From Bdellovibrio sp. GT3 (lineage in GTDB: Bacteria; Bdellovibrionota; Bdellovibrionia; Bdellovibrionales; Bdellovibrionaceae), in the NCBI RefSeq assembly GCF_037996765.1, contig NZ_JBBNAD010000005.1, positions 1,210,001 through 1,274,000 of the forward strand: a stretch of DNA of 64,000 nucleotides, written 5' to 3'. The first letter of the stretch is position 1, and the number at the start of each line of letters is the position of its first letter. This document shows, one piece after another, positions 1 through 64,000 of this stretch. A program made the translations under genes and the position numbers. Below the pieces are notes generated by a model. The model made no database searches and had not been told where the DNA came from. It worked only from the letters and a program-made list of their open reading frames with translations.

Positions 1-2
1 AA

Positions 3-917
3 CTTTTGGGTTATGCCGGCGAAGAGATCAAAGAAAAGAACTCCATGAAAGTGGAAGGCCCGCTGGCAAGAGCTTTAAAATCCCTGGAAGGCGAATTGCA
101 AAACAAGGGTGTTAAAGTAGTTCGTAATTTTCAGGAAACCAGCCCGTTGGATTTGCATGCCGATGCTTTGGTAAAGGCATTTGAAAACATCATCATGAAT
201 TCCATTGAAGCAATGGAGCGCATGCCGAAAAAGGAACTGAAGCTGGATCTTTTCGAGGACGGTTCCGGAGTGCATTTGTCATTCGAGGATTCCGGTGAAG
301 GTATTGATTCGGCAAATCTGACAAAAATTTTCGATCCGTTTTTCACCACACGTTCATTCAAGAATCACATGGGGTTGGGATTGTCAGCGGCCTTCGGTGT
401 GTTGAAGGAACATAATGCTGAAGTCAAAGTCACGTCCGAGCGCGGTTTCGGCGCAAAAGTTCTGATCACCTTCAAGAAGGTGGAAGCAGTGGGTGTTTTG
501 AAAGCGCCATTGGCGGCACCAGTGGCTCCGGCTCCGGTGGTTGAAAAGATTCAGATTCAAGGCGAGGTGTTGCAGCTTCGCGAGGAGTCCCCGCATCGCG
601 AAGAAGCGGAAGCGGAATTTGTGGAGACGAAAATGCAAGCATCAACAGGCACTCATTCACCATTGGATGTGAATATCGACAAACTTTTGGAAATGCCTGA
701 AGAGGTGGTTTCTTCGACAATCGACGAAGAGACACCGGTTCCGGAAATTGAAGCAGCCGATTTTTCCGAGGATAAAACCGTTGTGTCAGCGCCGATTGAT
801 GATCAGTTCACTCCGGTCAATTTGATCAATGCGCCAGCAGCAGAACTAAAACCGGTACGCAAATCCAAGGCCGACAGTTATCAAGTTGAAATTCGCAGAC
901 CTGGAAAGAGGACTTAA
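3..917 (+). CDS. Sensor histidine kinase, C-terminal part (5' truncated by window edge)
   Basis: The reading frame is open to the first base of the window, so this is the 3' part of a longer gene; the first in-window start-like codon is not meaningful. The visible part has a GHKL ATPase domain over about the first 155 residues: an N-box (NIIMNSIEAM), a G1 box (DSGEGI), an F-box (FDPFFTT) and a G2-type GLGLSAAFG. These bind ATP in histidine kinases. The phosphoacceptor His and any sensor domain lie upstream and are not seen. About 140 residues of acidic, Pro/Ala-rich low-complexity tail follow, ending in a basic stretch. The stop directly abuts the TTG start of the next gene, which has a receiver-like N-terminus, so the two are probably co-transcribed signalling partners (inference). 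Confidence 0.88.
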   Translation, partial: LLGYAGEEIKEKNSMKVEGPLARALKSLEGELQNKGVKVVRNFQETSPLDLHADALVKAFENIIMNSIEAMERMPKKELKLDLFEDGSGVHLSFEDSGEGIDSANLTKIFDPFFTTRSFKNHMGLGLSAAFGVLKEHNAEVKVTSERGFGAKVLITFKKVEAVGVLKAPLAAPVAPAPVVEKIQIQGEVLQLREESPHREEAEAEFVETKMQASTGTHSPLDVNIDKLLEMPEEVVSSTIDEETPVPEIEAADFSEDKTVVSAPIDDQFTPVNLINAPAAELKPVRKSKADSYQVEIRRPGKRT

Positions 918-2405
918 TTGGACATTCGCGATCATAGCTCTCAGTTTACAGTTTATGTATTCACCACGGATGTGGATCAGGGTGCTGCCGTGAAGGTTTC
1001 TCTTTCGCAGGCGGGTTATGATGCCTATTTTATCCAGGATCCTGAGCAGCTGGAACAGCGTTTGAAAGACACTCCACCGCATTTGCTGGTGTTTTCGACG
1101 GCGACTATGGCGGGTGCTTTAAGTGATTTCGTGGTCCATGTGCAAAAGATCAACGACGAGATTCGTTTCATTGCGATCTCAAATTTGGGGCAGTTTGATA
1201 TTTTGTCCCAGTATCAAAGTTTCGGATTCATGGATGTTATCTCTGACGAGGCCGTGGCGATAGAGTCCCGCGTGCTTTGGGCCGTGGATCGGGCTTGTGA
1301 AAAAATTTATCTGGCTTTGCAGAACGAACAGTTGATCGAGGATATTGAATCCACCAAGCAACAGCTTGAAGATGTTCAACAGGCAGCAATGACCACGATG
1401 AAGCATCAGGAGGAAGAGGCGGCTCGTCCGGCTTTCCCGATGCGTATCGCTGAGTATCGTTCCGCGCAATCCAAAGAAGACATGGTACAAAGATTTCTGA
1501 ACGGAATCTCTGAAAGCCGTTGCGTGTTTTTTAAATTTCTTCCTTCCGTGCGCAGCTTCGTGGCCACGCACGCCAATGGAATCGATTCGGCGCAAATTCA
1601 AGGTGTCGGAACTCAACTGACCACGGACGAGATGAAAGACCTGGGGTCGCAATTGGCCATGGGTTTGATTCCACCAAGTTTTTCGAATCTGTTGATCGAA
1701 GCCTTTCATTTGAAGCCACCCAAGGCGATTCCGCTTTACGGTGGCAATCAATTGGAAGGACTGTTCGTATATTCCGGTGGTATGGAAGCACAGGCGCTGG
1801 CTCAGTTGAACGATGAGTACACACTGTTTAATCTCTGTTACTCACATTTTGTTCTGGAAAAAAGAGTCGACACGCTGGAAGTCCAAGATTTTGTGACGGA
1901 ACTCTTTAATCGCAATCACTATGTTAAAGTTTTGGAGGATGAAGTTGCTCGTGCCCGTCGTTTGAAACAACCTCTGGCAATCGTAAAAATCTCCATGGAT
2001 GATTTTTATGAGATCGAGTCATCTTTGGGTGATGCGGTGAGGGATGAGTTGCTAAAATCATTGGCAACTGTGATATCAAAATCCAGTCGTACCAACGATA
2101 CGAACTTCAGAACAGCAGCCAATGAGTTGACAATGGTGCTGCCTCATTGCTCTAAAAAAGGGGCAGCGTTGCGTGCGGAAAGAGTTCGTCGCGCTGTTGA
2201 GGGAAGTACGTTCCTGGAAAATGGAATGCAGGTGTCGATCAGTTTGGGAGTGAGTGAATACCCTTCGTTGTGTGATTCACCGAAGTCCCTGGATGAATCA
2301 GCTGGGAAAGCCCTGGCGCACATTGCAGATAAGGGTGGAAACAAGATTTGCTTGTACAAAGCCCCGGAAAGTCACAAGCCTGAATTCGAAATTCCGGCTG
2401 AATAG
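918..2405 (+). CDS. Receiver-like / degenerate GGDEF domain protein
   Basis: This is a 495-residue cytoplasmic signalling protein. The N-terminal 120 residues resemble a response-regulator receiver fold (VYVFTTDVD, then LLVFSTATM), but the usual phosphoacceptor Asp is not evident. A charged Gln/Glu-rich helix (about 130-165) forms a linker, followed by a region of about 150 residues that could be GAF-like. Residues about 325-485 are a GGDEF fold (LFNRNHYVKVLEDEVARA, then ISLGVSEYP), but the signature GG[D/E]EF is replaced by AANEL. The domain is therefore expected not to make c-di-GMP and may bind a ligand or partner. The start is TTG at 918, directly after the stop of the kinase gene and preceded by an AGAGGA ribosome site. 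The start and the pairing with the kinase are inference. Confidence 0.85.
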   Translation: MDIRDHSSQFTVYVFTTDVDQGAAVKVSLSQAGYDAYFIQDPEQLEQRLKDTPPHLLVFSTATMAGALSDFVVHVQKINDEIRFIAISNLGQFDILSQYQSFGFMDVISDEAVAIESRVLWAVDRACEKIYLALQNEQLIEDIESTKQQLEDVQQAAMTTMKHQEEEAARPAFPMRIAEYRSAQSKEDMVQRFLNGISESRCVFFKFLPSVRSFVATHANGIDSAQIQGVGTQLTTDEMKDLGSQLAMGLIPPSFSNLLIEAFHLKPPKAIPLYGGNQLEGLFVYSGGMEAQALAQLNDEYTLFNLCYSHFVLEKRVDTLEVQDFVTELFNRNHYVKVLEDEVARARRLKQPLAIVKISMDDFYEIESSLGDAVRDELLKSLATVISKSSRTNDTNFRTAANELTMVLPHCSKKGAALRAERVRRAVEGSTFLENGMQVSISLGVSEYPSLCDSPKSLDESAGKALAHIADKGGNKICLYKAPESHKPEFEIPAE

Positions 2406-2419
2406 GATTAGTGTTTTTA

Positions 2420-3595
2420 ATGGAAATGTTTCGAAAAACTTTTGCGGAAATAAATTTGGATAACCTGACACATAACATTCGTGTCTTGCAAAAGGCGTTT
2501 CCGAACAGGTTCCTGTGCCCGATGGTCAAAGCCAATGCCTATGGCCACGGTGATGTTAAACTTGCTTTGCACCTGGAAAAGCTGGGCATCCAGCAATTGG
2601 GTGTCTGTCTGATTGAGGAAGGTCTGTTGCTTAGAAAATCCGGCGTAAAAGTGGAAATTCTGGTCTTCAGAGGTTTCGATGAAATTGGTGCCAAGGCAAT
2701 TATCGACAACAACATGACCGCCGTTGTCAGCACCTGGGAGCAGATTGAAGCTCTGGAAAAAGTCGCAAATAAAAAAGTCAGCGTTCATGTTAAATTTGAT
2801 ACCGGGATGAATCGCCTGGGTTTCCGGGTTGAAGAGGCGCAAAAAGTCTTTGATCGTTTGAATGGTCACGCAAAGATTGAAGTAAAGGCCCTGTGCACTC
2901 ATCTTTATATTGGTGAAAATGCGCAGGAAATGGATCAAACCAGCGCGCATCAGTTGCAAAAATTGAATAAGATCTCCGAAGTCTTCAAATCCATGAATGT
3001 GTTCTGTCATGCACTGAACAGTTCGGGAATTTTGAATTTGATGGAGATGGATAAAAAAGGTTCTCAGGATAAATCTCATCCTCTGTATATGCAGAACTGG
3101 GGGTTGCGCCCGGGTTTGATGATTTATGGTTACAGCTCGTTGGGACATCCTGACGTGGCGGGATTGAAACCGGTGATGAATTTGAAATCGGTGGTGAATA
3201 ACTTTCGCCAGGTAAAAGCCGGGGAAACTGTTTCTTATGGCGCAAAATGGACGGCACAGCGTGATTCTGTCATCGCTGTTATTTCCATTGGCTATGGTGA
3301 CGGTTATCATCGTCTGCTTTCCAATAAATCGTCGGTGTTGTTTGATGGTAAAAATGTGCCTGTGGTCGGAACCGTTTGTATGGACTACCTGATGGTGGAC
3401 GTGACAGATGTGGTTCAGGGGCGTGCACTTGAAACATTCAAAAACACAGAAGTCGTTTTATTCGGTGCAGATCAAAAAGGTCATGTGCTTTCGGCTGATG
3501 AGTTGGCTCATAAAGCCCATACCATTTCTTATGAAATGTTGACCAGCGTGGGTGAGCGTGTGCCTCGGGTGTACGTCGGTAAGGAGACTCCGTGA
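2420..3595 (+). CDS. alr: Alanine racemase
   Basis: This PLP enzyme interconverts L- and D-alanine for peptidoglycan synthesis in the cytoplasm. The PLP-lysine motif (MVKANAYGHG) is near residue 35, and the N-terminal barrel continues through CTHLY and NSSG. The C-terminal beta domain carries the catalytic Tyr in VSYGAKWTA and the GTVCMDYLMVDVT motif. About 391 residues is slightly longer than the usual 360-380. Three starts are possible: GTG 2411 (AGGA at 2404 too close), ATG 2420 and ATG 2426. ATG 2420 is chosen for spacing and because family members begin shortly before this point. The stop overlaps the GTG start of the mlaE-like gene, so it is translationally coupled to the lipid transporter. 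Confidence 0.93.
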   Translation: MEMFRKTFAEINLDNLTHNIRVLQKAFPNRFLCPMVKANAYGHGDVKLALHLEKLGIQQLGVCLIEEGLLLRKSGVKVEILVFRGFDEIGAKAIIDNNMTAVVSTWEQIEALEKVANKKVSVHVKFDTGMNRLGFRVEEAQKVFDRLNGHAKIEVKALCTHLYIGENAQEMDQTSAHQLQKLNKISEVFKSMNVFCHALNSSGILNLMEMDKKGSQDKSHPLYMQNWGLRPGLMIYGYSSLGHPDVAGLKPVMNLKSVVNNFRQVKAGETVSYGAKWTAQRDSVIAVISIGYGDGYHRLLSNKSSVLFDGKNVPVVGTVCMDYLMVDVTDVVQGRALETFKNTEVVLFGADQKGHVLSADELAHKAHTISYEMLTSVGERVPRVYVGKETP

Positions 3596-4428
3596 GTTCA
3601 CAAGGACTGGTACAAAAAGCAGCGTTTGGTGTTTCCTGGATCGGAGCTTCGTTTATCGGTTTCTTCCGCAGTTTTGTCGAAGAAACCGGGCGCATGATGA
3701 TGTTCTTCGGGGAAAGCATCCGTTTAATTTTTGCCAAGCCTTCGCGTTTTCCGGAAATCATCAAGCACATGGAGTTCATCGGAAATCAGTCCATTTGGAT
3801 CATCTGCCTGACCGGTGGATTTACAGGACTGGCGCTTTCGATGCAGATTTATCTGGGATTCAAAATGTTTAATGCCGTGAATATGGTTGGACCGGTTGTG
3901 GCTCTGGGGATTACCCGTGAGTTGGGTCCGGTATTGACGGGATTGATCGTGGCGGCGCGTGCCGGTGGAGCGATGGCCGCTCGCCTGGGAACGATGCGCG
4001 TGAATGAGCAGATTGACGCCCTGGAAGTTATGGGTGTGAACACCAAGCAATATCTGATCTCCCCAAGATTGGTGGCGGCATTTATCTGTATGCCACTTTT
4101 GACTGCTGTTTTCGACTTTGTCGCGATGATGGGCAGTTGGTTTTTGTGTGTGAAGATCGTGCAACTTGATGAAGCAGTTTTCTGGCAGAAAATCCGCGAC
4201 ATGATCGAGGTCAAACACATCAATGAAGGTTTGATCAAAGGTGCAGTCTTCGGGGTTTTCTTTGCTTTGATTTGTACCTTCCGTGGCTTTAATACCACGG
4301 GCGGCGCCAAAGGCGTGGGTGAAGCCACCAACCAGGGCGTCGTACAAAGCATGGTCATGATTATTATGCTGGATTACTTCCTGACAAATTTGATCCGTCT
4401 TTACTACAGCCTGATGGGGATCTCATAA
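3592..4428 (+). CDS. mlaE: MlaE-family ABC transporter permease
   Basis: This is the inner-membrane permease of a Mla/MCE-type phospholipid transporter. At 278 residues it has the length and pattern of MlaE/YrbE: an N-terminal amphipathic region, about five hydrophobic segments, the conserved GPVVALGITRELGPVLTGLIVAARAGGAMAA-type core (about residues 100-128), and the EQIDALEVMG motif that contacts the ATPase. The start is GTG 3592, with AAGGAG five bases upstream. It overlaps both alr and the next ATPase gene by a few bases. MlaB (STAS) and MlaC (periplasmic carrier) are not adjacent. Confidence 0.93.
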   Translation: MSSQGLVQKAAFGVSWIGASFIGFFRSFVEETGRMMMFFGESIRLIFAKPSRFPEIIKHMEFIGNQSIWIICLTGGFTGLALSMQIYLGFKMFNAVNMVGPVVALGITRELGPVLTGLIVAARAGGAMAARLGTMRVNEQIDALEVMGVNTKQYLISPRLVAAFICMPLLTAVFDFVAMMGSWFLCVKIVQLDEAVFWQKIRDMIEVKHINEGLIKGAVFGVFFALICTFRGFNTTGGAKGVGEATNQGVVQSMVMIIMLDYFLTNLIRLYYSLMGIS

Positions 4429-5192
4429 TGTTCAAACAACCCGCTGTACAAATTCGTGACTTGAAAAAAACCTTCGATGGCAACGACTACATTTTGAAGG
4501 GGATCAATCTTGAGATTCCCAAGGGAAGTCTGACTGCGATTATCGGGTTTTCCGGTACTGGAAAAAGTGTGATGCTAAAGCATCTGTTGGGTTTGTATAA
4601 ACCCACTTCCGGTTCCATCGAAGTTTTGGGGCGGGATTTAAATCAGATGAATGAGGATGACCTCACCAAGTTCAGACAGAAATTCGGCGTGTTGTTTCAG
4701 TCCGCTGCTTTGTTTGATGACATGTCTGTTCTGGAAAACGTCTGCTTCCCACTTTTTGAGCACCGCCGGGATTTGAAGGAAACTCAAGTCCTTCGTATTG
4801 CTGAAGATAAACTTCATCAGGTCGGTCTGGACCCTAAGCACTACAAAAAACTTCCGAGTCAAATCTCGGGTGGAATGCAAAAAAGAACGGGTCTAGCCAG
4901 AGCTCTCGCCCTAGATCCAGAAATCCTGATCTATGATGAGCCCACCACGGGTTTAGATCCCATTCTGACTGAAATGGTAGATAATTTAATCCTGGATACG
5001 CATAAGCAACGGAATGGGCAATTGACGTCAATCATGGTTTCTCATGATTTGTCCGCCGCGTTTAGGATTGCGGATCATATCGCGATGTTAGATAGTGGCA
5101 GGGTTTTACTATTCGGGACTCCAGAGGACTTCTTTAATACCGATATTGAGTTGGTTAAGAAGTTCGTGAATAAAGGGATGAAACATCAATGA
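4428..5192 (+). CDS. mlaF: MlaF-family ABC transporter ATP-binding protein
   Basis: This is the cytoplasmic ATPase that drives the MlaE permease. Walker A is GFSGTGKS (about residues 41-48), the ABC signature is ISGGMQKR (about 145), Walker B is ILIYDEPTTGLDP and the H-loop is SHD. At 254 residues the length is standard. The Phe in Walker A (GFSGTGKS) and the GGMQKR signature are typical of the Mla/Ttg2A branch. The ATG overlaps the final base of mlaE and the stop overlaps the MCE gene, so the three form one transport unit. Confidence 0.94.
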   Translation: MFKQPAVQIRDLKKTFDGNDYILKGINLEIPKGSLTAIIGFSGTGKSVMLKHLLGLYKPTSGSIEVLGRDLNQMNEDDLTKFRQKFGVLFQSAALFDDMSVLENVCFPLFEHRRDLKETQVLRIAEDKLHQVGLDPKHYKKLPSQISGGMQKRTGLARALALDPEILIYDEPTTGLDPILTEMVDNLILDTHKQRNGQLTSIMVSHDLSAAFRIADHIAMLDSGRVLLFGTPEDFFNTDIELVKKFVNKGMKHQ

Positions 5193-6556
5193 ATTGGCTC
5201 CGTGCTGCTGAGTTTAAAGTAGGTCTTTTGGTGATCGTAGTTGGATCACTGATTGCCGTTATGTCCATGCAGGTGAGCGAAGATCCCTCTTACCTTGGCC
5301 GTTCCAAAAAAGCCTGGTTCCTTCTTCCCAATGCGGGTGGTCTGGTTAAGAATTCAGCAATTCGTTCTGCGGGTATTCCTGTGGGTGTTATCAAAGACAT
5401 TCGTTTGCAGGATGGCCAGGCCCGTGTCGACATCACCGTTAAATCAGATGTTCCTCTAACAACATCTGCAGGTATTGAAATCAAAGCTCAAGGTATTTTG
5501 GGTGACTCCCACGTTGAAGTTTACCCGGGCTCTCCGACAGATCCACCACTTCCTGACAATGCGCAAATTTTGAATGTCAAAGCCGGTGGTTCTTTGGAAA
5601 ACCTGGTTCAGCAAGTGGGTGAGGTCACGTCCTCATTGAAAGCAGTGGCAAAAAATCTGGAGCAAGCGACTTCTGAAAATGGAACTCGCAACCACATCCT
5701 GGGTCGCATCGTTAAGAACGTAGAAACGATCACGCAAGACCTGGCGCAAATGACGACTGAAAACAAAGACAAAGTCGGCGACATCGTGAACGATGTTCAA
5801 GACATCACAACCAGCCTGCGTGAAGTCATGAATGACAACAGCGACACAGGACTTAAAAAGACCTGGGCTCGTCTGGCTGAGACCATGAAGAACCTGGATG
5901 AAATCACCGGCAAAATCAATCGTGGTGAAGGGACTATCGGTAAACTTATCAGCGACGAAGCTACTGCTGAAAAAGTCGACAGTGCCATTGATGGTCTGAA
6001 CAACATGGTCGGTGCGGCCAGCAGTATCGAAACTGCTTTCGATTTCAGAACTGATTATCTGGGCGAAGTGGGTAACTGGAAAACGACAGTGGGTGTAAGA
6101 ATCCAGCCTGGGTTGGATCGTTACTACTACCTTGCGGTCGTGGATGATCCAGTGGGCCTTGTGGAAACAACACGCTTTCAATACTCCGGTGCACCTCCAC
6201 AAAACTCGGGTGACTACTACGAAAAGAAAACTTACGAAAACAAACTTAAATTCACGTTGTTATTCGCTAAAAACTTCTGGGATCTGACTCTTAAAGGGGG
6301 CGTGATCGAGAATGGTGGCGGTTTCGGTGTGGATTACTACTTCTTCCGTCGTAAGATGAAAGCGACTGTGGAGGCGTTTGACTTCACTCGTACCAACTTG
6401 CGCGGGAATATCAGTTACTTCTTCTATCGTGGTCTTTACCTGAACGCCGGTTGGAATGATGCCTTCAATAAGAACGACGCGAGTTCATCTTATATCGGTG
6501 CTGGTCTTTTGCTGACCAACGACGATTTAAAACTGCTCCTCACGAAGGGGCTGTAA
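5189..6556 (+). CDS. mlaD: MCE-domain (MlaD-family) lipid transport protein with C-terminal beta-rich domain
   Basis: This is the substrate-binding MCE component of the lipid transporter, anchored in the inner membrane by one N-terminal helix (residues about 9-27) with the rest in the periplasm. The MCE domain spans about residues 38-125 (FLLPNAGGLVKNSAIRSAGI, then the conserved GILGDSHVEVYPG). A long helical linker follows (about 130-270). The last 170 residues are different: alternating aromatic/polar strands such as RYYYLAVVDD, YFFRRKMKATVEAFDF and NISYFFYRGLYLNAGW look like outer-membrane-type beta structure. E. coli MlaD is only about 180 residues, so this protein is over twice as long. 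The four-base overlap with mlaF supports one operon. Confidence 0.9.
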   Translation: MNWLRAAEFKVGLLVIVVGSLIAVMSMQVSEDPSYLGRSKKAWFLLPNAGGLVKNSAIRSAGIPVGVIKDIRLQDGQARVDITVKSDVPLTTSAGIEIKAQGILGDSHVEVYPGSPTDPPLPDNAQILNVKAGGSLENLVQQVGEVTSSLKAVAKNLEQATSENGTRNHILGRIVKNVETITQDLAQMTTENKDKVGDIVNDVQDITTSLREVMNDNSDTGLKKTWARLAETMKNLDEITGKINRGEGTIGKLISDEATAEKVDSAIDGLNNMVGAASSIETAFDFRTDYLGEVGNWKTTVGVRIQPGLDRYYYLAVVDDPVGLVETTRFQYSGAPPQNSGDYYEKKTYENKLKFTLLFAKNFWDLTLKGGVIENGGGFGVDYYFFRRKMKATVEAFDFTRTNLRGNISYFFYRGLYLNAGWNDAFNKNDASSSYIGAGLLLTNDDLKLLLTKGL

Positions 6557-6559
6557 AGT

Positions 6560-8308
6560 ATGTCGGTTGAGGTTTCCAATACAGAAAAAGTATGGCTGAT
6601 AAAATCCTCAACCAGGATTCTAGGGCCATATTCTGTCGAAGAAGTCACAACACTTTTGAAAACCCGCCAGGTTTCCATCATTGATGAAATCAGACTGCCT
6701 GTCGGTCGCTGGAGTTATATCCGCGAAAATCAGCGTTTTATGGAAATCATCCGGACTATTCGTGAAGAGCAGGATAATTCTCCGGAAAACACGATGACCC
6801 AATCGATTCCTCACAATACCTCGTTTACGAAAACGGAACCGACGGTGGATCGCGAAGAGCATACTTTGACTCCGATTCCGCCTGTTCATTCCGGCATGAA
6901 GGATATTTCCGCGGCAACTGAAAGACCCGTGGGACATAAAGGTTTGCCAGGTGCTGGTGTCAGCTATGGAACAGCCAATGATGCTCGCGTGCAGGGGAAG
7001 CTTCGTCAGCAGTCCTCGACACTTCGTTGGGCTGTGATTGGATTGGCGGCGATCGTCACTCTTGGAATTTATGTGATGCTTGGTAATCGTCAGTCCCAGA
7101 CGTCAGGAAATTATGACGAACTGATTTCTCAGGCGATCCGCTATAAAAGTGTCGGCTTGTATGAAAAAGCCCTTCGCGCTTACAAATCCGCAGCAAGCTT
7201 AAAAGAGCCGGATTTGGATACCCAAATTCAAATGGCTCCGGTGCTTATTTCAGAGGATCGTCAGACTTTGCAAGGTCGTCGCACCCTGGAAAAAGCCATT
7301 GTGCAGGAAAGCCGTCAGCGCGGGGACTTGGTGGATGCCTATCTTGGAATCGCTGTTTCGTACATGATGGACGGGGACTTGAAAGAGGCCGAGAACACTT
7401 TGCAAAAAGCGATCGGTCATGAACCGTTCAATATTTCTGCGCGCTTGAATCTGGCGATTGTCGACATGAAAAAAGGCAACTACCACGAGGCCATGCGCAA
7501 GTTTGAAAACGTACTTAGCAGAGAACCCGGCAATGTTATGGCAGTCTATGGACGTGCAATGGCGGCGATGGAAGTGGCAAAGACAACATCGGATTTGTCT
7601 TACCTGAAGCACGTCGTAAATGATTTGCAAAGCACTTTGCAGAAAGCTTACTGGTTGCGCCAGGAGCTGAGTCTTTTCCTGATCTATGCATATAATTTGA
7701 TGGGCGACGTGGATGCAATGAACCAGTCGATCGTTAAGTTTTTAAGCGAGACCCCAGGCACATCCAGTCAGTACACCCATTCCTTGAACGTCGACTGGCG
7801 CTTCACTCAGTGGGATTACCTTGAGAAATATTGTTCAGAAGTCTATGCACGCAGCATTCCTTCCGCAGAGTTCAAAGCAGTTCGTGCAATTTGCCTGATG
7901 GAAATCAATCGTGACAGTGATGCCGACAAACTTCTGCGCGAAGCGATCAGTGAAGGTCCTAAAGATCCATACGTTCTTGCTGCCCAGGCTGCATATTTGA
8001 AAAAGACGGGGCGTATGCCAGAAGCCATGGCTATTCTTAAAATGCCGGAACTTTCCAGTCTGAATGTGCGGGACCGTTTGACGGGCGATATTTGTATGTC
8101 CAATCACGATGTGAATTGCGCACAGATGGCTTTCACCAGAATGTACGAAAAGAACAATGCCTCCGGTCCGGCTCTTTACGGGTTGGCCTGGGTTGTGTTG
8201 AAACGAAAAGATCGCAATGCCGCTTTAAATTATACCCGGGCGGGATTGCAAAACGAACCTACCTTCATACCTCTGTTGGAAATGAGGGATCAACTGGAGG
8301 CTGATTGA
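6560..8308 (+). CDS. GYF_2 domain / single-TM / TPR protein
   Basis: This is a 582-residue protein with three visible parts. Residues about 9-65 form a GYF_2 (DUF4339-like) domain: VWLIKSS, then ILGPYSVEEVTTLLKT and a W-containing end. A Pro/Thr-rich linker leads to one transmembrane helix at about 153-172 (WAVIGLAAIVTLGIYVML). The rest (about 185-580) is helical TPR-like repeats, for example YKSVGLYEKALRAYKSAA and GDLKEAENTLQKAIG, likely periplasmic. GYF_2 domains are thought to bind short peptides; the target here is unknown. It starts three bases after the MCE gene and its stop overlaps the next lipoprotein, so it may serve the lipid transporter or the cell envelope (inference). Confidence 0.82.
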   Translation: MSVEVSNTEKVWLIKSSTRILGPYSVEEVTTLLKTRQVSIIDEIRLPVGRWSYIRENQRFMEIIRTIREEQDNSPENTMTQSIPHNTSFTKTEPTVDREEHTLTPIPPVHSGMKDISAATERPVGHKGLPGAGVSYGTANDARVQGKLRQQSSTLRWAVIGLAAIVTLGIYVMLGNRQSQTSGNYDELISQAIRYKSVGLYEKALRAYKSAASLKEPDLDTQIQMAPVLISEDRQTLQGRRTLEKAIVQESRQRGDLVDAYLGIAVSYMMDGDLKEAENTLQKAIGHEPFNISARLNLAIVDMKKGNYHEAMRKFENVLSREPGNVMAVYGRAMAAMEVAKTTSDLSYLKHVVNDLQSTLQKAYWLRQELSLFLIYAYNLMGDVDAMNQSIVKFLSETPGTSSQYTHSLNVDWRFTQWDYLEKYCSEVYARSIPSAEFKAVRAICLMEINRDSDADKLLREAISEGPKDPYVLAAQAAYLKKTGRMPEAMAILKMPELSSLNVRDRLTGDICMSNHDVNCAQMAFTRMYEKNNASGPALYGLAWVVLKRKDRNAALNYTRAGLQNEPTFIPLLEMRDQLEAD

Positions 8309-8985
8309 TGAATCAGCCTTTTGTGCTTTTCATTCTGGGTGCTTTAGTTGCGCTGAGTGGGTGTTCCAAAGACCCAGGTGGTTATCATCGCGAAGAATAC
8401 AAAGTGGTGAAGTTCGAGGACGTGCCACCGGATTTGAAGATTCCAACCAAGGCCTGGGAGGCACTGTCTTTTCAAGCAGCTCCGGATGCCCACGGTGCGG
8501 AATCTGAAAAGGCTGATACCAGCAACAAAGAAATCGTATTTTCAGATGTGACTGTTTTCCTGGTCGATAAAAATCCCGGCATTCTGAAAGAGGAAGCCAT
8601 CAAGTTTGAATTGCCTCGTGGTGGCGGTGAAATTGATCTGTCGCAATACCTGAATGATCGTCAGGGTTCATTTTATGTCGGCTTTGAATTTCCGGCTTTC
8701 ACTGAAGCCACACAAAGCAAAGTTCTATTTGTCAGTCGCGCCCGCAAACGCCGTCTGGGTGATATTGTTTACGGTGCGGGCTGCAATCAAATTCTGGATA
8801 TCACCAACAAGTATAATCTGGCGATGAAGGGCGAAGGCCTGAAAGTCAATACCACACGGGAACGCCATATCAGTGTTCTGGGCGGTACGTTCCTGTTCTC
8901 GGCTGAAAAGGCCGGAACTATTTATGTCGCACAAGTTTCGTTCGTGGATCCAACTCATAAAAATCTTTTCTGTGAGGCGCCCTGA
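8308..8985 (+). CDS. Lipoprotein of unknown function
   Basis: This predicted lipoprotein has about 225 residues. The N-terminus is a short hydrophobic signal followed by the lipobox LSGC, so the Cys near residue 20 would be lipidated. The mature part is mixed beta-type sequence with no domain I recognise; it includes CNQILDITNKY and ends in FCEAP, leaving two further Cys that could pair. The ATG at 8308 is preferred over a TTG one codon earlier because GGAGG lies seven bases upstream and it forms an ATGA overlap with the TPR gene. The operon position suggests an envelope role, but no function can be assigned. Confidence 0.78.
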   Translation: MNQPFVLFILGALVALSGCSKDPGGYHREEYKVVKFEDVPPDLKIPTKAWEALSFQAAPDAHGAESEKADTSNKEIVFSDVTVFLVDKNPGILKEEAIKFELPRGGGEIDLSQYLNDRQGSFYVGFEFPAFTEATQSKVLFVSRARKRRLGDIVYGAGCNQILDITNKYNLAMKGEGLKVNTTRERHISVLGGTFLFSAEKAGTIYVAQVSFVDPTHKNLFCEAP

Positions 8986-9947
8986 TGGACAAGAAAACCG
9001 TTCATAGTCTTCAAGATAAAGACACCGTTGAAATGCTTTTCCTGGTTAAGGAAAAGACCGTCGGAGTGGGTAAAAATGGCAAACCCTTCATGGGCTTGCA
9101 ATTGGGTGATGCAACAGGATCCATTGATGCGCGTCTTTGGGACCGCGTTGAAGAACTGGCACGTCAGTTTGAAACCGGCGATGTGCTGAAAGTTAAAGGC
9201 CTGGTGCAGTTGTTTCAAAACCGCAAACAGCTGGTGATTCATCGACTGGAGCGCGTGGAGAACTCGGAAGTGAATTTCGAGGATTTCATTCCAAAGGCGG
9301 CAAGAGAAACCGAAGACATGCTTGCGGAACTGTTGCAGCTGGTTCGCTCTATGCGCAATGATCATCTTAAACAGTTGGTGTTGGATACTTTGGAGGACCC
9401 GGAAATTCGTCCCCGTATTCTGCGCGCCCCTGCCGCGAAGTCCATTCATCACGCTTGGGTGGGCGGACTTTTAGAGCATATTCTGTCGATCTGTAAAATC
9501 ATGGATTTCATGGGATCACATTATCCGTTCCTGAACCGTGACTTGCTTTTGTTTGGCGCTATTTTTCATGACATCGGAAAAATTTGGGAACTCTCTTATG
9601 ATAACGGAGTTCAGTACACCGATCGCGGACGCCTGTTGGGGCACATGCAATTGGCTTGTGAGCTTATAGATAAAAAATCAGCTCGCATTCTGGGATTCAG
9701 CGAAGAACTTCGCGATATTTGTAAGCACATTATCCTAAGTCATCATGGCAAATTGGAATATGGTTCGCCGAAGCGTCCTAAATTTATGGAAGCGATGTTG
9801 ATCGCCATGGTCGATGACCTGGATAGTAAAGTCGCGACTTTGAAATCAATTGTTGACGGTGAGCGCGCCTCGGGCGAGAAATGGTCTCGCTACAATGAAT
9901 TGTTTGATCGTTACTTCCTACTTGATGATTTGAATGAGAAATATTGA
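8985..9947 (+). CDS. OB-fold / HD-domain 3'-5' exoribonuclease (YhaM-like)
   Basis: This 320-residue cytoplasmic protein has the YhaM architecture. An N-terminal OB-fold nucleic-acid-binding domain covers about residues 12-85 ([29 protein letters not shown]). An HD phosphohydrolase domain covers about 155-300, with His-rich metal motifs: [13 protein letters not shown], the HD pair in [18 protein letters not shown] and the late D in AMVDDLDSK. YhaM-type enzymes trim RNA or single-stranded DNA from the 3' end. It overlaps the neighbouring genes by ATGA-type junctions on both sides. Confidence 0.85.
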
Positions 9948-10465
9948 TGTTTGATTTGTGGAAGCGCCTGATTGCGCTGTTGAACACATACAAGGCTTAC
10001 GATCCCGCGGCAAAGTCCCGTTGGGAGATCGCCTTGTTGTATCCGGGCCCAAAAGCCTTGATCATGCACCGCCTGGCTCATCTGCTTTATAAAGCTGAAT
10101 TGTTTTTCGTGGCGCGCTTGGTGGCGGAGATTTCCCGTTGGTTGACGGGGATCGAAGTTCACCCGGGGGCAAATCTGGGGCGTCGTCTGGTTATTGATCA
10201 TGGCTTCGGCGTGGTGATCGGAGAGACGGCCGTCGTTGGCGATGATTGCATTATTTTTCATGGAGTGACATTGGGGGGGATTAAATTCGACCCGGTGAAA
10301 CGACATCCAACAGTGGGTAACAAAGTCATGATCGGTGCCGGAGCCAAAGTTCTGGGGCCAATCACCATCGGTGACGGTGCCATGATCGGAGCCAACGCTG
10401 TGGTCGTGAAAGATGTGCCAGCAGGCGCAACTGTGGTCGGTCCCGTTGGTCAGGTTAAAGCATGA
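9947..10465 (+). CDS. cysE: Serine O-acetyltransferase
   Basis: This 172-residue enzyme likely transfers acetyl from acetyl-CoA to serine, the first step of cysteine synthesis. It is a left-handed beta-helix hexapeptide-repeat protein with the characteristic CysE block: [32 protein letters not shown], and the HGVTLGG active-site loop (His and downstream residues). It is the short form that lacks the extended helical N-terminus of E. coli CysE (273 residues), as in many bacteria. The ATG 9947 overlaps the previous stop (ATGA). No cysK is adjacent. Confidence 0.88.
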
Positions 10466-10893
10466 CCCTGCAGGAGTGGTTCGCTGAATACGGCGAAAGT
10501 CATCAAAACTCCAAAAACAAAATCATCCATAAAATTTGCGTGCCGTTGATTTTCTTTTCGGTCGTGGGCCTGCTTTTGCAAATTCCAGTTCAAATGGGCC
10601 CGATCAAATTAGGAGAGATCTTTATCGCCATTGCTCTGGGTTGGTATTCCACCTTGGGAATGAAGCCGGTGATGGTGATGCTGGGGCAATTGGTTTTGTG
10701 TTACATCCTTCTCTATTTATTGGGTATGGTGATCCAGCCGCTATGGGCGGCCCTCGTGATCGTTTTCGTTCTTGCTTGGATTGGTCAGTTCTATGGCCAT
10801 AAGATTGAAGGCAAAAAGCCCTCTTTCCTGAAAGATCTGCAGTTTCTGCTGATCGGACCCCTTTGGGTCGTTAAGGACCTGTTTTTTAAGTAA
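10462..10893 (+). CDS. Mpo1-like (DUF962) membrane protein
   Basis: This 143-residue inner-membrane protein has the DUF962/Mpo1 signature: an N-terminal [23 protein letters not shown] segment whose His residues (about 15 and 23) match the family's metal-binding histidines, then three to four transmembrane helices, and a C-terminal [13 protein letters not shown] with another conserved His. Yeast Mpo1 is an iron-dependent dioxygenase of 2-hydroxy fatty acids; whether this protein has that activity is unknown. It is the last gene of the coupled string, overlapping cysE by four bases. Confidence 0.82.
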
Positions 10894-11039
10894 ATATACC
10901 CACAGATCGCAGCGCACAGCATCACAAAGTTAGCATGGGCTCACATCCATTTGCATTACGGTTTCATGATCAAAAACTAATACTAAATCTGTCGCTTGAC
11001 GCCCCGTGGCTCTGAGAGAATGGGGGAGTACCTAAACCA

Positions 11040-11069
11040 CATCGGCCAATCTGGTTGGTGTGATTGAAA
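11040..11069 (+). promoter_or_regulatory. Possible stem-loop in leader of the 37-residue ORF
   Basis: The segment CACATCGGCCAATCTGG followed by TTGGTGTG can fold as CACA/TGTG plus CCAA/TTGG with a four-base bulge and a five-base loop. It lies about 20 bases upstream of the ribosome site of the small ORF. The fold is read by eye; it might be a 5' UTR control element or chance. Confidence 0.3.
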
Positions 11070-11091
11070 CTAGCACGAAAGGAGTTCGGCT

Positions 11092-11205
11092 ATGAAACAG
11101 GTAGAACTAGAAACGGCTCCTACGACGACCACTCAACTTGAAAGTACAAGTATTGCTACTCCGGTCCGTAAGAAAAACCGTCGCCGCCGCCTTGCCGCTT
11201 GGTAA
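11092..11205 (+). CDS. Small basic 37-residue ORF
   Basis: This short ORF starts at ATG 11092 and ends at TAA 11205. It has an excellent ribosome site, AAAGGAG at 11078-11084, seven bases from the ATG. The peptide starts with an acidic/Thr-rich half (MKQVELETAPTTTT) and ends with a very basic tail (RKKNRRRRLAAW). It lies alone in a gap between two gene blocks, follows a potential stem-loop leader and is followed within 15 bases by a strong hairpin, so it looks like its own transcription unit. I do not recognise it. A nucleic-acid-binding peptide is a guess from charge alone; it may also be a leader peptide or part of a small RNA. Confidence 0.5.
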   Translation: MKQVELETAPTTTTQLESTSIATPVRKKNRRRRLAAW

Positions 11206-11218
11206 GTAGGCACTCGGG

Positions 11219-11238
11219 GCCCTCCCAGCGTGGAGGGC
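11219..11238 (+). terminator. Hairpin after the 37-residue ORF
   Basis: GCCCTCC (11219-11225) pairs perfectly with GGAGGGC (11232-11238) around a six-base loop. It sits 13 bases after the small ORF stop and just before the convergent 3' end of the next gene. The following bases (TTCCATT) are only weakly T-rich, so it may be a weak terminator or an RNA-stabilising hairpin. Confidence 0.5.
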
Positions 11239-11248
11239 TTCCATTAAG

Positions 11249-11605
11249 TTACTTCATACAAGTAGCTTCGTTGAAAACCCGGTAGTCGCCCTTATTTTGG
11301 GCCACCGTCCACTTTCCTTCTTTTCGTAGTAAAATTCTGGAAGTCCCATCTCGAGGGGACATAGGGATCCATCCCTCATTCAAGTCTGTTTCCAGGGCAT
11401 AAAGCTCTTTGGTGCTGCCATCATTGTGGGTTTCGATCAGTTCCAGGAGGCCCGGTTGGCCAATACTGGGGTTTTCCTGGATGGTGATGCTTTTAAGATC
11501 GGGCTGAGCAATGTCCTTACAGAACAACACTGTCTTGGTCGTGGCCTGCGTTACCGCAGAAACCCCTAGGATCGAGATGAAGGTAAGTTTTGTAAGTCGC
11601 TTCAT
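11249..11605 (-). CDS. Small exported protein of unknown function
   Basis: This protein has about 118 residues when started at ATG 11605, which gives a clean signal peptide (MKRLTKLTFISILGVSAVTQA, with cleavage after the Ala-rich end). An in-frame extension upstream to 11797 is open but reads as non-coding. The mature protein has about 95 residues, two Cys (FCKD near the start and ATCMK at the end) that could form a disulfide, and beta-type content. No family is recognised. It is transcribed divergently from rpsD. Confidence 0.65.
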   Translation of the reverse strand: MKRLTKLTFISILGVSAVTQATTKTVLFCKDIAQPDLKSITIQENPSIGQPGLLELIETHNDGSTKELYALETDLNEGWIPMSPRDGTSRILLRKEGKWTVAQNKGDYRVFNEATCMK

Positions 11606-11850
11606 GGCAGTTGCATTAGCAAAGGCTTTGTGGAATGTTGAGTGAAAATCTCGACATATGGAATTACGACAAGGACCCGCCGTTGCCATTTGTTTTCTGA
11701 TTTTACCGCGGCAAAAACTTAGTATGCATTTCGTGATCTCAGAGTGCTTTCTCAATACGTTTTCAATTAGAATGTATTGGGAGTAATTCCTGTTCAACAG
11801 GTAGGCATTTCCATTATCACGGTAGCTCGCTTTATAAAGGACTTACTTAT
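11606..11850. other. Divergent intergenic region before rpsD
   Basis: The frame continuing upstream of the exported gene at 11605 is open but reads as chance. An inverted pair CAATAC (11753-11758) and GTATTG (11774-11779) encloses 15 AT-rich bases about 70 bases before rpsD and could be a regulator site. AAAGGAC precedes the rpsD ATG. Confidence 0.35.
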
Positions 11851-12477
11851 ATGAAAAGAAAAGGCAAATCTGCTCGCTTTAAACTACAAAGACGTCTTAT
11901 GACTGAGCTTCCAGGCTTGGGCAAAGCTGGTGCTTTGGAAAGAAGACCATATCCTCCAGGTCAACACGGTCAACGCCGTCGTAAATACTCTGAGTTCGGT
12001 CTTCAACTTGAAGAAAAACAAAAAGTTCGTATCCACTACGGACTACGTGAAGAACAATTCCGCCGTATCATCGGTAAGGCTCAAAAATCTTCTAACTCTA
12101 ACTGGGTTGAGTCTTTGGTGAACTTGTTGGAAAAACGTTTGGATAACGTTGTATTCCGTCTTGGTTTCGCACCTTCTATCGCTGCAGCAAAACAAATGGT
12201 TTCTCACGGTAAAGTTTTGTTGAACGGTAAAAAAGTAAACATCTCTTCTCAAATCATCAAAGTAGGCGATATCGTTTCTTTGAAAGCTGATGCTTACCAA
12301 AACCAAGTTTACATGTCTGCGAAACAAGCTCCACGTCTTCCACTTCCTTCTTTCATGACTAAAGAAGAAAAAGGTGGCATCGAGACTGGTCGTTTGATCG
12401 ACGAACCGAACATGGAAGCAGTTCCATTCTCTTTCGATCCAGGTCTAGTGATCTCTTACTACTCTCTTCGTGGGTAG
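11851..12477 (+). CDS. rpsD: 30S ribosomal protein S4
   Basis: S4 nucleates assembly of the 30S subunit by binding 16S rRNA and takes part in decoding fidelity. At 208 residues the length is standard. The N-terminal S4 domain includes RRPYPPGQHGQRRRKYSEFG and the S4 RNA-binding domain includes RLDNVVFRLGFAPSIAAAKQMVSHGKVLLNGKKVNI. The zinc-binding cysteines of some S4 proteins are absent, so this is a Cys-free form. Codon choice (GTA, GGT, CGT, AAA) is more biased than in neighbours, as expected for high expression. It stands alone, outside a ribosomal operon, with its own terminator; another S4 copy could exist elsewhere. Confidence 0.96.
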   Translation: MKRKGKSARFKLQRRLMTELPGLGKAGALERRPYPPGQHGQRRRKYSEFGLQLEEKQKVRIHYGLREEQFRRIIGKAQKSSNSNWVESLVNLLEKRLDNVVFRLGFAPSIAAAKQMVSHGKVLLNGKKVNISSQIIKVGDIVSLKADAYQNQVYMSAKQAPRLPLPSFMTKEEKGGIETGRLIDEPNMEAVPFSFDPGLVISYYSLRG

Positions 12478-12500
12478 TTCTTAAAGACATTAAGAATCTT

Positions 12501-12530
12501 AAAAAGGGAGCTGAAAAGCTCCCTTTTTTA
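12501..12530 (+). terminator. Rho-independent terminator of rpsD (bidirectional)
   Basis: AGGGAGCT (12505-12512) and AGCTCCCT (12517-12524) form a stem with a GAAA tetraloop, flanked by A-rich and T-rich arms (AAAAA and TTTTTT). It can serve rpsD and also the convergent gene ending at 12528. Confidence 0.88.
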
Positions 12531-13295
12531 TTTGTTCTTCAGGGCTTTTTCCGCCTCGTCATCCAAGTGCATCAGATAAAGGATTGTACCTGTGATGGCC
12601 GTGATACCTGTTCCGATAACTCCCACCTTGGTCACCGTCTCTTTTTGAATGCGATTGCTTGATTCCTTCAGGCGGTGAAGCATGACGGGCATATCAAACT
12701 TTCCGATATTGTAGATTTCAAACTGAATGGGATTTCCGCTTCCATCATGCAGACCTTTTTTAAGGATTGTGGTCAGTGCCGCATAGGGGGAAATAAATTG
12801 CGCGCCGTTGGTTCCTACAAAAACATCCGCCTTGGCCAAGGCAGCACACGCAACCTTGGAGCAGGTGACTCCCCAGGAGTTATCGAATTTTCTTAGGAAC
12901 TCATTGTTCAGGTCTTTGCGTTTAATCCGAACGACAATGCCGGTTTCCAGTTCTGCCATGTGATCATGCACGGTTGCCTTGGTCAGAACACTTCCATCCA
13001 AGCGGGTGGCCTCCCTGACGACATAGGCGTGACCATATGGTGCAAATCCCAAAAGAATGTCGTCTGTTTTTCCCAGCACATCAGCGACTCTGGGGTCCCC
13101 CTTCTTGAATTCGACATGGCGGTAGTTCACCTTCATATTCAATTCTTCGATGAAAGTTTCACGGCTATCGAATTCAAGAACATCGTTAAAGACATTTTCA
13201 CAAAGGGCGGCGGCGTGAGCGGCAGGGGATGATAGGCTCAAAAAGCCTGTCAGGGCCAAAGGTAAAAATATGAATTTTCCTGCCTTGATCGGCAT
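12528..13295 (-). CDS. Exported protein with conserved-looking His and Cys, C-terminal membrane segment
   Basis: This is a 255-residue protein with a signal peptide (residues 1-28, ending AAHA). The middle part has GFAPYGHAYVV (His about 87) and, about 70 residues later, NSWGVTCSKVACAALA. The order His then Cys inside such motifs recalls permuted papain-like (LRAT/YiiX/NlpC-type) hydrolases, but this is only a resemblance. A hydrophobic, Gly/Ile-rich helix lies near the C-terminus (about 223-243), followed by a charged tail. Monocistronic, it shares a terminator with rpsD. Function unknown. Confidence 0.72.
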   Translation of the reverse strand: MPIKAGKFIFLPLALTGFLSLSSPAAHAAALCENVFNDVLEFDSRETFIEELNMKVNYRHVEFKKGDPRVADVLGKTDDILLGFAPYGHAYVVREATRLDGSVLTKATVHDHMAELETGIVVRIKRKDLNNEFLRKFDNSWGVTCSKVACAALAKADVFVGTNGAQFISPYAALTTILKKGLHDGSGNPIQFEIYNIGKFDMPVMLHRLKESSNRIQKETVTKVGVIGTGITAITGTILYLMHLDDEAEKALKNK

Positions 13296-13425
13296 AGGAG
13301 CCCCTTTTTGCGCGTTGGGTGTCTACGCATTGAACAGCCACAGCTGTTAAATCAAAACAGCCGCGGTCCCACATTCTTTAAAATTTCAATTTATTGAAAA
13401 AGCAATCCAGGGACCAAAGGGTTCC

Positions 13426-15972
13426 TTAGAAACGGCGACGTCCCTTGGCCTCCGGGGTGCCATCGGCAGGGTCTTCCGGCCACTGATGCTTGGGGTACTT
13501 TATTCTGAGTTCTTTACGCACTTCCGGATAACCATTCTTCCAGAAGCTTTCCAGGTTGGAGGTCACTTGCACCGGGCGGAAATTAGGTCCCAGCAGATGA
13601 AATGTCAGGGGGGATTTTCCGAATAATACTTTCGGGGTTTCCATTAAACCGAACACTTCCTGAATGCGAACTTCCAGATAGGGAGCCTTATCCGCTGGAT
13701 AAATCACCTTGATCTGACTGCCGCTGGGAACTGTGATTCTTGCCGGAAGTTCTTTGTTGAAGGTGCGGATGAAGTCATGGTCAAAAACGGATTCAAAGAA
13801 GAACACCAGGTCCTTTTCAAACACGGCCTGCAGTTTCTTTTCGCCCATACTGGCTTGGGTAAAGGCTTCCAGTTTAAGTTCTTGCAGCTGTTCTTCGCTA
13901 AAGCTGAATTCACTTTCGAAAGCAGCCTGAGCTTGATGGCGCATCCAGAACTCCAGGCGCTCCCACCACTCCGCCAGCTTTTCATTGTTCTTTGTGACTA
14001 AAGACCATTTCTCGACAAGAACCTGGGGCAGTTTTGCTTCCACATCTTCCGGAGAAGCTGGCAATAGCGATGGCTCTTCCAAAGGAAGTCCGAACAGGGA
14101 TTTATATTCCCGAACAAAAAACTGACCTTTTTCTTCAATGAAAGTCAGATCGCGGTTCTTTTGAATCTCATTTTTGAAATGGCCAAGGATAAATTCTTTC
14201 GTGAATCCGCAAGCCAGACTCACAATGGTTTCTGCATCACTGCTGCCTTCAATCCCATTGAGAGCCACGAAAAATTCAGAAGTTTTAACTTGGGACTCCG
14301 CTTGCAGTTTTACGCCACGTCCACCCACCATCAAGGCGCGATCTGTTTGACCGCGACGGCGACACAGGCGATCCGGAAACGCGCGAAGCAGTAGCGTGCG
14401 CATTTCCAGCTCGGTTGATTCCGTCTTGGTGATTTGGTTTGCTCCCATTTTTCTGGCAAGACTCAGAATTTGTGATGCTGATTGGGAGACTGTTTGCATC
14501 GCCATGAACCCGGCTTCGCGCGGTGCTTTTCCGGATTTTTTAAACTGCTGCAAAAGATCCAGACGTACTTGCAGATCGCATTCAGTTTTATCCCCTTGAA
14601 ACGAACCTTGGGCTTCGCGCCGAATGAAATCACGTTCCTGAAGGATCGCGGCAAGATCGGCACCCAGCTCCAGGGAATTTCTTTCAGCTGCCACCAACAT
14701 TAATTTTGCCAGACGAACTGGCAGTGGAAAGTGCAGAATCTTGCGGCCCAGGTCGGTAATCTTACAATGACTGTCGATGGCTCCGGCAAGCTTCAGATAC
14801 TGAGTGGCTTTTTCGATCGCAGCGGAACTTGGTTTTTCAAACCAGGAAAAATTTTGAAAGTCAGTTACACCCTGGGCTGCCAGGAACAAAAGGCTTTCAG
14901 TCAGATCCACACGCTGGATTTCAGCAGTCTCACTTTTTGCAAAGGAGTGCTCATCCATTTTGTTCCACATCTTATAGGCTCTGCCGGGGAATTGGCGTGC
15001 GGCACGACCCGCGCGCTGAATGGCGCTGGAGAGGCTGATGCGGCCCAGTTCCAGACGGGAAAATCCAGTGCGATAATCCTGCTTCATGTTTTTTGCGAGA
15101 CCTGAATCAATGACCGTATTCACGCCGTCCAAAGTGACCGAGGATTCTGCGATATTGGTTGAAAGCACAATGCGCTGGCGGGGGCCTTTTTGCAGTGCAC
15201 GTCTTTGATCCTCAATATTCAACGAACCATGAAGTGGAACCAGGTCTATGTTTCGACTTGAAGCCCAGTCCTCAAGGACGTTTCGTGCGCGATCAATTTC
15301 GCCGACACCGGGCAGGAAAATCAGAATGTCTTTATCCGTTTTCGCAGCGGCTTCACACACCGTTTGCGCCAGGCTTTCAAAGAAAGAAGGAAAGGTCTGA
15401 ATCACCTGAGAGTTTTTTTGATAAACAACTTCCAGATCAAAAAGCTTTCCAGGTACCGATACGATCGGTGCCTGTCCCATATAGGCAGAGATTTTTTCAG
15501 CCTCCAGTGTTGCTGACATCACCAGAATTTTAATTTCCCGGCCCAGTTCCTGTAATTCACGCAAAAGTCCCAGGGACAGATCGACGTGCAATGAGCGCTC
15601 GTGAAATTCGTCCAATATAACCAGATCCACGTCTGACAACTCCGGATCATCCAGCATTTGGCGCGCCAGAAGTGCTTCGGTCATAAAGATCAAACGGGTT
15701 TTGGCGGAGGTCTTGTTGGCGAAACGAACCTGGTAGCCGACTTCGTCTCCGATGGTCCAGCCGTTTTCATCGGCGATGCGATGAGCGGCGGCAATGGCAG
15801 CCATACGGCGTGGTTCCAGTACGATGATTTTTCCCTTTACGATATCCAACAGGGCCGGAGGCAAACGAGTGGTTTTACCAGCACCCGGTGCAGCGGTCAG
15901 AACCAGATTCAAACCGTTTTGAATCTGGTCTTTTATCGAAGGAATAAAATCATCAACAGGAAGGTGAATCAT
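13426..15972 (-). CDS. hrpB: ATP-dependent helicase HrpB
   Basis: This 848-residue DEAH-family RNA helicase has the HrpB layout: Walker A APGAGKTT near residue 28, motif II DEFH in LVILDEFHERS near 118, motif III SATL, motif VI QRAGRAAR near 330, then the helicase-associated domains and the HrpB C-terminal domain with GSQIKVIYP and GKSPLTFHLLGPNFRPVQVT. Its length matches E. coli HrpB (about 820). The cellular role of HrpB is poorly known; it unwinds structured nucleic acid using ATP. The stop overlaps nothing downstream; the start overlaps the rsmI-like stop by four bases, so the minus-strand order is HAD phosphatase, rsmI, hrpB. Confidence 0.94.
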   Translation of the reverse strand: MIHLPVDDFIPSIKDQIQNGLNLVLTAAPGAGKTTRLPPALLDIVKGKIIVLEPRRMAAIAAAHRIADENGWTIGDEVGYQVRFANKTSAKTRLIFMTEALLARQMLDDPELSDVDLVILDEFHERSLHVDLSLGLLRELQELGREIKILVMSATLEAEKISAYMGQAPIVSVPGKLFDLEVVYQKNSQVIQTFPSFFESLAQTVCEAAAKTDKDILIFLPGVGEIDRARNVLEDWASSRNIDLVPLHGSLNIEDQRRALQKGPRQRIVLSTNIAESSVTLDGVNTVIDSGLAKNMKQDYRTGFSRLELGRISLSSAIQRAGRAARQFPGRAYKMWNKMDEHSFAKSETAEIQRVDLTESLLFLAAQGVTDFQNFSWFEKPSSAAIEKATQYLKLAGAIDSHCKITDLGRKILHFPLPVRLAKLMLVAAERNSLELGADLAAILQERDFIRREAQGSFQGDKTECDLQVRLDLLQQFKKSGKAPREAGFMAMQTVSQSASQILSLARKMGANQITKTESTELEMRTLLLRAFPDRLCRRRGQTDRALMVGGRGVKLQAESQVKTSEFFVALNGIEGSSDAETIVSLACGFTKEFILGHFKNEIQKNRDLTFIEEKGQFFVREYKSLFGLPLEEPSLLPASPEDVEAKLPQVLVEKWSLVTKNNEKLAEWWERLEFWMRHQAQAAFESEFSFSEEQLQELKLEAFTQASMGEKKLQAVFEKDLVFFFESVFDHDFIRTFNKELPARITVPSGSQIKVIYPADKAPYLEVRIQEVFGLMETPKVLFGKSPLTFHLLGPNFRPVQVTSNLESFWKNGYPEVRKELRIKYPKHQWPEDPADGTPEAKGRRRF

Positions 15973-16625
15973 GCGGGATACAAAAGCAGCATGAATTCAG
16001 CTTTTTCAAATGGAACTTTCTTGGCGATTTGATCGATGGTTCCTTCCAGATTCAATTCATCCTCTTGGGACAGATTCAGAGAAAGAAGCATGCGGCGTTG
16101 TGGGAAGTGATCCTTCATATCGCCCAGCATTTTTTTAAGACGATAAGGCGTGTCCATCAAAATGATGGCGCGTTTTTCCTTGGTCAATTCGCGCAGTGCT
16201 TTGCCACGGGCTTCAGTTTCTGCGGGAATGAAACCACGGAAAACAAATTCGTCCAGACGTTGACCGCTCAGGGATAGCAATCCCATAAGGGCGGAAGCAC
16301 CCAGAACTGATTTTACCGGAATATTTTTTTGGCGACACAAGCGAACCAGGTCTGCTCCGGGGTCACAAAACCCAGGGGTGCCGCAGTCAGTGACCAGAGC
16401 CACCATTTTTTTCTCACACAAAGGCACGAGCGCTGCTTTGTCATCCGGTGTGGAGTGTTCATCCAGCACTTCATAGGACTTTCCGGTGATTCCATGTACG
16501 CGTAAAAGTTTGGATGCTTCTTTGGTGCTTTCGCAAATCACAACTTCGCAGTCCTTCAGTATTTGCAGGGCGCGCAAAGATATTTCGCTGGTGTCACCAA
16601 TCGGAGTTGCCACTAGGTACAACAT
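15969..16625 (-). CDS. rsmI: RsmI-like 16S rRNA 2'-O-ribose methyltransferase
   Basis: This is a tetrapyrrole-methylase-fold SAM enzyme of 218 residues. The N-terminus LYLVATPIGDTSEISLRALQIL and the SAM-loop TDCGTPGFCDPG are RsmI hallmarks, as is the FVFRGFIP segment. E. coli RsmI methylates C1402 of 16S rRNA and has about 286 residues. This copy lacks the C-terminal extension and ends soon after the second Rossmann half, so it may be a short RsmI form or a paralogue with a different target. It overlaps the HAD gene by one base and hrpB by four. Confidence 0.82.
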   Translation of the reverse strand: MLYLVATPIGDTSEISLRALQILKDCEVVICESTKEASKLLRVHGITGKSYEVLDEHSTPDDKAALVPLCEKKMVALVTDCGTPGFCDPGADLVRLCRQKNIPVKSVLGASALMGLLSLSGQRLDEFVFRGFIPAETEARGKALRELTKEKRAIILMDTPYRLKKMLGDMKDHFPQRRMLLSLNLSQEDELNLEGTIDQIAKKVPFEKAEFMLLLYPA

Positions 16626-17353
16626 TAGGAATTCCTTTGATTCAGGACAAAGTTCATAATTCGAGGCAGGTCAGGAGGTGGTTCTGCCTTGCCCGAATGG
16701 GTGCTGTCAAAAAAAATACTCTCAACCTGAGGACATTTCTTGCCCATCAGGTTCAAAATAACAGGCTCGTTGTCGAAAAAATAAACTTTGGCGTAGTTTT
16801 GGCGGGCGTCTGCCAAAAACCAATCGGTTTTGTATTCAGCATCGTCCATGGCTTTGTCGGGTTTGACGTACAGGATGGCTTGCTCATTGAGTGGCAAATT
16901 CCACTGTTTTAGCTGTGCCGTGGTGCCCGGCTCCATACGGTGGACATCCCGTCCTGTCAGGTAGGCGATATCCGCACCCATTTTTAAAACGGTTTGGACA
17001 TATTCAATGGCGCCGTCGATGGGCTTGTCATATTTCAAATAATCATTGGAGAAGAAGTGGCTTTTCCAATACTGCATCACTGCGTCCTGAAAAGCCGGAT
17101 GGTGTCCATCCAGCCCCGCTCGTTGCAGGGCATTTGTAAATCCCCAGTCCGTGTGAGCCATTTTGATTTGTCCAAAAAGAGCCACCTGATCCGGGAAAAG
17201 TTTTTGATTTTGGGGATCGGCAGCAAAGTCTTTCAGAATCATTTCAATGCGAGGGCTGACGTCGAACAATGTTGAATCCAAATCAAAAACCACAAGGCAT
17301 TTCTTGCCTTGTGAAACCAGTGTTTGAATATTGACAAGGATTTGATCGATCAT
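16625..17353 (-). CDS. HAD-superfamily hydrolase
   Basis: This 242-residue soluble protein has HAD motif I FDLDSTLFDVSPR (nucleophile Asp and acid/base Asp), motif II in YLTGRDVHRM (Thr), Lys in KPDK and motif IV YFFDNEP. A helical cap lies between motifs I and II. It is probably a phosphatase of a small metabolite or protein; the substrate cannot be told. It is the first gene of the minus-strand operon with rsmI and hrpB. Confidence 0.82.
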   Translation of the reverse strand: MIDQILVNIQTLVSQGKKCLVVFDLDSTLFDVSPRIEMILKDFAADPQNQKLFPDQVALFGQIKMAHTDWGFTNALQRAGLDGHHPAFQDAVMQYWKSHFFSNDYLKYDKPIDGAIEYVQTVLKMGADIAYLTGRDVHRMEPGTTAQLKQWNLPLNEQAILYVKPDKAMDDAEYKTDWFLADARQNYAKVYFFDNEPVILNLMGKKCPQVESIFFDSTHSGKAEPPPDLPRIMNFVLNQRNS

Positions 17354-17441
17354 GGGGTCATCGTAGCTGTTGGGGTCCAGTTAAGGCAAAGACTTTGTTA
17401 ACAGGGAAGAGGTCCTTTACTAGAATATTCGTGGAGGGTTC

Positions 17442-18338
17442 ATGAACCTTTTTTCAACCTGCACGTTATTGATTCTTTCCCTGGCCTTTACGGGCTGCAA
17501 CTTTAAAAAAGCTGCTTTGGGAACCGCTGAAAATCCGATCAAATTTCACCTCGTTCCGTCTGTGGATGCAAAGGTGCTCGCTGATAATTCCAAGCTTCTG
17601 AAAGAGTATCTGGAAAAATCAACGCCTTACAAATTTCAGATCACGGTGCCCCAGTCTTTTGTGGCAGTTGTTGAGTCCTTCGGCACAAGTCGTGCGGATG
17701 TGGCGACAATTAACACCTATGGATACTATATGGCGCACAAGTCCTATGGAGTCGAAGCGCGACTGACAGTAATTCGTTATGGCCTGGGGACGTATCAGTC
17801 ACAACTACTGGCAGGAAGTAAAAGCGGGATTAAAACACTTAAGGACTTCAATGGAAAAAAAATGGCCTTTGTTGATCCGGCATCGACTTCGGGATACCTG
17901 CTTCCGCTGAAAACATTAAGGGATAAAAAGATTGAACCCAAGGAAGTTGTATTCGCGATGAACCATGATGCGGTCGTGTCGATGATCTATCAGGGACAGG
18001 TTGACGGAGGGGCTACATATTACAGTCCTCCGCAGGATGGCAAGATCGAAGACGCCCGACGACTGGTGAAGCTGCAATACCCTGATGTCGAGGAAAAAGT
18101 AAAAATCATCGAGTTGTCAGAGCCCATTCCCAATGATCCGATCGTGTTCCGCAAAGATATGCCTGAAGAGATGAAAGAAAAAATAGTCGACGTTCTTTTG
18201 CAATGGGTGGCGACACCGGAAGGAAGAAAATCTTTGGACCTGATGTTGGGTGCGACCAATTTAAAAAAAGCGACAGATGCCGACTACGACAGCGTTCGCG
18301 AAATGCTGAAGCAGATGCTACCGGCGGATAAGAAGTAA
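17442..18338 (+). CDS. phnD: PhnD-type phosphonate/phosphite ABC transporter substrate-binding lipoprotein
   Basis: This 298-residue periplasmic binding protein is anchored by a lipid: the N-terminal signal ends in the lipobox FTGC near residue 20. The body matches the PhnD/PtxB family of type 2 binding proteins: FHLVPSVDAKVL at the start, the FVDPASTSGYLLP motif (about 143-155), NHDAVVSMIYQGQVDGGATYYSP, and PNDPIVFRKDMPE. The ligand could be phosphonate, phosphite or a related oxyanion. It is the first gene of phnD-phnC-phnE; no C-P lyase genes are nearby, so import rather than cleavage is what can be claimed. Confidence 0.9.
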   Translation: MNLFSTCTLLILSLAFTGCNFKKAALGTAENPIKFHLVPSVDAKVLADNSKLLKEYLEKSTPYKFQITVPQSFVAVVESFGTSRADVATINTYGYYMAHKSYGVEARLTVIRYGLGTYQSQLLAGSKSGIKTLKDFNGKKMAFVDPASTSGYLLPLKTLRDKKIEPKEVVFAMNHDAVVSMIYQGQVDGGATYYSPPQDGKIEDARRLVKLQYPDVEEKVKIIELSEPIPNDPIVFRKDMPEEMKEKIVDVLLQWVATPEGRKSLDLMLGATNLKKATDADYDSVREMLKQMLPADKK

Positions 18339-19114
18339 TGGGTACTTTATTAAAGGTCACAGACCTGCATAAAACCTATCCCAACGGTGTTCATGCGCTT
18401 CGTGGGGTTTCCTTCGAGGTTCAGCAGGGCGAGTTTCTGGTGGTGATTGGTTTAAGCGGCTCGGGCAAATCAACCTTGATGCGTTGTTTGAATCGGCTGC
18501 AGGATCCCTCGCGTGGAGAAATCAATTTCGCCGGCAGTGATATCATGGCCCTGAAAAGTACAGAACAGATCCGTTCGTTGCGCCGGAAGATCGGTATGAT
18601 CTTTCAACAATTCAATTTGATTCCAAGACAAAGCGTTTTAAAGAATGTGCTGATGGGAGTTCTGGGGGGCAAAAAAACTTTACCCAGTATTTTAGGATTG
18701 TTTTCGGAGGAGGAAACGGCCGAAGCACTCGGAAATCTGAAACTGGTGGGGATTGCGGAAAAGGCGCATCTGCGCGCAGACCAGCTTTCAGGCGGACAAA
18801 AGCAGCGCGTGGCCATTGCGCGGGCTTTGATGCAAAAACCAGAACTCTTGCTGGCAGATGAGCCGGTGGCTTCGCTGGATCCGGCGACGTGCCATGTGGT
18901 GATGGATTATTTGAAGAAAATAAATCAGGAGCTGGGGATTACTGTCATCGCGAACTTGCACTTTTTGTCTTTGGTTCGACAGTATGCAAGCCGGGTGATC
19001 GCCTTGAAAGATGGCGAAATTGTTTTTACCGGCCGACCCGAGGAAATCACCCGGGAATGGTTCCAAAAAATATACGGGGAGGGAGCACAGGATGTTACGC
19101 CGGACAGTCTTTGA
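18338..19114 (+). CDS. phnC: PhnC-type ABC transporter ATP-binding protein
   Basis: This 258-residue ATPase has Walker A GLSGSGKST, Q-loop FQQFNLIPR, signature LSGGQKQR and Walker B LLLADEPVASLDP. The QFNLI and SVLKNVLMG segments are typical of PhnC. It starts at the ATG overlapping the phnD stop and its 3' end overlaps the permease start by 23 bases. Confidence 0.92.
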   Translation: MGTLLKVTDLHKTYPNGVHALRGVSFEVQQGEFLVVIGLSGSGKSTLMRCLNRLQDPSRGEINFAGSDIMALKSTEQIRSLRRKIGMIFQQFNLIPRQSVLKNVLMGVLGGKKTLPSILGLFSEEETAEALGNLKLVGIAEKAHLRADQLSGGQKQRVAIARALMQKPELLLADEPVASLDPATCHVVMDYLKKINQELGITVIANLHFLSLVRQYASRVIALKDGEIVFTGRPEEITREWFQKIYGEGAQDVTPDSL

Positions 19115-20099
19115 TTCTCTTTCTTTTGCCTTTTTGTTCTGCTCACTGACTGTGGCTTTGTTTGTGACCAATGAGGAACAACTGCTGAACCTGGGCATGG
19201 ACTTGGTTTTTGTTGCACTCTTTCTCGGAGTTGGGGCCGGGGTTGCAACTCTTCTGCGTAAAATCCAAGTGCAGACTTTGGGGGGCGTGTTATTTGATGC
19301 GCATCGGACTTCCGATACAAATTCCTGGTACCGCAGCTTCTGGGGCTGGCAACTGATGGTCTTGTTGGTTGTCTCGTTGGCAGTTGCATTTGTGAAAACG
19401 GATTTTTCATTCATTGAACTTTTGGATCAAAACGGATTCGCGGGTGCTGTTCGACTTTTCAAAGGTCTTTTCAATCCCAATTGGGAGGTGTTGCCTCGGG
19501 CGGTTTTGAATATTATCGAAACTGTCTTTATGGCGTTTCTTGCGACGATGATTGCGATTCCTTTTGCGTTTGTTTTAAGTTTTGCCTGCGCGAAAAATAT
19601 CATGCGCGGACCGGTTGCTTATCCCGTTTATTTGGTTCTGCGAACTATTCTGAATGTGACTCGATCCATTGAAGCTTTGATTTGGGCGATTATTTTTTCA
19701 GTGTGGGTGGGAATCGGTCCTTTTGCGGGAATGCTCGCGCTGATGATTCATTCTGTGGCCTCCTTAGCAAAACAGTATTCTGAAATGGTCGAGGCCGTGG
19801 AGGATGGTCCGATCGAAGCCATCGAGTCAACGGGAGCCGGCAAGGTGCAGACTGTCTGGTATGCGATTGTCCCTCAGGTGGTTCTGCCGTATATTTCATT
19901 TACGGTGTATCGCTGGGACATCAATGTGCGCATGGCAACTGTCATCGGTATGGTCGGCGGTGGTGGCATAGGCACCATGCTGATACAGTATCAGGGACAG
20001 GCCATGTGGAGAGAAGTTGGTTGTATCATCGTCGTGATTGCCGTCGTCGTCTGGGCCCTGGATCTTGCATCCGCACACATCCGCGAGGCATTGAAATAG
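19092..20099 (+). CDS. phnE: PhnE-type ABC transporter permease
   Basis: This inner-membrane permease has about 335 residues and around seven hydrophobic segments, with the BPD-type permease loop EAIESTGAGKVQTVWYAIVPQV (EAA motif). The ATG at 19092 is chosen because GGGGAGGGAGCA precedes it and the protein then begins with a positive residue and a membrane helix; a longer frame to 19011 would overlap phnC more and adds a hydrophilic stretch. About 100 extra N-terminal residues with a helix pair precede the conserved core. Confidence 0.88.
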   Translation: MLRRTVFDSLSFAFLFCSLTVALFVTNEEQLLNLGMDLVFVALFLGVGAGVATLLRKIQVQTLGGVLFDAHRTSDTNSWYRSFWGWQLMVLLVVSLAVAFVKTDFSFIELLDQNGFAGAVRLFKGLFNPNWEVLPRAVLNIIETVFMAFLATMIAIPFAFVLSFACAKNIMRGPVAYPVYLVLRTILNVTRSIEALIWAIIFSVWVGIGPFAGMLALMIHSVASLAKQYSEMVEAVEDGPIEAIESTGAGKVQTVWYAIVPQVVLPYISFTVYRWDINVRMATVIGMVGGGGIGTMLIQYQGQAMWREVGCIIVVIAVVVWALDLASAHIREALK

Positions 20100-20112
20100 G
20101 AAAGAGGATAGT

Positions 20113-20517
20113 ATGAAGGAATTTGGAAACTATAAACTATTGATCCGCGAATCACACATCGATTCCTATGGGCACGTTAACAATGCCGTTTACTTGTCCC
20201 TTTATGAGGAAGCCCGCTGGGAGGCGATCACTCCGCGAGGTTTTGGATTTAAAGATGTTCACCGCATGCAGCAAGGCCCGGTCATTCTTGAAGTGAGTAT
20301 AAAATTCATGAAAGAAATCAAATTACGCGAAACTATCAACATCGTATCAAGCATGATGGACTACGAGGGTAAAATTGGTCACATGAAGCAGCAGATGATC
20401 AAAGAGGATGGGACGATTGCGAGCGAGGCCGTGTTTACTTTCGGTTTGTTTGATATGCAGGCGCGAAAAATGATTCTACCCACACCCGAATGGAAAAAAG
20501 CCTGCGGTTTGGATTAA
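20113..20517 (+). CDS. 4HBT-family acyl-CoA thioesterase
   Basis: This 134-residue hot-dog-fold protein has the YbgC/FcbC-type motif HIDSYGHVNNAVYLSLYEEARWEAI (Asp and HVNN near residues 17-24), which forms the catalytic and CoA-binding region. It likely hydrolyses an acyl-CoA. It lies 13 bases after phnE on the same strand with AAAGAGG upstream, so it may be read through from that operon, although a functional link to phosphonate uptake is not apparent. Confidence 0.85.
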   Translation: MKEFGNYKLLIRESHIDSYGHVNNAVYLSLYEEARWEAITPRGFGFKDVHRMQQGPVILEVSIKFMKEIKLRETINIVSSMMDYEGKIGHMKQQMIKEDGTIASEAVFTFGLFDMQARKMILPTPEWKKACGLD

Positions 20518-20520
20518 TTG

Positions 20521-21396
20521 CTAATCATCAAAATGTTCGATCAGGGCTGACTTCATGTTGGCCCATTTTTTTTCGCCCACCGAAGCCGCGTCGATCATAA
20601 TGTGATGGAATCGCGAGGCACGACTGAAAGGTCTCTTCTGAACCTGATAGGTTTTCCAGTTCGTCAGATGATTCGCACGGATATACTCCATTGTACCGTA
20701 GGGATTGATCAACTCATCTTTGAGATCATAAAACAACAGGGTGGATGTGTTGATTCTGCGCCCATTCGTGTTTTGGGACAGAGACAGACTGACATCAAGA
20801 GTCGCCTTATATGCAGATACCGGAGTGCCCAGTGCATTGGCATAGTAATCCCGATTCATAATATTGGGAATGACGGCCAGTGGGTTCAGGCTGTTCAGCA
20901 GTCGCCATAGAAATCCGGATCGTCGAATGGACAGGGCCGGGGCAAACAAAGCCATTTTATCAAAATGAACGTGGGGAAATTTGTTTGCAATCGCCACACC
21001 CATGACTCCGCCCAATGAAAAGCCGACAAAGTAAACCGGCATATCGTATTTTGTGGCTCTTTGGTTTGCCATGCAATAGGCGCGCAAGGTGTCTCTTTCC
21101 CACATTTTTGCAGAGACGCGTTTAAAGATGTTTATATTATCGTTGTGTCCTGAAAGCACGACATGCAGGACATCGATGCGGTCAGCAAGCAGAGCATTTT
21201 CTATCGAACGCATTTTGCCCGGATTGATATTAAGGCCATGAATCACTATGGCAGCCGCCCTGGCTGGTTGTTGCTGGCTTAAACGCCATTCAGCCCTTGA
21301 GTCGCTCCCGCGCAGCAGAGAAGGGCAGTTATCCGCCCAGACCGGTAAAGATAAAGTGAACAACAACAGAAATGCAATAACGAGTCGAGTACTCAT
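20521..21396 (-). CDS. Secreted alpha/beta-hydrolase
   Basis: This protein has 291 residues from ATG 21396. A signal peptide covers about residues 1-21 (VIAFLLLFTLSLPVWA). The fold markers are VIHGLNINPGKM (oxyanion-hole region), the nucleophile elbow GFSLGG and a late acidic plus HH region (FHHIMID). It is most likely a periplasmic or exported esterase or lipase; the substrate is unknown. The start at 21396 is supported by GTGAGGTG upstream; a GTG 15 bases earlier is possible. It converges with the thioesterase gene with only three bases between them. Confidence 0.82.
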   Translation of the reverse strand: MSTRLVIAFLLLFTLSLPVWADNCPSLLRGSDSRAEWRLSQQQPARAAAIVIHGLNINPGKMRSIENALLADRIDVLHVVLSGHNDNINIFKRVSAKMWERDTLRAYCMANQRATKYDMPVYFVGFSLGGVMGVAIANKFPHVHFDKMALFAPALSIRRSGFLWRLLNSLNPLAVIPNIMNRDYYANALGTPVSAYKATLDVSLSLSQNTNGRRINTSTLLFYDLKDELINPYGTMEYIRANHLTNWKTYQVQKRPFSRASRFHHIMIDAASVGEKKWANMKSALIEHFDD

Positions 21397-21682
21397 GGAG
21401 CCACACCTCACGCAATACTGCTTTTAAGGAGAGGCTAAGGAAGGCGTCGTAAGGTGTAAATATAATTGGGTATGTATCTTGAGGTCGGGTTGGACCTTGG
21501 CCGAGGTCGTTTGTCTCAGATGTGGAAAATGAATAATTGTTTACAATACCTTGGATTTGGAAAAAGTGTTGCCTAGAAGTTCGACGAAAAACCATGGAAC
21601 ATTTTGAGGTAAAATGACTAATATCCGACAGTTAAGTCATCAGTTTTTTGAACCGATAGGGAAACTCAAGGAGCACTGAACG
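21397..21682. other. Intergenic region before the GYF_2-PilZ gene
   Basis: These 286 bases hold no ORF with a good start. Seen: a TATAAT at 21461 without a clear -35 box, a small inverted pair GACCT...AGGTC in the GGACCTTGGCCGAGGTC stretch and an AT-rich stretch before the gene. It probably contains divergent promoters for the hydrolase and the PilZ gene. Confidence 0.4.
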
Positions 21683-22489
21683 ATGGGAAAACAGTATTAT
21701 CTTTCTAATAATGGGACTCATATCGGACCTTACACTTTTGAAGTTGTCCTGCAAAAAGTTGAATCCCACGAACATCAATGGACTGATTACGTCTATGACG
21801 AAACGATCGGTGACTGGGTTATGTTGATGGAACATCCTGAATTTTCAGTGAAAGTTTCCACCAAACCAACTACACGTCCAGAAGAGGCACCAGAGACAGC
21901 TGCAGAGATTCCGGCATCCGAGGGTCTTAAAGATAAAGAGTGGTTCATCCTTAAAGAAGGTAACAACTACGGTCCTTTCTCTCCTGTTGAAGTTGTGCAG
22001 ATGCTTCAGGAAAAGACTTTGTTTGAATACGACTATATTTGGCATGCACGCATGGCAAACTGGTCACGTGTGGCAGAAGTCGAGGAGTTTGCTCCTGACA
22101 AAATCCGCGCAATGAAGCACTCCAATGACACTGGACTTGCGGAGATTTTCTTCCGCCGTCGTCATGCTCGTGCGGCATACGGTGCCAGCTTGATTGTTCA
22201 TAATAATAAAACTGTGTTCCGTGGTCAGGCATTGGAGATCAGTGCTGGTGGTGCGGGTGTTATGATTGACAACCCGAACTTGCAACCAGGGCAGTCTTTG
22301 TTTTTGCATTTCCAACCGGGTGACGGTGTGCCGCCATTCAATGCAGTTTGCCAGATCGTCAGCAAGCAATTCATTAAAGAGCTTGCGCCAAAAGGTTCTG
22401 ATTCTGTCAGATACGGGGTTAAGTTCACGACAGTGAGCCAATCCGTGCGCGAAAGCATCAAGACTTTCACGACAGCAAAAGCGGCCTAG
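21683..22489 (+). CDS. GYF_2-GYF_2-PilZ protein (putative c-di-GMP receptor)
   Basis: This 268-residue soluble protein has two GYF_2 domains, one at about residues 5-60 (YYLSNNGTHIGPYTFEVVLQKV) and one at about 83-140 (WFILKEGNNYGPFSPVEVVQML), then a PilZ domain at about 153-260. The PilZ domain has the arginine motif FRRRHARA and ISAGGAGV (the S-x-x-G motif), both needed to bind c-di-GMP in this family. It is therefore a likely c-di-GMP-controlled peptide-binding adaptor. It stands alone with its own upstream region of about 280 bases and a clear ribosome site (CAAGGAGCAC). Confidence 0.88.
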   Translation: MGKQYYLSNNGTHIGPYTFEVVLQKVESHEHQWTDYVYDETIGDWVMLMEHPEFSVKVSTKPTTRPEEAPETAAEIPASEGLKDKEWFILKEGNNYGPFSPVEVVQMLQEKTLFEYDYIWHARMANWSRVAEVEEFAPDKIRAMKHSNDTGLAEIFFRRRHARAAYGASLIVHNNKTVFRGQALEISAGGAGVMIDNPNLQPGQSLFLHFQPGDGVPPFNAVCQIVSKQFIKELAPKGSDSVRYGVKFTTVSQSVRESIKTFTTAKAA

Positions 22490-22515
22490 GTTTTTTTAAT
22501 TACTTTTTAGAATTG

Positions 22516-22546
22516 GTGGCAGAGGGTCCAAGGACTACTCTGCCAC
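22516..22546. terminator. Inverted repeat between convergent genes
   Basis: GTGGCAGAG (22516-22524) is the exact reverse complement of CTCTGCCAC (22538-22546). It lies between the PilZ gene and the convergent ABC gene (overlapping the latter's stop) and is preceded on the plus strand by a T-rich run. It is probably a shared terminator-type hairpin, but there is no T-run right after the stem. Confidence 0.45.
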
Positions 22547-24361
22547 TTCCATTTTGGAATTACTGGTTTCCGGATTGGCAATCAATGGGGACTTATCACC
22601 CGCCGAAGCGAATTGATAGTATATGCCCTTGGCATCCATGAGTTCCTGATGAGTTCCCACTTCCGCGACATTGCCTTGATTCAGAACGACAATACGATCA
22701 CATTGCTCGATGGTCGACAGGCGGTGGGCGATAATAATGCTGGTGCGGCCCTTGGTGATTTCATGGGTCGCTTCCTGAATGATGTGCTCACTTTCAGAGT
22801 CAATATTGGCTGTCGCCTCGTCCAGAATCAAAATATCCGGATTGAATGCCAGGATACGCGCGAAGGCGATCAACTGTCTTTCGCCGACCGACAGATTCGC
22901 ACCACGCTCATCCACCGGACTGTTCAAATCCCGCCCGGTGCGATCCAAAAGCCGCATATAGCCGGTTTTCTCGCAGGCCGCTGCAATTTGTTCGTCTGAA
23001 ACACGAGGGTCTCCCAAACCAATATTGTTGCGAATGGTTCCACGGAAAATAAAGTTGTCTTGTTGTACAACTCCCACGTGGTGACGGATCTCCTCGCGTG
23101 CGATGCTTTCAATAGGCAGACCATCAATGAACACCGTGCTTTCAGGGGCGTCGTAAAAACGCTGCAGCAAGGAGATAAACGTGGATTTACCACTTCCGGT
23201 ACGTCCCACCAGTGCGATGGATTCACCCGGTTTGAAATGCAGATTCACGTCCTTCAGAACCAAAGGCAGACTTTCTTCGTAACGGAAGTTCAAATTACGA
23301 ATCTCAATGTCTCCGCGGACTGTTTTAGGGGAAGTGAGCTGTTCCTGCTCGTGTTCCTTGTTTTCGTCCATCAAAGTGAAAATACGTTCGGCACTGGTGA
23401 GTGAGTTTTGGAACTGTTGATACTTTTCCAGAATCTCGCGCAAGGGTGGAATAAAATCCTGAATGTTCATCAGGAAGGCGATCAATGATCCGATGGCGAT
23501 GGAATTTTCCGCGCTCATCAATCCACCAAAATAAAGTGCAGAGGTGATGGTCACGGCATTGAACAGATTCATAATTGGCTGCATTAATGCATAAGCATAA
23601 ATCGAGCGCATGTTGGTGTCGCGGTAGCTGGTGGACAAGTTGCTGAACCGATCCCTGTTGCGGCGAACACGGTTATATAGTTGCACCACTTTGATGCCAT
23701 TCAGATTTTCAGCCAGAAAAGCATTAATGACAGAAAGTTTGCGCTTTTGCTCGTGCAGAATGTCGCGAATTTTGTTGCTCAGGTAAAATGAGGCCCAGAT
23801 AAACAGAGGTGCCATGACCAACGATATCAGAGTCAGCTTCCATGAAATAAGAGCCAGAGCAATGACAACCGAGCAGATCACCACGAACTGAGTAAAGACG
23901 GTAATGACACCTTCGGTGAACAGTTCCCCCAAGGATGCCACATCATTGGTCAAACGGGTGACGATGCGACCCGTGGGTGTCTTATTGAAGAATTGCAAAG
24001 GCAGTCTTTGCACGTGGTTCATTAAATCTTCACGCAAATGGAAAAGCATTCTGTTGCCGAAAAGCTGGAACAGCAGGTTGTTCGAAAATGAAAAACAGGT
24101 GCGCAGAATTTCCAGCCCCAGGTAAACGAAGGCCACCCAGGTGAACAGCTCGTAGTTCTTGCCCTTGACTCCATGATCAATCGCATAGCCGATCAAAGCC
24201 GGAACCAGGCGCGCAACCAGGGCGCCGCCAAAGACAGCAAAGATCGCCAAAAACAAAAGTGTTTTTTCGCGTCGGGCATAAGGCCACAAGCGTTTGAATA
24301 GAACTGGATAAGTGACCTTGGTTTTGACCAGGTCTTCATTCATGAAATTGTCGTTATTCAT
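22535..24361 (-). CDS. ABC exporter half-transporter with canonical ATPase site (MdlB-like)
   Basis: This 608-residue half-transporter has an N-terminal six-helix membrane domain (about residues 25-320) and a C-terminal ATPase domain: Walker A GRTGSGKST, signature LSVGERQ, Walker B ILILDEATANID with the catalytic Glu present, and IIAHRLST. The LSVG signature resembles E. coli MdlB. It overlaps the partner gene upstream by eight bases, indicating a heterodimeric exporter. The substrate is unknown; such pairs export lipids, peptides or drugs. Confidence 0.92.
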   Translation of the reverse strand: MNNDNFMNEDLVKTKVTYPVLFKRLWPYARREKTLLFLAIFAVFGGALVARLVPALIGYAIDHGVKGKNYELFTWVAFVYLGLEILRTCFSFSNNLLFQLFGNRMLFHLREDLMNHVQRLPLQFFNKTPTGRIVTRLTNDVASLGELFTEGVITVFTQFVVICSVVIALALISWKLTLISLVMAPLFIWASFYLSNKIRDILHEQKRKLSVINAFLAENLNGIKVVQLYNRVRRNRDRFSNLSTSYRDTNMRSIYAYALMQPIMNLFNAVTITSALYFGGLMSAENSIAIGSLIAFLMNIQDFIPPLREILEKYQQFQNSLTSAERIFTLMDENKEHEQEQLTSPKTVRGDIEIRNLNFRYEESLPLVLKDVNLHFKPGESIALVGRTGSGKSTFISLLQRFYDAPESTVFIDGLPIESIAREEIRHHVGVVQQDNFIFRGTIRNNIGLGDPRVSDEQIAAACEKTGYMRLLDRTGRDLNSPVDERGANLSVGERQLIAFARILAFNPDILILDEATANIDSESEHIIQEATHEITKGRTSIIIAHRLSTIEQCDRIVVLNQGNVAEVGTHQELMDAKGIYYQFASAGDKSPLIANPETSNSKMEVAE

Positions 24362-26114
24362 GATTCACTCCCTGGCCTTGAATGCTGACGGTCTTTTGGA
24401 ACGTCGGACTGACTTTCAGAACTTCTTCGTAGGTCCCCAGCGCTTCGACTTCGCCATCGCGAATTATCAGCAGTCTGTCGACTGTTTTAAGCGAGGACAG
24501 GCGATGCGCCACAATGATTCGACTCATGGAGCCCTGGTTTTTGCCAAGCTCTTTCTCAATGGCTTTCTCGGTGCGCGTGTCCACGGCACTCAAAGAGTCA
24601 TCCAGTATCAGCACAGGAGTTTTCATGATCAATCCGCGCGCAATTGTCAGGCGCTGTTTTTGTCCACCGGAAAGATTCACTCCGCGCTCACCCAATTGAG
24701 ATTCAAATTGATGTGGCAGGGATTGTATTTCCCGGGTCAGGTCCACTGTTTCAGTCATGTTCAGGATGGCCTCATCAGAAGCCCGTTCTGCAAGTCCAAA
24801 GCTGACATTTTCAGAAATGCTTTCGCTGAACAGGAAGGCCTCCTGCGGGACCAGAAGGAAGGTGCGATGCAAGGATTCCTGCGTGACATCTTCGATGCGG
24901 TGACCGTTGATCAGAATTTCACCCTCGGCCAGTGGATACATGCGGGTTAAAAGATTCAGAAGCGTGGTCTTCCCGGCGCCAACAGGCCCCATAATGCCCA
25001 GGCTTTCGCCGGCCTTTAGCGTGAACGAAACATTTTTCAGCGCGTAAACCGTGCTGCTGGTGTGTTTGTAGGAGACGTTTTTAAATTCCAGGGTCTGGAA
25101 CTTGGTAATTTCAATTTTGCCCAGATCTGGAATATCAGTTTCTGTTTTCAGAACATCCTTGATCCGATCAAAGGAAGCATAGCCTTTTTGCATCATCGAA
25201 AAACCCATGCCCAATGCCGTCATAGGCCACACCATTTTTTGAATGTAGCGATGAAATGCAAAGAAGGTTCCGATGGTGACGGTACCGGCGTAAAGGTCGT
25301 CCTTGGCGATGAAAAGCAGAATCACACTTCCAGAAGTGACTCCGAACTCCATCACCGGAACAAAGAGCGAGTCCACCTTAGCAACTTTGTTGCAGGCTTT
25401 TTCAAAAGCAGCACTGACGCCATTGAACAACTGAGTGCGGTTGTCTTCCTGGGAAAAGCTTTTGATCACGCGAATGCCACCCACTGTTTCCTGAGCGACT
25501 CCAGTCAGCTCGGAAAAGCGGTCTTGTTGAATTTTGTAATTCGTGTGAATCAGGCGCATGACTTTCCAGATCATCAAAGGAACCAACGGAAGAAATATCA
25601 GCACCTTCCATGTCCAGGACCAGTTCATGGTGATCATGATCGGCAGCACGATGGCTATGATGATCACTCCATCAGCCAGAATCAAAAGCCCGGGACCGAT
25701 TGCCTGACGGAACGATTGCACATCGTTGGTCAGCAGGCTCATCAATTCACCGACCTGATTTTTATGGAAAAAGTTGGGACCCAGGGAAGTCAAATGGCGG
25801 AAAATTTTTTGGCGGATGTGCTCGGCTGCATAGGTATGAAACTTACCGAAAAAAGCACGCCAGCCCAAGCGCGTGGCTGCAAGACTTGCCATCACCAGTG
25901 CAAAGATCGCACAGGTTTTTGTGATCTCACTCATCGGGGCCTGGGACTCGATGCTGTCGATGATATGCTTCATGATCAGCGGGTAAATGCCATCCAGCGC
26001 ATTGGTCAAAAACAGAAAGAGCATGCCAAGGCTGAAAGCTCTTGGATTGTTTTTTATATAGAACAAAAGGGGGCGCTTATAGAGGAAGGCATTTTCTGAG
26101 GCTTGCATCGGCAT
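24354..26114 (-). CDS. ABC exporter half-transporter with degenerate catalytic residue (MdlA-like)
   Basis: This 586-residue partner of the downstream exporter has a membrane domain (about residues 20-310) and an ATPase domain with Walker A GPVGAGKTT and signature LSGGQKQR. Walker B reads LILDDSLSAVD, so the catalytic Glu is Asp, as in MdlA-type halves of asymmetric exporters. The pair would thus have one strong and one weak ATP site. The start is ATG 26114, with another in-frame ATG at 26108. It is the first gene of the two-gene operon. Confidence 0.92.
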   Translation of the reverse strand: MPMQASENAFLYKRPLLFYIKNNPRAFSLGMLFLFLTNALDGIYPLIMKHIIDSIESQAPMSEITKTCAIFALVMASLAATRLGWRAFFGKFHTYAAEHIRQKIFRHLTSLGPNFFHKNQVGELMSLLTNDVQSFRQAIGPGLLILADGVIIIAIVLPIMITMNWSWTWKVLIFLPLVPLMIWKVMRLIHTNYKIQQDRFSELTGVAQETVGGIRVIKSFSQEDNRTQLFNGVSAAFEKACNKVAKVDSLFVPVMEFGVTSGSVILLFIAKDDLYAGTVTIGTFFAFHRYIQKMVWPMTALGMGFSMMQKGYASFDRIKDVLKTETDIPDLGKIEITKFQTLEFKNVSYKHTSSTVYALKNVSFTLKAGESLGIMGPVGAGKTTLLNLLTRMYPLAEGEILINGHRIEDVTQESLHRTFLLVPQEAFLFSESISENVSFGLAERASDEAILNMTETVDLTREIQSLPHQFESQLGERGVNLSGGQKQRLTIARGLIMKTPVLILDDSLSAVDTRTEKAIEKELGKNQGSMSRIIVAHRLSSLKTVDRLLIIRDGEVEALGTYEEVLKVSPTFQKTVSIQGQGVNHE

Positions 26115-26163
26115 TGAATCTAATGTTTATCCCCGGCATCTACAAGGGATTTGCCTCAGGTAT

Positions 26164-26169
26164 TATAAT
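26164..26169 (+). promoter_or_regulatory. Possible -10 box for the XRE-type gene
   Basis: A perfect TATAAT lies 28 bases before the ATG, leaving a short leader with the TTGGAGG ribosome site. No good -35 box is seen at the right distance, so an activator may be needed or the match may be chance. Confidence 0.35.
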
Positions 26170-26196
26170 ACAGTACTCTGCTTCTTGGAGGCTGAC

Positions 26197-26931
26197 ATGT
26201 CGCAAATAGATCAGTTTTTGGCGTCGTTAAAAAGGGCATTGAAATCAAAAAACATTCTCTACCGCGATCTGGCAAAGCCTCTGGGGCTCAGTGAATCCAG
26301 CGTTAAACGTATATTATCCAGTAAAAGCTTAAGCTTGGAGCGATTGGAAGAAATTTGCAGAGTGGCGGACCTCAGTTTTTCTGAGGTGGTGAAGTCGGCG
26401 AATCTTGAAGATGGTAATCAGGTTTATCTTCTGACGCAGGAGCAGGAGAGCGCTCTGGCGGAGAATGCGCGCTTGTTGCATTATTATATGCTGCTTCATG
26501 ATGAGCGCACTCCGCAAAAAATTGAAAAGGAATATCAGATTTCCAAGATTGAAGCCCAAAAATACCTGTTTCAGTTGGACCGTCTTAATCTGATCGAATT
26601 GCATCCACGGGATAAAGTTAAATTCAAACGTCAGGGATTTTTGCGATTTCGCAGAGATGGGCCCATCGGCCGCGCTTTGTTTGAACAGATGAAGGCCACG
26701 TATTTGATGTACGATTTCAAGCCTGAGGATTTTGTGCGCTTCACGTTGCTTAAGATCAGCCCGTCGACTTTGGCGAAGTACAAAGGAAAGCTCGAGAAGC
26801 TGGCAATGGAAATGCAGGAAGACTCGCGCTTCGATGCGCAACACAACACGGCGACGGTCGATGCAGGTGTGTTGATGGCTTATCGTCCTTGGACGTATTC
26901 CTATATGGGTGCTATCAAAAAGAAAGATTAA
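26197..26931 (+). CDS. XRE-type helix-turn-helix regulator
   Basis: This protein has 244 residues from ATG 26197 (TTGGAGG 5 bases upstream). Residues about 4-65 form a Cro/C1-type HTH: LYRDLAKPLGLSESSVKRILSSKSLSLERLEEICRVADLS. The rest contains a second winged-helix-like segment around 105-150 (TPQKIEKEYQISKIEAQKYLFQLDRLNLIEL) and a charged C-terminal helical part. It is probably a transcription factor sensing through the C-terminal region; the ligand is unknown. Its last three codons (AAA GAT TAA) form one copy of the 9-bp direct repeat flanking the insertion sequence, so the element landed at the stop codon without changing the protein. Confidence 0.8.
   Translation: MSQIDQFLASLKRALKSKNILYRDLAKPLGLSESSVKRILSSKSLSLERLEEICRVADLSFSEVVKSANLEDGNQVYLLTQEQESALAENARLLHYYMLLHDERTPQKIEKEYQISKIEAQKYLFQLDRLNLIELHPRDKVKFKRQGFLRFRRDGPIGRALFEQMKATYLMYDFKPEDFVRFTLLKISPSTLAKYKGKLEKLAMEMQEDSRFDAQHNTATVDAGVLMAYRPWTYSYMGAIKKKD
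26923..26931 (+). repeat. Target-site duplication, left copy
   Basis: AAAGATTAA lies immediately left of the insertion sequence and is repeated at 28190-28198. It contains the stop codon of the XRE gene. Confidence 0.7.
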
Positions 26932-26932
26932 G

Positions 26933-26956
26933 AACTGATTTACTTGAATGGTGATA
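26933..26956 (+). repeat. IS terminal inverted repeat, left
   Basis: It begins AACTGATTTACTTGAATGG. It matches the reverse complement of 28164-28187 (AACTGATTCGTTTGAATGG) with mismatches clustered in the middle and one near the inner end. Confidence 0.75.
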
Positions 26957-27150
26957 AATGCGGCGATTTGCCTGGCGCGAGCGGGCCTGCCTTGGTCTCG
27001 TCAGCCTTGCGCCCGCAATTCCGCGACCCGCCATCCTTGGCTCAGCCGTGTCCCGCCTGCGGCGGGTGCGCGCCATCCAGGCGCCCACGGAGGTCGCTGC
27101 ATTTCAGGCACAAGTCTGCCGAGCCCAACTCAGACCCACTCACGCCATGC
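26957..27150. other. GC-rich, hairpin-rich non-coding segment inside the IS
   Basis: GC is about 72% over 26971-27060, against roughly 50% around it. The segment contains a perfect CCCGCC/GGCGGG hairpin with a three-base loop (27052-27066), enclosed by a longer pairing, TGGCGCG (26973-26979) with CGCGCCA (27069-27075). Three plus-strand frames stay open here, as expected for GC-rich non-coding DNA, and none has a good ribosome site. It may be a structured RNA, a transposition-end module or an acquired passenger. Confidence 0.55.
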
Positions 27151-27190
27151 AAATTTCTCAGTTAATTCATTCAGGGTATTCAGATACAGA

Positions 27191-28066
27191 TTAGAACAGG
27201 CAGTATCCATTGTTCTTGGCGATGTAGAGATTAAGACTTAGCTCCAAGTGCTTTGGAAGTTTAGTGGTGCACCAGTTACGGCGTGCCAGGCGTTTGAGGT
27301 GATCTCTTAGTTTTGCACATCGTTGATTTAGGGGGAACAGCGGGTCGTGTTTGGCTTTCTCTGATTTCAGGTGCTTTTGTTCGCGTAGCTTTTCTTTATT
27401 ACCTTTGGATTTGAACTGTTGGTATTTGATCGTGGGGAATACCTTTTCAACGATCGCTGTGTATTCACCCTTTTGGTCAGAGCGTATTTCAGAGGGAGTA
27501 TTGGTTAGTTGGCCCTGTAGTTGCGTCAGAAGTTGTTCGATCTTTTTCTTGGATTCATTCTCCCGGTAGCCGTATTTCTTTCGTGCAGTGTGAGCGGTTT
27601 TCCCGAAAGCGGGAACCCTCCCGACGTGAGCGCCAAGGATTTCATAGTTCTCGTTAACAGCGAGTGCTATGGTAAGTGGTTTGAGTTTGGTGTGTTCGAT
27701 GGACAGCATCTCATCAAAATAGATAACCTCGGCTTTTAGCGTCTTATTCCGATTTACTTGGAGCGCGCGTAGTCCCAGCCAAATAAACTTCTTGTAAACG
27801 GTGATGTAGCTGCAATTTAAGTTACGAGCCGTCTCTCGCAAGGAAACCCCGGCGTTATGGTATTTAACAATAGCATCATTAAGATCCAGTCGTTTTTGTC
27901 GGTAGGTCGGTGAGTGTGTTCGGGTGGAATATCCCACGTTGCAGTCGCGACATTTAAACCGTGGAATATAAGTTTTAGTGATCTTTTTATAGAAGTAACC
28001 GTTCTTTACAAAGAGCAAAGAGCCACAATGGGGGCATTTACGGTGGTGAATGGAGTATTGTCGCAT
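27191..28066 (-). CDS. IS transposase (zinc ribbon, HTH, DDE-type)
   Basis: This protein has 291 residues from ATG 28066; an in-frame TTG at 28087 is possible. The N-terminus is a Cys4 zinc ribbon (CPHCGS, then FKCRDCNVGY). An HTH follows (AGVSLRETARNLNCSYITVYKKF). The catalytic core has Asp in VIYFDEML, a second Asp in EIRSDQKGEY about 90 residues later, and a late basic region (RRNWCTTK) that precedes the likely Glu helix. The gene looks intact (no frameshift), so the element may still be active. The layout resembles IS1/IS1595-type transposases that read as a single ORF. Confidence 0.82.
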   Translation of the reverse strand: MRQYSIHHRKCPHCGSLLFVKNGYFYKKITKTYIPRFKCRDCNVGYSTRTHSPTYRQKRLDLNDAIVKYHNAGVSLRETARNLNCSYITVYKKFIWLGLRALQVNRNKTLKAEVIYFDEMLSIEHTKLKPLTIALAVNENYEILGAHVGRVPAFGKTAHTARKKYGYRENESKKKIEQLLTQLQGQLTNTPSEIRSDQKGEYTAIVEKVFPTIKYQQFKSKGNKEKLREQKHLKSEKAKHDPLFPLNQRCAKLRDHLKRLARRNWCTTKLPKHLELSLNLYIAKNNGYCLF

Positions 28067-28163
28067 ACGAAGCTCTTGCGTATGCAATCATTGGGTTCAC
28101 TCGAGAAACAAATAAATGGCGGGAGATTGTCGATAGTGTCCGGAATTCAATGTTATTCCTCAA

Positions 28164-28187
28164 TATCCCCATTCAAACGAATCAGTT
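28164..28187 (-). repeat. IS terminal inverted repeat, right
   Basis: This is the reverse complement of the left repeat with four mismatches. It lies about 100 bases upstream of the transposase start, so the transposase promoter is probably inside or next to it. Confidence 0.75.
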
Positions 28188-28189
28188 AT

Positions 28190-28198
28190 AAAGATTAA
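28190..28198 (+). repeat. Target-site duplication, right copy
   Basis: AAAGATTAA is identical to 26923-26931 and directly follows the right end of the element. Confidence 0.7.
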
Positions 28199-28286
28199 AC
28201 TTTATACATTTGTTTTATCTCAATTGGGCGGCAATAAGGATGTTCCATCGTTGCCGTTCCTCCACTCGTTTGCAAAGCTCTTGAGC

Positions 28287-29129
28287 ATGAGATTTTTCCA
28301 AATTCCATTTCTGACAGTGTCGCTGATGCTCGTTGCGAGTTTTGCTATGGCCTCCTTTGCCCCGAACTCGATGTTCAATCGTAAAACCACCTCGGGCAAA
28401 AACTTGTACAAAGAACTTATTGCTCAGGGTGTTCCCGAAGAGCCATTAAATTTGCTATTCAGAATGTTCGACTACAATGTGGGCAGAATCCCGAATACAA
28501 AATCTGCGGTGATTGTGGACTACACGCAGTCTTCAGTCCAAAAGCGTCTTTTGTTTTTAAAGTTTGATACGGGCACCATCGAAAGAACTTATGTCTCTCA
28601 TGGTATAAACTCAGGAGTGTTGGAGACCCGCAGCTTTTCAAATCTTATCGACACGTGGAAAAGTTCTTTGGGATTCTATTTCGCCAAAGGCTCGTACAAC
28701 AGCTGGAAGAATGGTCCCTCGCTGAAGCTGGAAGGTATTGATCGGTCCAATAGCAATGCAAAGGACAGGTTGATTGTTTTGCACGGAGCTAAATATGTCA
28801 GTGAGGACTTCATTCTTCGCAATGGTCGACTTGGTTGGAGTCAGGGATGCTTTGCCGTTCAGCCTGAAGTTTTGCAGCCAATTATAAATGCTTTGCAGAG
28901 TGGCAGTTTGATTTTGTCATATCATAAGGATCTGTGGCGCCAGGCCCGGGAGTATCCGAATGATCAGGAAGTGCTGGGCAACGAAGTTGTTCCGCCCAAT
29001 GTAAATACGCGCATCACACCAGAGGAGCAAGTGGAGCCTGAGGTGCCATCTCCCACTCCGCCAACGCCGGTGCCGCCTGGTGCTGGTGAAATTCAGTGGG
29101 TGGACTTACTTGGAATCGAGAGTCCGTGA
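28287..29129 (+). CDS. Murein L,D-transpeptidase catalytic-domain protein (YkuD_2-type)
   Basis: This exported enzyme has about 280 residues from ATG 28287. A signal peptide covers residues 1-22 (FLTVSLMLVASFAMA). The catalytic part has LIVLHGAKYVSEDF (His) and GRLGWSQGCFAVQPEV, where the Cys of SQGC is the nucleophile. This arrangement matches the murein L,D-transpeptidase catalytic domain family, which forms or remodels 3-3 crosslinks in peptidoglycan. In predatory Bdellovibrio, enzymes of this general class act on prey or self wall (known for the genus, not shown here). The C-terminal tail is Pro-rich (PSPTPPTPVPPGAG). A longer frame from 28224 is open, but the shorter start gives the proper signal peptide. 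The gene overlaps the convergent TetR gene by 24 bases. Confidence 0.85.
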   Translation: MRFFQIPFLTVSLMLVASFAMASFAPNSMFNRKTTSGKNLYKELIAQGVPEEPLNLLFRMFDYNVGRIPNTKSAVIVDYTQSSVQKRLLFLKFDTGTIERTYVSHGINSGVLETRSFSNLIDTWKSSLGFYFAKGSYNSWKNGPSLKLEGIDRSNSNAKDRLIVLHGAKYVSEDFILRNGRLGWSQGCFAVQPEVLQPIINALQSGSLILSYHKDLWRQAREYPNDQEVLGNEVVPPNVNTRITPEEQVEPEVPSPTPPTPVPPGAGEIQWVDLLGIESP

Positions 29130-29771
29130 GCAGCCATCGACGAAGTAGTACAGCTTGCTTTGGATATCTTCGAGAGACATACCCATTAATATTTTGTCGA
29201 ACAGCATTGAGCCATGAAAGTAAGTGTTAAAGACTTCGATCATTTGGGTGATATCCACGTCCTTGTTGATTTTACCTTGGCTCTTTAAGTCCTCAAGACG
29301 TGCGATGACTTGGGGTACGAAATGTTTATTGGGAGCAATTTCACGAATACGTTTAAGAAACTTTGCATCCACAAGACATTGGCCCAGCACGATTTTAAAA
29401 AACTCCTCGTCCTTTTGGCAATGTTGTTTGAACATATAGTCCACCAGTGCGCGCAGCTCTTCGTGAACTGTTGGCAGTGGTGCGTAGGGTAGGTCGATGA
29501 TTTTGTGCTCTTTGAGATGACTTTCAATAAGTGCAAGCAGAAGCCCCATTTTGCCGTCAAAATAGCGGCCAATGAGTGATTCGTTGATTTTGGCTTTGTC
29601 AGCGATCATGCGTGTTGTAGCACCCTTAAAACCATGCTTTGAGAAAATGTCTTCAGCGGCTTGAAGAAGGCGTTCTTCAGATGCGGAACGGTCTCGCTTT
29701 TTTGTCTTAGTTCGGGAACCAGTCTCTTTTTGATCTGGATTTTTCGATTTAAGTAAAGTTTCGTTTCCCAT
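29106..29771 (-). CDS. TetR-family transcriptional regulator
   Basis: This 221-residue regulator has a basic N-terminal tail, then an HTH at about residues 30-75: LLQAAEDIFSKHGFKGATTRMIADKAKINESLIGRYF. The C-terminal ligand domain ends in IQSKLYYFVDGCSRTL. It is divergent from the TolC/RND genes and shares a 193-base intergenic region containing inverted repeats, so it probably represses this efflux pair (inference from layout). Confidence 0.9.
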   Translation of the reverse strand: MGNETLLKSKNPDQKETGSRTKTKKRDRSASEERLLQAAEDIFSKHGFKGATTRMIADKAKINESLIGRYFDGKMGLLLALIESHLKEHKIIDLPYAPLPTVHEELRALVDYMFKQHCQKDEEFFKIVLGQCLVDAKFLKRIREIAPNKHFVPQVIARLEDLKSQGKINKDVDITQMIEVFNTYFHGSMLFDKILMGMSLEDIQSKLYYFVDGCSRTLDSK

Positions 29772-29812
29772 TTTGAACTCCTAAACACTTTTCTTTAACA
29801 GCGTTAAAGCAT

Positions 29813-29926
29813 TGAAAGTACTTGATAATAGTAAATATATCACGAAAGTGAATTTCAAACAAGTAAGTAATTGCTTGAGTACTTTCAGAAAATGCCGTAA
29901 ATATGTATGTAAGCAAGTGATTACAT
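29813..29926. promoter_or_regulatory. Likely operator region between tetR-type gene and efflux genes
   Basis: TGAAAGTACT (29813-29822) is exactly repeated in inverse orientation as AGTACTTTCA (29878-29887). A second inverted pair, ATGTAA (29907-29912) and TTACAT (29921-29926), encloses eight bases. AAGTAAGTAATTGCTTG in between is partly symmetric. The AT-rich divergent gap fits TetR-type operators overlapping both promoters. Confidence 0.5.
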
Positions 29927-29964
29927 GATGAGTAGTTGCATGTAAGTGGATGAGGAGTTACCCC

Positions 29965-31416
29965 ATGGCAAAATCGGGTCATAAGAGTGAGAGTTGCTTT
30001 GTGCTAAGAGCTGCAGTTGCGTTCGCGTTTATCGCTGTCGCTGCTACGGAAGCGCAGGCAATCAGTTTGAATCAATATCTTCAACAGGTACAAACTGACA
30101 GTAATAGTTATAAGGCCACGACGACACAAGCCGAGGGTAACAATTTGGAATCCCGCGAAGCGGATCTGATCTTTACTCCAAAATTGTTTGCAGAATTTAG
30201 TACGGGATCTGACGGAAAACCAAGTCAGCCAAAAATGTATGATCGTGTTCACACGGACACATATATATTAGGTGTAAGCCAACAGTTCGATTTTGGTTTG
30301 CAAGGTAAATTGTACTACACCTCAACTCGCACCGAGTTCGACAACGCGGGCAGCGCCTTCACAATGAGTAAATACTGGGATGCGGTTCCTAAGTTGGAAT
30401 TGTCTTTGCCAGTTTGGGGTAATGGCTTCGGTCGTACCGCTCGTGCCAATGAAGATCTGGTTCGTCAGGGTAACTACGCAGAACAATATCAAGCTTCCTA
30501 TCAATCCACTGCTTATTTGGCGCAAGCTGAAGCAGCTTATTGGAAATTGTCTGCTTGGGGTGACGTTGTAAGAATTCAAGAGACGGCCTCAAAATCCGCA
30601 CAAGATATTCTTAGTTATGTTCAACGTAAAAGAAGTATGAATCTTGGGGAAAACGCAGACGTCGTTCAAGCTCGTGCCTTGGTTGAGGCCCGCGGCCTGG
30701 AACTTCAAGTTGCAAGAAATGAACAGCGTGAATCCCTTAGAAATTTCAATCGTTTCCTGAATAAGCCAGCGACAACACCGGTGGATAATCTTGAAACAGT
30801 TCCTTATTCAACACTCGAGAAAATTACGGTGCCACAGGCTCGTCCCGGCGAACGTTATGATGTGAAAGCCACTCAGGCTCAATTGCAAACAGCTAAAGCC
30901 AACGCCGTGATCGCCAAAGAGCGTAACAGACCGACTTTGGATATCTATTCCACTTATGCTTTGAATGGTCGTGATGATTCTTATTCTGAAGCGATGAAGA
31001 ATGCTGGTTATACAGATACTGATACAGGCTATGTGGGACTTCGTTTCAATATGCCATTGAACATCGGCGCTGCGAGTGATGCAAAAGCCGGTGCGGATCT
31101 AAACGTCAGAGCAGCTGAATACAATCGCGAATATGCGCTTTACGCTCAGGAGCAAGACTGGATCAATCTGACTCAAAATCTTTCTGATGCACGCGATAAC
31201 CTGGTGTTGCTGGGAAAAATCGAGAACGCACAAAAAACCAAATTGGAAGTTGAAAGAACACGTCTTCGTCAGGGACGTACAACGACTTACCAGGTTTTGT
31301 TGTTTGAACAAGACTACTCCGCAGCGGCTCTTACCCGTGTAAAATCAGCTGCAAATATCCTGGGGCTACAAACGCAAATCAAACTTTACCAAGCCTCTCC
31401 TGAGGAAGGGAAATAG
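29965..31416 (+). CDS. TolC-family outer-membrane efflux protein
   Basis: This outer-membrane channel has about 483 residues. The ATG at 29965 follows a GAGGAG ribosome site. A signal peptide covers about the first 30 residues (AVAFAFIAVAATEAQA). The body has TolC-type coiled-coil helices, for example LAQAEAAYWKLSAWGDVVRIQETASKS and the repeated half QARPGERYDVKATQAQLQTAKANAVIAKERNRPTLDIYSTY. It lies two bases before the RND pump gene, so the two form an exit duct plus pump. Confidence 0.9.
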   Translation: MAKSGHKSESCFVLRAAVAFAFIAVAATEAQAISLNQYLQQVQTDSNSYKATTTQAEGNNLESREADLIFTPKLFAEFSTGSDGKPSQPKMYDRVHTDTYILGVSQQFDFGLQGKLYYTSTRTEFDNAGSAFTMSKYWDAVPKLELSLPVWGNGFGRTARANEDLVRQGNYAEQYQASYQSTAYLAQAEAAYWKLSAWGDVVRIQETASKSAQDILSYVQRKRSMNLGENADVVQARALVEARGLELQVARNEQRESLRNFNRFLNKPATTPVDNLETVPYSTLEKITVPQARPGERYDVKATQAQLQTAKANAVIAKERNRPTLDIYSTYALNGRDDSYSEAMKNAGYTDTDTGYVGLRFNMPLNIGAASDAKAGADLNVRAAEYNREYALYAQEQDWINLTQNLSDARDNLVLLGKIENAQKTKLEVERTRLRQGRTTTYQVLLFEQDYSAAALTRVKSAANILGLQTQIKLYQASPEEGK

Positions 31417-31418
31417 TC

Positions 31419-34400
31419 ATGAGCTTACCTAAACTATCCATCAGCAGACCGATTTTTATTACGTGTGTGACCCTTGCGATCGTGATCGTTGGTTGGGCGG
31501 GCTATAAGTCCATGCCAGTTGATTTGTTTCCGGATGTTTCTATTCCGGTTGTGACTGTACAAACAGTTTATGCGGGTGCAGGTCCTTCTGAAATCGAGAC
31601 ACTGGTTTCGCGTCCTCTTGAAGATGAAATCAGTACGATTTCCGGTATTAAACGTATGACTTCCAAATCCATGGAAGGTGTTTCTCAAGTTATCGTCGAG
31701 TTTAACTCGGACGTTGACGTCAAATACGCGGAACAACAGATCCGTGATAAAGTTAATATTGCTCAGCCGAAGCTACCAGATGAAGTCGATGATTCTGTCA
31801 TCAAGAAATTCGACCCGTCTGATACACCAATTATGATGCTGGCCCTGGTTGCCAAAGGTGATATTGGTTCGGCGGAACTTTACGATATTGCTGATGACGT
31901 TATTTCGCCGCGCTTTGAGCAGGTGAATAACGTGGGCGCCATCGATATCCTGGGTGGTCGCAAAAGAGAAATTCATGTCCTTTTGGATCGCAATAAACTA
32001 AAAAACCGTGAGATGTCTGTTTCTCAAGTGGCGGCACAAGTGGGCGCCATGGGGGAAAACATTCCATCGGGTAAAGTAAACCAAGGTGGCATGGAGCTGA
32101 CGTTCCGTGGTCTTGGTGAATTCCGTAACACGCAGGATGTCGCTGATACTCTGGTGAATTTGTACGGAAATGAAGTGCCGACTCGTGTTTCTGATTTGGG
32201 CACAGTTGCTGACACCCTGGAAGACGAAAAGTCCCGCGCGTTTGTGAATGGCGAAAAAGCGATCTTCCTGCAAGTTTATCGTCAGTCCGGTTCCAATACA
32301 GTAAAAGTTGCGGATGACATTATTAAGCAAATGAATGCGATGGGTCCGGAGCTTGAAAAGCTTCCTGGTAAGCTAGAATTAAGAATGGTCACCAATGCGT
32401 CCCAAAAGATTAAAGACAATCTTTACGACGTAAATGAAACCATCATCATTGCGATTCTTTTGACGGTACTGACGGTATTCTTCTTCCTGGGAAGCCCGCG
32501 TACGACATTGATCACTGCAGTTTCTTTACCGGTTTCCTTGATCGGTTCCTTCATGTTGATGAAGCTTGCCGGTTTCTCTTTGAATATCGTATCGATGCTC
32601 GCGTTGACACTGGCCGTGGGGCTTCTGGTCGATGACGCCATCGTTGTCGTTGAAAATATTTATCGTCGTATGCAGCTGGGTGAAAACTCGCTGGTGGCAG
32701 CGGAAAAAGGGACAGTAGAGATCCAAATGGCCGTTATGGCGATCTCTCTGGTGGTTATCGCCGTGTTCCTTCCGGTGGGTACGATGTCGGGTACCATTGG
32801 TCAGTTTCTGAAGCAGTTCGGTTTCACGATCGTGTTTGCGATGATCATCTCCTGGTTCGTTGCCATGACAATCATCCCGATGTTGACCGCATATTTTGCG
32901 GGTGAAGCTCACGGTGCTCATGGTGCTGGTCATGATTTCAAACCAACAACAATGTATGATAAAACTTTGGGTCGCATGGTTCGTGGTTTTGACCGCTTCC
33001 AGTCCCTTCTTGAAAAGTACTATGAAAAACTTTTGAAGGTGACTCTGCGCCATCCACTTTTGACTATCGGCGCGACATTGCTAATCTTTTTGGGTTCGAT
33101 TTATACAGCAACCAAAGTTCCGGGCGGATTTATTCCAGATGACGACGCCGGCGAGTTGAGTGTGACGCTTGAAATGACTCCGGGTACAAGTTTGGATGGT
33201 ATGCAGGTTGTGGCTGATAAAGTGGATACTTTATTGCGTAGCAATCCATCCATCGAGTTTACGACAAAAATCATCGGTAACATTTATGGTGAGGCGAACA
33301 AAGCCAGCTTCTATGTGAAAATGAAAAATGAAAAGGGCAGAAAGAAAACGGAACTGTTCCGTGAAGAATTGCGTCACGAATTGGCTCAATTCAAAGATGC
33401 CAACCCGGTAGTAAAAAAATACGATGCTACTGGCGGTATGGGTCAGCAGCCGGTGGTTCTGAATATCATGTCGCCAGATCCAAAAGATCTTGAATCAGCG
33501 GCAACAAACATGATTGCAGCGATGAAGGCAGATCCAAGATTTAAAGACGTGGATTCCAATTTCCGTCCTGGTAAGCCGGAGCTTCAAGTTCAATTGAAAC
33601 CAGGTGCTGCTAAAGCTTACGGTATCAATACGACGACGATGGGTGGCGAATTGCGTGCTCAAGTTGAAGGTTTGACGCCAGCGAAATTCCGCGAAAAAGG
33701 TCGTGAGTATGAAGTGCGCGTTCGTTTGCGCGATGATCAGCGTGACTTGAAAGAAAACTTCACGAAGGTCTTCGTTCCGAACGTGAATCGCAAGTTGGTT
33801 CGTTTGAACGACGTGGCAAATGGAGAGCTTTCATCAGGTCCGGCGTCCATCGATCGTATGAATCGTGCTCGCTATATTCAAGTGACCGCGGCATTGGCTC
33901 CGGGTGTGGGTTTGTCCACGGCCATTGCGGATGTGATGAAAATGACTCAAGAGGGTGAGACTAAATTCCCAGCGAGTGTTCGATTGAATCTTGGCGGTGA
34001 GGCGGAGAACTCTGCCGACCTTGCGTCTTCTGCGGGAATGGCCCTGTTGTTTGCGGTGCTGTTCATTTACCTGATCCTGGCGTCTTTGTATGAATCATTC
34101 ATCACGCCAATCACAATCATGGTGGCGTTGCCGTTAGCCTTGAGTGGTGCCTTCGTGGCCTTGTTCCTGGCGAACCAAATGTTGTCCATGTTTGCGATCT
34201 TTGGTTTCTTTATGCTCCTCGGGGTCTCGGGTAAGAATGGTATCTTACTGGTCGATACGGCCAATCAGTTGATGGCCGAAGGCAAATCCAGAGCGGATGC
34301 CTTGGTTCAAGCTGGTAAGACACGTCTTCGTCCGATCCTGATGACTTCATTCGCTTTGATTGCGGGTGTTATCCCTGTGGCGATCGGCATGAATCCAGCT

Positions 34401-34643
34401 TCTAGAACTCGTACGGCTATGGGCTTTGCGATTATCGGTGGTATGATTTCATCGACAATTCTAACCCTCATTGTGGTACCGGCTTTATTCACGTATGTGG
34501 ATCGCTTCAGAGTTTGGGCAAATAAACTTGGCAGCAAATTGACTTCTGCCACTAAAGAAGAATCGATTCATGAGGATGCCAAGGCTGGCGCACCACGCGA
34601 AAGCGGAGTAAGCGACTATGCCGTTACATCACCCGAAAAGTAG
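31419..34643 (+). CDS. RND-family efflux pump (HAE1/AcrB-like)
   Basis: This 1074-residue inner-membrane transporter has 12 helices and two large periplasmic loops. Proton-relay residues are present: the Asp pair in LLVDDAIVVVENIYRRM (helix 4) and Lys in LGVSGKNGILLVDTANQ (helix 10). The N-terminus (ISRPIFITCVTLAIVIVGWAGYKSMPVDLFPDVSIPVVTV) is the usual RND start. Length and motifs favour drug or small-molecule efflux over heavy-metal pumps. No membrane-fusion (adaptor) gene lies in this operon. The 3' end overlaps the NDH-2 gene by 26 bases. Confidence 0.93.
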   Translation: MSLPKLSISRPIFITCVTLAIVIVGWAGYKSMPVDLFPDVSIPVVTVQTVYAGAGPSEIETLVSRPLEDEISTISGIKRMTSKSMEGVSQVIVEFNSDVDVKYAEQQIRDKVNIAQPKLPDEVDDSVIKKFDPSDTPIMMLALVAKGDIGSAELYDIADDVISPRFEQVNNVGAIDILGGRKREIHVLLDRNKLKNREMSVSQVAAQVGAMGENIPSGKVNQGGMELTFRGLGEFRNTQDVADTLVNLYGNEVPTRVSDLGTVADTLEDEKSRAFVNGEKAIFLQVYRQSGSNTVKVADDIIKQMNAMGPELEKLPGKLELRMVTNASQKIKDNLYDVNETIIIAILLTVLTVFFFLGSPRTTLITAVSLPVSLIGSFMLMKLAGFSLNIVSMLALTLAVGLLVDDAIVVVENIYRRMQLGENSLVAAEKGTVEIQMAVMAISLVVIAVFLPVGTMSGTIGQFLKQFGFTIVFAMIISWFVAMTIIPMLTAYFAGEAHGAHGAGHDFKPTTMYDKTLGRMVRGFDRFQSLLEKYYEKLLKVTLRHPLLTIGATLLIFLGSIYTATKVPGGFIPDDDAGELSVTLEMTPGTSLDGMQVVADKVDTLLRSNPSIEFTTKIIGNIYGEANKASFYVKMKNEKGRKKTELFREELRHELAQFKDANPVVKKYDATGGMGQQPVVLNIMSPDPKDLESAATNMIAAMKADPRFKDVDSNFRPGKPELQVQLKPGAAKAYGINTTTMGGELRAQVEGLTPAKFREKGREYEVRVRLRDDQRDLKENFTKVFVPNVNRKLVRLNDVANGELSSGPASIDRMNRARYIQVTAALAPGVGLSTAIADVMKMTQEGETKFPASVRLNLGGEAENSADLASSAGMALLFAVLFIYLILASLYESFITPITIMVALPLALSGAFVALFLANQMLSMFAIFGFFMLLGVSGKNGILLVDTANQLMAEGKSRADALVQAGKTRLRPILMTSFALIAGVIPVAIGMNPASRTRTAMGFAIIGGMISSTILTLIVVPALFTYVDRFRVWANKLGSKLTSATKEESIHEDAKAGAPRESGVSDYAVTSPEK

Positions 34644-35901
34644 TGACCAAAAGATAGTTATAATTATTGGTGGAGGTTTCGCGGGCTTAAGTGCCGCGAA
34701 ATCTCTGGCCAACAAAGAAAAAGTTCATGTTGTCCTGGTTGATCAACGTAATCATCACTTGTTTCAACCGCTGTTGTATCAAGTTGCAACGGCCGGATTA
34801 AATCCCTCCGACATCGCAGTTCCCATCCGGGCAGAGTTTTCCAAAGCCGACAACGTTGAAATTCACATGGGACGGGTCGATTCTGTCGATCTGGAAAAGA
34901 AATTTGTCGTCTCGAACGAAGTTGAGCTGCACTACGACTACCTAATTGTGGCGACGGGTGCGCAACACAGCTATTTCGGGAATCCCGAGTGGGAAGAGTA
35001 CGCTCCGGGTTTGAAAACCGTTGAGCAGGCGACAGAGATTCGCCGTCGTATTCTGCAGGCCTTTGAGGATGCGGAAAATGAAATGGATGCGGAGAAGCAA
35101 AAGGCATTGCTGAATTTTGTCGTGGTTGGTGCAGGACCGACAGGTGTTGAGCTGGCCGGGGCTATTGCGGATATTGCCAGAACAGTTTTGGTTAAAGATT
35201 TTAATCATATTAATCCGGCGAGTGCCCGTGTGTTGCTGGTGGAGGCCGGTCCCAAAATTTTATCTACCTTCAATGATGGTCTTTGCAAGCGCGCGATGCG
35301 CGATTTGCAGGAGATGGGTGTTGAAGTGCGCACATCATCGCGCGTTGAGAAGATAGATGAAAACGGAGTGAGAATTGCAGGGGAGTTTATGCCTGCGCGC
35401 TCTGTATTTTGGGCGGCAGGAGTGCAGGCTTCGCGAATGAAATTCACACCCGAAGTTGCGAAGGATCGTGCGGGTAGAGTTATTGTTCAACAGGATTTTT
35501 CAATTGAAAATTTCCCAGACACATTTGTTATTGGAGATATGGCTCACTTTGAAATTTCTCCTAACAAGTTGCTTCCTGGCTTAGCACCTGCGGCTATGCA
35601 AGCTGGCAAATTTGTTGGTAATGTGGTACTACAAAGTATCGAAGGGCAAGTCCGAAGCTCCTTCAAATATTTGGATAAGGGCCAGATGGCCACTATCGGA
35701 AAACGCAGAGCAATCGCCGAATATGGCTCCCTCAGAATGAAAGGGGTCATTGCATGGCTGGCATGGTTATTCGTTCACGTACTTTACCTGATCGGATTTA
35801 GAAACAGATTGTCTGTAATTACTGAGTGGACTTGGAGTTATGTTTTCTCCAAGCGCGGCTCAAGATTAATTACCTCGCGTGATTGGAAATTGAAAAACTA
35901 A
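34618..35901 (+). CDS. ndh: Type II NADH dehydrogenase
   Basis: This 427-residue flavoprotein oxidises NADH and reduces quinone without pumping protons. The FAD-binding motif GGGFAGLSAAKSL is at about residues 15-27, the NAD-binding motif VVGAGPTGVELAGA at about 168, and FVIGDMAHF completes the FAD site. The C-terminus has a membrane-attaching segment (GVIAWLAWLFVHVLYLIGF). AGCGGAG precedes the ATG, which lies within the end of the RND gene. It gives the organism a second NADH entry point besides the nuo cluster 6 kb downstream. Confidence 0.92.
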   Translation: MPLHHPKSSDQKIVIIIGGGFAGLSAAKSLANKEKVHVVLVDQRNHHLFQPLLYQVATAGLNPSDIAVPIRAEFSKADNVEIHMGRVDSVDLEKKFVVSNEVELHYDYLIVATGAQHSYFGNPEWEEYAPGLKTVEQATEIRRRILQAFEDAENEMDAEKQKALLNFVVVGAGPTGVELAGAIADIARTVLVKDFNHINPASARVLLVEAGPKILSTFNDGLCKRAMRDLQEMGVEVRTSSRVEKIDENGVRIAGEFMPARSVFWAAGVQASRMKFTPEVAKDRAGRVIVQQDFSIENFPDTFVIGDMAHFEISPNKLLPGLAPAAMQAGKFVGNVVLQSIEGQVRSSFKYLDKGQMATIGKRRAIAEYGSLRMKGVIAWLAWLFVHVLYLIGFRNRLSVITEWTWSYVFSKRGSRLITSRDWKLKN

Positions 35902-35973
35902 CGAAAACCTGACAATTGGTTTTTTGTTTAATGATTTTATTTAGAAGAAAATAACGACCCAGAGGAGATTAAA

Positions 35974-36498
35974 ATGGCGAAATTATTTATTCAGGACTTG
36001 CCGACAGAACAAGAGATTAAGGCATCCGTTGAAAACCTGCACACAGAAGAGGTGGACACAGGGATTCTTCATGCAAATCTTCTATTGATGAAGGTCGCTA
36101 ATGAGTTGGACAATCATTTTGAAAATATCCTGTCCAAGTACAGCCTTTCAACAGGGCGTTTTACTTTGTTGTACATGTTGAGAAATGCACCAGAAGGTTT
36201 AAGCCCATCAGCATTGGCATCCATGGCGGGTGTGACTCAGGCTACAATTTCCGGCCTTTTGAATAACATGGAGAAAAACGAACTGATCGTTCGCGAAACT
36301 CACGCGAAAGACGGACGTTCTTTCGTTATCAAATTGACCGACAAAGGTAACAATACTCTGAAAGAGATCTTTCCACAGTGGTATCCACGCGTGAAAAGTT
36401 TTTGGGATCAACAGTTCACTCGTGAGCAAATGCTGAGCTTTAAAGCCACATTGGAAGAGATGATCAAAAAAACAGAGATCCTTGCGACTGAAGGATAG
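35974..36498 (+). CDS. MarR-family transcriptional regulator
   Basis: This 174-residue winged-helix regulator has a dimerisation helix at about residues 25-50, an HTH with LSPSALASMAGVTQATISGLLNNMEKNELIVRE (about 75-107) and the wing HAKDGRSFVIKLTDKG. The strong ribosome site CAGAGGAGAT lies eight bases upstream. It is on the same strand as ndh with about 70 bases between, so it may be independent. Regulated genes are unknown; the efflux block is a candidate by proximity. Confidence 0.9.
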   Translation: MAKLFIQDLPTEQEIKASVENLHTEEVDTGILHANLLLMKVANELDNHFENILSKYSLSTGRFTLLYMLRNAPEGLSPSALASMAGVTQATISGLLNNMEKNELIVRETHAKDGRSFVIKLTDKGNNTLKEIFPQWYPRVKSFWDQQFTREQMLSFKATLEEMIKKTEILATEG

Positions 36499-36508
36499 TC
36501 CAACCTGG

Positions 36509-36540
36509 AAGGCCCCTGATAGGAAACAAGGGGCCTTGTT
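36509..36540 (+). terminator. Terminator-type hairpin after marR-type gene
   Basis: AAGGCCCCT (36509-36517) and AGGGGCCTT (36529-36537) form a nine-pair stem with an 11-base loop. Only a short TGTT tail follows. Confidence 0.6.
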
Positions 36541-36620
36541 GCAATCTGACAATTTTCTCAACGCCTACATAATTTCAAATAGAATGAAGGTAAGTCTTTA
36601 ATTCCTATTTGGAGGTGGTT

Positions 36621-37022
36621 ATGGCGTCAGTTCCTTTGCAAGACAGTGAGACCGCGAAGTGCATCAAGGCCTGCATGAATTGCAGTAAAGCCTGCATGGA
36701 AGCTATTCATTACCTGCTACAGCAAGGTGTATCCGGGAAACAAATTTCCATTCTGCAGATGTGTGTAGAGTCCTGTCAGCTGTCTTCCAAGTTGATGCTG
36801 TCTGATCTTGAATTCCATCATCAGGCTTGTGAGCTTTCTTTTGAATTATCCACTGCATCCGCTGCAGTCTGTGCAGCCTATGATGATCCTGCTATGGAGA
36901 GATGTGCGGAAGCTTGTCGCCACTGTTCGGAAACGTGCCGTGGTATGGCGGGCATGACCGTTCGAATGCAGGGAACCGCCAAAGATTTGCGCAGCTCCCT
37001 ACCTTCATCGGCTCGACTATAA
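36621..37022 (+). CDS. Four-helix Cys-rich copper-storage-like protein (DUF326-type)
   Basis: This 133-residue protein carries 12 cysteines arranged as CxxxC repeats along predicted helices: KCIKACMNCSKAC, QMCVESC and RCAEACRHCSETC. This is the pattern of DUF326/Csp-type four-helix bundles, which hold many Cu(I) ions inside the bundle. There is no signal peptide, so it is cytosolic like Csp3. The ATG at 36621 follows GGAGG closely. It converges with the DUF2063 gene with a six-base overlap. A role in copper buffering is inferred from the family. Confidence 0.85.
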   Translation: MASVPLQDSETAKCIKACMNCSKACMEAIHYLLQQGVSGKQISILQMCVESCQLSSKLMLSDLEFHHQACELSFELSTASAAVCAAYDDPAMERCAEACRHCSETCRGMAGMTVRMQGTAKDLRSSLPSSARL

Positions 37023-37784
37023 AGGAATAAAATCATCTATTACGCCAGCACGAATCAGAGTCTTGAAGAGTCTGTTAACTTCGGCTGGCGATACTATCTG
37101 CGAAAACTCCAAGAGCGCATCGGTGATGCTTTTGCCGTCTTGCAGGCTCAAGATGATTTCGGCGTGAATGGGATCGATAGGCTCGGCCACGGCATGTCCA
37201 TTGAGTTTATAGATCAACAAGCTTTGTGGTTGGCTCCAGTTAATCTCCTCATAAACATATGCAGGCTCCTTGCGACGTTCCCAAAGTTCCAGGACTGAAT
37301 GCATGCTTTGATGCACGCGCATCGCTTCCACAAAACCTATTTTAAAGTTACTGGATTGCAGTTGCTCCTTCAGGCTTGCGGCGGGCAAGGGGTTTGGTGT
37401 TGCCGCGTTTTGGACCTCTTTGATAAGCCATTCAAAGCGCGCCAGGTCCGTCAGAAAAGGAATACCCCTGGTTCGCATTGTTGAACCCAGGTGTTCTGGA
37501 AAGCTGACGCCGTAATCAGAAAGCATAAAACTAACTGAAGGTTGTGAGTCGATATAACGGGTGGAAACATCATGAAACAAGTCACGACCCAAAACCCAAG
37601 CGACGGTTTCAAAGGTTTTCCCCAACGAGCCGGCAAGCTTGGAGTGGTACATGTCGTGATAGATTTCAAATCCCTGATCCAAAGAGATGTTACCCACAGG
37701 ACGGAGATCCCGAATGGATTGAGCATCGGCTTGGCCATCTAGGACGTTTCGTTTAAACAAATGCTGGGCTTCGTTGATTGTCAT
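37017..37784 (-). CDS. DUF2063 (BufC/MbnC-like) putative partner protein
   Basis: This 255-residue protein has the N-terminal DUF2063 domain (FEIYHDMYHSKLAGSLGKTFETVAWVLG, then SFMLSDYGVSFPEHL). Members partner DUF692 enzymes and help present or recognise a peptide substrate in methanobactin- and bufferin-type systems. It overlaps the DUF692 gene by 32 bases, so production of both is coupled. No precursor peptide gene is visible in the operon. Confidence 0.82.
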   Translation of the reverse strand: MTINEAQHLFKRNVLDGQADAQSIRDLRPVGNISLDQGFEIYHDMYHSKLAGSLGKTFETVAWVLGRDLFHDVSTRYIDSQPSVSFMLSDYGVSFPEHLGSTMRTRGIPFLTDLARFEWLIKEVQNAATPNPLPAASLKEQLQSSNFKIGFVEAMRVHQSMHSVLELWERRKEPAYVYEEINWSQPQSLLIYKLNGHAVAEPIDPIHAEIILSLQDGKSITDALLEFSQIVSPAEVNRLFKTLIRAGVIDDFIPL

Positions 37785-38607
37785 TTGAGCTCTCCAGGAT
37801 GAATGAAGCTTTGATCACTTCCATTTCCAATTCGTTAAATTCCGGAATATTTTTTATGCGTTCAATTCCAATGGGCAGATGACGAATCAAGGGTGCCATC
37901 TGTTTAAATAATTCCCAGACCGGAGTTGAAATTGCCGTGGCTTTCTTGTCGATCCAATGGGATTCGGTTTCAGTCGGCCCGGACAAATGCACCAGCTTAA
38001 CTTGATTCATAGGAACTTTTTGCAGGAATCTGCCAGGACAGAAACCGTGGTTAAGGGAATTCACAAACAAGGCCGTCAAATCCAAAACCAAACCACATCC
38101 AGTGCGTCGGGCCAGCTCGCTGATAAACTCAATTTCCGTCTGATTGCTGTCGGCATAGTTCACGTAGGTCGCGATGTTCTCCAGCGCGATAGGGGTCTTT
38201 AAATGACTTTGAACTGTATCGATATTGTTGCAGACCACTTGCAAGGTCTCTTCGTTCCATGGCAGGGGAAGAAGATTGTGCATATTCAGGTCGCTGCTTC
38301 CGTTCCAACTTAAGTGATCTGAAATCAGAAACGGCTCGATGTTTTCATTCAGCGTGCGCAAAGCTTTCAGGTAATTCAAATCGGGCCCTTGGGGATTTCC
38401 GATATTCAGATGGGACCCATGAAGTGCAACAGGATAGTCGTGGCGCAATTTTTTCAGCACTTCCAACGAGTAGCTCTGAGGGGACAGGTAGTCTTCTGTT
38501 GTGCCTTCAAGCCAGGCTACATCCGTGTGCGGCTCGGATTGAAGGTAGGGAAAGTGGGCACTATGTAACATCATGCCCACCTTATAGTTTGAACGGGAAT
38601 GCATCAT
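37753..38607 (-). CDS. DUF692-family multi-iron enzyme homologue (BufB/MbnB-like), divergent
   Basis: This 284-residue TIM-barrel-type protein shows the DUF692 pattern: ALHGSHLNIG, SDHLSW, ALENIATYV, LDLTALFVNSLNHG and KLVHLSGP. Family enzymes use two or three irons to oxidise Cys side chains of peptides to oxazolone/thioamide or similar groups. Compared with the consensus as I remember it, some metal positions differ: the AGH after HL is SGP, and the later I-D-x-H-D reads IDKKA. It might be inactive or use metals differently. ATG 38607 overlaps the YceI stop (ATGA). Confidence 0.8.
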   Translation of the reverse strand: MMHSRSNYKVGMMLHSAHFPYLQSEPHTDVAWLEGTTEDYLSPQSYSLEVLKKLRHDYPVALHGSHLNIGNPQGPDLNYLKALRTLNENIEPFLISDHLSWNGSSDLNMHNLLPLPWNEETLQVVCNNIDTVQSHLKTPIALENIATYVNYADSNQTEIEFISELARRTGCGLVLDLTALFVNSLNHGFCPGRFLQKVPMNQVKLVHLSGPTETESHWIDKKATAISTPVWELFKQMAPLIRHLPIGIERIKNIPEFNELEMEVIKASFILESSNDNQRSPAFV

Positions 38608-39203
38608 TTTGCCTTCCCAGCCAGAATCGCTTCGCCCTGAATATCCACTTCAACTTCATCGCCGACCAGGACTCCACCAGTCTCCATGGCTTTGTTCCAA
38701 ACAAGACCGAAGTCTTTGCGGCTTAGTTTTGTTTCCAGTTCAAAACCCACGCGGCGTTTGCCCTGTGGATCTGTGACGGCGCCATTATAGTCGACATCGA
38801 CAGTGACATCCTTGGTGACTCCGTGAATGGTCAGCTTGGCCTGAACTTTTTCTGGTTTTGCACTCTCGTATTCAGTCTTGGTGCTTTTGAATTCGATGGT
38901 TGGGAACTTTGCCACATCCAGAAAATCCGGGCTTTTCAGATGCTTGTCGCGATCACTTTGATTGGTATCGATTGAGTTCGCTTGAATTTTTACGACGACG
39001 TTGTCCAGTTTTTGGGACTTTTCATCAAAGTCAAAGGAGCCCTCGAATTTATCGAAACGACCTTTTACTTTCGCGATCATCATATGCTGAACTTTGAATG
39101 AGATCGTGGTGTGCGCGGGGTCGATGGTAAACTTCTCGGCCCAGGCTGGAGCGGACATTAGAGTTGCCAGAAGAAGGGCAGTGGCGGTTTTCTGAATTTG
39201 CAT
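38604..39203 (-). CDS. YceI-family periplasmic protein
   Basis: This 199-residue lipocalin-like protein has a signal peptide (TATALLLATLMSAPAWA) and the YceI domain: FTIDPAHTTISFKVQHMMIAKVKGRF, then GKAMETGGVLVGDEVEVDI-type strands at the end. YceI proteins bind polyisoprenoids such as ubiquinone in a barrel. ATG 39203 has GCGAGG upstream; an earlier in-frame start at 39236 would extend before the signal peptide and is less likely. It is the first gene of the YceI-DUF692-DUF2063 operon. Confidence 0.9.
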   Translation of the reverse strand: MQIQKTATALLLATLMSAPAWAEKFTIDPAHTTISFKVQHMMIAKVKGRFDKFEGSFDFDEKSQKLDNVVVKIQANSIDTNQSDRDKHLKSPDFLDVAKFPTIEFKSTKTEYESAKPEKVQAKLTIHGVTKDVTVDVDYNGAVTDPQGKRRVGFELETKLSRKDFGLVWNKAMETGGVLVGDEVEVDIQGEAILAGKAK

Positions 39204-39321
39204 GGGAACCTCGCTTGGTTTGAGTTTCGTAAACATTAATCGTTTAAGAAGAACAAACTCGAGGCAAATTACGTATCGGAAAGACCGCTGACAGCTGTTG
39301 AATAACAGTAATCGAGGGAAT

Positions 39322-39352
39322 AAAAAAAGGGAGCCTGAAGCTCCCTTTTTTT
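39322..39352 (-). terminator. Rho-independent terminator of the subtilisin-like protease gene
   Basis: GGGAGC (39329-39334) and GCTCCC (39340-39345) form a stem around CTGAA, with seven A and seven T on the flanks. It lies about 20 bases after the protease stop. The stem nearly repeats the rpsD terminator in sequence. Confidence 0.85.
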
Positions 39353-39372
39353 ATTCTAAATTTTGTTACTTC

Positions 39373-40794
39373 TTAGAATTTCAAAAGTGCGCCAACATCA
39401 AGTTTGCCGTTGGAAGTCACTTTGCCATTCAATGCCGGGATCGGTTTCGCTGAACCCAGGATCGCAGCTTTCACATCCTGCCATGATTTCTCTGGGTGAG
39501 CAGACCAGTAAAGAGCTGCTGCGCCTGCAACGTGTGGAGTGGCCATTGAAGTTCCATCCCAAGTTGCTTTGAAACCCATTTTGTCGATCACAACATCTGA
39601 GTAGTTGTTGAACACAGTCGTAGAGTAAACAACCACGCCTGGTGCGCCAATATCAACAGAACGGTTACCCCAGTTGGAGAATGAACCCAATTGATCTTTC
39701 ACGTCGATAGCTGCAACAGAGACGATGATATCGTGTGGGTAGCTCGCTGGATAAGCTGGAGCTGCATCGTTATCATTGTCGTAACCAATACCTTTGTGTC
39801 CGTTACCAGCGGCAGCGATAAACAAAACACCTCTGTCTTGCGCGTATTGAACAGCATCACGCAAAGCTTTGTTCTCGGCGCCTGCATTTGGATCTTCACC
39901 TTCAGAGCCCCAGGAGTTGCTCATGATTTTCGCACCGTTATCAACTGCGTATTTGATCGCTTTGATTGCGTCAGCAGTTGTGCCGCCGCCTTTTTCAGAG
40001 ATGAAACGCAAAGACATGATTTTTACATTCGGAGCCACACCAGCAACACCTTTGCCGTTATCGCCACGAGCCGCCACGTTGCCTGCGCAATGTGTGCCGT
40101 GACCTGGGTTGCCACCTTTGAAAAGGATGTCCAGGGGTTCCATAGAAAGGTCATAAGGTTTGTTGTCGTTTGAAACGAAATCCCAGCCAACAACGTCATC
40201 GATGTAGCCATTGCCATCATCGTCTTTGCCGTTGTTTGGAATTTCTTTTGGATTTCTCCATAGATTTGGCAACAGATCTTCGTGAGTGTAGTCAACACCT
40301 GTGTCGATCACAGCCACGACCATCTCAGGATTGCCTTTTGTCACTTTCCAAGCTTCAACCACACCAATGTTGTTCATGCCCCATTGTTTGTTGAAAAGTG
40401 GATCTGCGCCCGAAGTTGATTGCGGAGCGTCAGGAACTTCTGGGTTGTCTTTGATCGCCAGGGCCGCAGGTTGTGGGTTGCGACGCAACATTTTAGCCAA
40501 AGCGGCACGGCGCAATGGGTCTTGGATTTGATAGCTTTCCAGCAAACGGATTGGATAGTTGGGTTGAACGTACTCAATCGCCGGGTTTTTAACCAAGCTG
40601 TTCAGACTCATGGATTTGGGAGCGCGTACGCGAACCAGGTTTTCAGTGATTTTCTCGGTTTTTGCTCCGAAAAGTTCGACGTTGTCATAGCCAGGTGCCA
40701 GTTTAATAAGCAAATCCTGGGTTTTGTGCTGGGCTTGTGCGCCCATCGCGAATGCAAGAACGGCTGATGCGGTAAACACGGCCAACTTCTTCAT
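39373..40794 (-). CDS. Subtilisin-like serine protease (S8), secreted
   Basis: This secreted protease has 473 residues from ATG 40794 (GAAAGGAG upstream). A signal peptide covers residues 1-22 (AVFTASAVLAFAMGAQA). An I9-type propeptide follows (about 25-85, DLLIKLAPGYDNVELF). The catalytic triad is in order: Asp in VAVIDTGVDYTHEDL, His in NPGHGTHCAGNVAARGD and Ser in WDGTSMATPHVAGAAAL, with the oxyanion Asn in FIAAAGNGH. The mature enzyme has about 350 residues with no extra C-terminal domain. Serine proteases of this sort are typical of predatory bacteria; no substrate can be named. Confidence 0.93.
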   Translation of the reverse strand: MKKLAVFTASAVLAFAMGAQAQHKTQDLLIKLAPGYDNVELFGAKTEKITENLVRVRAPKSMSLNSLVKNPAIEYVQPNYPIRLLESYQIQDPLRRAALAKMLRRNPQPAALAIKDNPEVPDAPQSTSGADPLFNKQWGMNNIGVVEAWKVTKGNPEMVVAVIDTGVDYTHEDLLPNLWRNPKEIPNNGKDDDGNGYIDDVVGWDFVSNDNKPYDLSMEPLDILFKGGNPGHGTHCAGNVAARGDNGKGVAGVAPNVKIMSLRFISEKGGGTTADAIKAIKYAVDNGAKIMSNSWGSEGEDPNAGAENKALRDAVQYAQDRGVLFIAAAGNGHKGIGYDNDNDAAPAYPASYPHDIIVSVAAIDVKDQLGSFSNWGNRSVDIGAPGVVVYSTTVFNNYSDVVIDKMGFKATWDGTSMATPHVAGAAALYWSAHPEKSWQDVKAAILGSAKPIPALNGKVTSNGKLDVGALLKF

Positions 40795-40936
40795 GAAAAC
40801 TCCTTTCAAAACAATCCTTGTTATGTGATCGAGCAGTTTGGTTTCTCGACTGAATTTGGGTCGAAAGTAGAGTTTGTTGTCTGGCGAGAGGATAATCAAT
40901 TTCATTTGCGTGTACTCATGATTTTGTTGAGGCGCG

Positions 40937-40965
40937 TTGAAGATGTGCAGACACGGGTCTACAAT
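40937..40965 (+). promoter_or_regulatory. Probable sigma-70-type promoter of the nuo cluster
   Basis: TTGAAG (40937-40942), a 17-base spacer and TACAAT (40960-40965) form a good match to the vegetative consensus. It lies about 75 bases upstream of the nuoB start. Confidence 0.55.
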
Positions 40966-41041
40966 GAGTATCTAGTTGTCAGGATTAAGGTTTTTCGTTA
41001 GTTACTTAATGATAGCTAATTGAAATTGCAGAGGTGTATTT

Positions 41042-41590
41042 ATGCACAAAGATCAAGTGCAGAGTTCCGCACTCGGAACTCAAGCAGCGGACGATATGTC
41101 GCGCGATATTGCGTTCACCACGAAGCTCGATCACATCGTAGCTTGGGGTCGCAAAAATTCGTTGTGGCCAATGCCTTATGGTACTGCTTGTTGCGGTATC
41201 GAATTCATGTCGGTGATGGGACCGAAGTATGACCTTGCTCGTTTCGGAGCCGAGGTTGCGCGCTTCTCTCCACGTCAGGCGGATCTTCTTGTTGTCGCAG
41301 GTACGATCACAGAAAAGATGGCGCCAGTCATCGTTCGTATCTATCAACAAATGCTTGAGCCGAAGTACGTGATTGCCATGGGCGCATGTGCAAGCTCCGG
41401 TGGTTTCTATCGCGCTTACCACGTTCTTCAAGGCGTGGACAAAGTAATCCCTGTTGACGTTTACATCCCAGGTTGCCCTCCGACACCAGAAGCGGTGATG
41501 GACGGTATCATGGCTTTGCAAAAAATGATCGGTGATCACACACCTCGTCCTTGGAAGGACAACTGGAAGAGCCCATATGAGCAAGCTTGA
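41042..41590 (+). CDS. nuoB: NADH-quinone oxidoreductase subunit B
   Basis: NuoB (182 residues) holds iron-sulfur cluster N2, the last cluster before quinone. The vicinal Cys pair TACCGIEF, then MGACASSGG and PGCPPTPEA carry the ligands. It is the first gene of the cluster; nuoA is not upstream as it would be in most operons. AGAGGTGTATTT provides the ribosome site. Confidence 0.96.
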
Positions 41591-43259
41591 TTCAATTAAA
41601 CAAAACCTAGCGGGACGCTTTAACGTAGCGAACTTCAAATTCTCCAACTCTGTTGGTGATGATGTTATTGAAGTGCCTAAGGAAGACATCCCAAATTTGA
41701 TGATGTATTTGCGTGAGTCCGGCATGTTCGACTTCCTGATGGATGTCTGCGGTGTCGATTACCCTACACGCGAAAAACGTTTCGATGTTGTTTACAATCT
41801 TTTCTCTTCAAAAGATAACACGCGTCTTCGCGTAAAAACTCAAGTCGGTGAGGGCGAGTCTGTTGGTACTGCAATTCCAGCTTATCGCGGTGCTGACTGG
41901 TTTGAGCGTGAAGCTTATGACATGTTCGGTATCAAATTCGAAGGTCATCCAAATTTGCGTCGTATCCTGACTCACCACCAATTCGTGGGTCATCCACTGC
42001 GCAAAGATTACGAAGCGGACCACCAACAAGCTTGTACGGCATCCATGCCAATTCACTTCAATAACGAACCGGGTTCTCCGGGTGACGTATTGAATGACAA
42101 ATATGTTCCTTTGAACATCGGTCCGGCCCATACAGCAATGCACGGAACTCTTCGTGTGATGGCTGAGATGGACGGGGAGACAATCGTTCGTTGTAACAAC
42201 GAAATCGGTTACCTTCACCGCTGCTTCGAAAAAATGGCAGAGACTCATCCGTACAATCAGGTGATCCCGTATACAGATCGTTTGAACTACTGTTCTGCTC
42301 CGATGAACAACATCGGTTACTGCAAAACTGTAGAGCGTTTGTTGGGCGTGGAAATTCCGCCAAAAGCACAGGCAATGCGTATTATCCTTGCTGAGCTTTC
42401 CCGTGTTATCGACCATACGATTGCAATCGGTACTGGCGCGATGGACTTGGGTGCTTTGACTTCCTTCTTCTATATGTTCGGTTTGCGTGAACAAGTTTAT
42501 ACTTTGTTTGAAAAACTGTGCGGTGCCCGTCTGACAGTGTCCATGACTCGTGTTGGTGGTATGGCTCAGGACGCTCCGGAAGGCTGGTTCGACGAAGTTT
42601 TGACTCTTTGTAAAGAGCTACGCCGTGGAACTGACGAAATGGCGGGGATGGTTGTTGATAATAAAATCTTCATCCAGCGTACTCGTGGTGTTTGCGCGGT
42701 TTCAGCTGCAGACGCAATTCAGTGGGGCTACACAGGCCCGTTGCTTCGTGCCTCTGGTGTGAGCCTGGATTTGCGTAAAGCGACTCCTTATTATGGTTAC
42801 GATCAATTGGATTTCGACATCCCGGTTGGAACAACTGGCGATATCTATGATCGTTATTTGGTTCGTTTCGAGGAAATGCGCCAGTCCGTTCGTATCATCG
42901 AGCAGGTTTGTAAAAACATTCCGGCGGGTGACTACACGATCCGCGATAAAGGTATCGTTCTTCCAGAGAAAAAAGACGTTTACGGAAACATCGAAGGTCT
43001 GATGAATCACTTCATGCTTGTGATCAAAGGTCTTCGTCCACCTGTAGGCGAAGTTTATGACGCGACAGAGGCAGCCAACGGTGAGTTGGGCTTCCATCTG
43101 GTCAGCGACGGTTCTGCGAATCCATACCGTTTGAAAGTTCGTCCACCATGCTTCGCTATCTATCAGTCTTTCCCGACGGTAGTTAAAGGTGCGATGTTGG
43201 CCGATGCAATCGCAACTGTAGCTTCGATGAACTTGATCGCGGGAGAGTTGGACCGATAG
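41577..43259 (+). CDS. nuoCD: NADH-quinone oxidoreductase subunits C and D, fused
   Basis: This 561-residue fusion has a NuoC (30-kDa) domain at about residues 20-165 ([24 protein letters not shown]) and a NuoD (49-kDa) domain from about 185 to the end ([23 protein letters not shown], then [12 protein letters not shown] and [13 protein letters not shown]). NuoD lines the quinone site. Such a fusion is known in E. coli and other bacteria. ATG 41577 lies inside the nuoB end with GGAAGAG upstream; a longer frame from 41532 is unlikely. Confidence 0.95.
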
Positions 43260-43281
43260 GTCCAATTCGGAGGAAACATAA

Positions 43282-43755
43282 ATGTTTAAACTTTCTGAAC
43301 AAGGCTTGGCTAACGTAAAAAAAGAACTTGCTCGCTACGAGGCGAAAGAGTCTGCGATTATCCCAAGTCTTTATATTGCTCAAAAAGAAAATAGCGGCTT
43401 CATCACGCCGGATATTATTCGTCACTTGTCTCAAGTGATGGATATTCCTGAAGCGCGTATCAATGAAGTTTTCAAATTCTATACAATGTTCAACCAAAAA
43501 CCGGTGGGTAAGTACCACGTTCAGGTTTGTACGAACATTTCCTGCGCTCTTGAAGGTGGACGTGAGATGGCTCACCACATCTGCAAAGAGTTGGGTGTGA
43601 AATACAACGAAGTTTCTGCTGACGGCCGCTTCACAGTGTCCAAAGTTGAATGTCTTGGTTCTTGCGGTACAGCTCCGATGATGCAAGTGAACGACACTTA
43701 TCACGAGAAGCTGACTCCTGAATCAGCGATGAACTTGTTGAGAGGTATGAGATAA
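43282..43755 (+). CDS. nuoE: NADH-quinone oxidoreductase subunit E
   Basis: This 157-residue subunit carries a [2Fe-2S] cluster (N1a): CTNISCALEGG and ECLGSCGTAPMMQVN supply the four cysteines. An N-terminal helical domain of about 70 residues precedes it. GGAGGAAAC is a strong ribosome site. The stop overlaps nuoF. Confidence 0.95.
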   Translation: MFKLSEQGLANVKKELARYEAKESAIIPSLYIAQKENSGFITPDIIRHLSQVMDIPEARINEVFKFYTMFNQKPVGKYHVQVCTNISCALEGGREMAHHICKELGVKYNEVSADGRFTVSKVECLGSCGTAPMMQVNDTYHEKLTPESAMNLLRGMR

Positions 43756-45047
43756 TGGCTGAGATTAAAGTTCTATCCGAGCACTATCATTTGCCGGAAT
43801 ACCAAACTCTTGCTGGTTATAAAGCTAAAGGCGGTTATGAAACTTTGCCTAAGGCTTTCAAAATGCAACCGCAACAAATCATCGACGAAGTGAAGGCTTC
43901 CGGTCTTCGTGGTCGTGGTGGTGCAGGATTCCCAACAGGTATGAAGTGGGGCTTTTTGCCTAAAAATGGCGAACCTCGTTACTTGCTGTGCAACGCCGAT
44001 GAAGGCGAGCCGGGAACATTCAAAGACCGTATGATGATGGAGCGTGCTCCACATCAATTGATCGAAGGTATGATTATCTCTGCTTTCGCAATCGGTTCTC
44101 ACAAAGGTTATATCTACGTTCGTGGTGAATACGTTTACCCGATCGACGTTTTGAATAAAGCGATCAAAGAAGCTTACGATGCAGGTCTTCTTGGTAAAAA
44201 CATCATGGGTTCAGGTTTCGATTTTGACCTTGATGTGTACCGTGGTGCCGGCGCGTATATCTGCGGTGAAGAGACGGGTATGATTTCCTCTTTGGAAGGC
44301 TTGAAAGGCCAGCCAAAATTGAAACCTCCATTCCCAGCGGTTCAAGGTTACTTGCGTAAACCGACAATCGTGAACAACGTGGAAACTTTGGCCGCTGTTA
44401 CTTATATTATTAAGGACGGCGCTCAAGCTTATCGCAAACACGGTACCGAGAAATCTGCAGGAACAAAATTGTTCTCTGTATCCGGTAACGTTGTTAAGCC
44501 TGGCAATTACGAAGTACCACTGGGTTACCCTTTGATTGATCTGATCAACAAAGAGTGCGGCGGTATGAAGCCGGGTCGTAAACTGAAAGCGATCATCCCG
44601 GGCGGTTCTTCTGCTCCGGTTTTGACAGCTGAAGAGTGCGGAAAAGCAAATCTTGATTACGAATCCCTTGCAGGTCTGGGCACAATGCTTGGTTCCGGCG
44701 CGGTGATCGTAATGGACGACTCTCAATGTATGGTTGATATGTTGGGCGTGTTGACTCACTTCTATGCTCACGAATCCTGCGGTCAATGTACTCCATGCCG
44801 TGAAGGTACGGGTTGGTTGGATAAGATCCTTCACTCGATCCTTGAAGGCCGTGGCCGTCTTCAGGATATCGACCTGTTGATCAAAGTCGCTGACAACATG
44901 AAAGGTAAAACAATCTGCGCTCTTTCAGACGCTGCTGCTTTGCCGGTTCTAAGCTTTGTAACTAAATTTAGAGATGAATTTGAATTCTATGTCCGTGAAG
45001 GACGCTCGAAAGTAAAAGGAACGACATATGCCGAAATGCACCATTAA
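43755..45047 (+). CDS. nuoF: NADH-quinone oxidoreductase subunit F
   Basis: This 430-residue subunit binds NADH, FMN and cluster N3. GLRGRGGAGFPTGMKWGF binds NADH, YICGEETGMISSLEG follows, and SCGQCTPCREG with a later Cys holds the [4Fe-4S] cluster. It is where electrons enter complex I. It overlaps nuoE by one base and nuoG by 20. Confidence 0.96.
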   Translation: MAEIKVLSEHYHLPEYQTLAGYKAKGGYETLPKAFKMQPQQIIDEVKASGLRGRGGAGFPTGMKWGFLPKNGEPRYLLCNADEGEPGTFKDRMMMERAPHQLIEGMIISAFAIGSHKGYIYVRGEYVYPIDVLNKAIKEAYDAGLLGKNIMGSGFDFDLDVYRGAGAYICGEETGMISSLEGLKGQPKLKPPFPAVQGYLRKPTIVNNVETLAAVTYIIKDGAQAYRKHGTEKSAGTKLFSVSGNVVKPGNYEVPLGYPLIDLINKECGGMKPGRKLKAIIPGGSSAPVLTAEECGKANLDYESLAGLGTMLGSGAVIVMDDSQCMVDMLGVLTHFYAHESCGQCTPCREGTGWLDKILHSILEGRGRLQDIDLLIKVADNMKGKTICALSDAAALPVLSFVTKFRDEFEFYVREGRSKVKGTTYAEMHH

Positions 45048-46593
45048 TGGCAAAGAAGTCGAAGTAAAAGAAGGCACGTCGATCATCGAAGCGATGCAAG
45101 TGTCGGGCGATCGTATCGCTCACTATTGCTGGCATCCGGGATTGAGCGTAGCCGGTGTTTGTCGTCTGTGTGTTGTGGAGATCGAAGGAAATCCACGTGT
45201 ACAGATCGCATGTAACACCATGGTTACTGAGGGAATGAAGATCAATAACACGTCTGAAAAAGTAAAAGACACTGTTAAGTGGGGTCTGGACTTCCACTTG
45301 ATCAACCATCCTTTGGATTGTCCTATTTGTGACCAGGCTGGTGAGTGCGGATTGCAAGACCAGTATATGGAGTACGGTAAGTACGATCCTGAAATGGCCG
45401 AAGCAAAAGTTAAAAAGCACAAAGTTGTGGATTTGGGACCGACAGTGGTTCTGGATTCTGAACGTTGTATCCTGTGCTCTCGCTGCGTGCGTTTCACTGA
45501 GGAAGTTTCCAAAACAAACGAATTGGGTCTGTTCAACCGTGGTGACCGTACTGAAATCGGCACTCACGATGGCATGCCTTTGGATAACAAATACTCTTTG
45601 AATACAGTTGATATCTGCCCAGTGGGTGCATTGACTTCCAAAGACTTCCGTTTCCGTCAGCGCGTTTGGTATCTAAAAGATGGCGACAGCGTTTGTAACG
45701 GTTGCTCCACAGGTTGTAACATCAAGGTGTACTACAACAAGGAAGGTCTTTTCCGTATCAAGCCAGTTTACAATGAACAAGTAAACGGTCACTGGATGTG
45801 CGACAGCGGTCGTAATGCCTATAAGTTCGTAAATCGTGAAGCGCGCCTTTTGAAAGGTATTGCTCGCGGAACTGAAATGGCTCCAGGTGCGGCAGCCAAG
45901 AGCGCAAGCGAAGTATTGAAAAGTACTTCAGGCGATGCTGTGGCGTTGGTGTTGACGGCTCAGTACACTGTTGAAGAGTACGAAGCGATCATCAAGACGT
46001 TCGTTGAAGAATTTAAAACTAAAAAAGTATTCTTCTGGATCAACAACAAAGAAACTTTCGACAGCTTTGACGGATTGCTATCTCGCGGAGATAAAAATCC
46101 AAATACTAAAGGCTTGCTGAAAGTTATGGAAAAATACGGCATCTCTGCAACTTGGACTGACTTGTCTGCAGGTCTTGCTAACGGTTCCATCAAAACTGTG
46201 GTTGTAGCCGGTCCGGAAAACCAAGCTGTATTCCCAGAGTACAACGAGAAGTTGAAAGAGCTTTCCAAAGCTCAGAACTTGATCTGGATGCAAGCAGGTA
46301 AGAACGAGGCTTTGACGGCTTTGACAGGTAACGTTTGGATCATTCCAATGAAAACGTTCGTGGAAAAAGACGGCACATTCATCAATCACTCTGGTCTTGA
46401 ACAAAAGATCAAAAAAGTGACGAATGTGGTTTCTGAAGCTTTGACTGTGACTGAAGCGGCGTTGTTGTTGTCTGGTAAAAACCTGGCAATGCCAATGATG
46501 GCTCCATTCATGCCAACAAATCAACGTCCTGACCAAGTTGAATTGGAAGCACGTAAAAAGAACGAGTTTGTATTCAGAAGAGGTAGCCTATGA
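45028..46593 (+). CDS. nuoG: NADH-quinone oxidoreductase subunit G (short form)
   Basis: NuoG carries several iron-sulfur clusters. The N-terminal ferredoxin domain has HYCWHPGLSVAGVCRLCVVEI (N1b). CPICDQAGECGLQDQ holds N5, CILCSRCVRFTEEVS with downstream Cys holds N4, and a further CNGCSTGCNI is present near residue 232. The protein has only 521 residues, against about 690-910 in many bacteria: the C-terminal molybdopterin-oxidoreductase-like domain is shortened. It overlaps nuoI by four bases. Confidence 0.93.
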   Translation: MPKCTINGKEVEVKEGTSIIEAMQVSGDRIAHYCWHPGLSVAGVCRLCVVEIEGNPRVQIACNTMVTEGMKINNTSEKVKDTVKWGLDFHLINHPLDCPICDQAGECGLQDQYMEYGKYDPEMAEAKVKKHKVVDLGPTVVLDSERCILCSRCVRFTEEVSKTNELGLFNRGDRTEIGTHDGMPLDNKYSLNTVDICPVGALTSKDFRFRQRVWYLKDGDSVCNGCSTGCNIKVYYNKEGLFRIKPVYNEQVNGHWMCDSGRNAYKFVNREARLLKGIARGTEMAPGAAAKSASEVLKSTSGDAVALVLTAQYTVEEYEAIIKTFVEEFKTKKVFFWINNKETFDSFDGLLSRGDKNPNTKGLLKVMEKYGISATWTDLSAGLANGSIKTVVVAGPENQAVFPEYNEKLKELSKAQNLIWMQAGKNEALTALTGNVWIIPMKTFVEKDGTFINHSGLEQKIKKVTNVVSEALTVTEAALLLSGKNLAMPMMAPFMPTNQRPDQVELEARKKNEFVFRRGSL

Positions 46594-47114
46594 GCGTAAT
46601 GCAAAATAACTCCGAAAAGTCCAAGTGGTACTTGCCGGGTGTATTAGGTGGCTTGTCTGTGACCATGAAACACATGGTAGGCAATCTTTTGAACCGCAAA
46701 AAAATGATGACTTTGAACTACCCGGAGCAAATGAATGATTATTCTCCGCGCTTCAAAGGTAATCACGTTTTGACAGTTAAGAAAGACGGTTCTCTTCGTT
46801 GCACAGCTTGTATGTTGTGCGCGACGAACTGTCCTGCTGAATGTATCAAAATCGTTGCGGCTGAACATAACGATCCAGCGGTAGAGAAATTCCCTATTGC
46901 TTATGAGATCGATATCCTTCGTTGCGTATTCTGCGGTTTCTGCGAAGAAGCCTGCCCAGTGGACGCGATCCGTTTGGGGCCTGAGTGGCAAACTCCGGCA
47001 TTGAACGGTGGTCAGTTCATTTACGACATCAACCACTTGGCTTACCGTCCGAATCTTAAGGGTGGTATCCAAACTCACGTTGATGACGAAGAACGCCACA
47101 AACAGGGGATCTAA
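46590..47114 (+). CDS. nuoI: NADH-quinone oxidoreductase subunit I
   Basis: This 174-residue ferredoxin-type subunit has two [4Fe-4S] motifs, CTACMLCATNCPAECIKI and CVFCGFCEEACPVDAI, holding clusters N6a and N6b that connect NuoG to NuoB. It is the last gene of the cluster, followed by a strong terminator; nuoH and nuoJ-N are not here. Confidence 0.95.
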   Translation: MSVMQNNSEKSKWYLPGVLGGLSVTMKHMVGNLLNRKKMMTLNYPEQMNDYSPRFKGNHVLTVKKDGSLRCTACMLCATNCPAECIKIVAAEHNDPAVEKFPIAYEIDILRCVFCGFCEEACPVDAIRLGPEWQTPALNGGQFIYDINHLAYRPNLKGGIQTHVDDEERHKQGI

Positions 47115-47155
47115 AGATCTCTTGTTGAAAATCCACAATCGAAAATGGAAGTTTG

Positions 47156-47185
47156 AAGGACTGGGGAAACCCGGTCCTTTTTTTA
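47156..47185 (+). terminator. Rho-independent terminator of the nuo cluster
   Basis: AAGGACTGGG (47156-47165) pairs with CCCGGTCCTT (47170-47179) around a GAAA loop with one G-T pair, followed by seven T. Confidence 0.9.
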
Positions 47186-47226
47186 TTTCCGAGTCGCAAT
47201 TTCTACATCCGTAGCGGGTGTGGATA

Positions 47227-48336
47227 TTACGTGGAAATTAGGTTTGATAGGACGTGGGTTAAGGAATCTTGGTTTTTTACGGTGATGTCAGCGGGAATCC
47301 CGGTTTTTTCGTAGAAGCTTCCATCTGTGAGTTCGTTGATTTTCATACACAAGGTGACCTCTAACTGACTGTTCGGAAGTCTTAAGGTGCCTGAGTTTCC
47401 GAAGTGAATCATACCATAGGTATTTTCACCCACCAGTACAGTGTTTGGATGTCTTTTCAAGTAAAGGGCTGTCCATTCGCCGCTTGAGGACGTTTCTGAA
47501 TCAATTAAAACAACTATTTTCCCAGAGTATTTTGGTTGGCTGATTTTTTCCTGCGCAGGGCTACTTTCGAAAATTTCTTTTTCAGGTGGTTTGCCTTTAA
47601 GAGCTACGGCCTTATCTTTGAATGAAGCTAGTTCATTTGCCAACGCATCTGGGGGAGTCAAATTCTTCGATGTATAGCCATTCCAAATGATTTTTGAATA
47701 TGTGTTGGCTTGAAGAGTGTAGGCCTCGGTTGATACGCAAACTATGTCCCTGAGCCAATCAAACTCAAGGGGTTTTCCCAGCAGTAAGGACATCATTTCA
47801 ATGGACTTGGAATCGTCGCCTCCGAAATTTCCACGAAGATCAAATACGATAGTTGGAAATGAAATTAACCTTTCAATTTCTTCCAGAAATCCATTCCAAT
47901 GTGCTTCGCTTGATTGAGGAAACCAGGAAATGCCCACAACGGGGATCGTTTGGGAATCGGCTTTGTGATTTTCGATTTTCCAAACCTGACCTTCAGAAAT
48001 GTTTCTTCCAGTTGAAGGTTTGCGCAGATGTGTTCGGAGTTTCTCTCCAAGTGTTTCAGTGGTCAGTCTGACTTTCAAGTGACCATCGGGAATTTCCCAA
48101 AGTACATCGGCCAGAATAGTGCCAAGATCTCTACTGCTTATATTCTGCGATGGTCGCAGGTTTTCAAGTTTGGAAATAATCTGAGACCATTCCCTCGCGG
48201 GTATTTTCCAAACAGCAGGATAAGCATTTTCCAAAGCATAGATAAGCACTTTGATATCTTGCAGGACCTCTTCGCCGGAAAGCACACGATCTGAGTTGGC
48301 TGATGTTTTTGGGTCTAAAGAAAGATCGTATGACAT
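47227..48336 (-). CDS. S41-like (tail-specific protease type) peptidase domain protein
   Basis: This protein has about 369 residues from ATG 48336 (AAGGAAATAC upstream); an earlier in-frame start to 48393 is less likely. The C-terminal half has the S41 fold: VFDLRGNFGGDDSK, VVLIDSETSSSGEWTALYLKR (nucleophile Ser in SSSGEW) and VLVGENTYGMIHFG. There is no signal peptide, so it acts in the cytoplasm unless exported otherwise. It may be a peptidase or a binding-only relative; the base residue is not clearly identified. Confidence 0.78.
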   Translation of the reverse strand: MSYDLSLDPKTSANSDRVLSGEEVLQDIKVLIYALENAYPAVWKIPAREWSQIISKLENLRPSQNISSRDLGTILADVLWEIPDGHLKVRLTTETLGEKLRTHLRKPSTGRNISEGQVWKIENHKADSQTIPVVGISWFPQSSEAHWNGFLEEIERLISFPTIVFDLRGNFGGDDSKSIEMMSLLLGKPLEFDWLRDIVCVSTEAYTLQANTYSKIIWNGYTSKNLTPPDALANELASFKDKAVALKGKPPEKEIFESSPAQEKISQPKYSGKIVVLIDSETSSSGEWTALYLKRHPNTVLVGENTYGMIHFGNSGTLRLPNSQLEVTLCMKINELTDGSFYEKTGIPADITVKNQDSLTHVLSNLIST

Positions 48337-48398
48337 GTATTTCCTTTTATAATCCCACGGCTTTGAGTCCAAGGGACTTTGCGGGAGCACCAACTTCT

Positions 48399-48593
48399 CT
48401 AGGAAAGCTGTTTCAGAATATCTTCGATACGTTCTTTGACTTCGATTTTATCGTGGGGCTCAAGGCTGAAACGGATGGTTGTCACCCAGGCTCTGCCTTC
48501 GTCGGTGTTTTTCTCGGCTTCAGACATGAAGTGAATATGGTCTACGTTCAGATGTATAACTTCGTAGCCGCGTGTGACTTTAACAAACTTCAT
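48399..48593 (-). CDS. Small protein of unknown function (64 residues)
   Basis: The gene has a good ribosome site (GGAGAATTT before the ATG). The sequence is soluble with two to three strands and a C-terminal helix ending in ERIEDILKQLS. The MKFVKVTRGYEVIHLNVDHIHFM beginning looks like a small beta-domain of the LytTR/YxeA sort, but no family is claimed. Codon use resembles neighbours, so it is likely real. Confidence 0.6.
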   Translation of the reverse strand: MKFVKVTRGYEVIHLNVDHIHFMSEAEKNTDEGRAWVTTIRFSLEPHDKIEVKERIEDILKQLS

Positions 48594-48752
48594 AAATTCT
48601 CCAAAAGGTGCTCTGCATTGTGAGCCCTTCTCTTCGATATTAGGGGTGCTTTGGGTTTACTTCAACAATTACTGTTTGATGGCAGCACTCCATCTAGTAT
48701 GCTTAGAACATTCATACAGTGGTCGGTATAAATGCCGAGCGAAAGGAATCCC

Positions 48753-49301
48753 ATGAGCGCACTCAATCAAATCGAATTCAACAAAGCAGACGGCAAGAAA
48801 GCAACTTTGGCTGATTACAGCGGCAAGGTTCTATTGGTAGTTAATGTGGCTTCAGAATGCGGACTGACTCCGCAGTACGAGGGACTTGAAAAGGTTCATC
48901 AAAAATACGAATCCAAAGGCTTTCATGTGTTGGGGTTCCCAGCGAATGAATTCGGCGCTCAAGAGCCTGGCACGAATGAGCAGATTCAGGAATTCTGCCG
49001 CACGCAATTTGGCGTTAAGTTCCCGGTCTTTGCAAAAATGGTGGTGAAGGGCGAAGGGCAGCATCCACTTTACAAGCAACTGACTTCTTTGCAGCCAACA
49101 GCGCAGCAGGTCCCGGATGGAAAACTAAAAGGCGTTCTGGAGGAGCACGGTCTTCTTTCGGGCGGTCCTTCTGAGATCATGTGGAACTTCGAAAAGTTTT
49201 TGATCGGTAAAAATGGCAAAGTGGTTGCGCGTTTTGCTCCAGACATGACTCCGGAAGATGCAACAATCATCAAAGCCATCGAAGCAGAGTTGGCTCGCTA
49301 A
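48753..49301 (+). CDS. Glutathione peroxidase (thiol peroxidase-type)
   Basis: This 182-residue enzyme reduces peroxides using a thiol. The active Cys is in VASECGLTPQY (Cys rather than selenocysteine), the partner residues are in FPANEFGAQEPG and MWNFEKFLI carries the Trp and Asn. ATG 48753 is chosen because GAAAGGAATCCC precedes it and the protein then starts as in the family. It overlaps nothing; the ArsC-like gene starts two bases later. Confidence 0.92.
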   Translation: MSALNQIEFNKADGKKATLADYSGKVLLVVNVASECGLTPQYEGLEKVHQKYESKGFHVLGFPANEFGAQEPGTNEQIQEFCRTQFGVKFPVFAKMVVKGEGQHPLYKQLTSLQPTAQQVPDGKLKGVLEEHGLLSGGPSEIMWNFEKFLIGKNGKVVARFAPDMTPEDATIIKAIEAELAR

Positions 49302-49303
49302 GC

Positions 49304-49642
49304 ATGTCCAGGGTTCTGCTTCACAATCCCAGCTGCAGCAAAAGCCGCGAGGCCGTTGAAGCTCTTCGATCCGAGAAAGATCTAGAGGTGCGCAAGTATC
49401 TGGAGAAACCATTAGATGAAGCAGAACTTCGTGAATTAATCAAAAAACTCGACACTCCGGTGTCGAGTTTGGTTCGCATCAAAGAGTCCCTATTCACCGA
49501 AGCGCCCTTCGACGTAAACAACCCTGAAGAAGTCATTGCAAACCTGGCGGAAAAACCAAAACTAATGGAACGCCCAATTCTGGTTTCCGACAGCAAAGCC
49601 ACCATCGGCCGGCCCCTCGAAAAAATCCTGCCAGCTAAATAG
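49304..49642 (+). CDS. ArsC-family thioredoxin-fold reductase
   Basis: This 112-residue protein has the ArsC active site: HNPSCSKSREAVEAL with catalytic Cys11, and ERPILV with the conserved Arg near residue 90. Glutaredoxin-linked ArsC enzymes reduce arsenate; relatives in the same family (YfgD-type) have uncertain roles. No ars operon is adjacent. It follows the peroxidase gene in the same transcript. Confidence 0.85.
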   Translation: MSRVLLHNPSCSKSREAVEALRSEKDLEVRKYLEKPLDEAELRELIKKLDTPVSSLVRIKESLFTEAPFDVNNPEEVIANLAEKPKLMERPILVSDSKATIGRPLEKILPAK

Positions 49643-49681
49643 TTCTCCTGTATCCCGTCGATTTTCTATTCTCGATTCTCG

Positions 49682-49702
49682 TCCCAAGCGGTACGCTTGG
49701 GA
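49682..49702. repeat. Perfect nine-pair hairpin upstream of a small exported gene
   Basis: TCCCAAGCG (49682-49690) and CGCTTGGGA (49694-49702) flank a three-base loop. No T-run follows, and the ribosome site AGGGGGT lies right after it, so it may modulate translation of the next gene, end the previous transcript weakly, or be a small repeat. Confidence 0.45.
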
Positions 49703-49714
49703 TAGGGGGTTTCA

Positions 49715-50110
49715 GTGAAAAACATCTTTGTCGCAATACTTGTAGGCTTTCTTCCTCTTTGTTCATTTGCCCAGCCGCAGGCTGAAATTGAAATGATGCA
49801 GCCATTGTCTTTGATGGGGCAGGATCAATACTACCGCTTTGATTTCGGAGCGACGTTTGTGAACTCCCGCAAGTATGTTGATTTTACGGTGACTTCAGCC
49901 GGGGATGAGCCCTTGGAATTGAAAAAGCTTTTGATTGCGGGTTCCTGGTTCAACGCTTCCACGAACTGTCCGGATTCTCTTCCTGTGGGACAGAAGTGCA
50001 CAGTTCGCACGTTCTTCTGGCCCCGTGAAAAGAAAATGTATTCCGGGCGCCTGTATATGGTTTTTGCTCACGGCCGCTCGATCGTTAACTTATACGGCCG
50101 AGGAATCTAA
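49715..50110 (+). CDS. Small exported protein, immunoglobulin-like/anchor-D-like domain
   Basis: This 131-residue protein has a signal peptide (FVAILVGFLPLCSFA). The mature part reads like a single beta-sandwich domain of the type seen in Hydin/choice-of-anchor D repeats: VDFTVTSAGDEPLELKKLLIAGSWFNASTNCPDSLPVGQKCTVRTFFWP, with a likely disulfide Cys pair. The start is GTG 49715 with AGGGGG upstream. Function unknown. It converges with thpR with a 21-base overlap. Confidence 0.75.
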   Translation: MKNIFVAILVGFLPLCSFAQPQAEIEMMQPLSLMGQDQYYRFDFGATFVNSRKYVDFTVTSAGDEPLELKKLLIAGSWFNASTNCPDSLPVGQKCTVRTFFWPREKKMYSGRLYMVFAHGRSIVNLYGRGI

Positions 50111-50698
50111 TTCTTCCTCTGTAGGCTTCCCTGTTAGTTCCGCCCGGAATACCGGCGTGTAAACGGGGAATGCTCCTGCCAGTTTGGATTCATACAGCAC
50201 AATTTCATTCACCTGCAGTTTGCCGAAGCTTTTGCGTTTAAACGGAGAAAGCATGTCTTTAACACTGCGAGGGTTGCGCAGGCGACCAATCGTTAAGTGT
50301 GGTTTAAATTCCCTTTGATCAATAAAAGTCAGAAGTCCGCGTTCTTTTAGGATTCCATCCAGCAGATCCTTGAACTCACCCAGGCATTTTTTGTTTTGAA
50401 CGCCCAACCACAAAGTTCGGGCATCGTGTTCGTTTGAAAAGGCTCCCATGTCTTCGATCTTCAGTTGAAAGGGTTGCGTCTGTGCGCAAGCCTCCTGCAA
50501 AGCCAGACCTAAGGCTGGGATGTTCTCTTCTGGGCAATCGCCAAGGAAGCTGATGGTGACGTGAAAGTTGTCCAAGGGGACCCACTTGATCACCATTTCC
50601 TTTTGATCCGCATTGATTCGCAATTTTTTGTAAGTCGGCAAGAAGGTTGTCGAAAGGGGATCCGTCGCGTTCAAGGCAAAGAACAGGCGTTTATTCAT
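50090..50698 (-). CDS. thpR: RNA 2',3'-cyclic phosphodiesterase (2H phosphoesterase)
   Basis: This 202-residue two-histidine phosphoesterase has NFHVTISFLG and FKPHLTIGRL, carrying the two catalytic HxTx motifs. ThpR-type enzymes open 2',3'-cyclic phosphates of RNA ends and can join tRNA halves with 2'-5' bonds. It has no obvious operon partner. Confidence 0.9.
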   Translation of the reverse strand: MNKRLFFALNATDPLSTTFLPTYKKLRINADQKEMVIKWVPLDNFHVTISFLGDCPEENIPALGLALQEACAQTQPFQLKIEDMGAFSNEHDARTLWLGVQNKKCLGEFKDLLDGILKERGLLTFIDQREFKPHLTIGRLRNPRSVKDMLSPFKRKSFGKLQVNEIVLYESKLAGAFPVYTPVFRAELTGKPTEEELDSSAV

Positions 50699-50781
50699 AA
50701 ATTCATTTTAGCAGAAAATCCCGGTTCACCAAGACGAATTCTTGTGAAGACTGATAAACTAACAAAACGGGGAGGAAATTT

Positions 50782-51087
50782 ATGATTGTGATGACTTCCA
50801 AAATCCAAGTGAAAGCGGACCGTGAAGCCGAGTTCGTTGGTTTAGCAGCAATAATGGTCAATCCCGCCCGTGCCGACAAGGGTTGCATCAGCTATGAATT
50901 TTATGAAGATCCACTAGAGCCAGGTGTATTTATGTTTATTGAAACCTGGAAAAGCTGGGAGGATTTGAATTCTCATCTGGAAAAGCCCTACACGAAAGAA
51001 TTCTTCGGGCTTCTGCCAAAATATGCGGTCATTCCGCCCACCATCACGACTTACGAATCGCGTGGCGGGCAACCAATGACCCTTTAG
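50782..51087 (+). CDS. Antibiotic-biosynthesis-monooxygenase-domain (YgiN-like) protein
   Basis: This 101-residue dimeric alpha-beta barrel protein has the ABM pattern: IVMTSKIQVKADREAEF, CISYEFYEDP and FIETWKSWEDLNSHLEKPY. Members are small quinol or flavin-like oxygenases; the substrate is unknown. GGGGAGGAAA is the ribosome site. It overlaps the TerC stop by four bases (convergent). Confidence 0.85.
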   Translation: MIVMTSKIQVKADREAEFVGLAAIMVNPARADKGCISYEFYEDPLEPGVFMFIETWKSWEDLNSHLEKPYTKEFFGLLPKYAVIPPTITTYESRGGQPMTL

Positions 51088-52076
51088 GATTTGGTCGAAT
51101 CGTTCTCTTTTTTCTGTGGGAATAGAAGTGACAAAGCCACCGATCCACCGATGAAAAGAGCGATAATTGCCAATGAAATACCGATTGGGAAGTGACCACC
51201 GAACAACTTGTTCAACCAAGTCATTTTCAATCCCACGAAAATCAACGTGAATGCCAGGCCGTACTTCAACAAGTGGAACTTGTCGACCACTCCAGCCAAC
51301 AGGAAGTACAACGAACGCAATCCCAGGATCGCAAAGATATTGGAGGTGAACACTATCAAAGGCTCTTTAGTGACGGCAAAAATCGCAGGGACGCTATCCA
51401 CTGCGAAGATAACATCCGTGAACTCAAGGAAGATTAAAGCCACAAATAACGGAGTCGCATATTTAAGACCGTTCTGAGTTACGAAGAAGTGATCTTCATG
51501 CATGCGGTCTGTGATGCGGATGTGCTTGCGCATGAACTTTAGCAGCCAGTTATTTGACGGATCCACTGAACCTTCGCTTTGGAACATCATCTTGATACCA
51601 GTGATTATCAAGAAGACACCAAAAATCAGAACCACAGCTTGGTACTGCATCAGGATTGAACCCAAGGCAATAAAGATCGCGCGGAAGATCAGGGCACCGA
51701 TGATACCAAAGAACAAGACACGGTGCTGGTACTTGGCTGGAATTCCAAAGAATCCGAACACAACCACAAACACGAAGATATTATCGACCGACAGGGCCTT
51801 TTCAATCACATAGCCGGTCAGGAACTCCAATCCGACTTGATTGGCTATCGCTTGGTCGCCAAACTTGAATAACGTGTAGGCATACAGAATTCCGTTAAAT
51901 ACCAATGCCAGCGAGATCCAAGCAATGGACCACGCTGTGGCTTCTTTAAAGCCAACCGCATGGGAATGCTTATGGAAAACTCCCAAGTCCAAGGCTAACA
52001 TGCCGATAACGAAAACGAGGAATCCTAGGTAAAACCACCAATAATCTGCAAATGGAAATAATAAAGTCTGATCCAA
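51084..52076 (-). CDS. TerC-family membrane protein (Alx-like)
   Basis: This 330-residue protein has about nine transmembrane helices. TerC-family motifs include LALDLGVFHKHSHAVGFKEA, EKALSVDNIFVFVVVF, ITGIKMMFQ and FTDVIFAVDSVPAIFAVT; the Asp residues in the membrane segments fit a metal-ion transporter. E. coli Alx exports manganese under alkaline stress; related TerC proteins supply metal to secreted enzymes. TTG 52076 seems to be the start, with AAGGAG 11 bases away. It is divergent from a LysR regulator. Confidence 0.88.
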   Translation of the reverse strand: MDQTLLFPFADYWWFYLGFLVFVIGMLALDLGVFHKHSHAVGFKEATAWSIAWISLALVFNGILYAYTLFKFGDQAIANQVGLEFLTGYVIEKALSVDNIFVFVVVFGFFGIPAKYQHRVLFFGIIGALIFRAIFIALGSILMQYQAVVLIFGVFLIITGIKMMFQSEGSVDPSNNWLLKFMRKHIRITDRMHEDHFFVTQNGLKYATPLFVALIFLEFTDVIFAVDSVPAIFAVTKEPLIVFTSNIFAILGLRSLYFLLAGVVDKFHLLKYGLAFTLIFVGLKMTWLNKLFGGHFPIGISLAIIALFIGGSVALSLLFPQKKENDSTKS

Positions 52077-52180
52077 AGTAAAATCTCTCCTTAACTAATC
52101 CTGTCAATGTACACGATATACTACCTTCTTAAAAATAGATAAACTATAACAAGTTATTCGTTTTTAACGAAGGAGTCACT

Positions 52181-53089
52181 TTGGCGGCCGATCTTAAAAC
52201 TCAGAGTTCACAATGGCTTAACTATCACCACCTGCTGTATTTCTATACGATTGCTCAGGAAGGCAGCATTGCCAAGGCGGCAGAGAAGCTCAACGTCGGT
52301 CAGCCCACGCTTAGTACACAATTGAAGCAGCTGGAAGAGTCATTAGGGAAGCGTCTTTTTGAAAGATCCAAACAAAGACTGCATATGACAGAGGCCGGTC
52401 GGATTGCTTTTGAGTACGCGCAGCAGGTTTTCAATCTGGGCGCAGAAATGGTGGAGGTCCTTCAGGATCGTTTGCAGAATAATCGTGTGCACGTTCAGAT
52501 CGGCGCGCTGGACAGCGTGCCAAAGGACATTACTCACAAGGTGATCATGCAAGCGTATAAAGCCGGAAACTGCAACGTATCGGTTGTCGAAGGCGCCGGG
52601 GATCAGCTATTGCGGGAGCTAGAGAATCATCATGTTGATCTATTGTTGTCGAACTATATTCCCAGTGTGGATTTTCAATCAGTGTATTCGAAATCCATCG
52701 CGAAGCTTCCCGTTGTCGTTTGCGCATCAGAGAAATTCAAACATCTTAAGAAAAACTTTCCACAAAGCCTTGAGGGGCAGCCCTTCGTGGTTCCAACCGT
52801 ACACAGTCGATTGCGTCGGGAGATCGATCACTATTTCAAGGTGAATCGAATCAAGGTGGATCAGGTGGCGGAAATCCAGGACACGAGCCTGCAGACATTG
52901 TTAGGGGCAGAAGGAGTTGGGTTGATTCCGGTGGCAGATGCTGTTGCCAAAAAACTGACGAAGGATGGAAAGCTGATTGTACTTGGAACCTTGAAAGGTG
53001 TTTATGAGGAAATCTGGTTGATGGCCGCGAATCGAAAAATTGAAAATCCGATTGCGGCCCAGGTAATGAAAGAGTTCTCGTTGGACTAG
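52181..53089 (+). CDS. LysR-family transcriptional regulator (NhaR-like)
   Basis: This 302-residue regulator has an N-terminal HTH (GSIAKAAEKLNVGQPTLSTQLKQLEESLGKRLFER) and a periplasmic-binding-like effector domain. The beginning SQWLNYHHLLYFYTIA resembles NhaR-type regulators that respond to cations. The start is TTG 52181 with AAGGAG five bases upstream. The divergent layout with terC over 104 bases suggests that it controls that gene (inference). Confidence 0.87.
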   Translation: MAADLKTQSSQWLNYHHLLYFYTIAQEGSIAKAAEKLNVGQPTLSTQLKQLEESLGKRLFERSKQRLHMTEAGRIAFEYAQQVFNLGAEMVEVLQDRLQNNRVHVQIGALDSVPKDITHKVIMQAYKAGNCNVSVVEGAGDQLLRELENHHVDLLLSNYIPSVDFQSVYSKSIAKLPVVVCASEKFKHLKKNFPQSLEGQPFVVPTVHSRLRREIDHYFKVNRIKVDQVAEIQDTSLQTLLGAEGVGLIPVADAVAKKLTKDGKLIVLGTLKGVYEEIWLMAANRKIENPIAAQVMKEFSLD

Positions 53090-53551
53090 CTACTCGCAGA
53101 TGGCTTTCAAAATTCGGAAAGCCGTAAATTCAAATTCTGAAACTTTGCCGGGCAGTGAAAATTGCAGTTGATTCCAGGATTGTGTTTCTGTTTCTTCGAC
53201 ATTTTCAATTCCGGCATCAGTCAGAAGTCCATTCAAAGCCTTGGCGCATTCGGCTTTGGTGGCTTTTTTTATAGTGGCGCGATCCAATGCCACGATCAAA
53301 TCAACCAGCTCAGATGATTCTGCATCATAAGATTTATTGTTCAGTGACGCCTCACCAATCTGATCCGCTCTTTGAATTACAAGCTGTTTGAACTCCCGGG
53401 CCAAATTCATCTGTTGGCGTTTATCTGTGGAGGCCTCAATGGAAGCCACTGACTTTTCAATCAGATTCTTGCTGTAGGAATCATTCAATGCCCAGGACAA
53501 TGATGGCGCAAGCAATACGACGGATAAAAATGAAGTGATTAGTTTAAGCAT
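53090..53551 (-). CDS. Small exported protein of unknown function
   Basis: This 153-residue protein has a signal peptide (ITSFLSVVLLAPSLSWA). The mature part is mostly helical with two Cys (AECAKAL and KAICE). It overlaps the 3' end of the lytic-transglycosylase-like gene by 13 bases, so it is in the same operon and may work with it in the periplasm. No family recognised. Confidence 0.7.
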   Translation of the reverse strand: MLKLITSFLSVVLLAPSLSWALNDSYSKNLIEKSVASIEASTDKRQQMNLAREFKQLVIQRADQIGEASLNNKSYDAESSELVDLIVALDRATIKKATKAECAKALNGLLTDAGIENVEETETQSWNQLQFSLPGKVSEFEFTAFRILKAICE

Positions 53552-54924
53552 GAGCCCCCCGCTGCACCATCCTCAACCAGGTCAAGCTTGGTTTGGATTT
53601 TTGCATAGTAGTTGGCAGTTTCTTTGATTCGCGCGCTGGAGCCCGCATTTCCTTTATTAGGGTAGGAACGTGCGTATTCCCGAAGTTCTGCCAAAAATGT
53701 ATCAGCATTTGTGACTTTCTTTTTCGCATATTTGGTCGTCAGCAGCTTGGTTAGCGGCGTTTTCAATCCTGCGTAACCCGTGTTGTGGGACCAAACCATA
53801 GTCGCACGTTTGATTTTGGCAAGTTCATCCGCTGAAAGTGCAAACTTGGCTTTCATTTTTGAGTCGTTGAAAACGTTATTGTCGAAGTAGTCAGTGGCTT
53901 CTTTAAGAGCCGCATAAGTGTAGATCATGTTGGTAACAGGATTGCCTTCAGTGATTGAGATACGATCACAGGAGTTTTTTGCACCCATGCGTTTATCTTC
54001 AGCCAGGAACTCATTGGCAAGCTTGTGGCAGCGGGCATCTGGATGAGACTTTAGATACTCTTCTGTTTCTGAGATCATTTTATTAACGGCAGTGATTGCC
54101 GGCTGAGTAAATTGACCGATACCACCGGCACCTGTTTTGGACATGATATTAACGTGAAAGCCGGACTCAACCGTGATCATACCAAACACTGTACGGATAT
54201 TTTGTTTTTGAGCCGCAACGGATTCGCCTTCACCAATGTAGTTTTTCATACATTGAGAGACGACTTCAAAGCTGTTGTTAACCAAAGTAAAGTAGTTTTC
54301 ACTCACGCAAGGACGGGCTGGGGCGTTCTTGGATTTGCCACCAGAGCAGGTTTTATAGTCCACCACCGGACCCGAAGCAGCACTTTGCAGATACATGGCC
54401 GTTTCGATACAAACCGGACGGATGATGGGTTTCTTATTAATTGGAGTTCTGATCAGGGCTCCCAGGTAAGAGGCGCTTGTTTTCTTTCTTTCAAGGGCTT
54501 CTTCCATATAGTTGTTTTTTGGGGAGCATTGATTAAAGCGCATCTCTGCAAAGTCACTCGCCTTTGAACAGTTTTTACAAGAAACTGCATCTGCGGTGTC
54601 GCCTCTGCTGAATGCAAGCAGATCATTCACTTTATTCATTCTGTCAACTTTTTGAACTGCGGCTTTTGATAGAGACTCTTCGGCTGCTTTTGAAACCTTG
54701 GCTTTTTTCGCTACCGGAGTCGAAGGAGTGGATTTGGGCGCAGTTTTCTTTGGCTTTGGGGCGCTCTTATCCACAGTTTGGAGAGGATATATTTTTTCAA
54801 CATACTTAGAAGACGCCAAGTCTATAAGTTCAAAAGTACCGCTATTTGAGGACGTCATTACAGTGACTCCACATGTGGCAATCAAGCTGAATTTCAATAT
54901 AGTGTTAGTCCATTTCATAGGCAT
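53539..54924 (-). CDS. Lytic-transglycosylase-like periplasmic protein
   Basis: This protein has about 461 residues. The N-terminus has a short hydrophobic segment (ILKFSLIATCGVTVM), then a Lys/Pro/Ser-rich linker of about 50 residues and a Cys-rich region (SCKNCSK, FNQCSPK, ETAMYLQ, CSGGKS). The catalytic-looking part has ITVESGFHVNIMSKTGAGGIGQFTQPA: Glu followed by a G-A-G-G-I-G-Q motif, as in soluble lytic transglycosylases that cleave glycan strands of peptidoglycan. Later NTGYAG and the helices fit the same fold. The start is ambiguous between GTG 54936, ATG 54924 and ATG 54918; 54924 is chosen for its GAGGAG. Activity is inferred, not certain. Confidence 0.75.
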   Translation of the reverse strand: MPMKWTNTILKFSLIATCGVTVMTSSNSGTFELIDLASSKYVEKIYPLQTVDKSAPKPKKTAPKSTPSTPVAKKAKVSKAAEESLSKAAVQKVDRMNKVNDLLAFSRGDTADAVSCKNCSKASDFAEMRFNQCSPKNNYMEEALERKKTSASYLGALIRTPINKKPIIRPVCIETAMYLQSAASGPVVDYKTCSGGKSKNAPARPCVSENYFTLVNNSFEVVSQCMKNYIGEGESVAAQKQNIRTVFGMITVESGFHVNIMSKTGAGGIGQFTQPAITAVNKMISETEEYLKSHPDARCHKLANEFLAEDKRMGAKNSCDRISITEGNPVTNMIYTYAALKEATDYFDNNVFNDSKMKAKFALSADELAKIKRATMVWSHNTGYAGLKTPLTKLLTTKYAKKKVTNADTFLAELREYARSYPNKGNAGSSARIKETANYYAKIQTKLDLVEDGAAGGSCLN

Positions 54925-55003
54925 GATTCTCCTCACCTTTTTGGAGGAGCAAGATCATTGCCAATAAGTCATATGTGATTTCGGTATCTTAGAGCTGAAT
55001 TCG

Positions 55004-55081
55004 CTGTCTCAAACTGAGACAGACGGAGTTGGTGACGTAAAGTGTCCTGTCCCTGACAGAATCAGAACACTTAACGTTAAG
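55004..55081. repeat. Cluster of nested inverted repeats upstream of the lytic-transglycosylase-like gene
   Basis: CTGTCTCA (55004-55011) pairs with TGAGACAG (55015-55022) around three bases. ACGTAAAGTGT (55035-55045) pairs with ACACTTAACGT (55067-55077) with one mismatch, enclosing CTGTC/GACAG (55047-55059). CTTAACGTTAAG (55070-55081) is a perfect 12-base palindrome. The region lies between the methyltransferase stop and the next gene start, so it could be a terminator, an operator or a small structured RNA. Confidence 0.5.
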
Positions 55082-55095
55082 AGTGCGAATGATAT

Positions 55096-56562
55096 TTACT
55101 TTTGAATAACGATGAAAAGATTCACGCCCAGAGGCTCTTTTTCCACCCACATTTTCGAACCGAGGCCATCGAAGACGCGAAGCAAGTCAGTCTCTGTACG
55201 GTAAATCAAATGCCAATCAAGAAACAGCTCCAGGAAGGGACCGTATTTGTAGTTTTCCGCGCAGAAGTTTCCGATGATGATTTTTCCGCCAGGTTTTACA
55301 GCATCCAGCATGCGCTCAGCAGTTCGGCGCGCAATAGGTTCTGTAAAGTAGTCAAACAAACCTGCAGTGTATATCAGATCATAGTCTTTCTGCGGGAACC
55401 CCTGGGAAATGATGTTCTTGATCGCCAGATTGGAAAACTTGAAGCCGAATCCCGACTGAACTTTGCGATCAATGGTATTAAGTTGGCGGTGAGCATGCTT
55501 CAAGGATTCTTCATCCTGATCGACACATGTAAATTCAGCATGGCGGTCCAAAAATTCAGGACAGTTTTGTAAAAAGATCTGCTGCTCTTTTGCAGGACCG
55601 CTGGCGATGGACATGATTTTCAAATTCTGTTCTGCCGAAGTGTCCTGGAAAAGTTCACGAATCTTTTTTGCCAGATATTGACTGCGGTTACGGACAGCGG
55701 TTCCGGATGCGTCTTCCACGAAGTACTTGTGAATGCATTGATCGTACAACGTTTTGCCTACGACCTCGTCGCGGTAAAGCTGATTCATCATTTCGTAGTC
55801 ACCGGCATAACCACGCGGCTTGTGGTAGGCACGATGAGCGAACGGAGCGCCCCACAGTAGCGGTCCCATTTGCTCACGGGCAAAGTTCATGGCCCATTTC
55901 AGCTGGAATTTGCTCATGCCTTTCAAAAGACCGGGAATAAGCGGGTAGCTGGGGCTCAGTGCCGAGTTCATATACTTGGCAAAGGCCTCAGCCACGGCTT
56001 TACGGAATTCCATTTCCTTGTGGAAGTCGTGAAGGGGTTTGCTTTCTTCAATCCGGTCGATGCGAGGTTTTAAGTTGGCCAGGAAATCACGCAGCTCATA
56101 GATGAAAACTTTGAACTCCACCGGCAGTTGGGCCACCGCATGGGAGTAATTGTTTTGTTCTTCCATGGCCAGATGGGCCGCTTCGTGAGCTTTGATCAGC
56201 TCGACGTTCAAAGGTTCGTTCATGATGTCCAGACCGATAATGATCTCGCCGTTTTTTGAGTCAGCCAGGCGCTCTGACTGGGTCCAACGAACCTGCAGGG
56301 ATTGCAGGTGAGAGTCCTTGAAGTGAACGGCTCCGGATGTGGAGAGGTTCGCTTTGATGAGCTCTTGCACCATGGGAAGTTCTTCGGGTGTCACGACAAT
56401 GGAGCAGCCAAAGATGCTTACGTCGTGAAGGGGGGCTCTGAATTTTTCAAAGTTAAGGAAAAAGGATTGTGGTGTCAGAAGGCTGCGGTCCTGTCTGATG
56501 GATCGCAGTTGTGCGTTCTTATCGACGCTGAAGTTCTCTTGTTGTAATGCCGACTCGCCCAT
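55096..56562 (-). CDS. PilZ-type / HExxH-motif / SAM-methyltransferase fusion (PhcB-like C-terminus)
   Basis: This protein has 488 residues from ATG 56562 (GAGAGGAA upstream). Residues about 20-115 look like PilZ: RSIRQDR, LHDVSIFG (D-x-S-x-x-G) and QVRWTQSE ending in IGLDIMNEP. Residues 126-130 are HEAAH in KAHEAAHLAMEE, a zinc-metallopeptidase-type motif, with later helices holding EAFAKYM. The middle has GYAGDYEMMN. The methyltransferase part starts with IMSIASGP (SAM loop, about 316) and runs through FTCVDQD, YDLIYTAGLFDYF and KPGGKIIIGNF. The GYAGDYEMMN plus methyltransferase arrangement recalls PhcB-like enzymes that make fatty-acid methyl esters, as I remember them. No signal peptide. 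Confidence 0.75.
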   Translation of the reverse strand: MGESALQQENFSVDKNAQLRSIRQDRSLLTPQSFFLNFEKFRAPLHDVSIFGCSIVVTPEELPMVQELIKANLSTSGAVHFKDSHLQSLQVRWTQSERLADSKNGEIIIGLDIMNEPLNVELIKAHEAAHLAMEEQNNYSHAVAQLPVEFKVFIYELRDFLANLKPRIDRIEESKPLHDFHKEMEFRKAVAEAFAKYMNSALSPSYPLIPGLLKGMSKFQLKWAMNFAREQMGPLLWGAPFAHRAYHKPRGYAGDYEMMNQLYRDEVVGKTLYDQCIHKYFVEDASGTAVRNRSQYLAKKIRELFQDTSAEQNLKIMSIASGPAKEQQIFLQNCPEFLDRHAEFTCVDQDEESLKHAHRQLNTIDRKVQSGFGFKFSNLAIKNIISQGFPQKDYDLIYTAGLFDYFTEPIARRTAERMLDAVKPGGKIIIGNFCAENYKYGPFLELFLDWHLIYRTETDLLRVFDGLGSKMWVEKEPLGVNLFIVIQK

Positions 56563-56689
56563 GAAAGTTCCTCTCGGTAAGACATTGATAGCTTCAATTA
56601 TCTTTGAGGAATAAACGGAAAACCAATTAGTCCCGTTGTTGGGCAGCAAACTCTGGACGTAAATCTATTATTGATTTGTATGAGGGAAT

Positions 56690-56717
56690 AAAAAAAAGCC
56701 CGCTGGATGCGGGCTTT
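56690..56717 (-). terminator. Rho-independent terminator of the desaturase gene
   Basis: GCCCGC (56698-56703) and GCGGGC (56709-56714) with AAA/TTT extensions form the stem around TGGAT, with eight A on the left giving a T-run on the minus strand. It ends the desaturase gene and precedes the methyltransferase gene, so the two are likely separate transcripts. Confidence 0.85.
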
Positions 56718-56727
56718 GAGATTCTTT

Positions 56728-57834
56728 TTAGACTTTTTGTAGGTGGAGCTTCCACATTTTCATGCCCATTTGGAACTCGATGTGGGCAACTTCAATTTCG
56801 TGGCGCAATTCTGCAAGTTTTAGATCGTACGCCTCTTTCAGCTCTTCACGTTTACGAGCAGCATCTGCTTTGAACTGTTCGTAATCTTCACGAAGCTTTT
56901 TGATCTTGGCCTGTGCTTCGATGATTTTCTCTCTCATCATAGTCAGGTGTTCATCTGCAATACCCACTTTTTTAAGCTCTGCAGATTCAGCCTGCAAGCG
57001 GGCTTTCAGGATTTCCACATTTGAAATCTGACGAAGTTTGTAAGCCAAACCCATCACATTCAAAGTTTTGATCACCCATTTTGTCGGATCCCAGTGGTAC
57101 CACTTGATACCATTGCGATAGTCGATCTGAAACTTGTGATGGAAGTTATGGTAACCTTCACCGTGAGTCAGAACCGCGACAAACCACGAGTCACGAGCAG
57201 AGATCTCTTTGGAGTAGGTTTGCTTGCCTAGTGTATGGCACAAAGAGTTCACAAAGAACGTGCTTTGTTGTGTAAGGAATATTCTTAGCCCGCCAGCGAT
57301 TACCAGACCACCCAACCAAGAGCCCATAGCAGCACCAATCAAAGTTGGAACCACGAAGCCCGTAGCGATAGCCACCCAGCCGTAATATTTGTGCTGAAAT
57401 TGAACCATCCAGTCTTTTTCAAGATCTGGGGCTTGGATTTTTTGATCAACAGAGTCCTTAAAGAACATCCAACCCATGTGTGCATACCAGAAGCCTTCGT
57501 TGATGTTGTAAGGATCTTTTTCGCCATCAATATGAGTGTGGTGACGGCGGTGATCAGAAGACCATTTCAAAGCCGAACCTTGGAATGCGGAAGCACCGAT
57601 CAAAAGAAAGATCGCTTTCGCAATAGGATGGGCGTCATAGCTTTTATGAGAAAACAGGCGGTGATAACCAGCAGTGATGCTTAGATTTGTAGCTGCTGCG
57701 AAAATCAAAGCAAACAGAGCAATTCCCCACTCAAAACCTTGAGTGTAGAAATATACTGGCAATAGAATGAATGTAACCAGTGGATTCAGAGTCAAAAAGA
57801 GGGCTACCGGCCATTCAATTTTTTTCTTTTTCAT
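56728..57834 (-). CDS. Membrane fatty-acyl desaturase with C-terminal coiled coil
   Basis: This 368-residue enzyme has four to five transmembrane helices and the three histidine boxes of acyl-CoA/acyl-lipid desaturases: HRLFSH (about 58), HRRHH (about 96) and HNFHH (about 232), which bind the di-iron centre. It would introduce a double bond into fatty acyl chains. Unusually, the last 100 or so residues form a long charged coiled coil (ILKARLQAESAELKKVG through KLAELRHEIEVAHIEFQ), absent in standard desaturases. It is its own transcription unit. Confidence 0.9.
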   Translation of the reverse strand: MKKKKIEWPVALFLTLNPLVTFILLPVYFYTQGFEWGIALFALIFAAATNLSITAGYHRLFSHKSYDAHPIAKAIFLLIGASAFQGSALKWSSDHRRHHTHIDGEKDPYNINEGFWYAHMGWMFFKDSVDQKIQAPDLEKDWMVQFQHKYYGWVAIATGFVVPTLIGAAMGSWLGGLVIAGGLRIFLTQQSTFFVNSLCHTLGKQTYSKEISARDSWFVAVLTHGEGYHNFHHKFQIDYRNGIKWYHWDPTKWVIKTLNVMGLAYKLRQISNVEILKARLQAESAELKKVGIADEHLTMMREKIIEAQAKIKKLREDYEQFKADAARKREELKEAYDLKLAELRHEIEVAHIEFQMGMKMWKLHLQKV

Positions 57835-58085
57835 TTATACCTCTGCCTTAAAATCTAACAGACCAGCAATATTTTCGATACATAATTCCCTTGCTGCTTG
57901 TGGTTGTAGGCGTGGGATGCCGTTATAAGATAGTTGAAAGGCTTGCTGGAAGCACCTTGTTATTTCTGAGCGTGGCTAGGAGTGATTTGAGGTGAGTATC
58001 AAAGTTTATTTTTTTTCGTAAACTAAGGGGTAAATAAGACCTTTGTCCCAAAGTCATTTCGCAAAATAGATGGTAGCGTCAATAC

Positions 58086-59072
58086 ATGTACATCGATGTG
58101 GTGCGACCAGAATCTTGGGATGAACTGAATGACTCTTTAAAAACGCAAATGGGATTGCCTGATCCATTGCGAGCTCGTGCCTATAAAGGTATCGCTCATG
58201 CGGTATTTGAAATTACCCAAGGCAGCGCCCAGTTCATGGCTCACAAAAAAGCCATTGGATATATCAAAGGACAAACGCCGGTCTTCGATCATCTTCTGCC
58301 ATACTACTACAAAGAAACTTACGAAGTTAATTTGCTTTCGCACTTGCAGTTGCAGGACGTAAGATCGTGGGCGGATGGCTTGAAAAAAGACACGAATTTT
58401 GTCGTCTTTGCCGAAGATCATCCGGTGACGGGCGAGTTGTATCCCTTCGTTGATGAGCTCGATAAGATACTGAATGAAAAACGTATTTATTCATTTAGAA
58501 TTTCACATGCCAATCACTTTCACGAGCAACCACAAATCCGGCCCTACTCAGTAAGACTGTGTTCTGTTTCCAAGGAGCTTGCAGTTGCCGTTCTGGGGGA
58601 GCGTTTTCGCTGTCCCCCGATGATGGTGCAAAGTATGGAGTGGAATCATGCTGAAGCTTTGCAGGAAGCACTCCTGGCTGGCGAAGGTCGAAAGTTGAAT
58701 CCACCACTCATTGGCACCTTTGAGTCTGCATTGAGTGACGTGGCCCAGCCGTACTTCAATTCTGAACAATCCCGGTTGTATGATCGTGCGGTTATGGTTT
58801 TTAAAGATACCAGTGCCGAGGCGTTGGCGGAAAAGACATTTGCCAAGCTGGGAATCAGTAACGAAGAAGGCTGGTGTGAAGTTGACAGCACGAATATGTG
58901 CCACTGGTCCGGAGTTAAAATGTTTTCCACGTGGTGGGAGCCCCAGCCCTCCAGCGAAATATTGCGGGGCTTGCTGATCGCAGGCCCTGAAATCCTGCAG
59001 AATCCTCAATTTGTGAAGGCTTTGCGCGAAAGTTACCAAGAACTCCTTGAAGAGCAGACTTGGACCGTTTAG
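58086..59072 (+). CDS. Protein of unknown function, faint resemblance to fold-I PLP enzymes
   Basis: This 328-residue soluble protein has sequence order recalling aminotransferase/cysteine-desulfurase folds: AHAVFEITQGSAQFMAHKKAIGYI, VFAEDHPVTGELYPFVDELDKIL and SVSKELAVAVL. The PLP lysine, however, is not placed in a recognisable S-x-x-K motif. It has several Trp and Cys near the end (EGWCEVDSTNMCHWSG). No ribosome site stands out, but codon use is normal. It ends 9 bases before recO. Confidence 0.6.
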   Translation: MYIDVVRPESWDELNDSLKTQMGLPDPLRARAYKGIAHAVFEITQGSAQFMAHKKAIGYIKGQTPVFDHLLPYYYKETYEVNLLSHLQLQDVRSWADGLKKDTNFVVFAEDHPVTGELYPFVDELDKILNEKRIYSFRISHANHFHEQPQIRPYSVRLCSVSKELAVAVLGERFRCPPMMVQSMEWNHAEALQEALLAGEGRKLNPPLIGTFESALSDVAQPYFNSEQSRLYDRAVMVFKDTSAEALAEKTFAKLGISNEEGWCEVDSTNMCHWSGVKMFSTWWEPQPSSEILRGLLIAGPEILQNPQFVKALRESYQELLEEQTWTV

Positions 59073-59081
59073 ATATGGGGA

Positions 59082-59681
59082 ATGTCCCAGCAAAAGGATA
59101 AATTCATTATTTTACGCAAAATGAAGTACGGTGAGTCCGACTTGATTTTGCACGCCATTTCTCCGCAAGGGGAAAAGCGTTCCTTTATTGCCCGTGGGGC
59201 TTTAAAAAGCAAAAAACGCTTTGGCGGCGGAATTCTGGAGCCCACTCACTTCGTGACGTTCACGTACAAAGAAAGCACCGAAGAAGGAAAACTGAATACC
59301 CTGCAGGAAGCATCATTGATCAATGACTTCGCGGGGATTCGTCAGGACTATGACCATCTGGAATTCGCGTTGCACGTTTTGGATTGCGTAGCCAAAGTTT
59401 CCCAGGAGGGTGATAAACACTCCGACTTTTTGTTTAATCTTCTGGGACACACTTTAAAATCGATTGAAAATGCCAAAGATGTTTTGGTTTTGAAAATGCA
59501 TTTCTATTTGCGTTTCCTGCTTCAGCAAGGCGTGATTCAACCGGAACCCTGGATGGCGCCATTCCTTAGAACAAACCTGGCCGACACAAACTCGTTGCTG
59601 GAATATCGTCAGGTTGTCGACGAGGAATTGAACAACGTCGAAAACATGGTTCGCCATTATATCGCTCACGCCGTGATTTAG
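59082..59681 (+). CDS. recO: DNA repair protein RecO
   Basis: RecO (199 residues) helps load RecA on gapped DNA with RecR. The N-terminal OB domain is present (FIILRKMKYGESDLILHAISPQGEKRSFIARGALKSKKRFGGGILEP) and a helical C-terminal domain follows. E. coli RecO has about 242 residues; this copy is shorter and has no CxxC zinc finger in the C-terminal part. It starts just after the preceding gene with GGGGA upstream. Confidence 0.85.
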   Translation: MSQQKDKFIILRKMKYGESDLILHAISPQGEKRSFIARGALKSKKRFGGGILEPTHFVTFTYKESTEEGKLNTLQEASLINDFAGIRQDYDHLEFALHVLDCVAKVSQEGDKHSDFLFNLLGHTLKSIENAKDVLVLKMHFYLRFLLQQGVIQPEPWMAPFLRTNLADTNSLLEYRQVVDEELNNVENMVRHYIAHAVI

Positions 59682-59692
59682 AGATAACAGAA

Positions 59693-62095
59693 TTATAGCT
59701 CCGGTTCTGCGCCTCCTGATTTGTATTCACTTGGTGGAGTCTTTTCCGTAGATGTTGTTTTCTTTTGCGTGGCAGCTTCAGGTTTCAGTTCAATGGTTAC
59801 CTTTTCTATTTTACCGGTGAATTTAAAAGGCAATTCGTAAGTGAAATCAATCGGTGAGCCAGAGTCCATTCCAACATCAAGTCCTTCAATGATGGACATC
59901 TTAAGGGGAATCGTCTTCTCAAGACGGCCTTCAACAAGTGATTCGCCGTTACAGCTCATTTTAAGTTTGCCGCCCTTTCCAAGTCCTCCGCCATCATAAG
60001 TGAATTCAACGGTTAGAACTGACTTGCCTTTTGGAAGACTCTTTTTGGAAGTGAAAGTAGGTCTCTCCAGGGACAGGAAGTTATAAACGAACGAAGGCTT
60101 CCCATTTCGGAGATAGAGTCCGTAACCACCACCGTTACCACCGTGAGTGATGATCATTCCGTTGGCGTTCTCGTCTGGTAAATCCACGGCAGCGGAAATC
60201 ACCCATGATTTATTCAGAATGGATGGAGCTGAACTGTCTGGTAGGCCAACCATGCCTTCAAAATATTCAATTTTAGTGCGACCTTGAGTTAAGCTCGGGC
60301 GTCCCATAAGTTCATCGCTTAAACGTACAGTGCCTCGCCAATCCAGAGGCAAGACTTGATATTTAGCGGCCTCAACCCACCACAAATCCTGTAGTTCCCG
60401 CAGCTTTTCCGGATGCTTTTGGCTAAGATCATTCGCCTGGGAAAAATCCTCGGTAATGTTATAGAGCTCCCATTTCGCTTTGTCTGGATTGAAATCTTTC
60501 TCGTTGCGGTTTGCTTCCCAAGGTACGAAAGACGGGGAGGAAGCCATCCAACCATTGTGATACAAGCCGCGATTGACGGCCAATTCAAAGTACTGGGTTT
60601 TTCTTTTTGATTCAGCTTTTGCATCTTCGAAGGTGAATGCGAAGCTGATACCCTCGATGGGTTTTTGCTGAATTCCGTTTAGCAAGGCTGGCGGTGTGAT
60701 ACCGCAAGCTTCATAGATGGTTGGCGCAATATCAATGACATGCAGGAACTGATTTCTTAATCCGCCTTTATCTTTGATTTTCTCCGGCCACGAAATGACC
60801 ATCGGATTTCTGGTTCCACCGAAATGACTTGCAACTTGCTTGGTCCATTGAAATGGAGTGTTCATCGCATGTGCCCAGGATGATGGGAAGTGATTGAAGT
60901 GTTTCGGACCACCTAACTCATCGATGGCTTTTAAATTGTCCTCCCACTTTTCGGAAAGGCCATTGAAAAAGACATTTTCATTGAGGGAGCCTTCAAGTCC
61001 GCCTTCGGCGCTGGAGCCATTGTCCCCCAGTATATAGATAATCATCGTGTTGTCAGCGTCTGGAAGCTGTTTTACGGCGTCGATAATTTTACCCATCTCG
61101 TGATCGCAGTGCGCTCCGTAAGCTGCGAAAACCTCCATCATGCGACTGTACAGTCGCTGTTGATCTGCATTCAGTGAATCCCAGGCCGGCAGCCCACGAG
61201 AGCGTTCAGTCAGCTTCGTATCCGCAGGAACAACACCCAGTTTTTTTTGCCGATCCAGTGTCTGCTCGCGATATTTGTCCCAACCCATATCAAATTTGCC
61301 TTTGAATTTTTCAATCCAATCTTTGGGGGTGTGATGGGGAGCATGAGTGGCTCCAGGTGCCACATACAAAAAATAGGGACGATCAGGTGCAATGGATTTA
61401 GCCTTATGCACCCATGTGATGGCCTTCTCTGCGAGATCAGAAGTCAGATGATAATCTGGATCTGGAGAGCGAGGTACCAGCTTGTGGTCTTCATAGAGAA
61501 CGGGATTCCAATGGTCCATGTCTCCGCCATTAAATCCGTAAAAGTAGTCAAAGCCCAATCCATTCGCCCATCGATCAAAGGGTCCCACGGCGCTTGTTTC
61601 CCACGTGGGCGTATTGTGGTTTTTACCAATCCAGGCAGTCATGTAGCCATTTTGACGAAGGACCTCTCCGACGGTGCCGCAGCTCTTTGGAAGTATGCAG
61701 GTATACCCGTCGTATCCAGTTGCTGCTTCAGTAATACCTGCAAAAGTTGCGGAGTGATGATTGCGGCCCGTGATCAAAGCGGCACGGGTGGGACTGCAAA
61801 GGGCTGTGGTGTGAAAGGTGTTGTAGCGAAGTCCTTCGGCCGCAAGTTTATCGACTGTGGGTGAAGGTACACCGCCGCCAAAGGTGCTGAATTGACCAAA
61901 CCCCGTATCATCCAAAAGAATCAAAACGATGTTGGGGGCGCCTGCCGGTGCGGCTACCGGTTGGGGGAACTCTGCAGGATCGGAATCAAATACGGTACGT
62001 CCCACACTTCCAGAAAAGTGAAAATCATCACGGGGTAAAATCTTGGGAGTTGGGGAAGATGGCTCATTATTTGACTTTGAATCTTTAGGCTTCAC
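59693..62095 (-). CDS. Large type-I sulfatase (arylsulfatase-like)
   Basis: This protein has about 800 residues from GTG 62095, which has GGAGG five bases upstream; a longer frame to 62122 is less likely. The N-terminal sulfatase domain has VLILLDDTGFGQFSTFGG (metal-binding Asp pair) and ALCSPTRAALITGRNHH, where the Cys of CSPTR is the residue converted to formylglycine. YILGDNGSSAEGG supplies further metal ligands. The C-terminal 200 residues form a beta-rich domain. No signal peptide is seen, as in the cytosolic Pseudomonas AtsA. No formylglycine-generating enzyme gene lies in the window. Confidence 0.9.
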   Translation of the reverse strand: MKPKDSKSNNEPSSPTPKILPRDDFHFSGSVGRTVFDSDPAEFPQPVAAPAGAPNIVLILLDDTGFGQFSTFGGGVPSPTVDKLAAEGLRYNTFHTTALCSPTRAALITGRNHHSATFAGITEAATGYDGYTCILPKSCGTVGEVLRQNGYMTAWIGKNHNTPTWETSAVGPFDRWANGLGFDYFYGFNGGDMDHWNPVLYEDHKLVPRSPDPDYHLTSDLAEKAITWVHKAKSIAPDRPYFLYVAPGATHAPHHTPKDWIEKFKGKFDMGWDKYREQTLDRQKKLGVVPADTKLTERSRGLPAWDSLNADQQRLYSRMMEVFAAYGAHCDHEMGKIIDAVKQLPDADNTMIIYILGDNGSSAEGGLEGSLNENVFFNGLSEKWEDNLKAIDELGGPKHFNHFPSSWAHAMNTPFQWTKQVASHFGGTRNPMVISWPEKIKDKGGLRNQFLHVIDIAPTIYEACGITPPALLNGIQQKPIEGISFAFTFEDAKAESKRKTQYFELAVNRGLYHNGWMASSPSFVPWEANRNEKDFNPDKAKWELYNITEDFSQANDLSQKHPEKLRELQDLWWVEAAKYQVLPLDWRGTVRLSDELMGRPSLTQGRTKIEYFEGMVGLPDSSAPSILNKSWVISAAVDLPDENANGMIITHGGNGGGYGLYLRNGKPSFVYNFLSLERPTFTSKKSLPKGKSVLTVEFTYDGGGLGKGGKLKMSCNGESLVEGRLEKTIPLKMSIIEGLDVGMDSGSPIDFTYELPFKFTGKIEKVTIELKPEAATQKKTTSTEKTPPSEYKSGGAEPEL

Positions 62096-62237
62096 AAAGA
62101 CCTCCAGTACGAAGCAAAGCATCTCGCAATCAAAATAAATTTAAATAGGAGGCAGATATAGCAGCAACGCAATATTCAAAGATTTGTGAGGACTCAAGCG
62201 AGGACTGACTTTCACCCAGTGAGAGGTGACAGAGACT

Positions 62238-63131
62238 CTAGGGCTTTCCTTTGCCGAGGGGATGAAGCGACTCCATCGTTCGTGCTAATTGATCGATGCC
62301 CAGATGGGTGTACTTTTCCGTCGCTTGCAGGCTTTCGTGACCAAGCATTTCCTGTAGTGTTCTTAAGTTTGCACCACTCGATAATAGGTGAGTGGCAAAG
62401 CTGTGTCTTAGGGCGTGGGGATGCAGCGGTTTTAAAAGACCAGCGCGTTGCCCACTCTTTCGAACCATTTCGTAAGCAGTTCTTTGCACCAGCGGTTTTT
62501 CACCGAAAATAAAATCATCAAAGCCACATTCTTTTTTCCAGCGCTGCAAAACCTGCACAGTCATCTGGGGAAGCGCGACCACACGTTCTTTGTTTCCCTT
62601 ACCCAGCACGCGCAAAGTTTTTTGCGGTAGTTGCACGGAAGACCAACGCAGATTGCAGGCTTCGCTGATACGCAGACCACCACCGTAAAGAAGTAAGAAC
62701 AAAACTTTCTCATTCAAGGGCACTTGATGTTCACGATCAAAGGTGTGAAGCACAGCAAGTGCTTCATCAACACTCAAAAAATGTGGCAGCTTGCGAGGCA
62801 CCTTCGGGCACACCACCTGTATCGCGAGATTCCGCTCCAGCAGATTCTCTTCCGTGTAGGCCCAGTTAAAAAAACTCTTCAAAGTGGCGGCTTTTCGGTT
62901 CCGGGAAGCCAGAGAAAGGGAGGCCCAACGGTTGAAAGCAGCCCGCACCGAACCCATCAATTCGGCCTCAGACCATGAGGTTTTCTCGGATTGTGAGTTT
63001 TTGTCCAACTCGAAGGCCTGCTGCAAATCGAGGGTGTAGTGCTTGATTGTAAGGGGCGAGGCCGATTTGACAAAGGCCATGTATTTCAAATACTTATCTA
63101 TATTTTTAGAGAGCTGAAAAGCCTTGCTCAT
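62238..63131 (-). CDS. Tyrosine recombinase (XerC/XerD-type)
   Basis: This 297-residue site-specific recombinase has an N-terminal SAM-like core-binding domain (about residues 10-90) and a catalytic domain with Arg in GGGLRISEAC, Lys in GKGNKERVV, HxxR in HPHALRHSFATHLL, the later His in LGHESLQAT and Tyr in TEKYTHL. Size and motifs fit XerC/XerD, which resolve chromosome dimers; a phage-type role is less likely because there are no phage genes nearby. The start is ATG 63131, or GTG 63137. Confidence 0.9.
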   Translation of the reverse strand: MSKAFQLSKNIDKYLKYMAFVKSASPLTIKHYTLDLQQAFELDKNSQSEKTSWSEAELMGSVRAAFNRWASLSLASRNRKAATLKSFFNWAYTEENLLERNLAIQVVCPKVPRKLPHFLSVDEALAVLHTFDREHQVPLNEKVLFLLLYGGGLRISEACNLRWSSVQLPQKTLRVLGKGNKERVVALPQMTVQVLQRWKKECGFDDFIFGEKPLVQRTAYEMVRKSGQRAGLLKPLHPHALRHSFATHLLSSGANLRTLQEMLGHESLQATEKYTHLGIDQLARTMESLHPLGKGKP

Positions 63132-63198
63132 AAGCACCCTGAAGTGTCGGCTCCGGGCATGACGGATAAAAAAAATATAACGCCATGCATTTTTTTTA

Positions 63199-63228
63199 TT
63201 GAAAAAGGTACAGGACTAAGGTTATAAC
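63199..63228 (+). promoter_or_regulatory. Possible sigma-70-type promoter of the sigma-54 activator gene
   Basis: TTGAAA (63199-63204), an 18-base spacer and TATAAC (63223-63228) match the vegetative consensus, about 90 bases upstream of the gene. The leader contains CAAAGTGAGACAG (63263-63275), which nearly repeats the inverted-repeat arm near 55010. Confidence 0.5.
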
Positions 63229-63317
63229 TCAATGCGTCGGAAGCGTATCACACTGAGTCATTCAAAGTGAGACAGCTACCAAAACTCTTTAGAAGAACGT
63301 TACCGAAAGGTGGAGCC

Positions 63318-64000
63318 ATGAACGATAACAATTCTACGATCCTGCCCTCTTCTCAGAATGCTAACCAAATCATGTGGAATACAAACACAACTTCCAAAGT
63401 GATGGAAAACAAGACCATCGTCTACACTTCTGAAGTTATGGGCAACCTGATGAAAATGATCGATCGCGTAGCTCCATCTGGCGCGAATATCCTGGTACTT
63501 GGTGAGTCAGGTACAGGTAAAGAGTTGATCGCTCGCTCCATCCATGAGCGTTCAAACCGTAAAAACAAACCATTTATCGCTATCAACTGCGGAGCTCTTC
63601 GCGAAACATTGCTAGAGTCTGAGTTGTTCGGTCACGAAAAAGGTTCTTTCACTGGCGCTTACAACCGTAAAATCGGTTTGGCTGAAGCTGCTAACGGCGG
63701 GACATTGTTCCTGGACGAAATCGGTGAACTTGATCCAGCTATCCAGGCTAAACTTTTGCGCTTCATCCAAGAAGGCGAAATGTTCCGCGTAGGCGGCAAA
63801 GAGCCAATCAAAGTTGATATCCGTCTGATCTGTGCGACGAACCGTGAGTTGGATCAAGAAGTTGTTCGCGGTAACTTCCGTGAAGACCTTTTCTATCGTA
63901 TCAACACGATCGTAGTAAGTGCTCCGCCACTTCGTCGTCGTAAGGAAGACATTCCTTCTTTGATCAACCATTTCTTGAATAACTCTCAGCATGCATACTT
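63318..64000 (+). CDS. Sigma-54-dependent activator, AAA+ domain (3' truncated by window edge)
   Basis: The reading frame runs from ATG 63318 off the end of the window. About 45 variable residues precede the AAA+ domain; there is no receiver or sensor domain before it. Walker A is GESGTGKE, the sigma-54 loop GSFTGAY replaces the usual GAFTGA with one change, Walker B is LFLDEIGELD, and ATNREL and FREDLFYRI follow. These ATPases remodel RNA polymerase-sigma-54 to open promoters. The C-terminal DNA-binding part lies outside. GGTGGAGCC is the ribosome site. Codon use is biased (GGT, GCT, CGT), suggesting good expression. Confidence 0.92.
   Translation, partial: MNDNNSTILPSSQNANQIMWNTNTTSKVMENKTIVYTSEVMGNLMKMIDRVAPSGANILVLGESGTGKELIARSIHERSNRKNKPFIAINCGALRETLLESELFGHEKGSFTGAYNRKIGLAEAANGGTLFLDEIGELDPAIQAKLLRFIQEGEMFRVGGKEPIKVDIRLICATNRELDQEVVRGNFREDLFYRINTIVVSAPPLRRRKEDIPSLINHFLNNSQHAY

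Follow-up and report, generated by a model that had tools for sequence, protein, structure and literature searches.

The window analysed here is a stretch of 64,000 nucleotides from Bdellovibrio sp. GT3, in which a small gene occupies a gap of 355 bases (10894-11248). The gene rpsD lies at 11851, about 0.65 kb downstream of the small gene and, in the window, in the same orientation. The order HD gene, cysE, Mpo1-like gene, small gene and rpsD is widely retained across the genus. The features of the locus are as follows.

10462-10893: Mpo1-like gene, flanking the small gene upstream
10950-11022, plus strand: conserved promoter region, from column conservation in a 24-row alignment of upstream regions
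11016-11021, plus strand: -10-like GAGAAT within the conserved promoter region
11038-11062, plus strand: leader stem-loop of 10 pairs with the loop AATCT, inserted into the predicted 5' UTR of one clade
11071-11092, plus strand: start-site hairpin of the MFE fold, stem TAGC-(A)-CGAA / TTCG-GCTA, a candidate site of the CsrA type
11080-11084, plus strand: Shine-Dalgarno AGGAG, in the 5-nt loop of the start-site hairpin (predicted fold)
11092-11205, plus strand: small gene of 37 codons with an ATG start, MKQVELETAPTTTTQLESTSIATPVRKKNRRRRLAAW; profile matches in 24/24 genus genomes, indel lengths divisible by three, pN/pS 0.34
11161-11202, plus strand: C-terminal motif PVRKKNRRRRLxxW directly before the stop, with invariant residues and a pN/pS of 0.22
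11216-11241, plus strand: terminal hairpin with the core GCCCTCC-CAGCGT-GGAGGGC (perfect 7 pairs, 11219-11238), extended by G-U/G-C pairs
11249-11605, minus strand: convergent gene of no known family, flanking the small gene downstream

The original prediction of an ORF with an optimal ribosome site in this gap was confirmed, with 37 codons and an AAAGGAG ahead of the ATG. An ORF of 37 or more codons led by AGGAG arose in 25 of 3000 dinucleotide shuffles of the gap. This value is modest for one gap chosen after reading of the whole window, and it is the comparative evidence that is decisive. A profile of the small gene matched all 24 Bdellovibrio genomes with E ≤ 2.4e-4, including the genome that carries the HD100 coordinates. 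In the weakest of these matches (G004, 2.4e-4) the tail alone was aligned and the N-terminus is unrelated. The other 23 genus sequences encode 37-41 residues and differ in length by threes. Across 36 codons, 25, 20 and 33 columns are variable at codon positions 1, 2 and 3, respectively. For 18 representatives, pN/pS was 0.34 over the whole gene, higher in the N-terminal part (0.43) and lower in the tail (0.22), and two pairs of loci differ by synonymous changes alone (L034/L035, 7 synonymous and 0 nonsynonymous; L023/L024, 5 and 0). A comparison of synonymous and nonsynonymous changes had been proposed as a check, and its outcome (7/0, 5/0, pN/pS 0.34) favours a protein; the predicted reading frame is thus kept in relatives, with changes biased towards synonymous ones. 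Judged by these substitution patterns, the small gene is protein-coding and under purifying selection that acts on the protein.

The protein has a pI of 11.5 and a charge of about +4.5. Its Arg/Lys-rich C-terminus, which had been pointed out from the window alone, proved to be conserved as the motif R-R-x-L-x-x-W-stop in the slowly changing tail. R31, R32, L34 and W37 are invariant in a 15-row alignment that includes other genera, where members keep the tail and differ in their neighbours and N-terminus. Among the 368 genomes of the phylum that were searched, 27 matched at E ≤ 0.001, namely 24 from the genus, two from g5 and one from g13. All 27 belong to one family, and the three from outside the genus are credible members. 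G004, G063, G027 and G035 were part of the profile used in the phylum search, so that their matches there are not independent; with the genus-only profile A1, the E-values were 2.4e-4 for G004, 0.021 for G063 and 0.041 for G027. A strict DNA pattern for R-R-R-R-L-x-[GA]-W-stop, run on 140 genomes of the order, matched in 25 and found G035 and G063. Both g5 genes adjoin an RNase Y-like gene and a gene resembling phosphate-binding proteins, and these common neighbours support their descent from one gene. Weak profile matches in G032, G052, G067, G088 and others were not counted, as many contain stops or have no terminal motif. Two matches to the strict tail pattern were also dropped: in G121 the open frame that ends there has no Met, and in G096 no frame was recovered.

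Relatives of the small protein were found neither among viral contigs nor among plasmids. Pfam gave 0 matches for the window protein, and none of 14 family members matched NCBIfam or PHROGs. The PDB yielded no credible relative, the single match being to the low-complexity N-terminus with an E-value of 0.089. The AlphaFold model of the small protein reaches a pTM of 0.12 and has no secondary structure, and is therefore silent on binding. The small protein has no match to any family in these libraries and is encoded in every genome examined of Bdellovibrio, a predatory and well-studied genus. The genus-wide presence, the lack of a family match and the exceptional constraint at the start site described below make it a good candidate for a Bdellovibrio core gene that has been overlooked.

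Several observations argue for a unit of its own. The conserved promoter region holds an A+T-rich upstream element, TTTCATGA..AACTAATA.TAAA, followed by a TCGCTTG block. A scan with the sigma-70 consensus did not recognise the region 10950-11022; its identity as a promoter is inferred from column conservation, and the position of the transcript start is likewise inferred. The perfect seven-pair hairpin that had been noted after the stop was found again at 11219-11238. Our fold script placed a hairpin 3' of the stop in 24/24 sequences, a count that takes the best local fold of each and has no shuffled control. In the window the hairpin is not followed by a T-run, and a terminator pattern scan found none there, while several relatives carry hairpins and then T-runs at the equivalent position. 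The terminal hairpin is probably a transcription terminator that lacks its T-run in this species. In G021, the block equivalent to 10947-11240 (294 bp, 88% identity) has been turned around in place, while its flanks keep their orientation. The inverted block (L038, about 1463-1756) reaches from the promoter region through the terminal hairpin, which indicates that the unit is independent of how its neighbours are oriented, and the inverted copy faces away from rpsD. Comparison thus shows a gene that has a start site, a conserved promoter region and a terminal hairpin to itself, independent of its neighbours; we read it as an autonomous, monocistronic unit. The earlier suggestion of a small basic protein from a dedicated small unit is supported by these data, since conservation covers the frame and the C-terminus as well as the promoter region and the start site, and one species has the entire unit inverted intact.

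The motif CTCANNNNGTTTTCA, tried as a marker of co-regulated genes in two genomes, was hardly commoner than its reversed control (12 matches vs 8). A longer promoter pattern matched at the small-gene locus only, in 4/5 genomes. On these results the idea of a motif common to the small gene and rpsD was dropped.

The leader that had been described as foldable holds a real stem-loop at 11038-11062, but one limited to the window's own clade, as it is present in 4/24 sequences (the window, L036, L037 and L038). In these four, three of the ten pairs are changed on both sides and 90% of the cells are paired. Sliding the register destroys the pairing, but with these four sequences 47 of 500 shuffles scored as high, so that the covariation behind this stem-loop is no more than suggestive.

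The most informative part of the locus is the translation start site, which had been described merely as an optimal ribosome site. Of the 16 bases that precede the ATG, 14 are invariant across 23 genus sequences, and the mean identity is 0.99. The start of rpsD, located by tblastn in 22/24 genus loci, served as the control and has 0/16 invariant bases and a mean identity of 0.52; its starts come from tblastn coordinates, and the Mpo1-like gene (5 starts) and cysE (1 start) were left out as controls. The predicted start-site fold of the window has -6.9 kcal/mol. Of 18 distinct genus leaders, 15 are predicted to fold with AGGAG (in L044, ATGGAG) in a hairpin loop; the other three (L026, L031 and L042) have a paired Shine-Dalgarno in their best fold. 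Outside the genus, the loop hairpin was the best fold in 0/3 leaders. For comparison, GGA lies in a small loop at 3 of the 41 window genes that have a GGA-bearing ribosome site. A single GGA-loop hairpin was seen when leaders of 40 bases were folded. The sequence at the start site hardly varies, which places the hairpin beyond proof by covariation. Because this site is so tightly conserved, the small gene is probably under dedicated translational control. The start-site pattern CGAAAGGAGTTCGNNNATG was also sought elsewhere in three genomes; it was exact at the small gene only, and near matches stayed at about the level of the control.

In bacteria, CsrA binds GGA within hairpin loops that lie over ribosome sites. 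Its targets often carry two or more such sites, and paired hairpins with AAGGA loops are a layout typical for them. We found CsrA encoded in 65/66 genomes of the family, including the window genome (G000). In each of the four Bdellovibrio genomes that were read, one flagellin gene has a leader with two AAGGA-loop hairpins.

L128, L129, L130 and L131, start at 1489 in each: two-hairpin flagellin leaders of G005, G007, G000 and G006

These leaders have a strong hairpin of the type CTGAGTTTC-AAGGATC-GAAACTCAG and a second one with AAGGAG at the Shine-Dalgarno, and in layout they resemble CsrA leaders with two sites. The encoded CsrA, the GGA-loop start site and the two-hairpin flagellin leader are the grounds on which we propose CsrA control of the small gene; such control would be the simplest explanation of the start site. 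Together, the small-gene start site and the flagellin leader point to CsrA control in Bdellovibrio. None of the papers listed by a literature search that paired CsrA with Bdellovibrio has either word in its title or abstract. Another flagellin group (L125, L126, L127 and L133) has a conserved leader hairpin with an GCCTAAGTAGGTATAAGGC core just 5' of the ribosome site.

The known-RNA search that had been suggested for this region gave no support to an RNA family. Rfam returned 0 matches in the window at the gathering score and only chance-level matches at a relaxed threshold, and a tRNA search found nothing relevant. In G006, the small gene lies at 3,020,079-3,020,192 on the minus strand. The c-di-GMP-I riboswitch of G006 (1,073,868-1,073,951, minus) falls within the merRNA interval given in the available part of PMC3627812, which identifies the G006 coordinates as those of HD100. 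None of the eight attack-phase sRNAs of HD100 in Table 2 of PMC3627812 covers the small-gene locus. As far as described in that part, the table is confined to intergenic RNAs enriched in the attack phase and ORFs with homologues were removed, and absence from it therefore says little. In the proteome paper of 2025, small proteins are described as under-represented in the part consulted (PMC12546842). The consulted parts of both papers do not mention the locus, and our literature searches found no paper on it. Two of the sRNAs in that table (PMC3627812), APsRNA3 (561,854-561,981) and APsRNA4 (562,984-563,081), flank the N-terminal match of a flagellin gene that we located at 562,142-562,552, so that APsRNA3 might belong to a flagellin leader.

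Overall, we propose, with a probability of roughly 0.45, that the locus is an autonomous gene for a lineage-specific small peptide that would bind nucleic acid or the ribosome and whose translation would be controlled at the start site, most simply by CsrA. The N-terminus is rich in Thr, Ser and Pro and is probably disordered, and the C-terminus, rich in Arg and closed by Leu-x-x-Trp, would be the working part. Composition predicts that this tail makes the protein a nucleic-acid- or ribosome-binding peptide, and such binding is our best guess; DNA or RNA binding, judged from the Arg-rich tail, is plausible. The AGGAG would be displayed in the hairpin loop, and CsrA bound to this loop would block ribosomes, as at flagellin mRNAs. 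It is also conceivable, but improbable, that CsrA switches translation of the small protein while the mRNA titrates CsrA, a feedback that would couple the peptide to the flagellin programme of the predator.

The strong coding evidence without any family match would also suit a real small protein whose tail serves membrane or partner binding, secretion or an action on prey, and whose start site reflects very high translation with no regulator. A cationic tail that ends in Trp and an optimal Shine-Dalgarno fit this reading; however, high translation alone should not require 14/16 invariant bases, when rpsD, a part of the translation machinery, has 0/16, and we consider it rather unlikely. The nucleotide constraint at the start site exceeds the need of the protein, and with the GGA-loop hairpin and the compactness of the unit this could speak for a dual-function RNA, a short transcript that, besides encoding the peptide, has a role in trans, such as titration of CsrA by that hairpin. 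Such a role seems distinctly unlikely, as there is a single clear hairpin of the CsrA type and the available attack-phase sRNA table does not list the locus (PMC3627812).

That the frame is a leader peptide or attenuator for a downstream gene such as rpsD was suggested by the position of rpsD, about 0.65 kb away in the same orientation in the window and with its start found at 22/24 genus loci. In the window the gene directly downstream is convergent and sits between the two instead of being co-transcribed, the unit ends in a hairpin, the G004 region examined showed no rpsD next to the unit, and the inversion in G021 contradicts such a coupling, which makes this reading very improbable. The original prediction had also allowed that the unit is a regulatory RNA with a leader peptide; a role of this kind towards another gene is not supported, in view of the convergent neighbour, the G004 region examined, the G021 inversion, the lack of an Rfam match and the selection on the protein. 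A non-coding RNA with a chance ORF would account for the conserved leader bases, but is scarcely credible in view of the codon pattern: substitutions are biased towards synonymous ones, indels stay in frame and the C-terminal motif is common to several genera.

The proposed gene can be compared with three known systems. It combines small size, an Arg-rich tail and a dedicated small transcript, as do tiny accessory ribosomal proteins and other small basic proteins associated with the ribosome or nucleoid. It differs from them in lacking any match in Pfam, NCBIfam and PHROGs or a credible one in the PDB, in its conserved terminal L-x-x-W and in being found, among the phylum genomes searched, in a single bacterial family. 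With leaders repressed by CsrA/RsmA, for example those of flagellin, it shares a GGA Shine-Dalgarno in a short loop beside the start codon, in a genome that encodes CsrA. Unlike these leaders, it has, in the 40-base leaders folded, one clear candidate site instead of at least two, a site that resembles the binding consensus only partially, and its mRNA encodes an orphan peptide. The attack-phase sRNAs of HD100, as presented in Table 2 of PMC3627812, come from the same genus and are short and intergenic, a description that would also fit the predicted transcript of the small gene, whereas the small-gene unit, in contrast to them, encodes a protein.

Follow-up and report, generated by a model that had tools for sequence, protein, structure and literature searches.

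The 3-hydroxy fatty-acid methyl esters of Ralstonia are products of the methyltransferase PhcB (PMC10576176, PMC10653808), and the distribution of the phc gene cluster is restricted in the Betaproteobacteria (PMC10653808). For cyclases, a functional CAI-1-responsive enzyme was engineered by fusing the six-transmembrane (six-TM) domain of CqsS to Rv1625c; this chimera suggested that the six-TM anchors of class III cyclases may be receptors, and the cluster map of the same study places the origin of CqsS-type six-TM domains in histidine kinases (PMC4821796). The ligands of these anchors have long been unknown. In MapZ-CheR1 a PilZ domain regulates a SAM-methyltransferase (PMC6370697), and Bd1971 of Bdellovibrio is a cAMP-gated c-di-GMP phosphodiesterase (PMC6717892).

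Here we describe a gene from a 64,000-nt stretch of DNA of Bdellovibrio sp. GT3 (hereafter the window) that encodes a PilZ-methyltransferase, a putative signal synthase of the PhcB type. With the Phc quorum-sensing system of Ralstonia, Cupriavidus and Paraburkholderia, the gene and its counterparts in related bacteria share a homologous methyltransferase and linker, and the counterparts also a homologous six-TM sensor encoded alongside. In contrast to that system, the synthase carries a PilZ domain, the receptor output in the relatives is a nucleotide cyclase rather than a histidine kinase, and neither phcR nor phcQ was seen beside the synthase gene; the window holds no receptor gene at all. 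The relatives resemble the CqsS-Rv1625c chimera in having a six-TM domain of the quorum-receptor type directly on a class III cyclase. The chimera, however, was built in the laboratory and responds to an alpha-hydroxyketone, whereas the fusion described here is natural and adjoins a putative synthase gene. MapZ-CheR1 acts in trans on chemoreceptors, whereas PilZ domain and methyltransferase are one chain here. Bd1971 is a separate protein without a methyltransferase, but it represents a link from cAMP to c-di-GMP in Bdellovibrio that the receptor-cyclase could feed.

The individual parts are thus of known kinds; their combination was not found described. The literature searched, which covered few subscription journals, contained neither a quorum-sensing system of such a kind for predatory Bdellovibrio nor the combination of a PilZ-fused PhcB-type synthase, a natural PhcS-type receptor-cyclase and a recurrence with three outputs.

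Architecture of the putative synthase

The gene is located on the minus strand at 55096–56562, in the single open frame of the preliminary description, with the ATG at 56562 and the stop codon at 55096–55098, and encodes 488 residues. A Shine-Dalgarno-like GAGAGGA precedes the ATG by about 8 nt. An upstream TTG start (517 residues) was ruled out, since homology and the Shine-Dalgarno-like site favour the ATG. A search of related genomes for the same fusion recovered homologues of equal length and with the same succession of parts from 15 of the 24 genomes that represent the genus and, at the level of the order, from 34 of 141 genomes. Hence, the reading frame is real and not a product of chance. 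The preliminary description had read the protein as a fusion of a PilZ-like domain, a metallopeptidase and a PhcB-like methyltransferase. The two outer parts stand, but the middle part is a helical linker.

The N-terminal domain (residues ~20–118, 56209–56505, minus strand) is predicted to be a PilZ beta-barrel. In the full-length model (pLDDT 77) six strands and a helix extend across residues 31–144 (strands 31–36, 41–48, 52–57, 75–81, 86–98 and 107–113, helix 120–144), followed by two further long helices to ~205, several shorter ones and a class I methyltransferase. The N-terminal part folded alone reached only modest confidence (pLDDT 64.5). VIA alignment of this model to solved structures gave the PilZ domain of YcgR (5y6g, Z 10.1), MrkH (9.6) and Alg44 (8.7); almost all of the top rows are PilZ proteins, and the MapZ-CheR1 structures (5xly, probably 5y4r) are among the matches. 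Foldseek agreed in order, albeit with weak E-values, and listed PilZ c-di-GMP proteins in all of its top nine rows. Pfam did not call PilZ in the window protein itself, but did so in two homologues with this architecture (L037 and L038; 8.2e-9 and 1.3e-7, 36.2 and 32.3 bits at a cut-off of 22.5). A family profile from which the Pfam-positive homologues had been removed gave no significant match to the PilZ proteins of the window genome (best E 0.014). Apart from the synthase, this genome contains 13 PilZ matches above the Pfam cut-off. Taken by computation, the models and profile matches identify the domain as a PilZ fold.

The residues D47-V-S-I-F-G52, on which the PilZ-like N-terminus had originally been proposed, correspond to the PilZ motif (D/N)xSxxG and lie inside the predicted fold. 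The arginine motif, RQDR at 23–26, has the form RxxR and is one residue short of the textbook RxxxR. RQDR and (D/N)x(S/N/A/T)xFG are retained in nearly all family members. Owing to the shortened spacing, we regard binding of c-di-GMP by this domain as likely rather than certain.

The helical linker (residues 119–235, 55858–56208, minus strand) is, according to the profile alignment and the model, largely common to a PhcB-like protein of Paraburkholderia. It leads into a class I SAM-methyltransferase (residues ~236–488, 55099–55857, minus strand) with the segments KPRGYAGDYEMMN (248–260), SGPA (321–324), DQD (348–350) and AGLFDY (400–405). The GYAGDYEMMN from which a SAM-binding C-terminus had been deduced begins at G251 in this region, and a fold search returned the class I fold with resemblance to many small-molecule methyltransferases, in agreement with the deduction. 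Pfam was less specific for this part: generic SAM-methyltransferase families matched just below the threshold and CheR weakly.

The assignment to the PhcB type was supported by profile alignment. With hhalign the family aligned to the Paraburkholderia PhcB-like protein with a probability of 100 and an E-value of 3.5e-43 over residues 145–486 (337 columns), which spans most of the linker and the entire catalytic part; BLASTP gave 29% over 265. Computationally, linker and methyltransferase are thus homologous to this protein. Among the annotated relatives this protein, from Paraburkholderia graminis, is the closest one whose gene context is informative: in its operon the methyltransferase gene is joined by genes for a histidine kinase and for two response regulators, which is the gene content of phcBSRQ (PMC6989110, PMC10653808). 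No significant PilZ match was obtained by sequence profile in its N-terminus. In Ralstonia PhcB the exchange R22C, located outside the methyltransferase domain, reduces the signal output (PMC6989110); a functionally important N-terminal region is therefore known there, too. A KPRGYAGD methyltransferase was also found on a conjugative plasmid of Enterobacter ludwigii (L054:5625-8762), where it forms the end of a polyketide synthase. Its position behind an apparent acyl-carrier domain would fit an acyl substrate. For the window protein a fatty-acid methyl ester is a conceivable product, to which we assign slightly less than an even chance. As far as can be judged from sequence, the best reading is still the one proposed, a lipid-signal enzyme under the control of c-di-GMP, with c-di-GMP binding and a methyl-ester product as its presumed elements.

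Receptor-cyclase genes in relatives and their outputs

In 28 of the 32 Bdellovibrionota loci that were fetched, a receptor-cyclase gene lies directly 3' of the synthase gene, at distances that are mostly between -11 and +36 nt and usually 0–20 nt. At two more loci only the sensor part is present, and one of these is truncated by the end of its contig. More distant Bdellovibrionota loci show the same pair, in two cases with a gene for a cyclic-nucleotide-binding protein alongside. Within the 24 genomes of the genus, the two genes occur together in 14 (in one of these the receptor is sensor-only), neither is present in nine, and a synthase alone occurs once, in the window genome. In the genus member G012 the receptor gene is cut down to the six-TM sensor part of 204 residues (L067:7376-7987).

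In the partner protein a hydrophobic N-terminal six-TM domain is followed by a class III nucleotide cyclase, and a Cys-rich ribbon forms the C-terminus. Pfam Guanylate_cyc matched with 2.6e-9 to 2.8e-14. Both metal-binding Asp residues are present in 28 of 29 proteins, and Lys/Thr at the base-selecting positions indicates class IIIb in most of them. The transition-state Asn is kept in most members from outside Bdellovibrio and replaced in a few, whereas the genus Bdellovibrio has Pro (Arg in one copy) at this position. Consequently, production of cAMP in this genus is uncertain. The membrane part of the cyclase gave no match to Pfam MASE8 at E <= 0.1, and the PhcS-like kinase only a sub-threshold one. 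By its position, bd3072 of strain HD100 is presumably the receptor-cyclase described here. HD100 has four annotated cyclases, bd3072 among them (PMC6717892).

The same six-TM domain occurs in further arrangements. A Bdellovibrionota protein of 879 residues (L105:5214-7850) combines it with a histidine kinase, a receiver and a class III cyclase, and a six-TM histidine kinase is encoded at L106:5891-7165. Several genomes of the phylum encode a shorter cyclase (~430-440 residues) with this domain and no synthase neighbour (L097-L101).

Alignment of the six-TM part of the receptor-cyclases to the transmembrane region of the PhcS-like kinase from Paraburkholderia gave an E-value of 4.6e-13 over 173 columns, while the best value among shuffled and reversed controls was 0.047. 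When 107 multi-TM proteins from all fetched loci were ranked, the six-TM receptors stood above all others (best unrelated E 0.041). Six-TM receptors beside such methyltransferases carry a GGDEF-EAL output in rhizobia and a histidine kinase in a cyanobacterium. As an alignment, the rhizobial receptors matched the Bdellovibrionota six-TM domain with 3.9e-10; two single sequences matched weakly (0.0004 and 0.0015). The rhizobial alignment gave no significant match when compared directly with the PhcS-like sequence (0.033), hence the link between rhizobia and PhcS goes via the Bdellovibrionota receptors. On rhizobial-type plasmids the six-TM GGDEF-EAL gene is divergent from and adjacent to the gene of a PhcB-like methyltransferase (L088:3460-5481, L091:3280-5271, L056:3462-5519, L107:2022-4097, L109:2133-4208, L110:2004-4079 and L112:1911-3977). 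One of ten rhizobial-type loci, from Aureimonas, has no six-TM neighbour. Possibly the rhizobial plasmid pair connects a lipid signal to c-di-GMP.

On this basis we tentatively propose, at somewhat worse than even odds, that PhcB-type and PhcS-type proteins constitute a widespread modular form of cell-cell signalling whose outputs were swapped by lineage and whose synthase is gated by c-di-GMP in the Bdellovibrionota. The exchanged outputs would be a histidine kinase in Betaproteobacteria and the cyanobacterium, a class III nucleotide cyclase in Bdellovibrionota and GGDEF-EAL in rhizobia. If so, a quorum-gated cyclase would exist naturally in predatory bacteria, and a loop would connect cAMP, c-di-GMP and a lipid signal.

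Proposed signalling pair and alternative explanations

We propose, with a probability of about two in three, that the gene provides the synthase of a synthase-receptor signalling pair of the PhcB/PhcS type. The PilZ domain, probably by binding c-di-GMP, would gate the SAM-dependent methyltransferase, which most likely methylates an acyl (fatty-acid-like) substrate and thereby yields a small, membrane-permeant, lipid-like ester signal. In most Bdellovibrionota carriers the presumed receptor is the product of the next gene, in which a six-TM domain resembling that of PhcS is joined to a class IIIb cyclase; because of this fusion cAMP would be the readout of the signal. Two second messengers would be coupled to a lipid signal in such a system. 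Since the putative ligand-making enzyme is an operon neighbour of a six-TM anchor, the ligand of this anchor can be sought directly. Gene adjacency, co-occurrence, the six-TM homology and the absence of the partner from the window genome were all found by computation. Adjacency and co-occurrence do not prove that ligand and receptor match, and we infer this match as well as the cyclase activity with its second-messenger output.

It is conceivable that the methyltransferase makes no diffusible signal but modifies a membrane lipid, a protein or a metabolite, and that the six-TM cyclase is regulated within the same cell. The tight and conserved gene pair would fit this, as would the likeness of the fold to CheR (weak in Pfam) and to many small-molecule methyltransferases, and MapZ-CheR1 is an example of PilZ-regulated protein methylation (PMC6370697). 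However, the receptor domain matches the PhcS-like kinase and the catalytic part matches the PhcB-like protein encoded next to that kinase. Moreover, the pairing of synthase and six-TM protein recurs with three different outputs, which is expected of a ligand-receptor module, and we consider a purely intracellular role improbable. The proposed synthase could also carry a degenerate PilZ barrel that has lost c-di-GMP binding and mediates only dimerisation or partner contact. Besides the RxxR spacing, the motif Ser, for which several homologues have N, A or T, and one homologue with YQDR and SLSCFE point in this direction. R26, however, is invariant in the family and R23, Q24, D25, F51 and G52 are nearly so, within a domain whose remainder is the fastest-evolving part in most pairs. 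Conservation of the motif residues against this background suggests that a ligand site was kept, so that a loss of binding appears fairly unlikely. Finally, HEAAH is indeed present at residues 126–130 (56173–56187, minus strand) and would have to form a zinc metallopeptidase centre together with a downstream Glu. Of 33 homologues, just 3 have these five letters, namely the window copy and two of its sisters; a further sister has NEAAH, and the other 29 have LEVSS, LQATT, IRDSI and similar sequences. The motif is thus no conserved feature, it lies within the helix behind the PilZ barrel, and Pfam found no peptidase family in the window protein. Because of the helix position and the lack of conservation a zinc site is extremely improbable, and we rejected a metallopeptidase in favour of a chance motif in a helical region, as the preliminary description had already considered.

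The proposed signalling pair also has to accommodate the solitary copy in the window. Where relatives have the receptor-cyclase gene, the window shows a 159-nt gap (54937–55095, no strand), in which no remnant of the receptor was detected. A six-TM receptor was likewise found nowhere in the window genome, by a search with the sensor domain alone that did find its positive controls. Judging from these comparisons, the receptor gene appears to have been lost in the window lineage while the synthase was kept. Its product presumably serves other cells, acts on an unrelated receptor, or derives from a changed substrate. Three other genomes have such orphan copies (the surroundings were read for the window, G011 and G014; G016 follows from gene searches). 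In the tree the four orphans form one clade with a support of 100/100 on a stem of 0.91 changes per column, compared with 0.02–0.09 for nearby branches. The window copy may therefore have taken on a new use once the receptor was gone, remaining a methyltransferase but with a changed substrate or role, which would be compatible with the proposed signalling at the family level. In line with this, the window protein has an inserted Y plus K (438–439) in place of a Pro that is invariant elsewhere, this position is changed in all four orphans, and, of the conserved PilZ residues, N47 has become D and R95 has become Q. The long stem was followed by strong conservation: pairwise dN/dS in the clade is 0.025–0.034, close to the paired copies, with dS saturated in most pairs, and the window synthase appears to be under strong purifying selection. 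On the other hand, the window protein retains every family-invariant column, including KP-x-GY-x-GD, the SAM-binding and the AGLFDY residues, the fixed differences are mostly conservative, and the three other orphan-bearing genomes also hold a second, paired synthase copy. Taken together, low dN/dS, intact invariant residues and the changed Pro position argue for a gene under constraint, perhaps with an altered role; a genuine repurposing we consider possible but rather unlikely.

Neighbouring features in the window

A fatty-acid desaturase gene next to the synthase gene had been connected with lipid-signal synthesis. Both genes are transcribed in the same direction, and a terminator-like hairpin with a T run, GCCCGC-atcca-GCGGGC-TTTTTTT, is located between them (56688–56711, minus strand; approximate coordinates, read from the sequence and not scanned). 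Since this hairpin separates the genes and their adjacency is limited to the syntenic block of the genus, the desaturase was rejected as too weak a candidate for a functional partner. At 59693–62122 an 809-residue sulfatase-like open reading frame, absent from the compared syntenic loci, interrupts the gene order common to the relatives.
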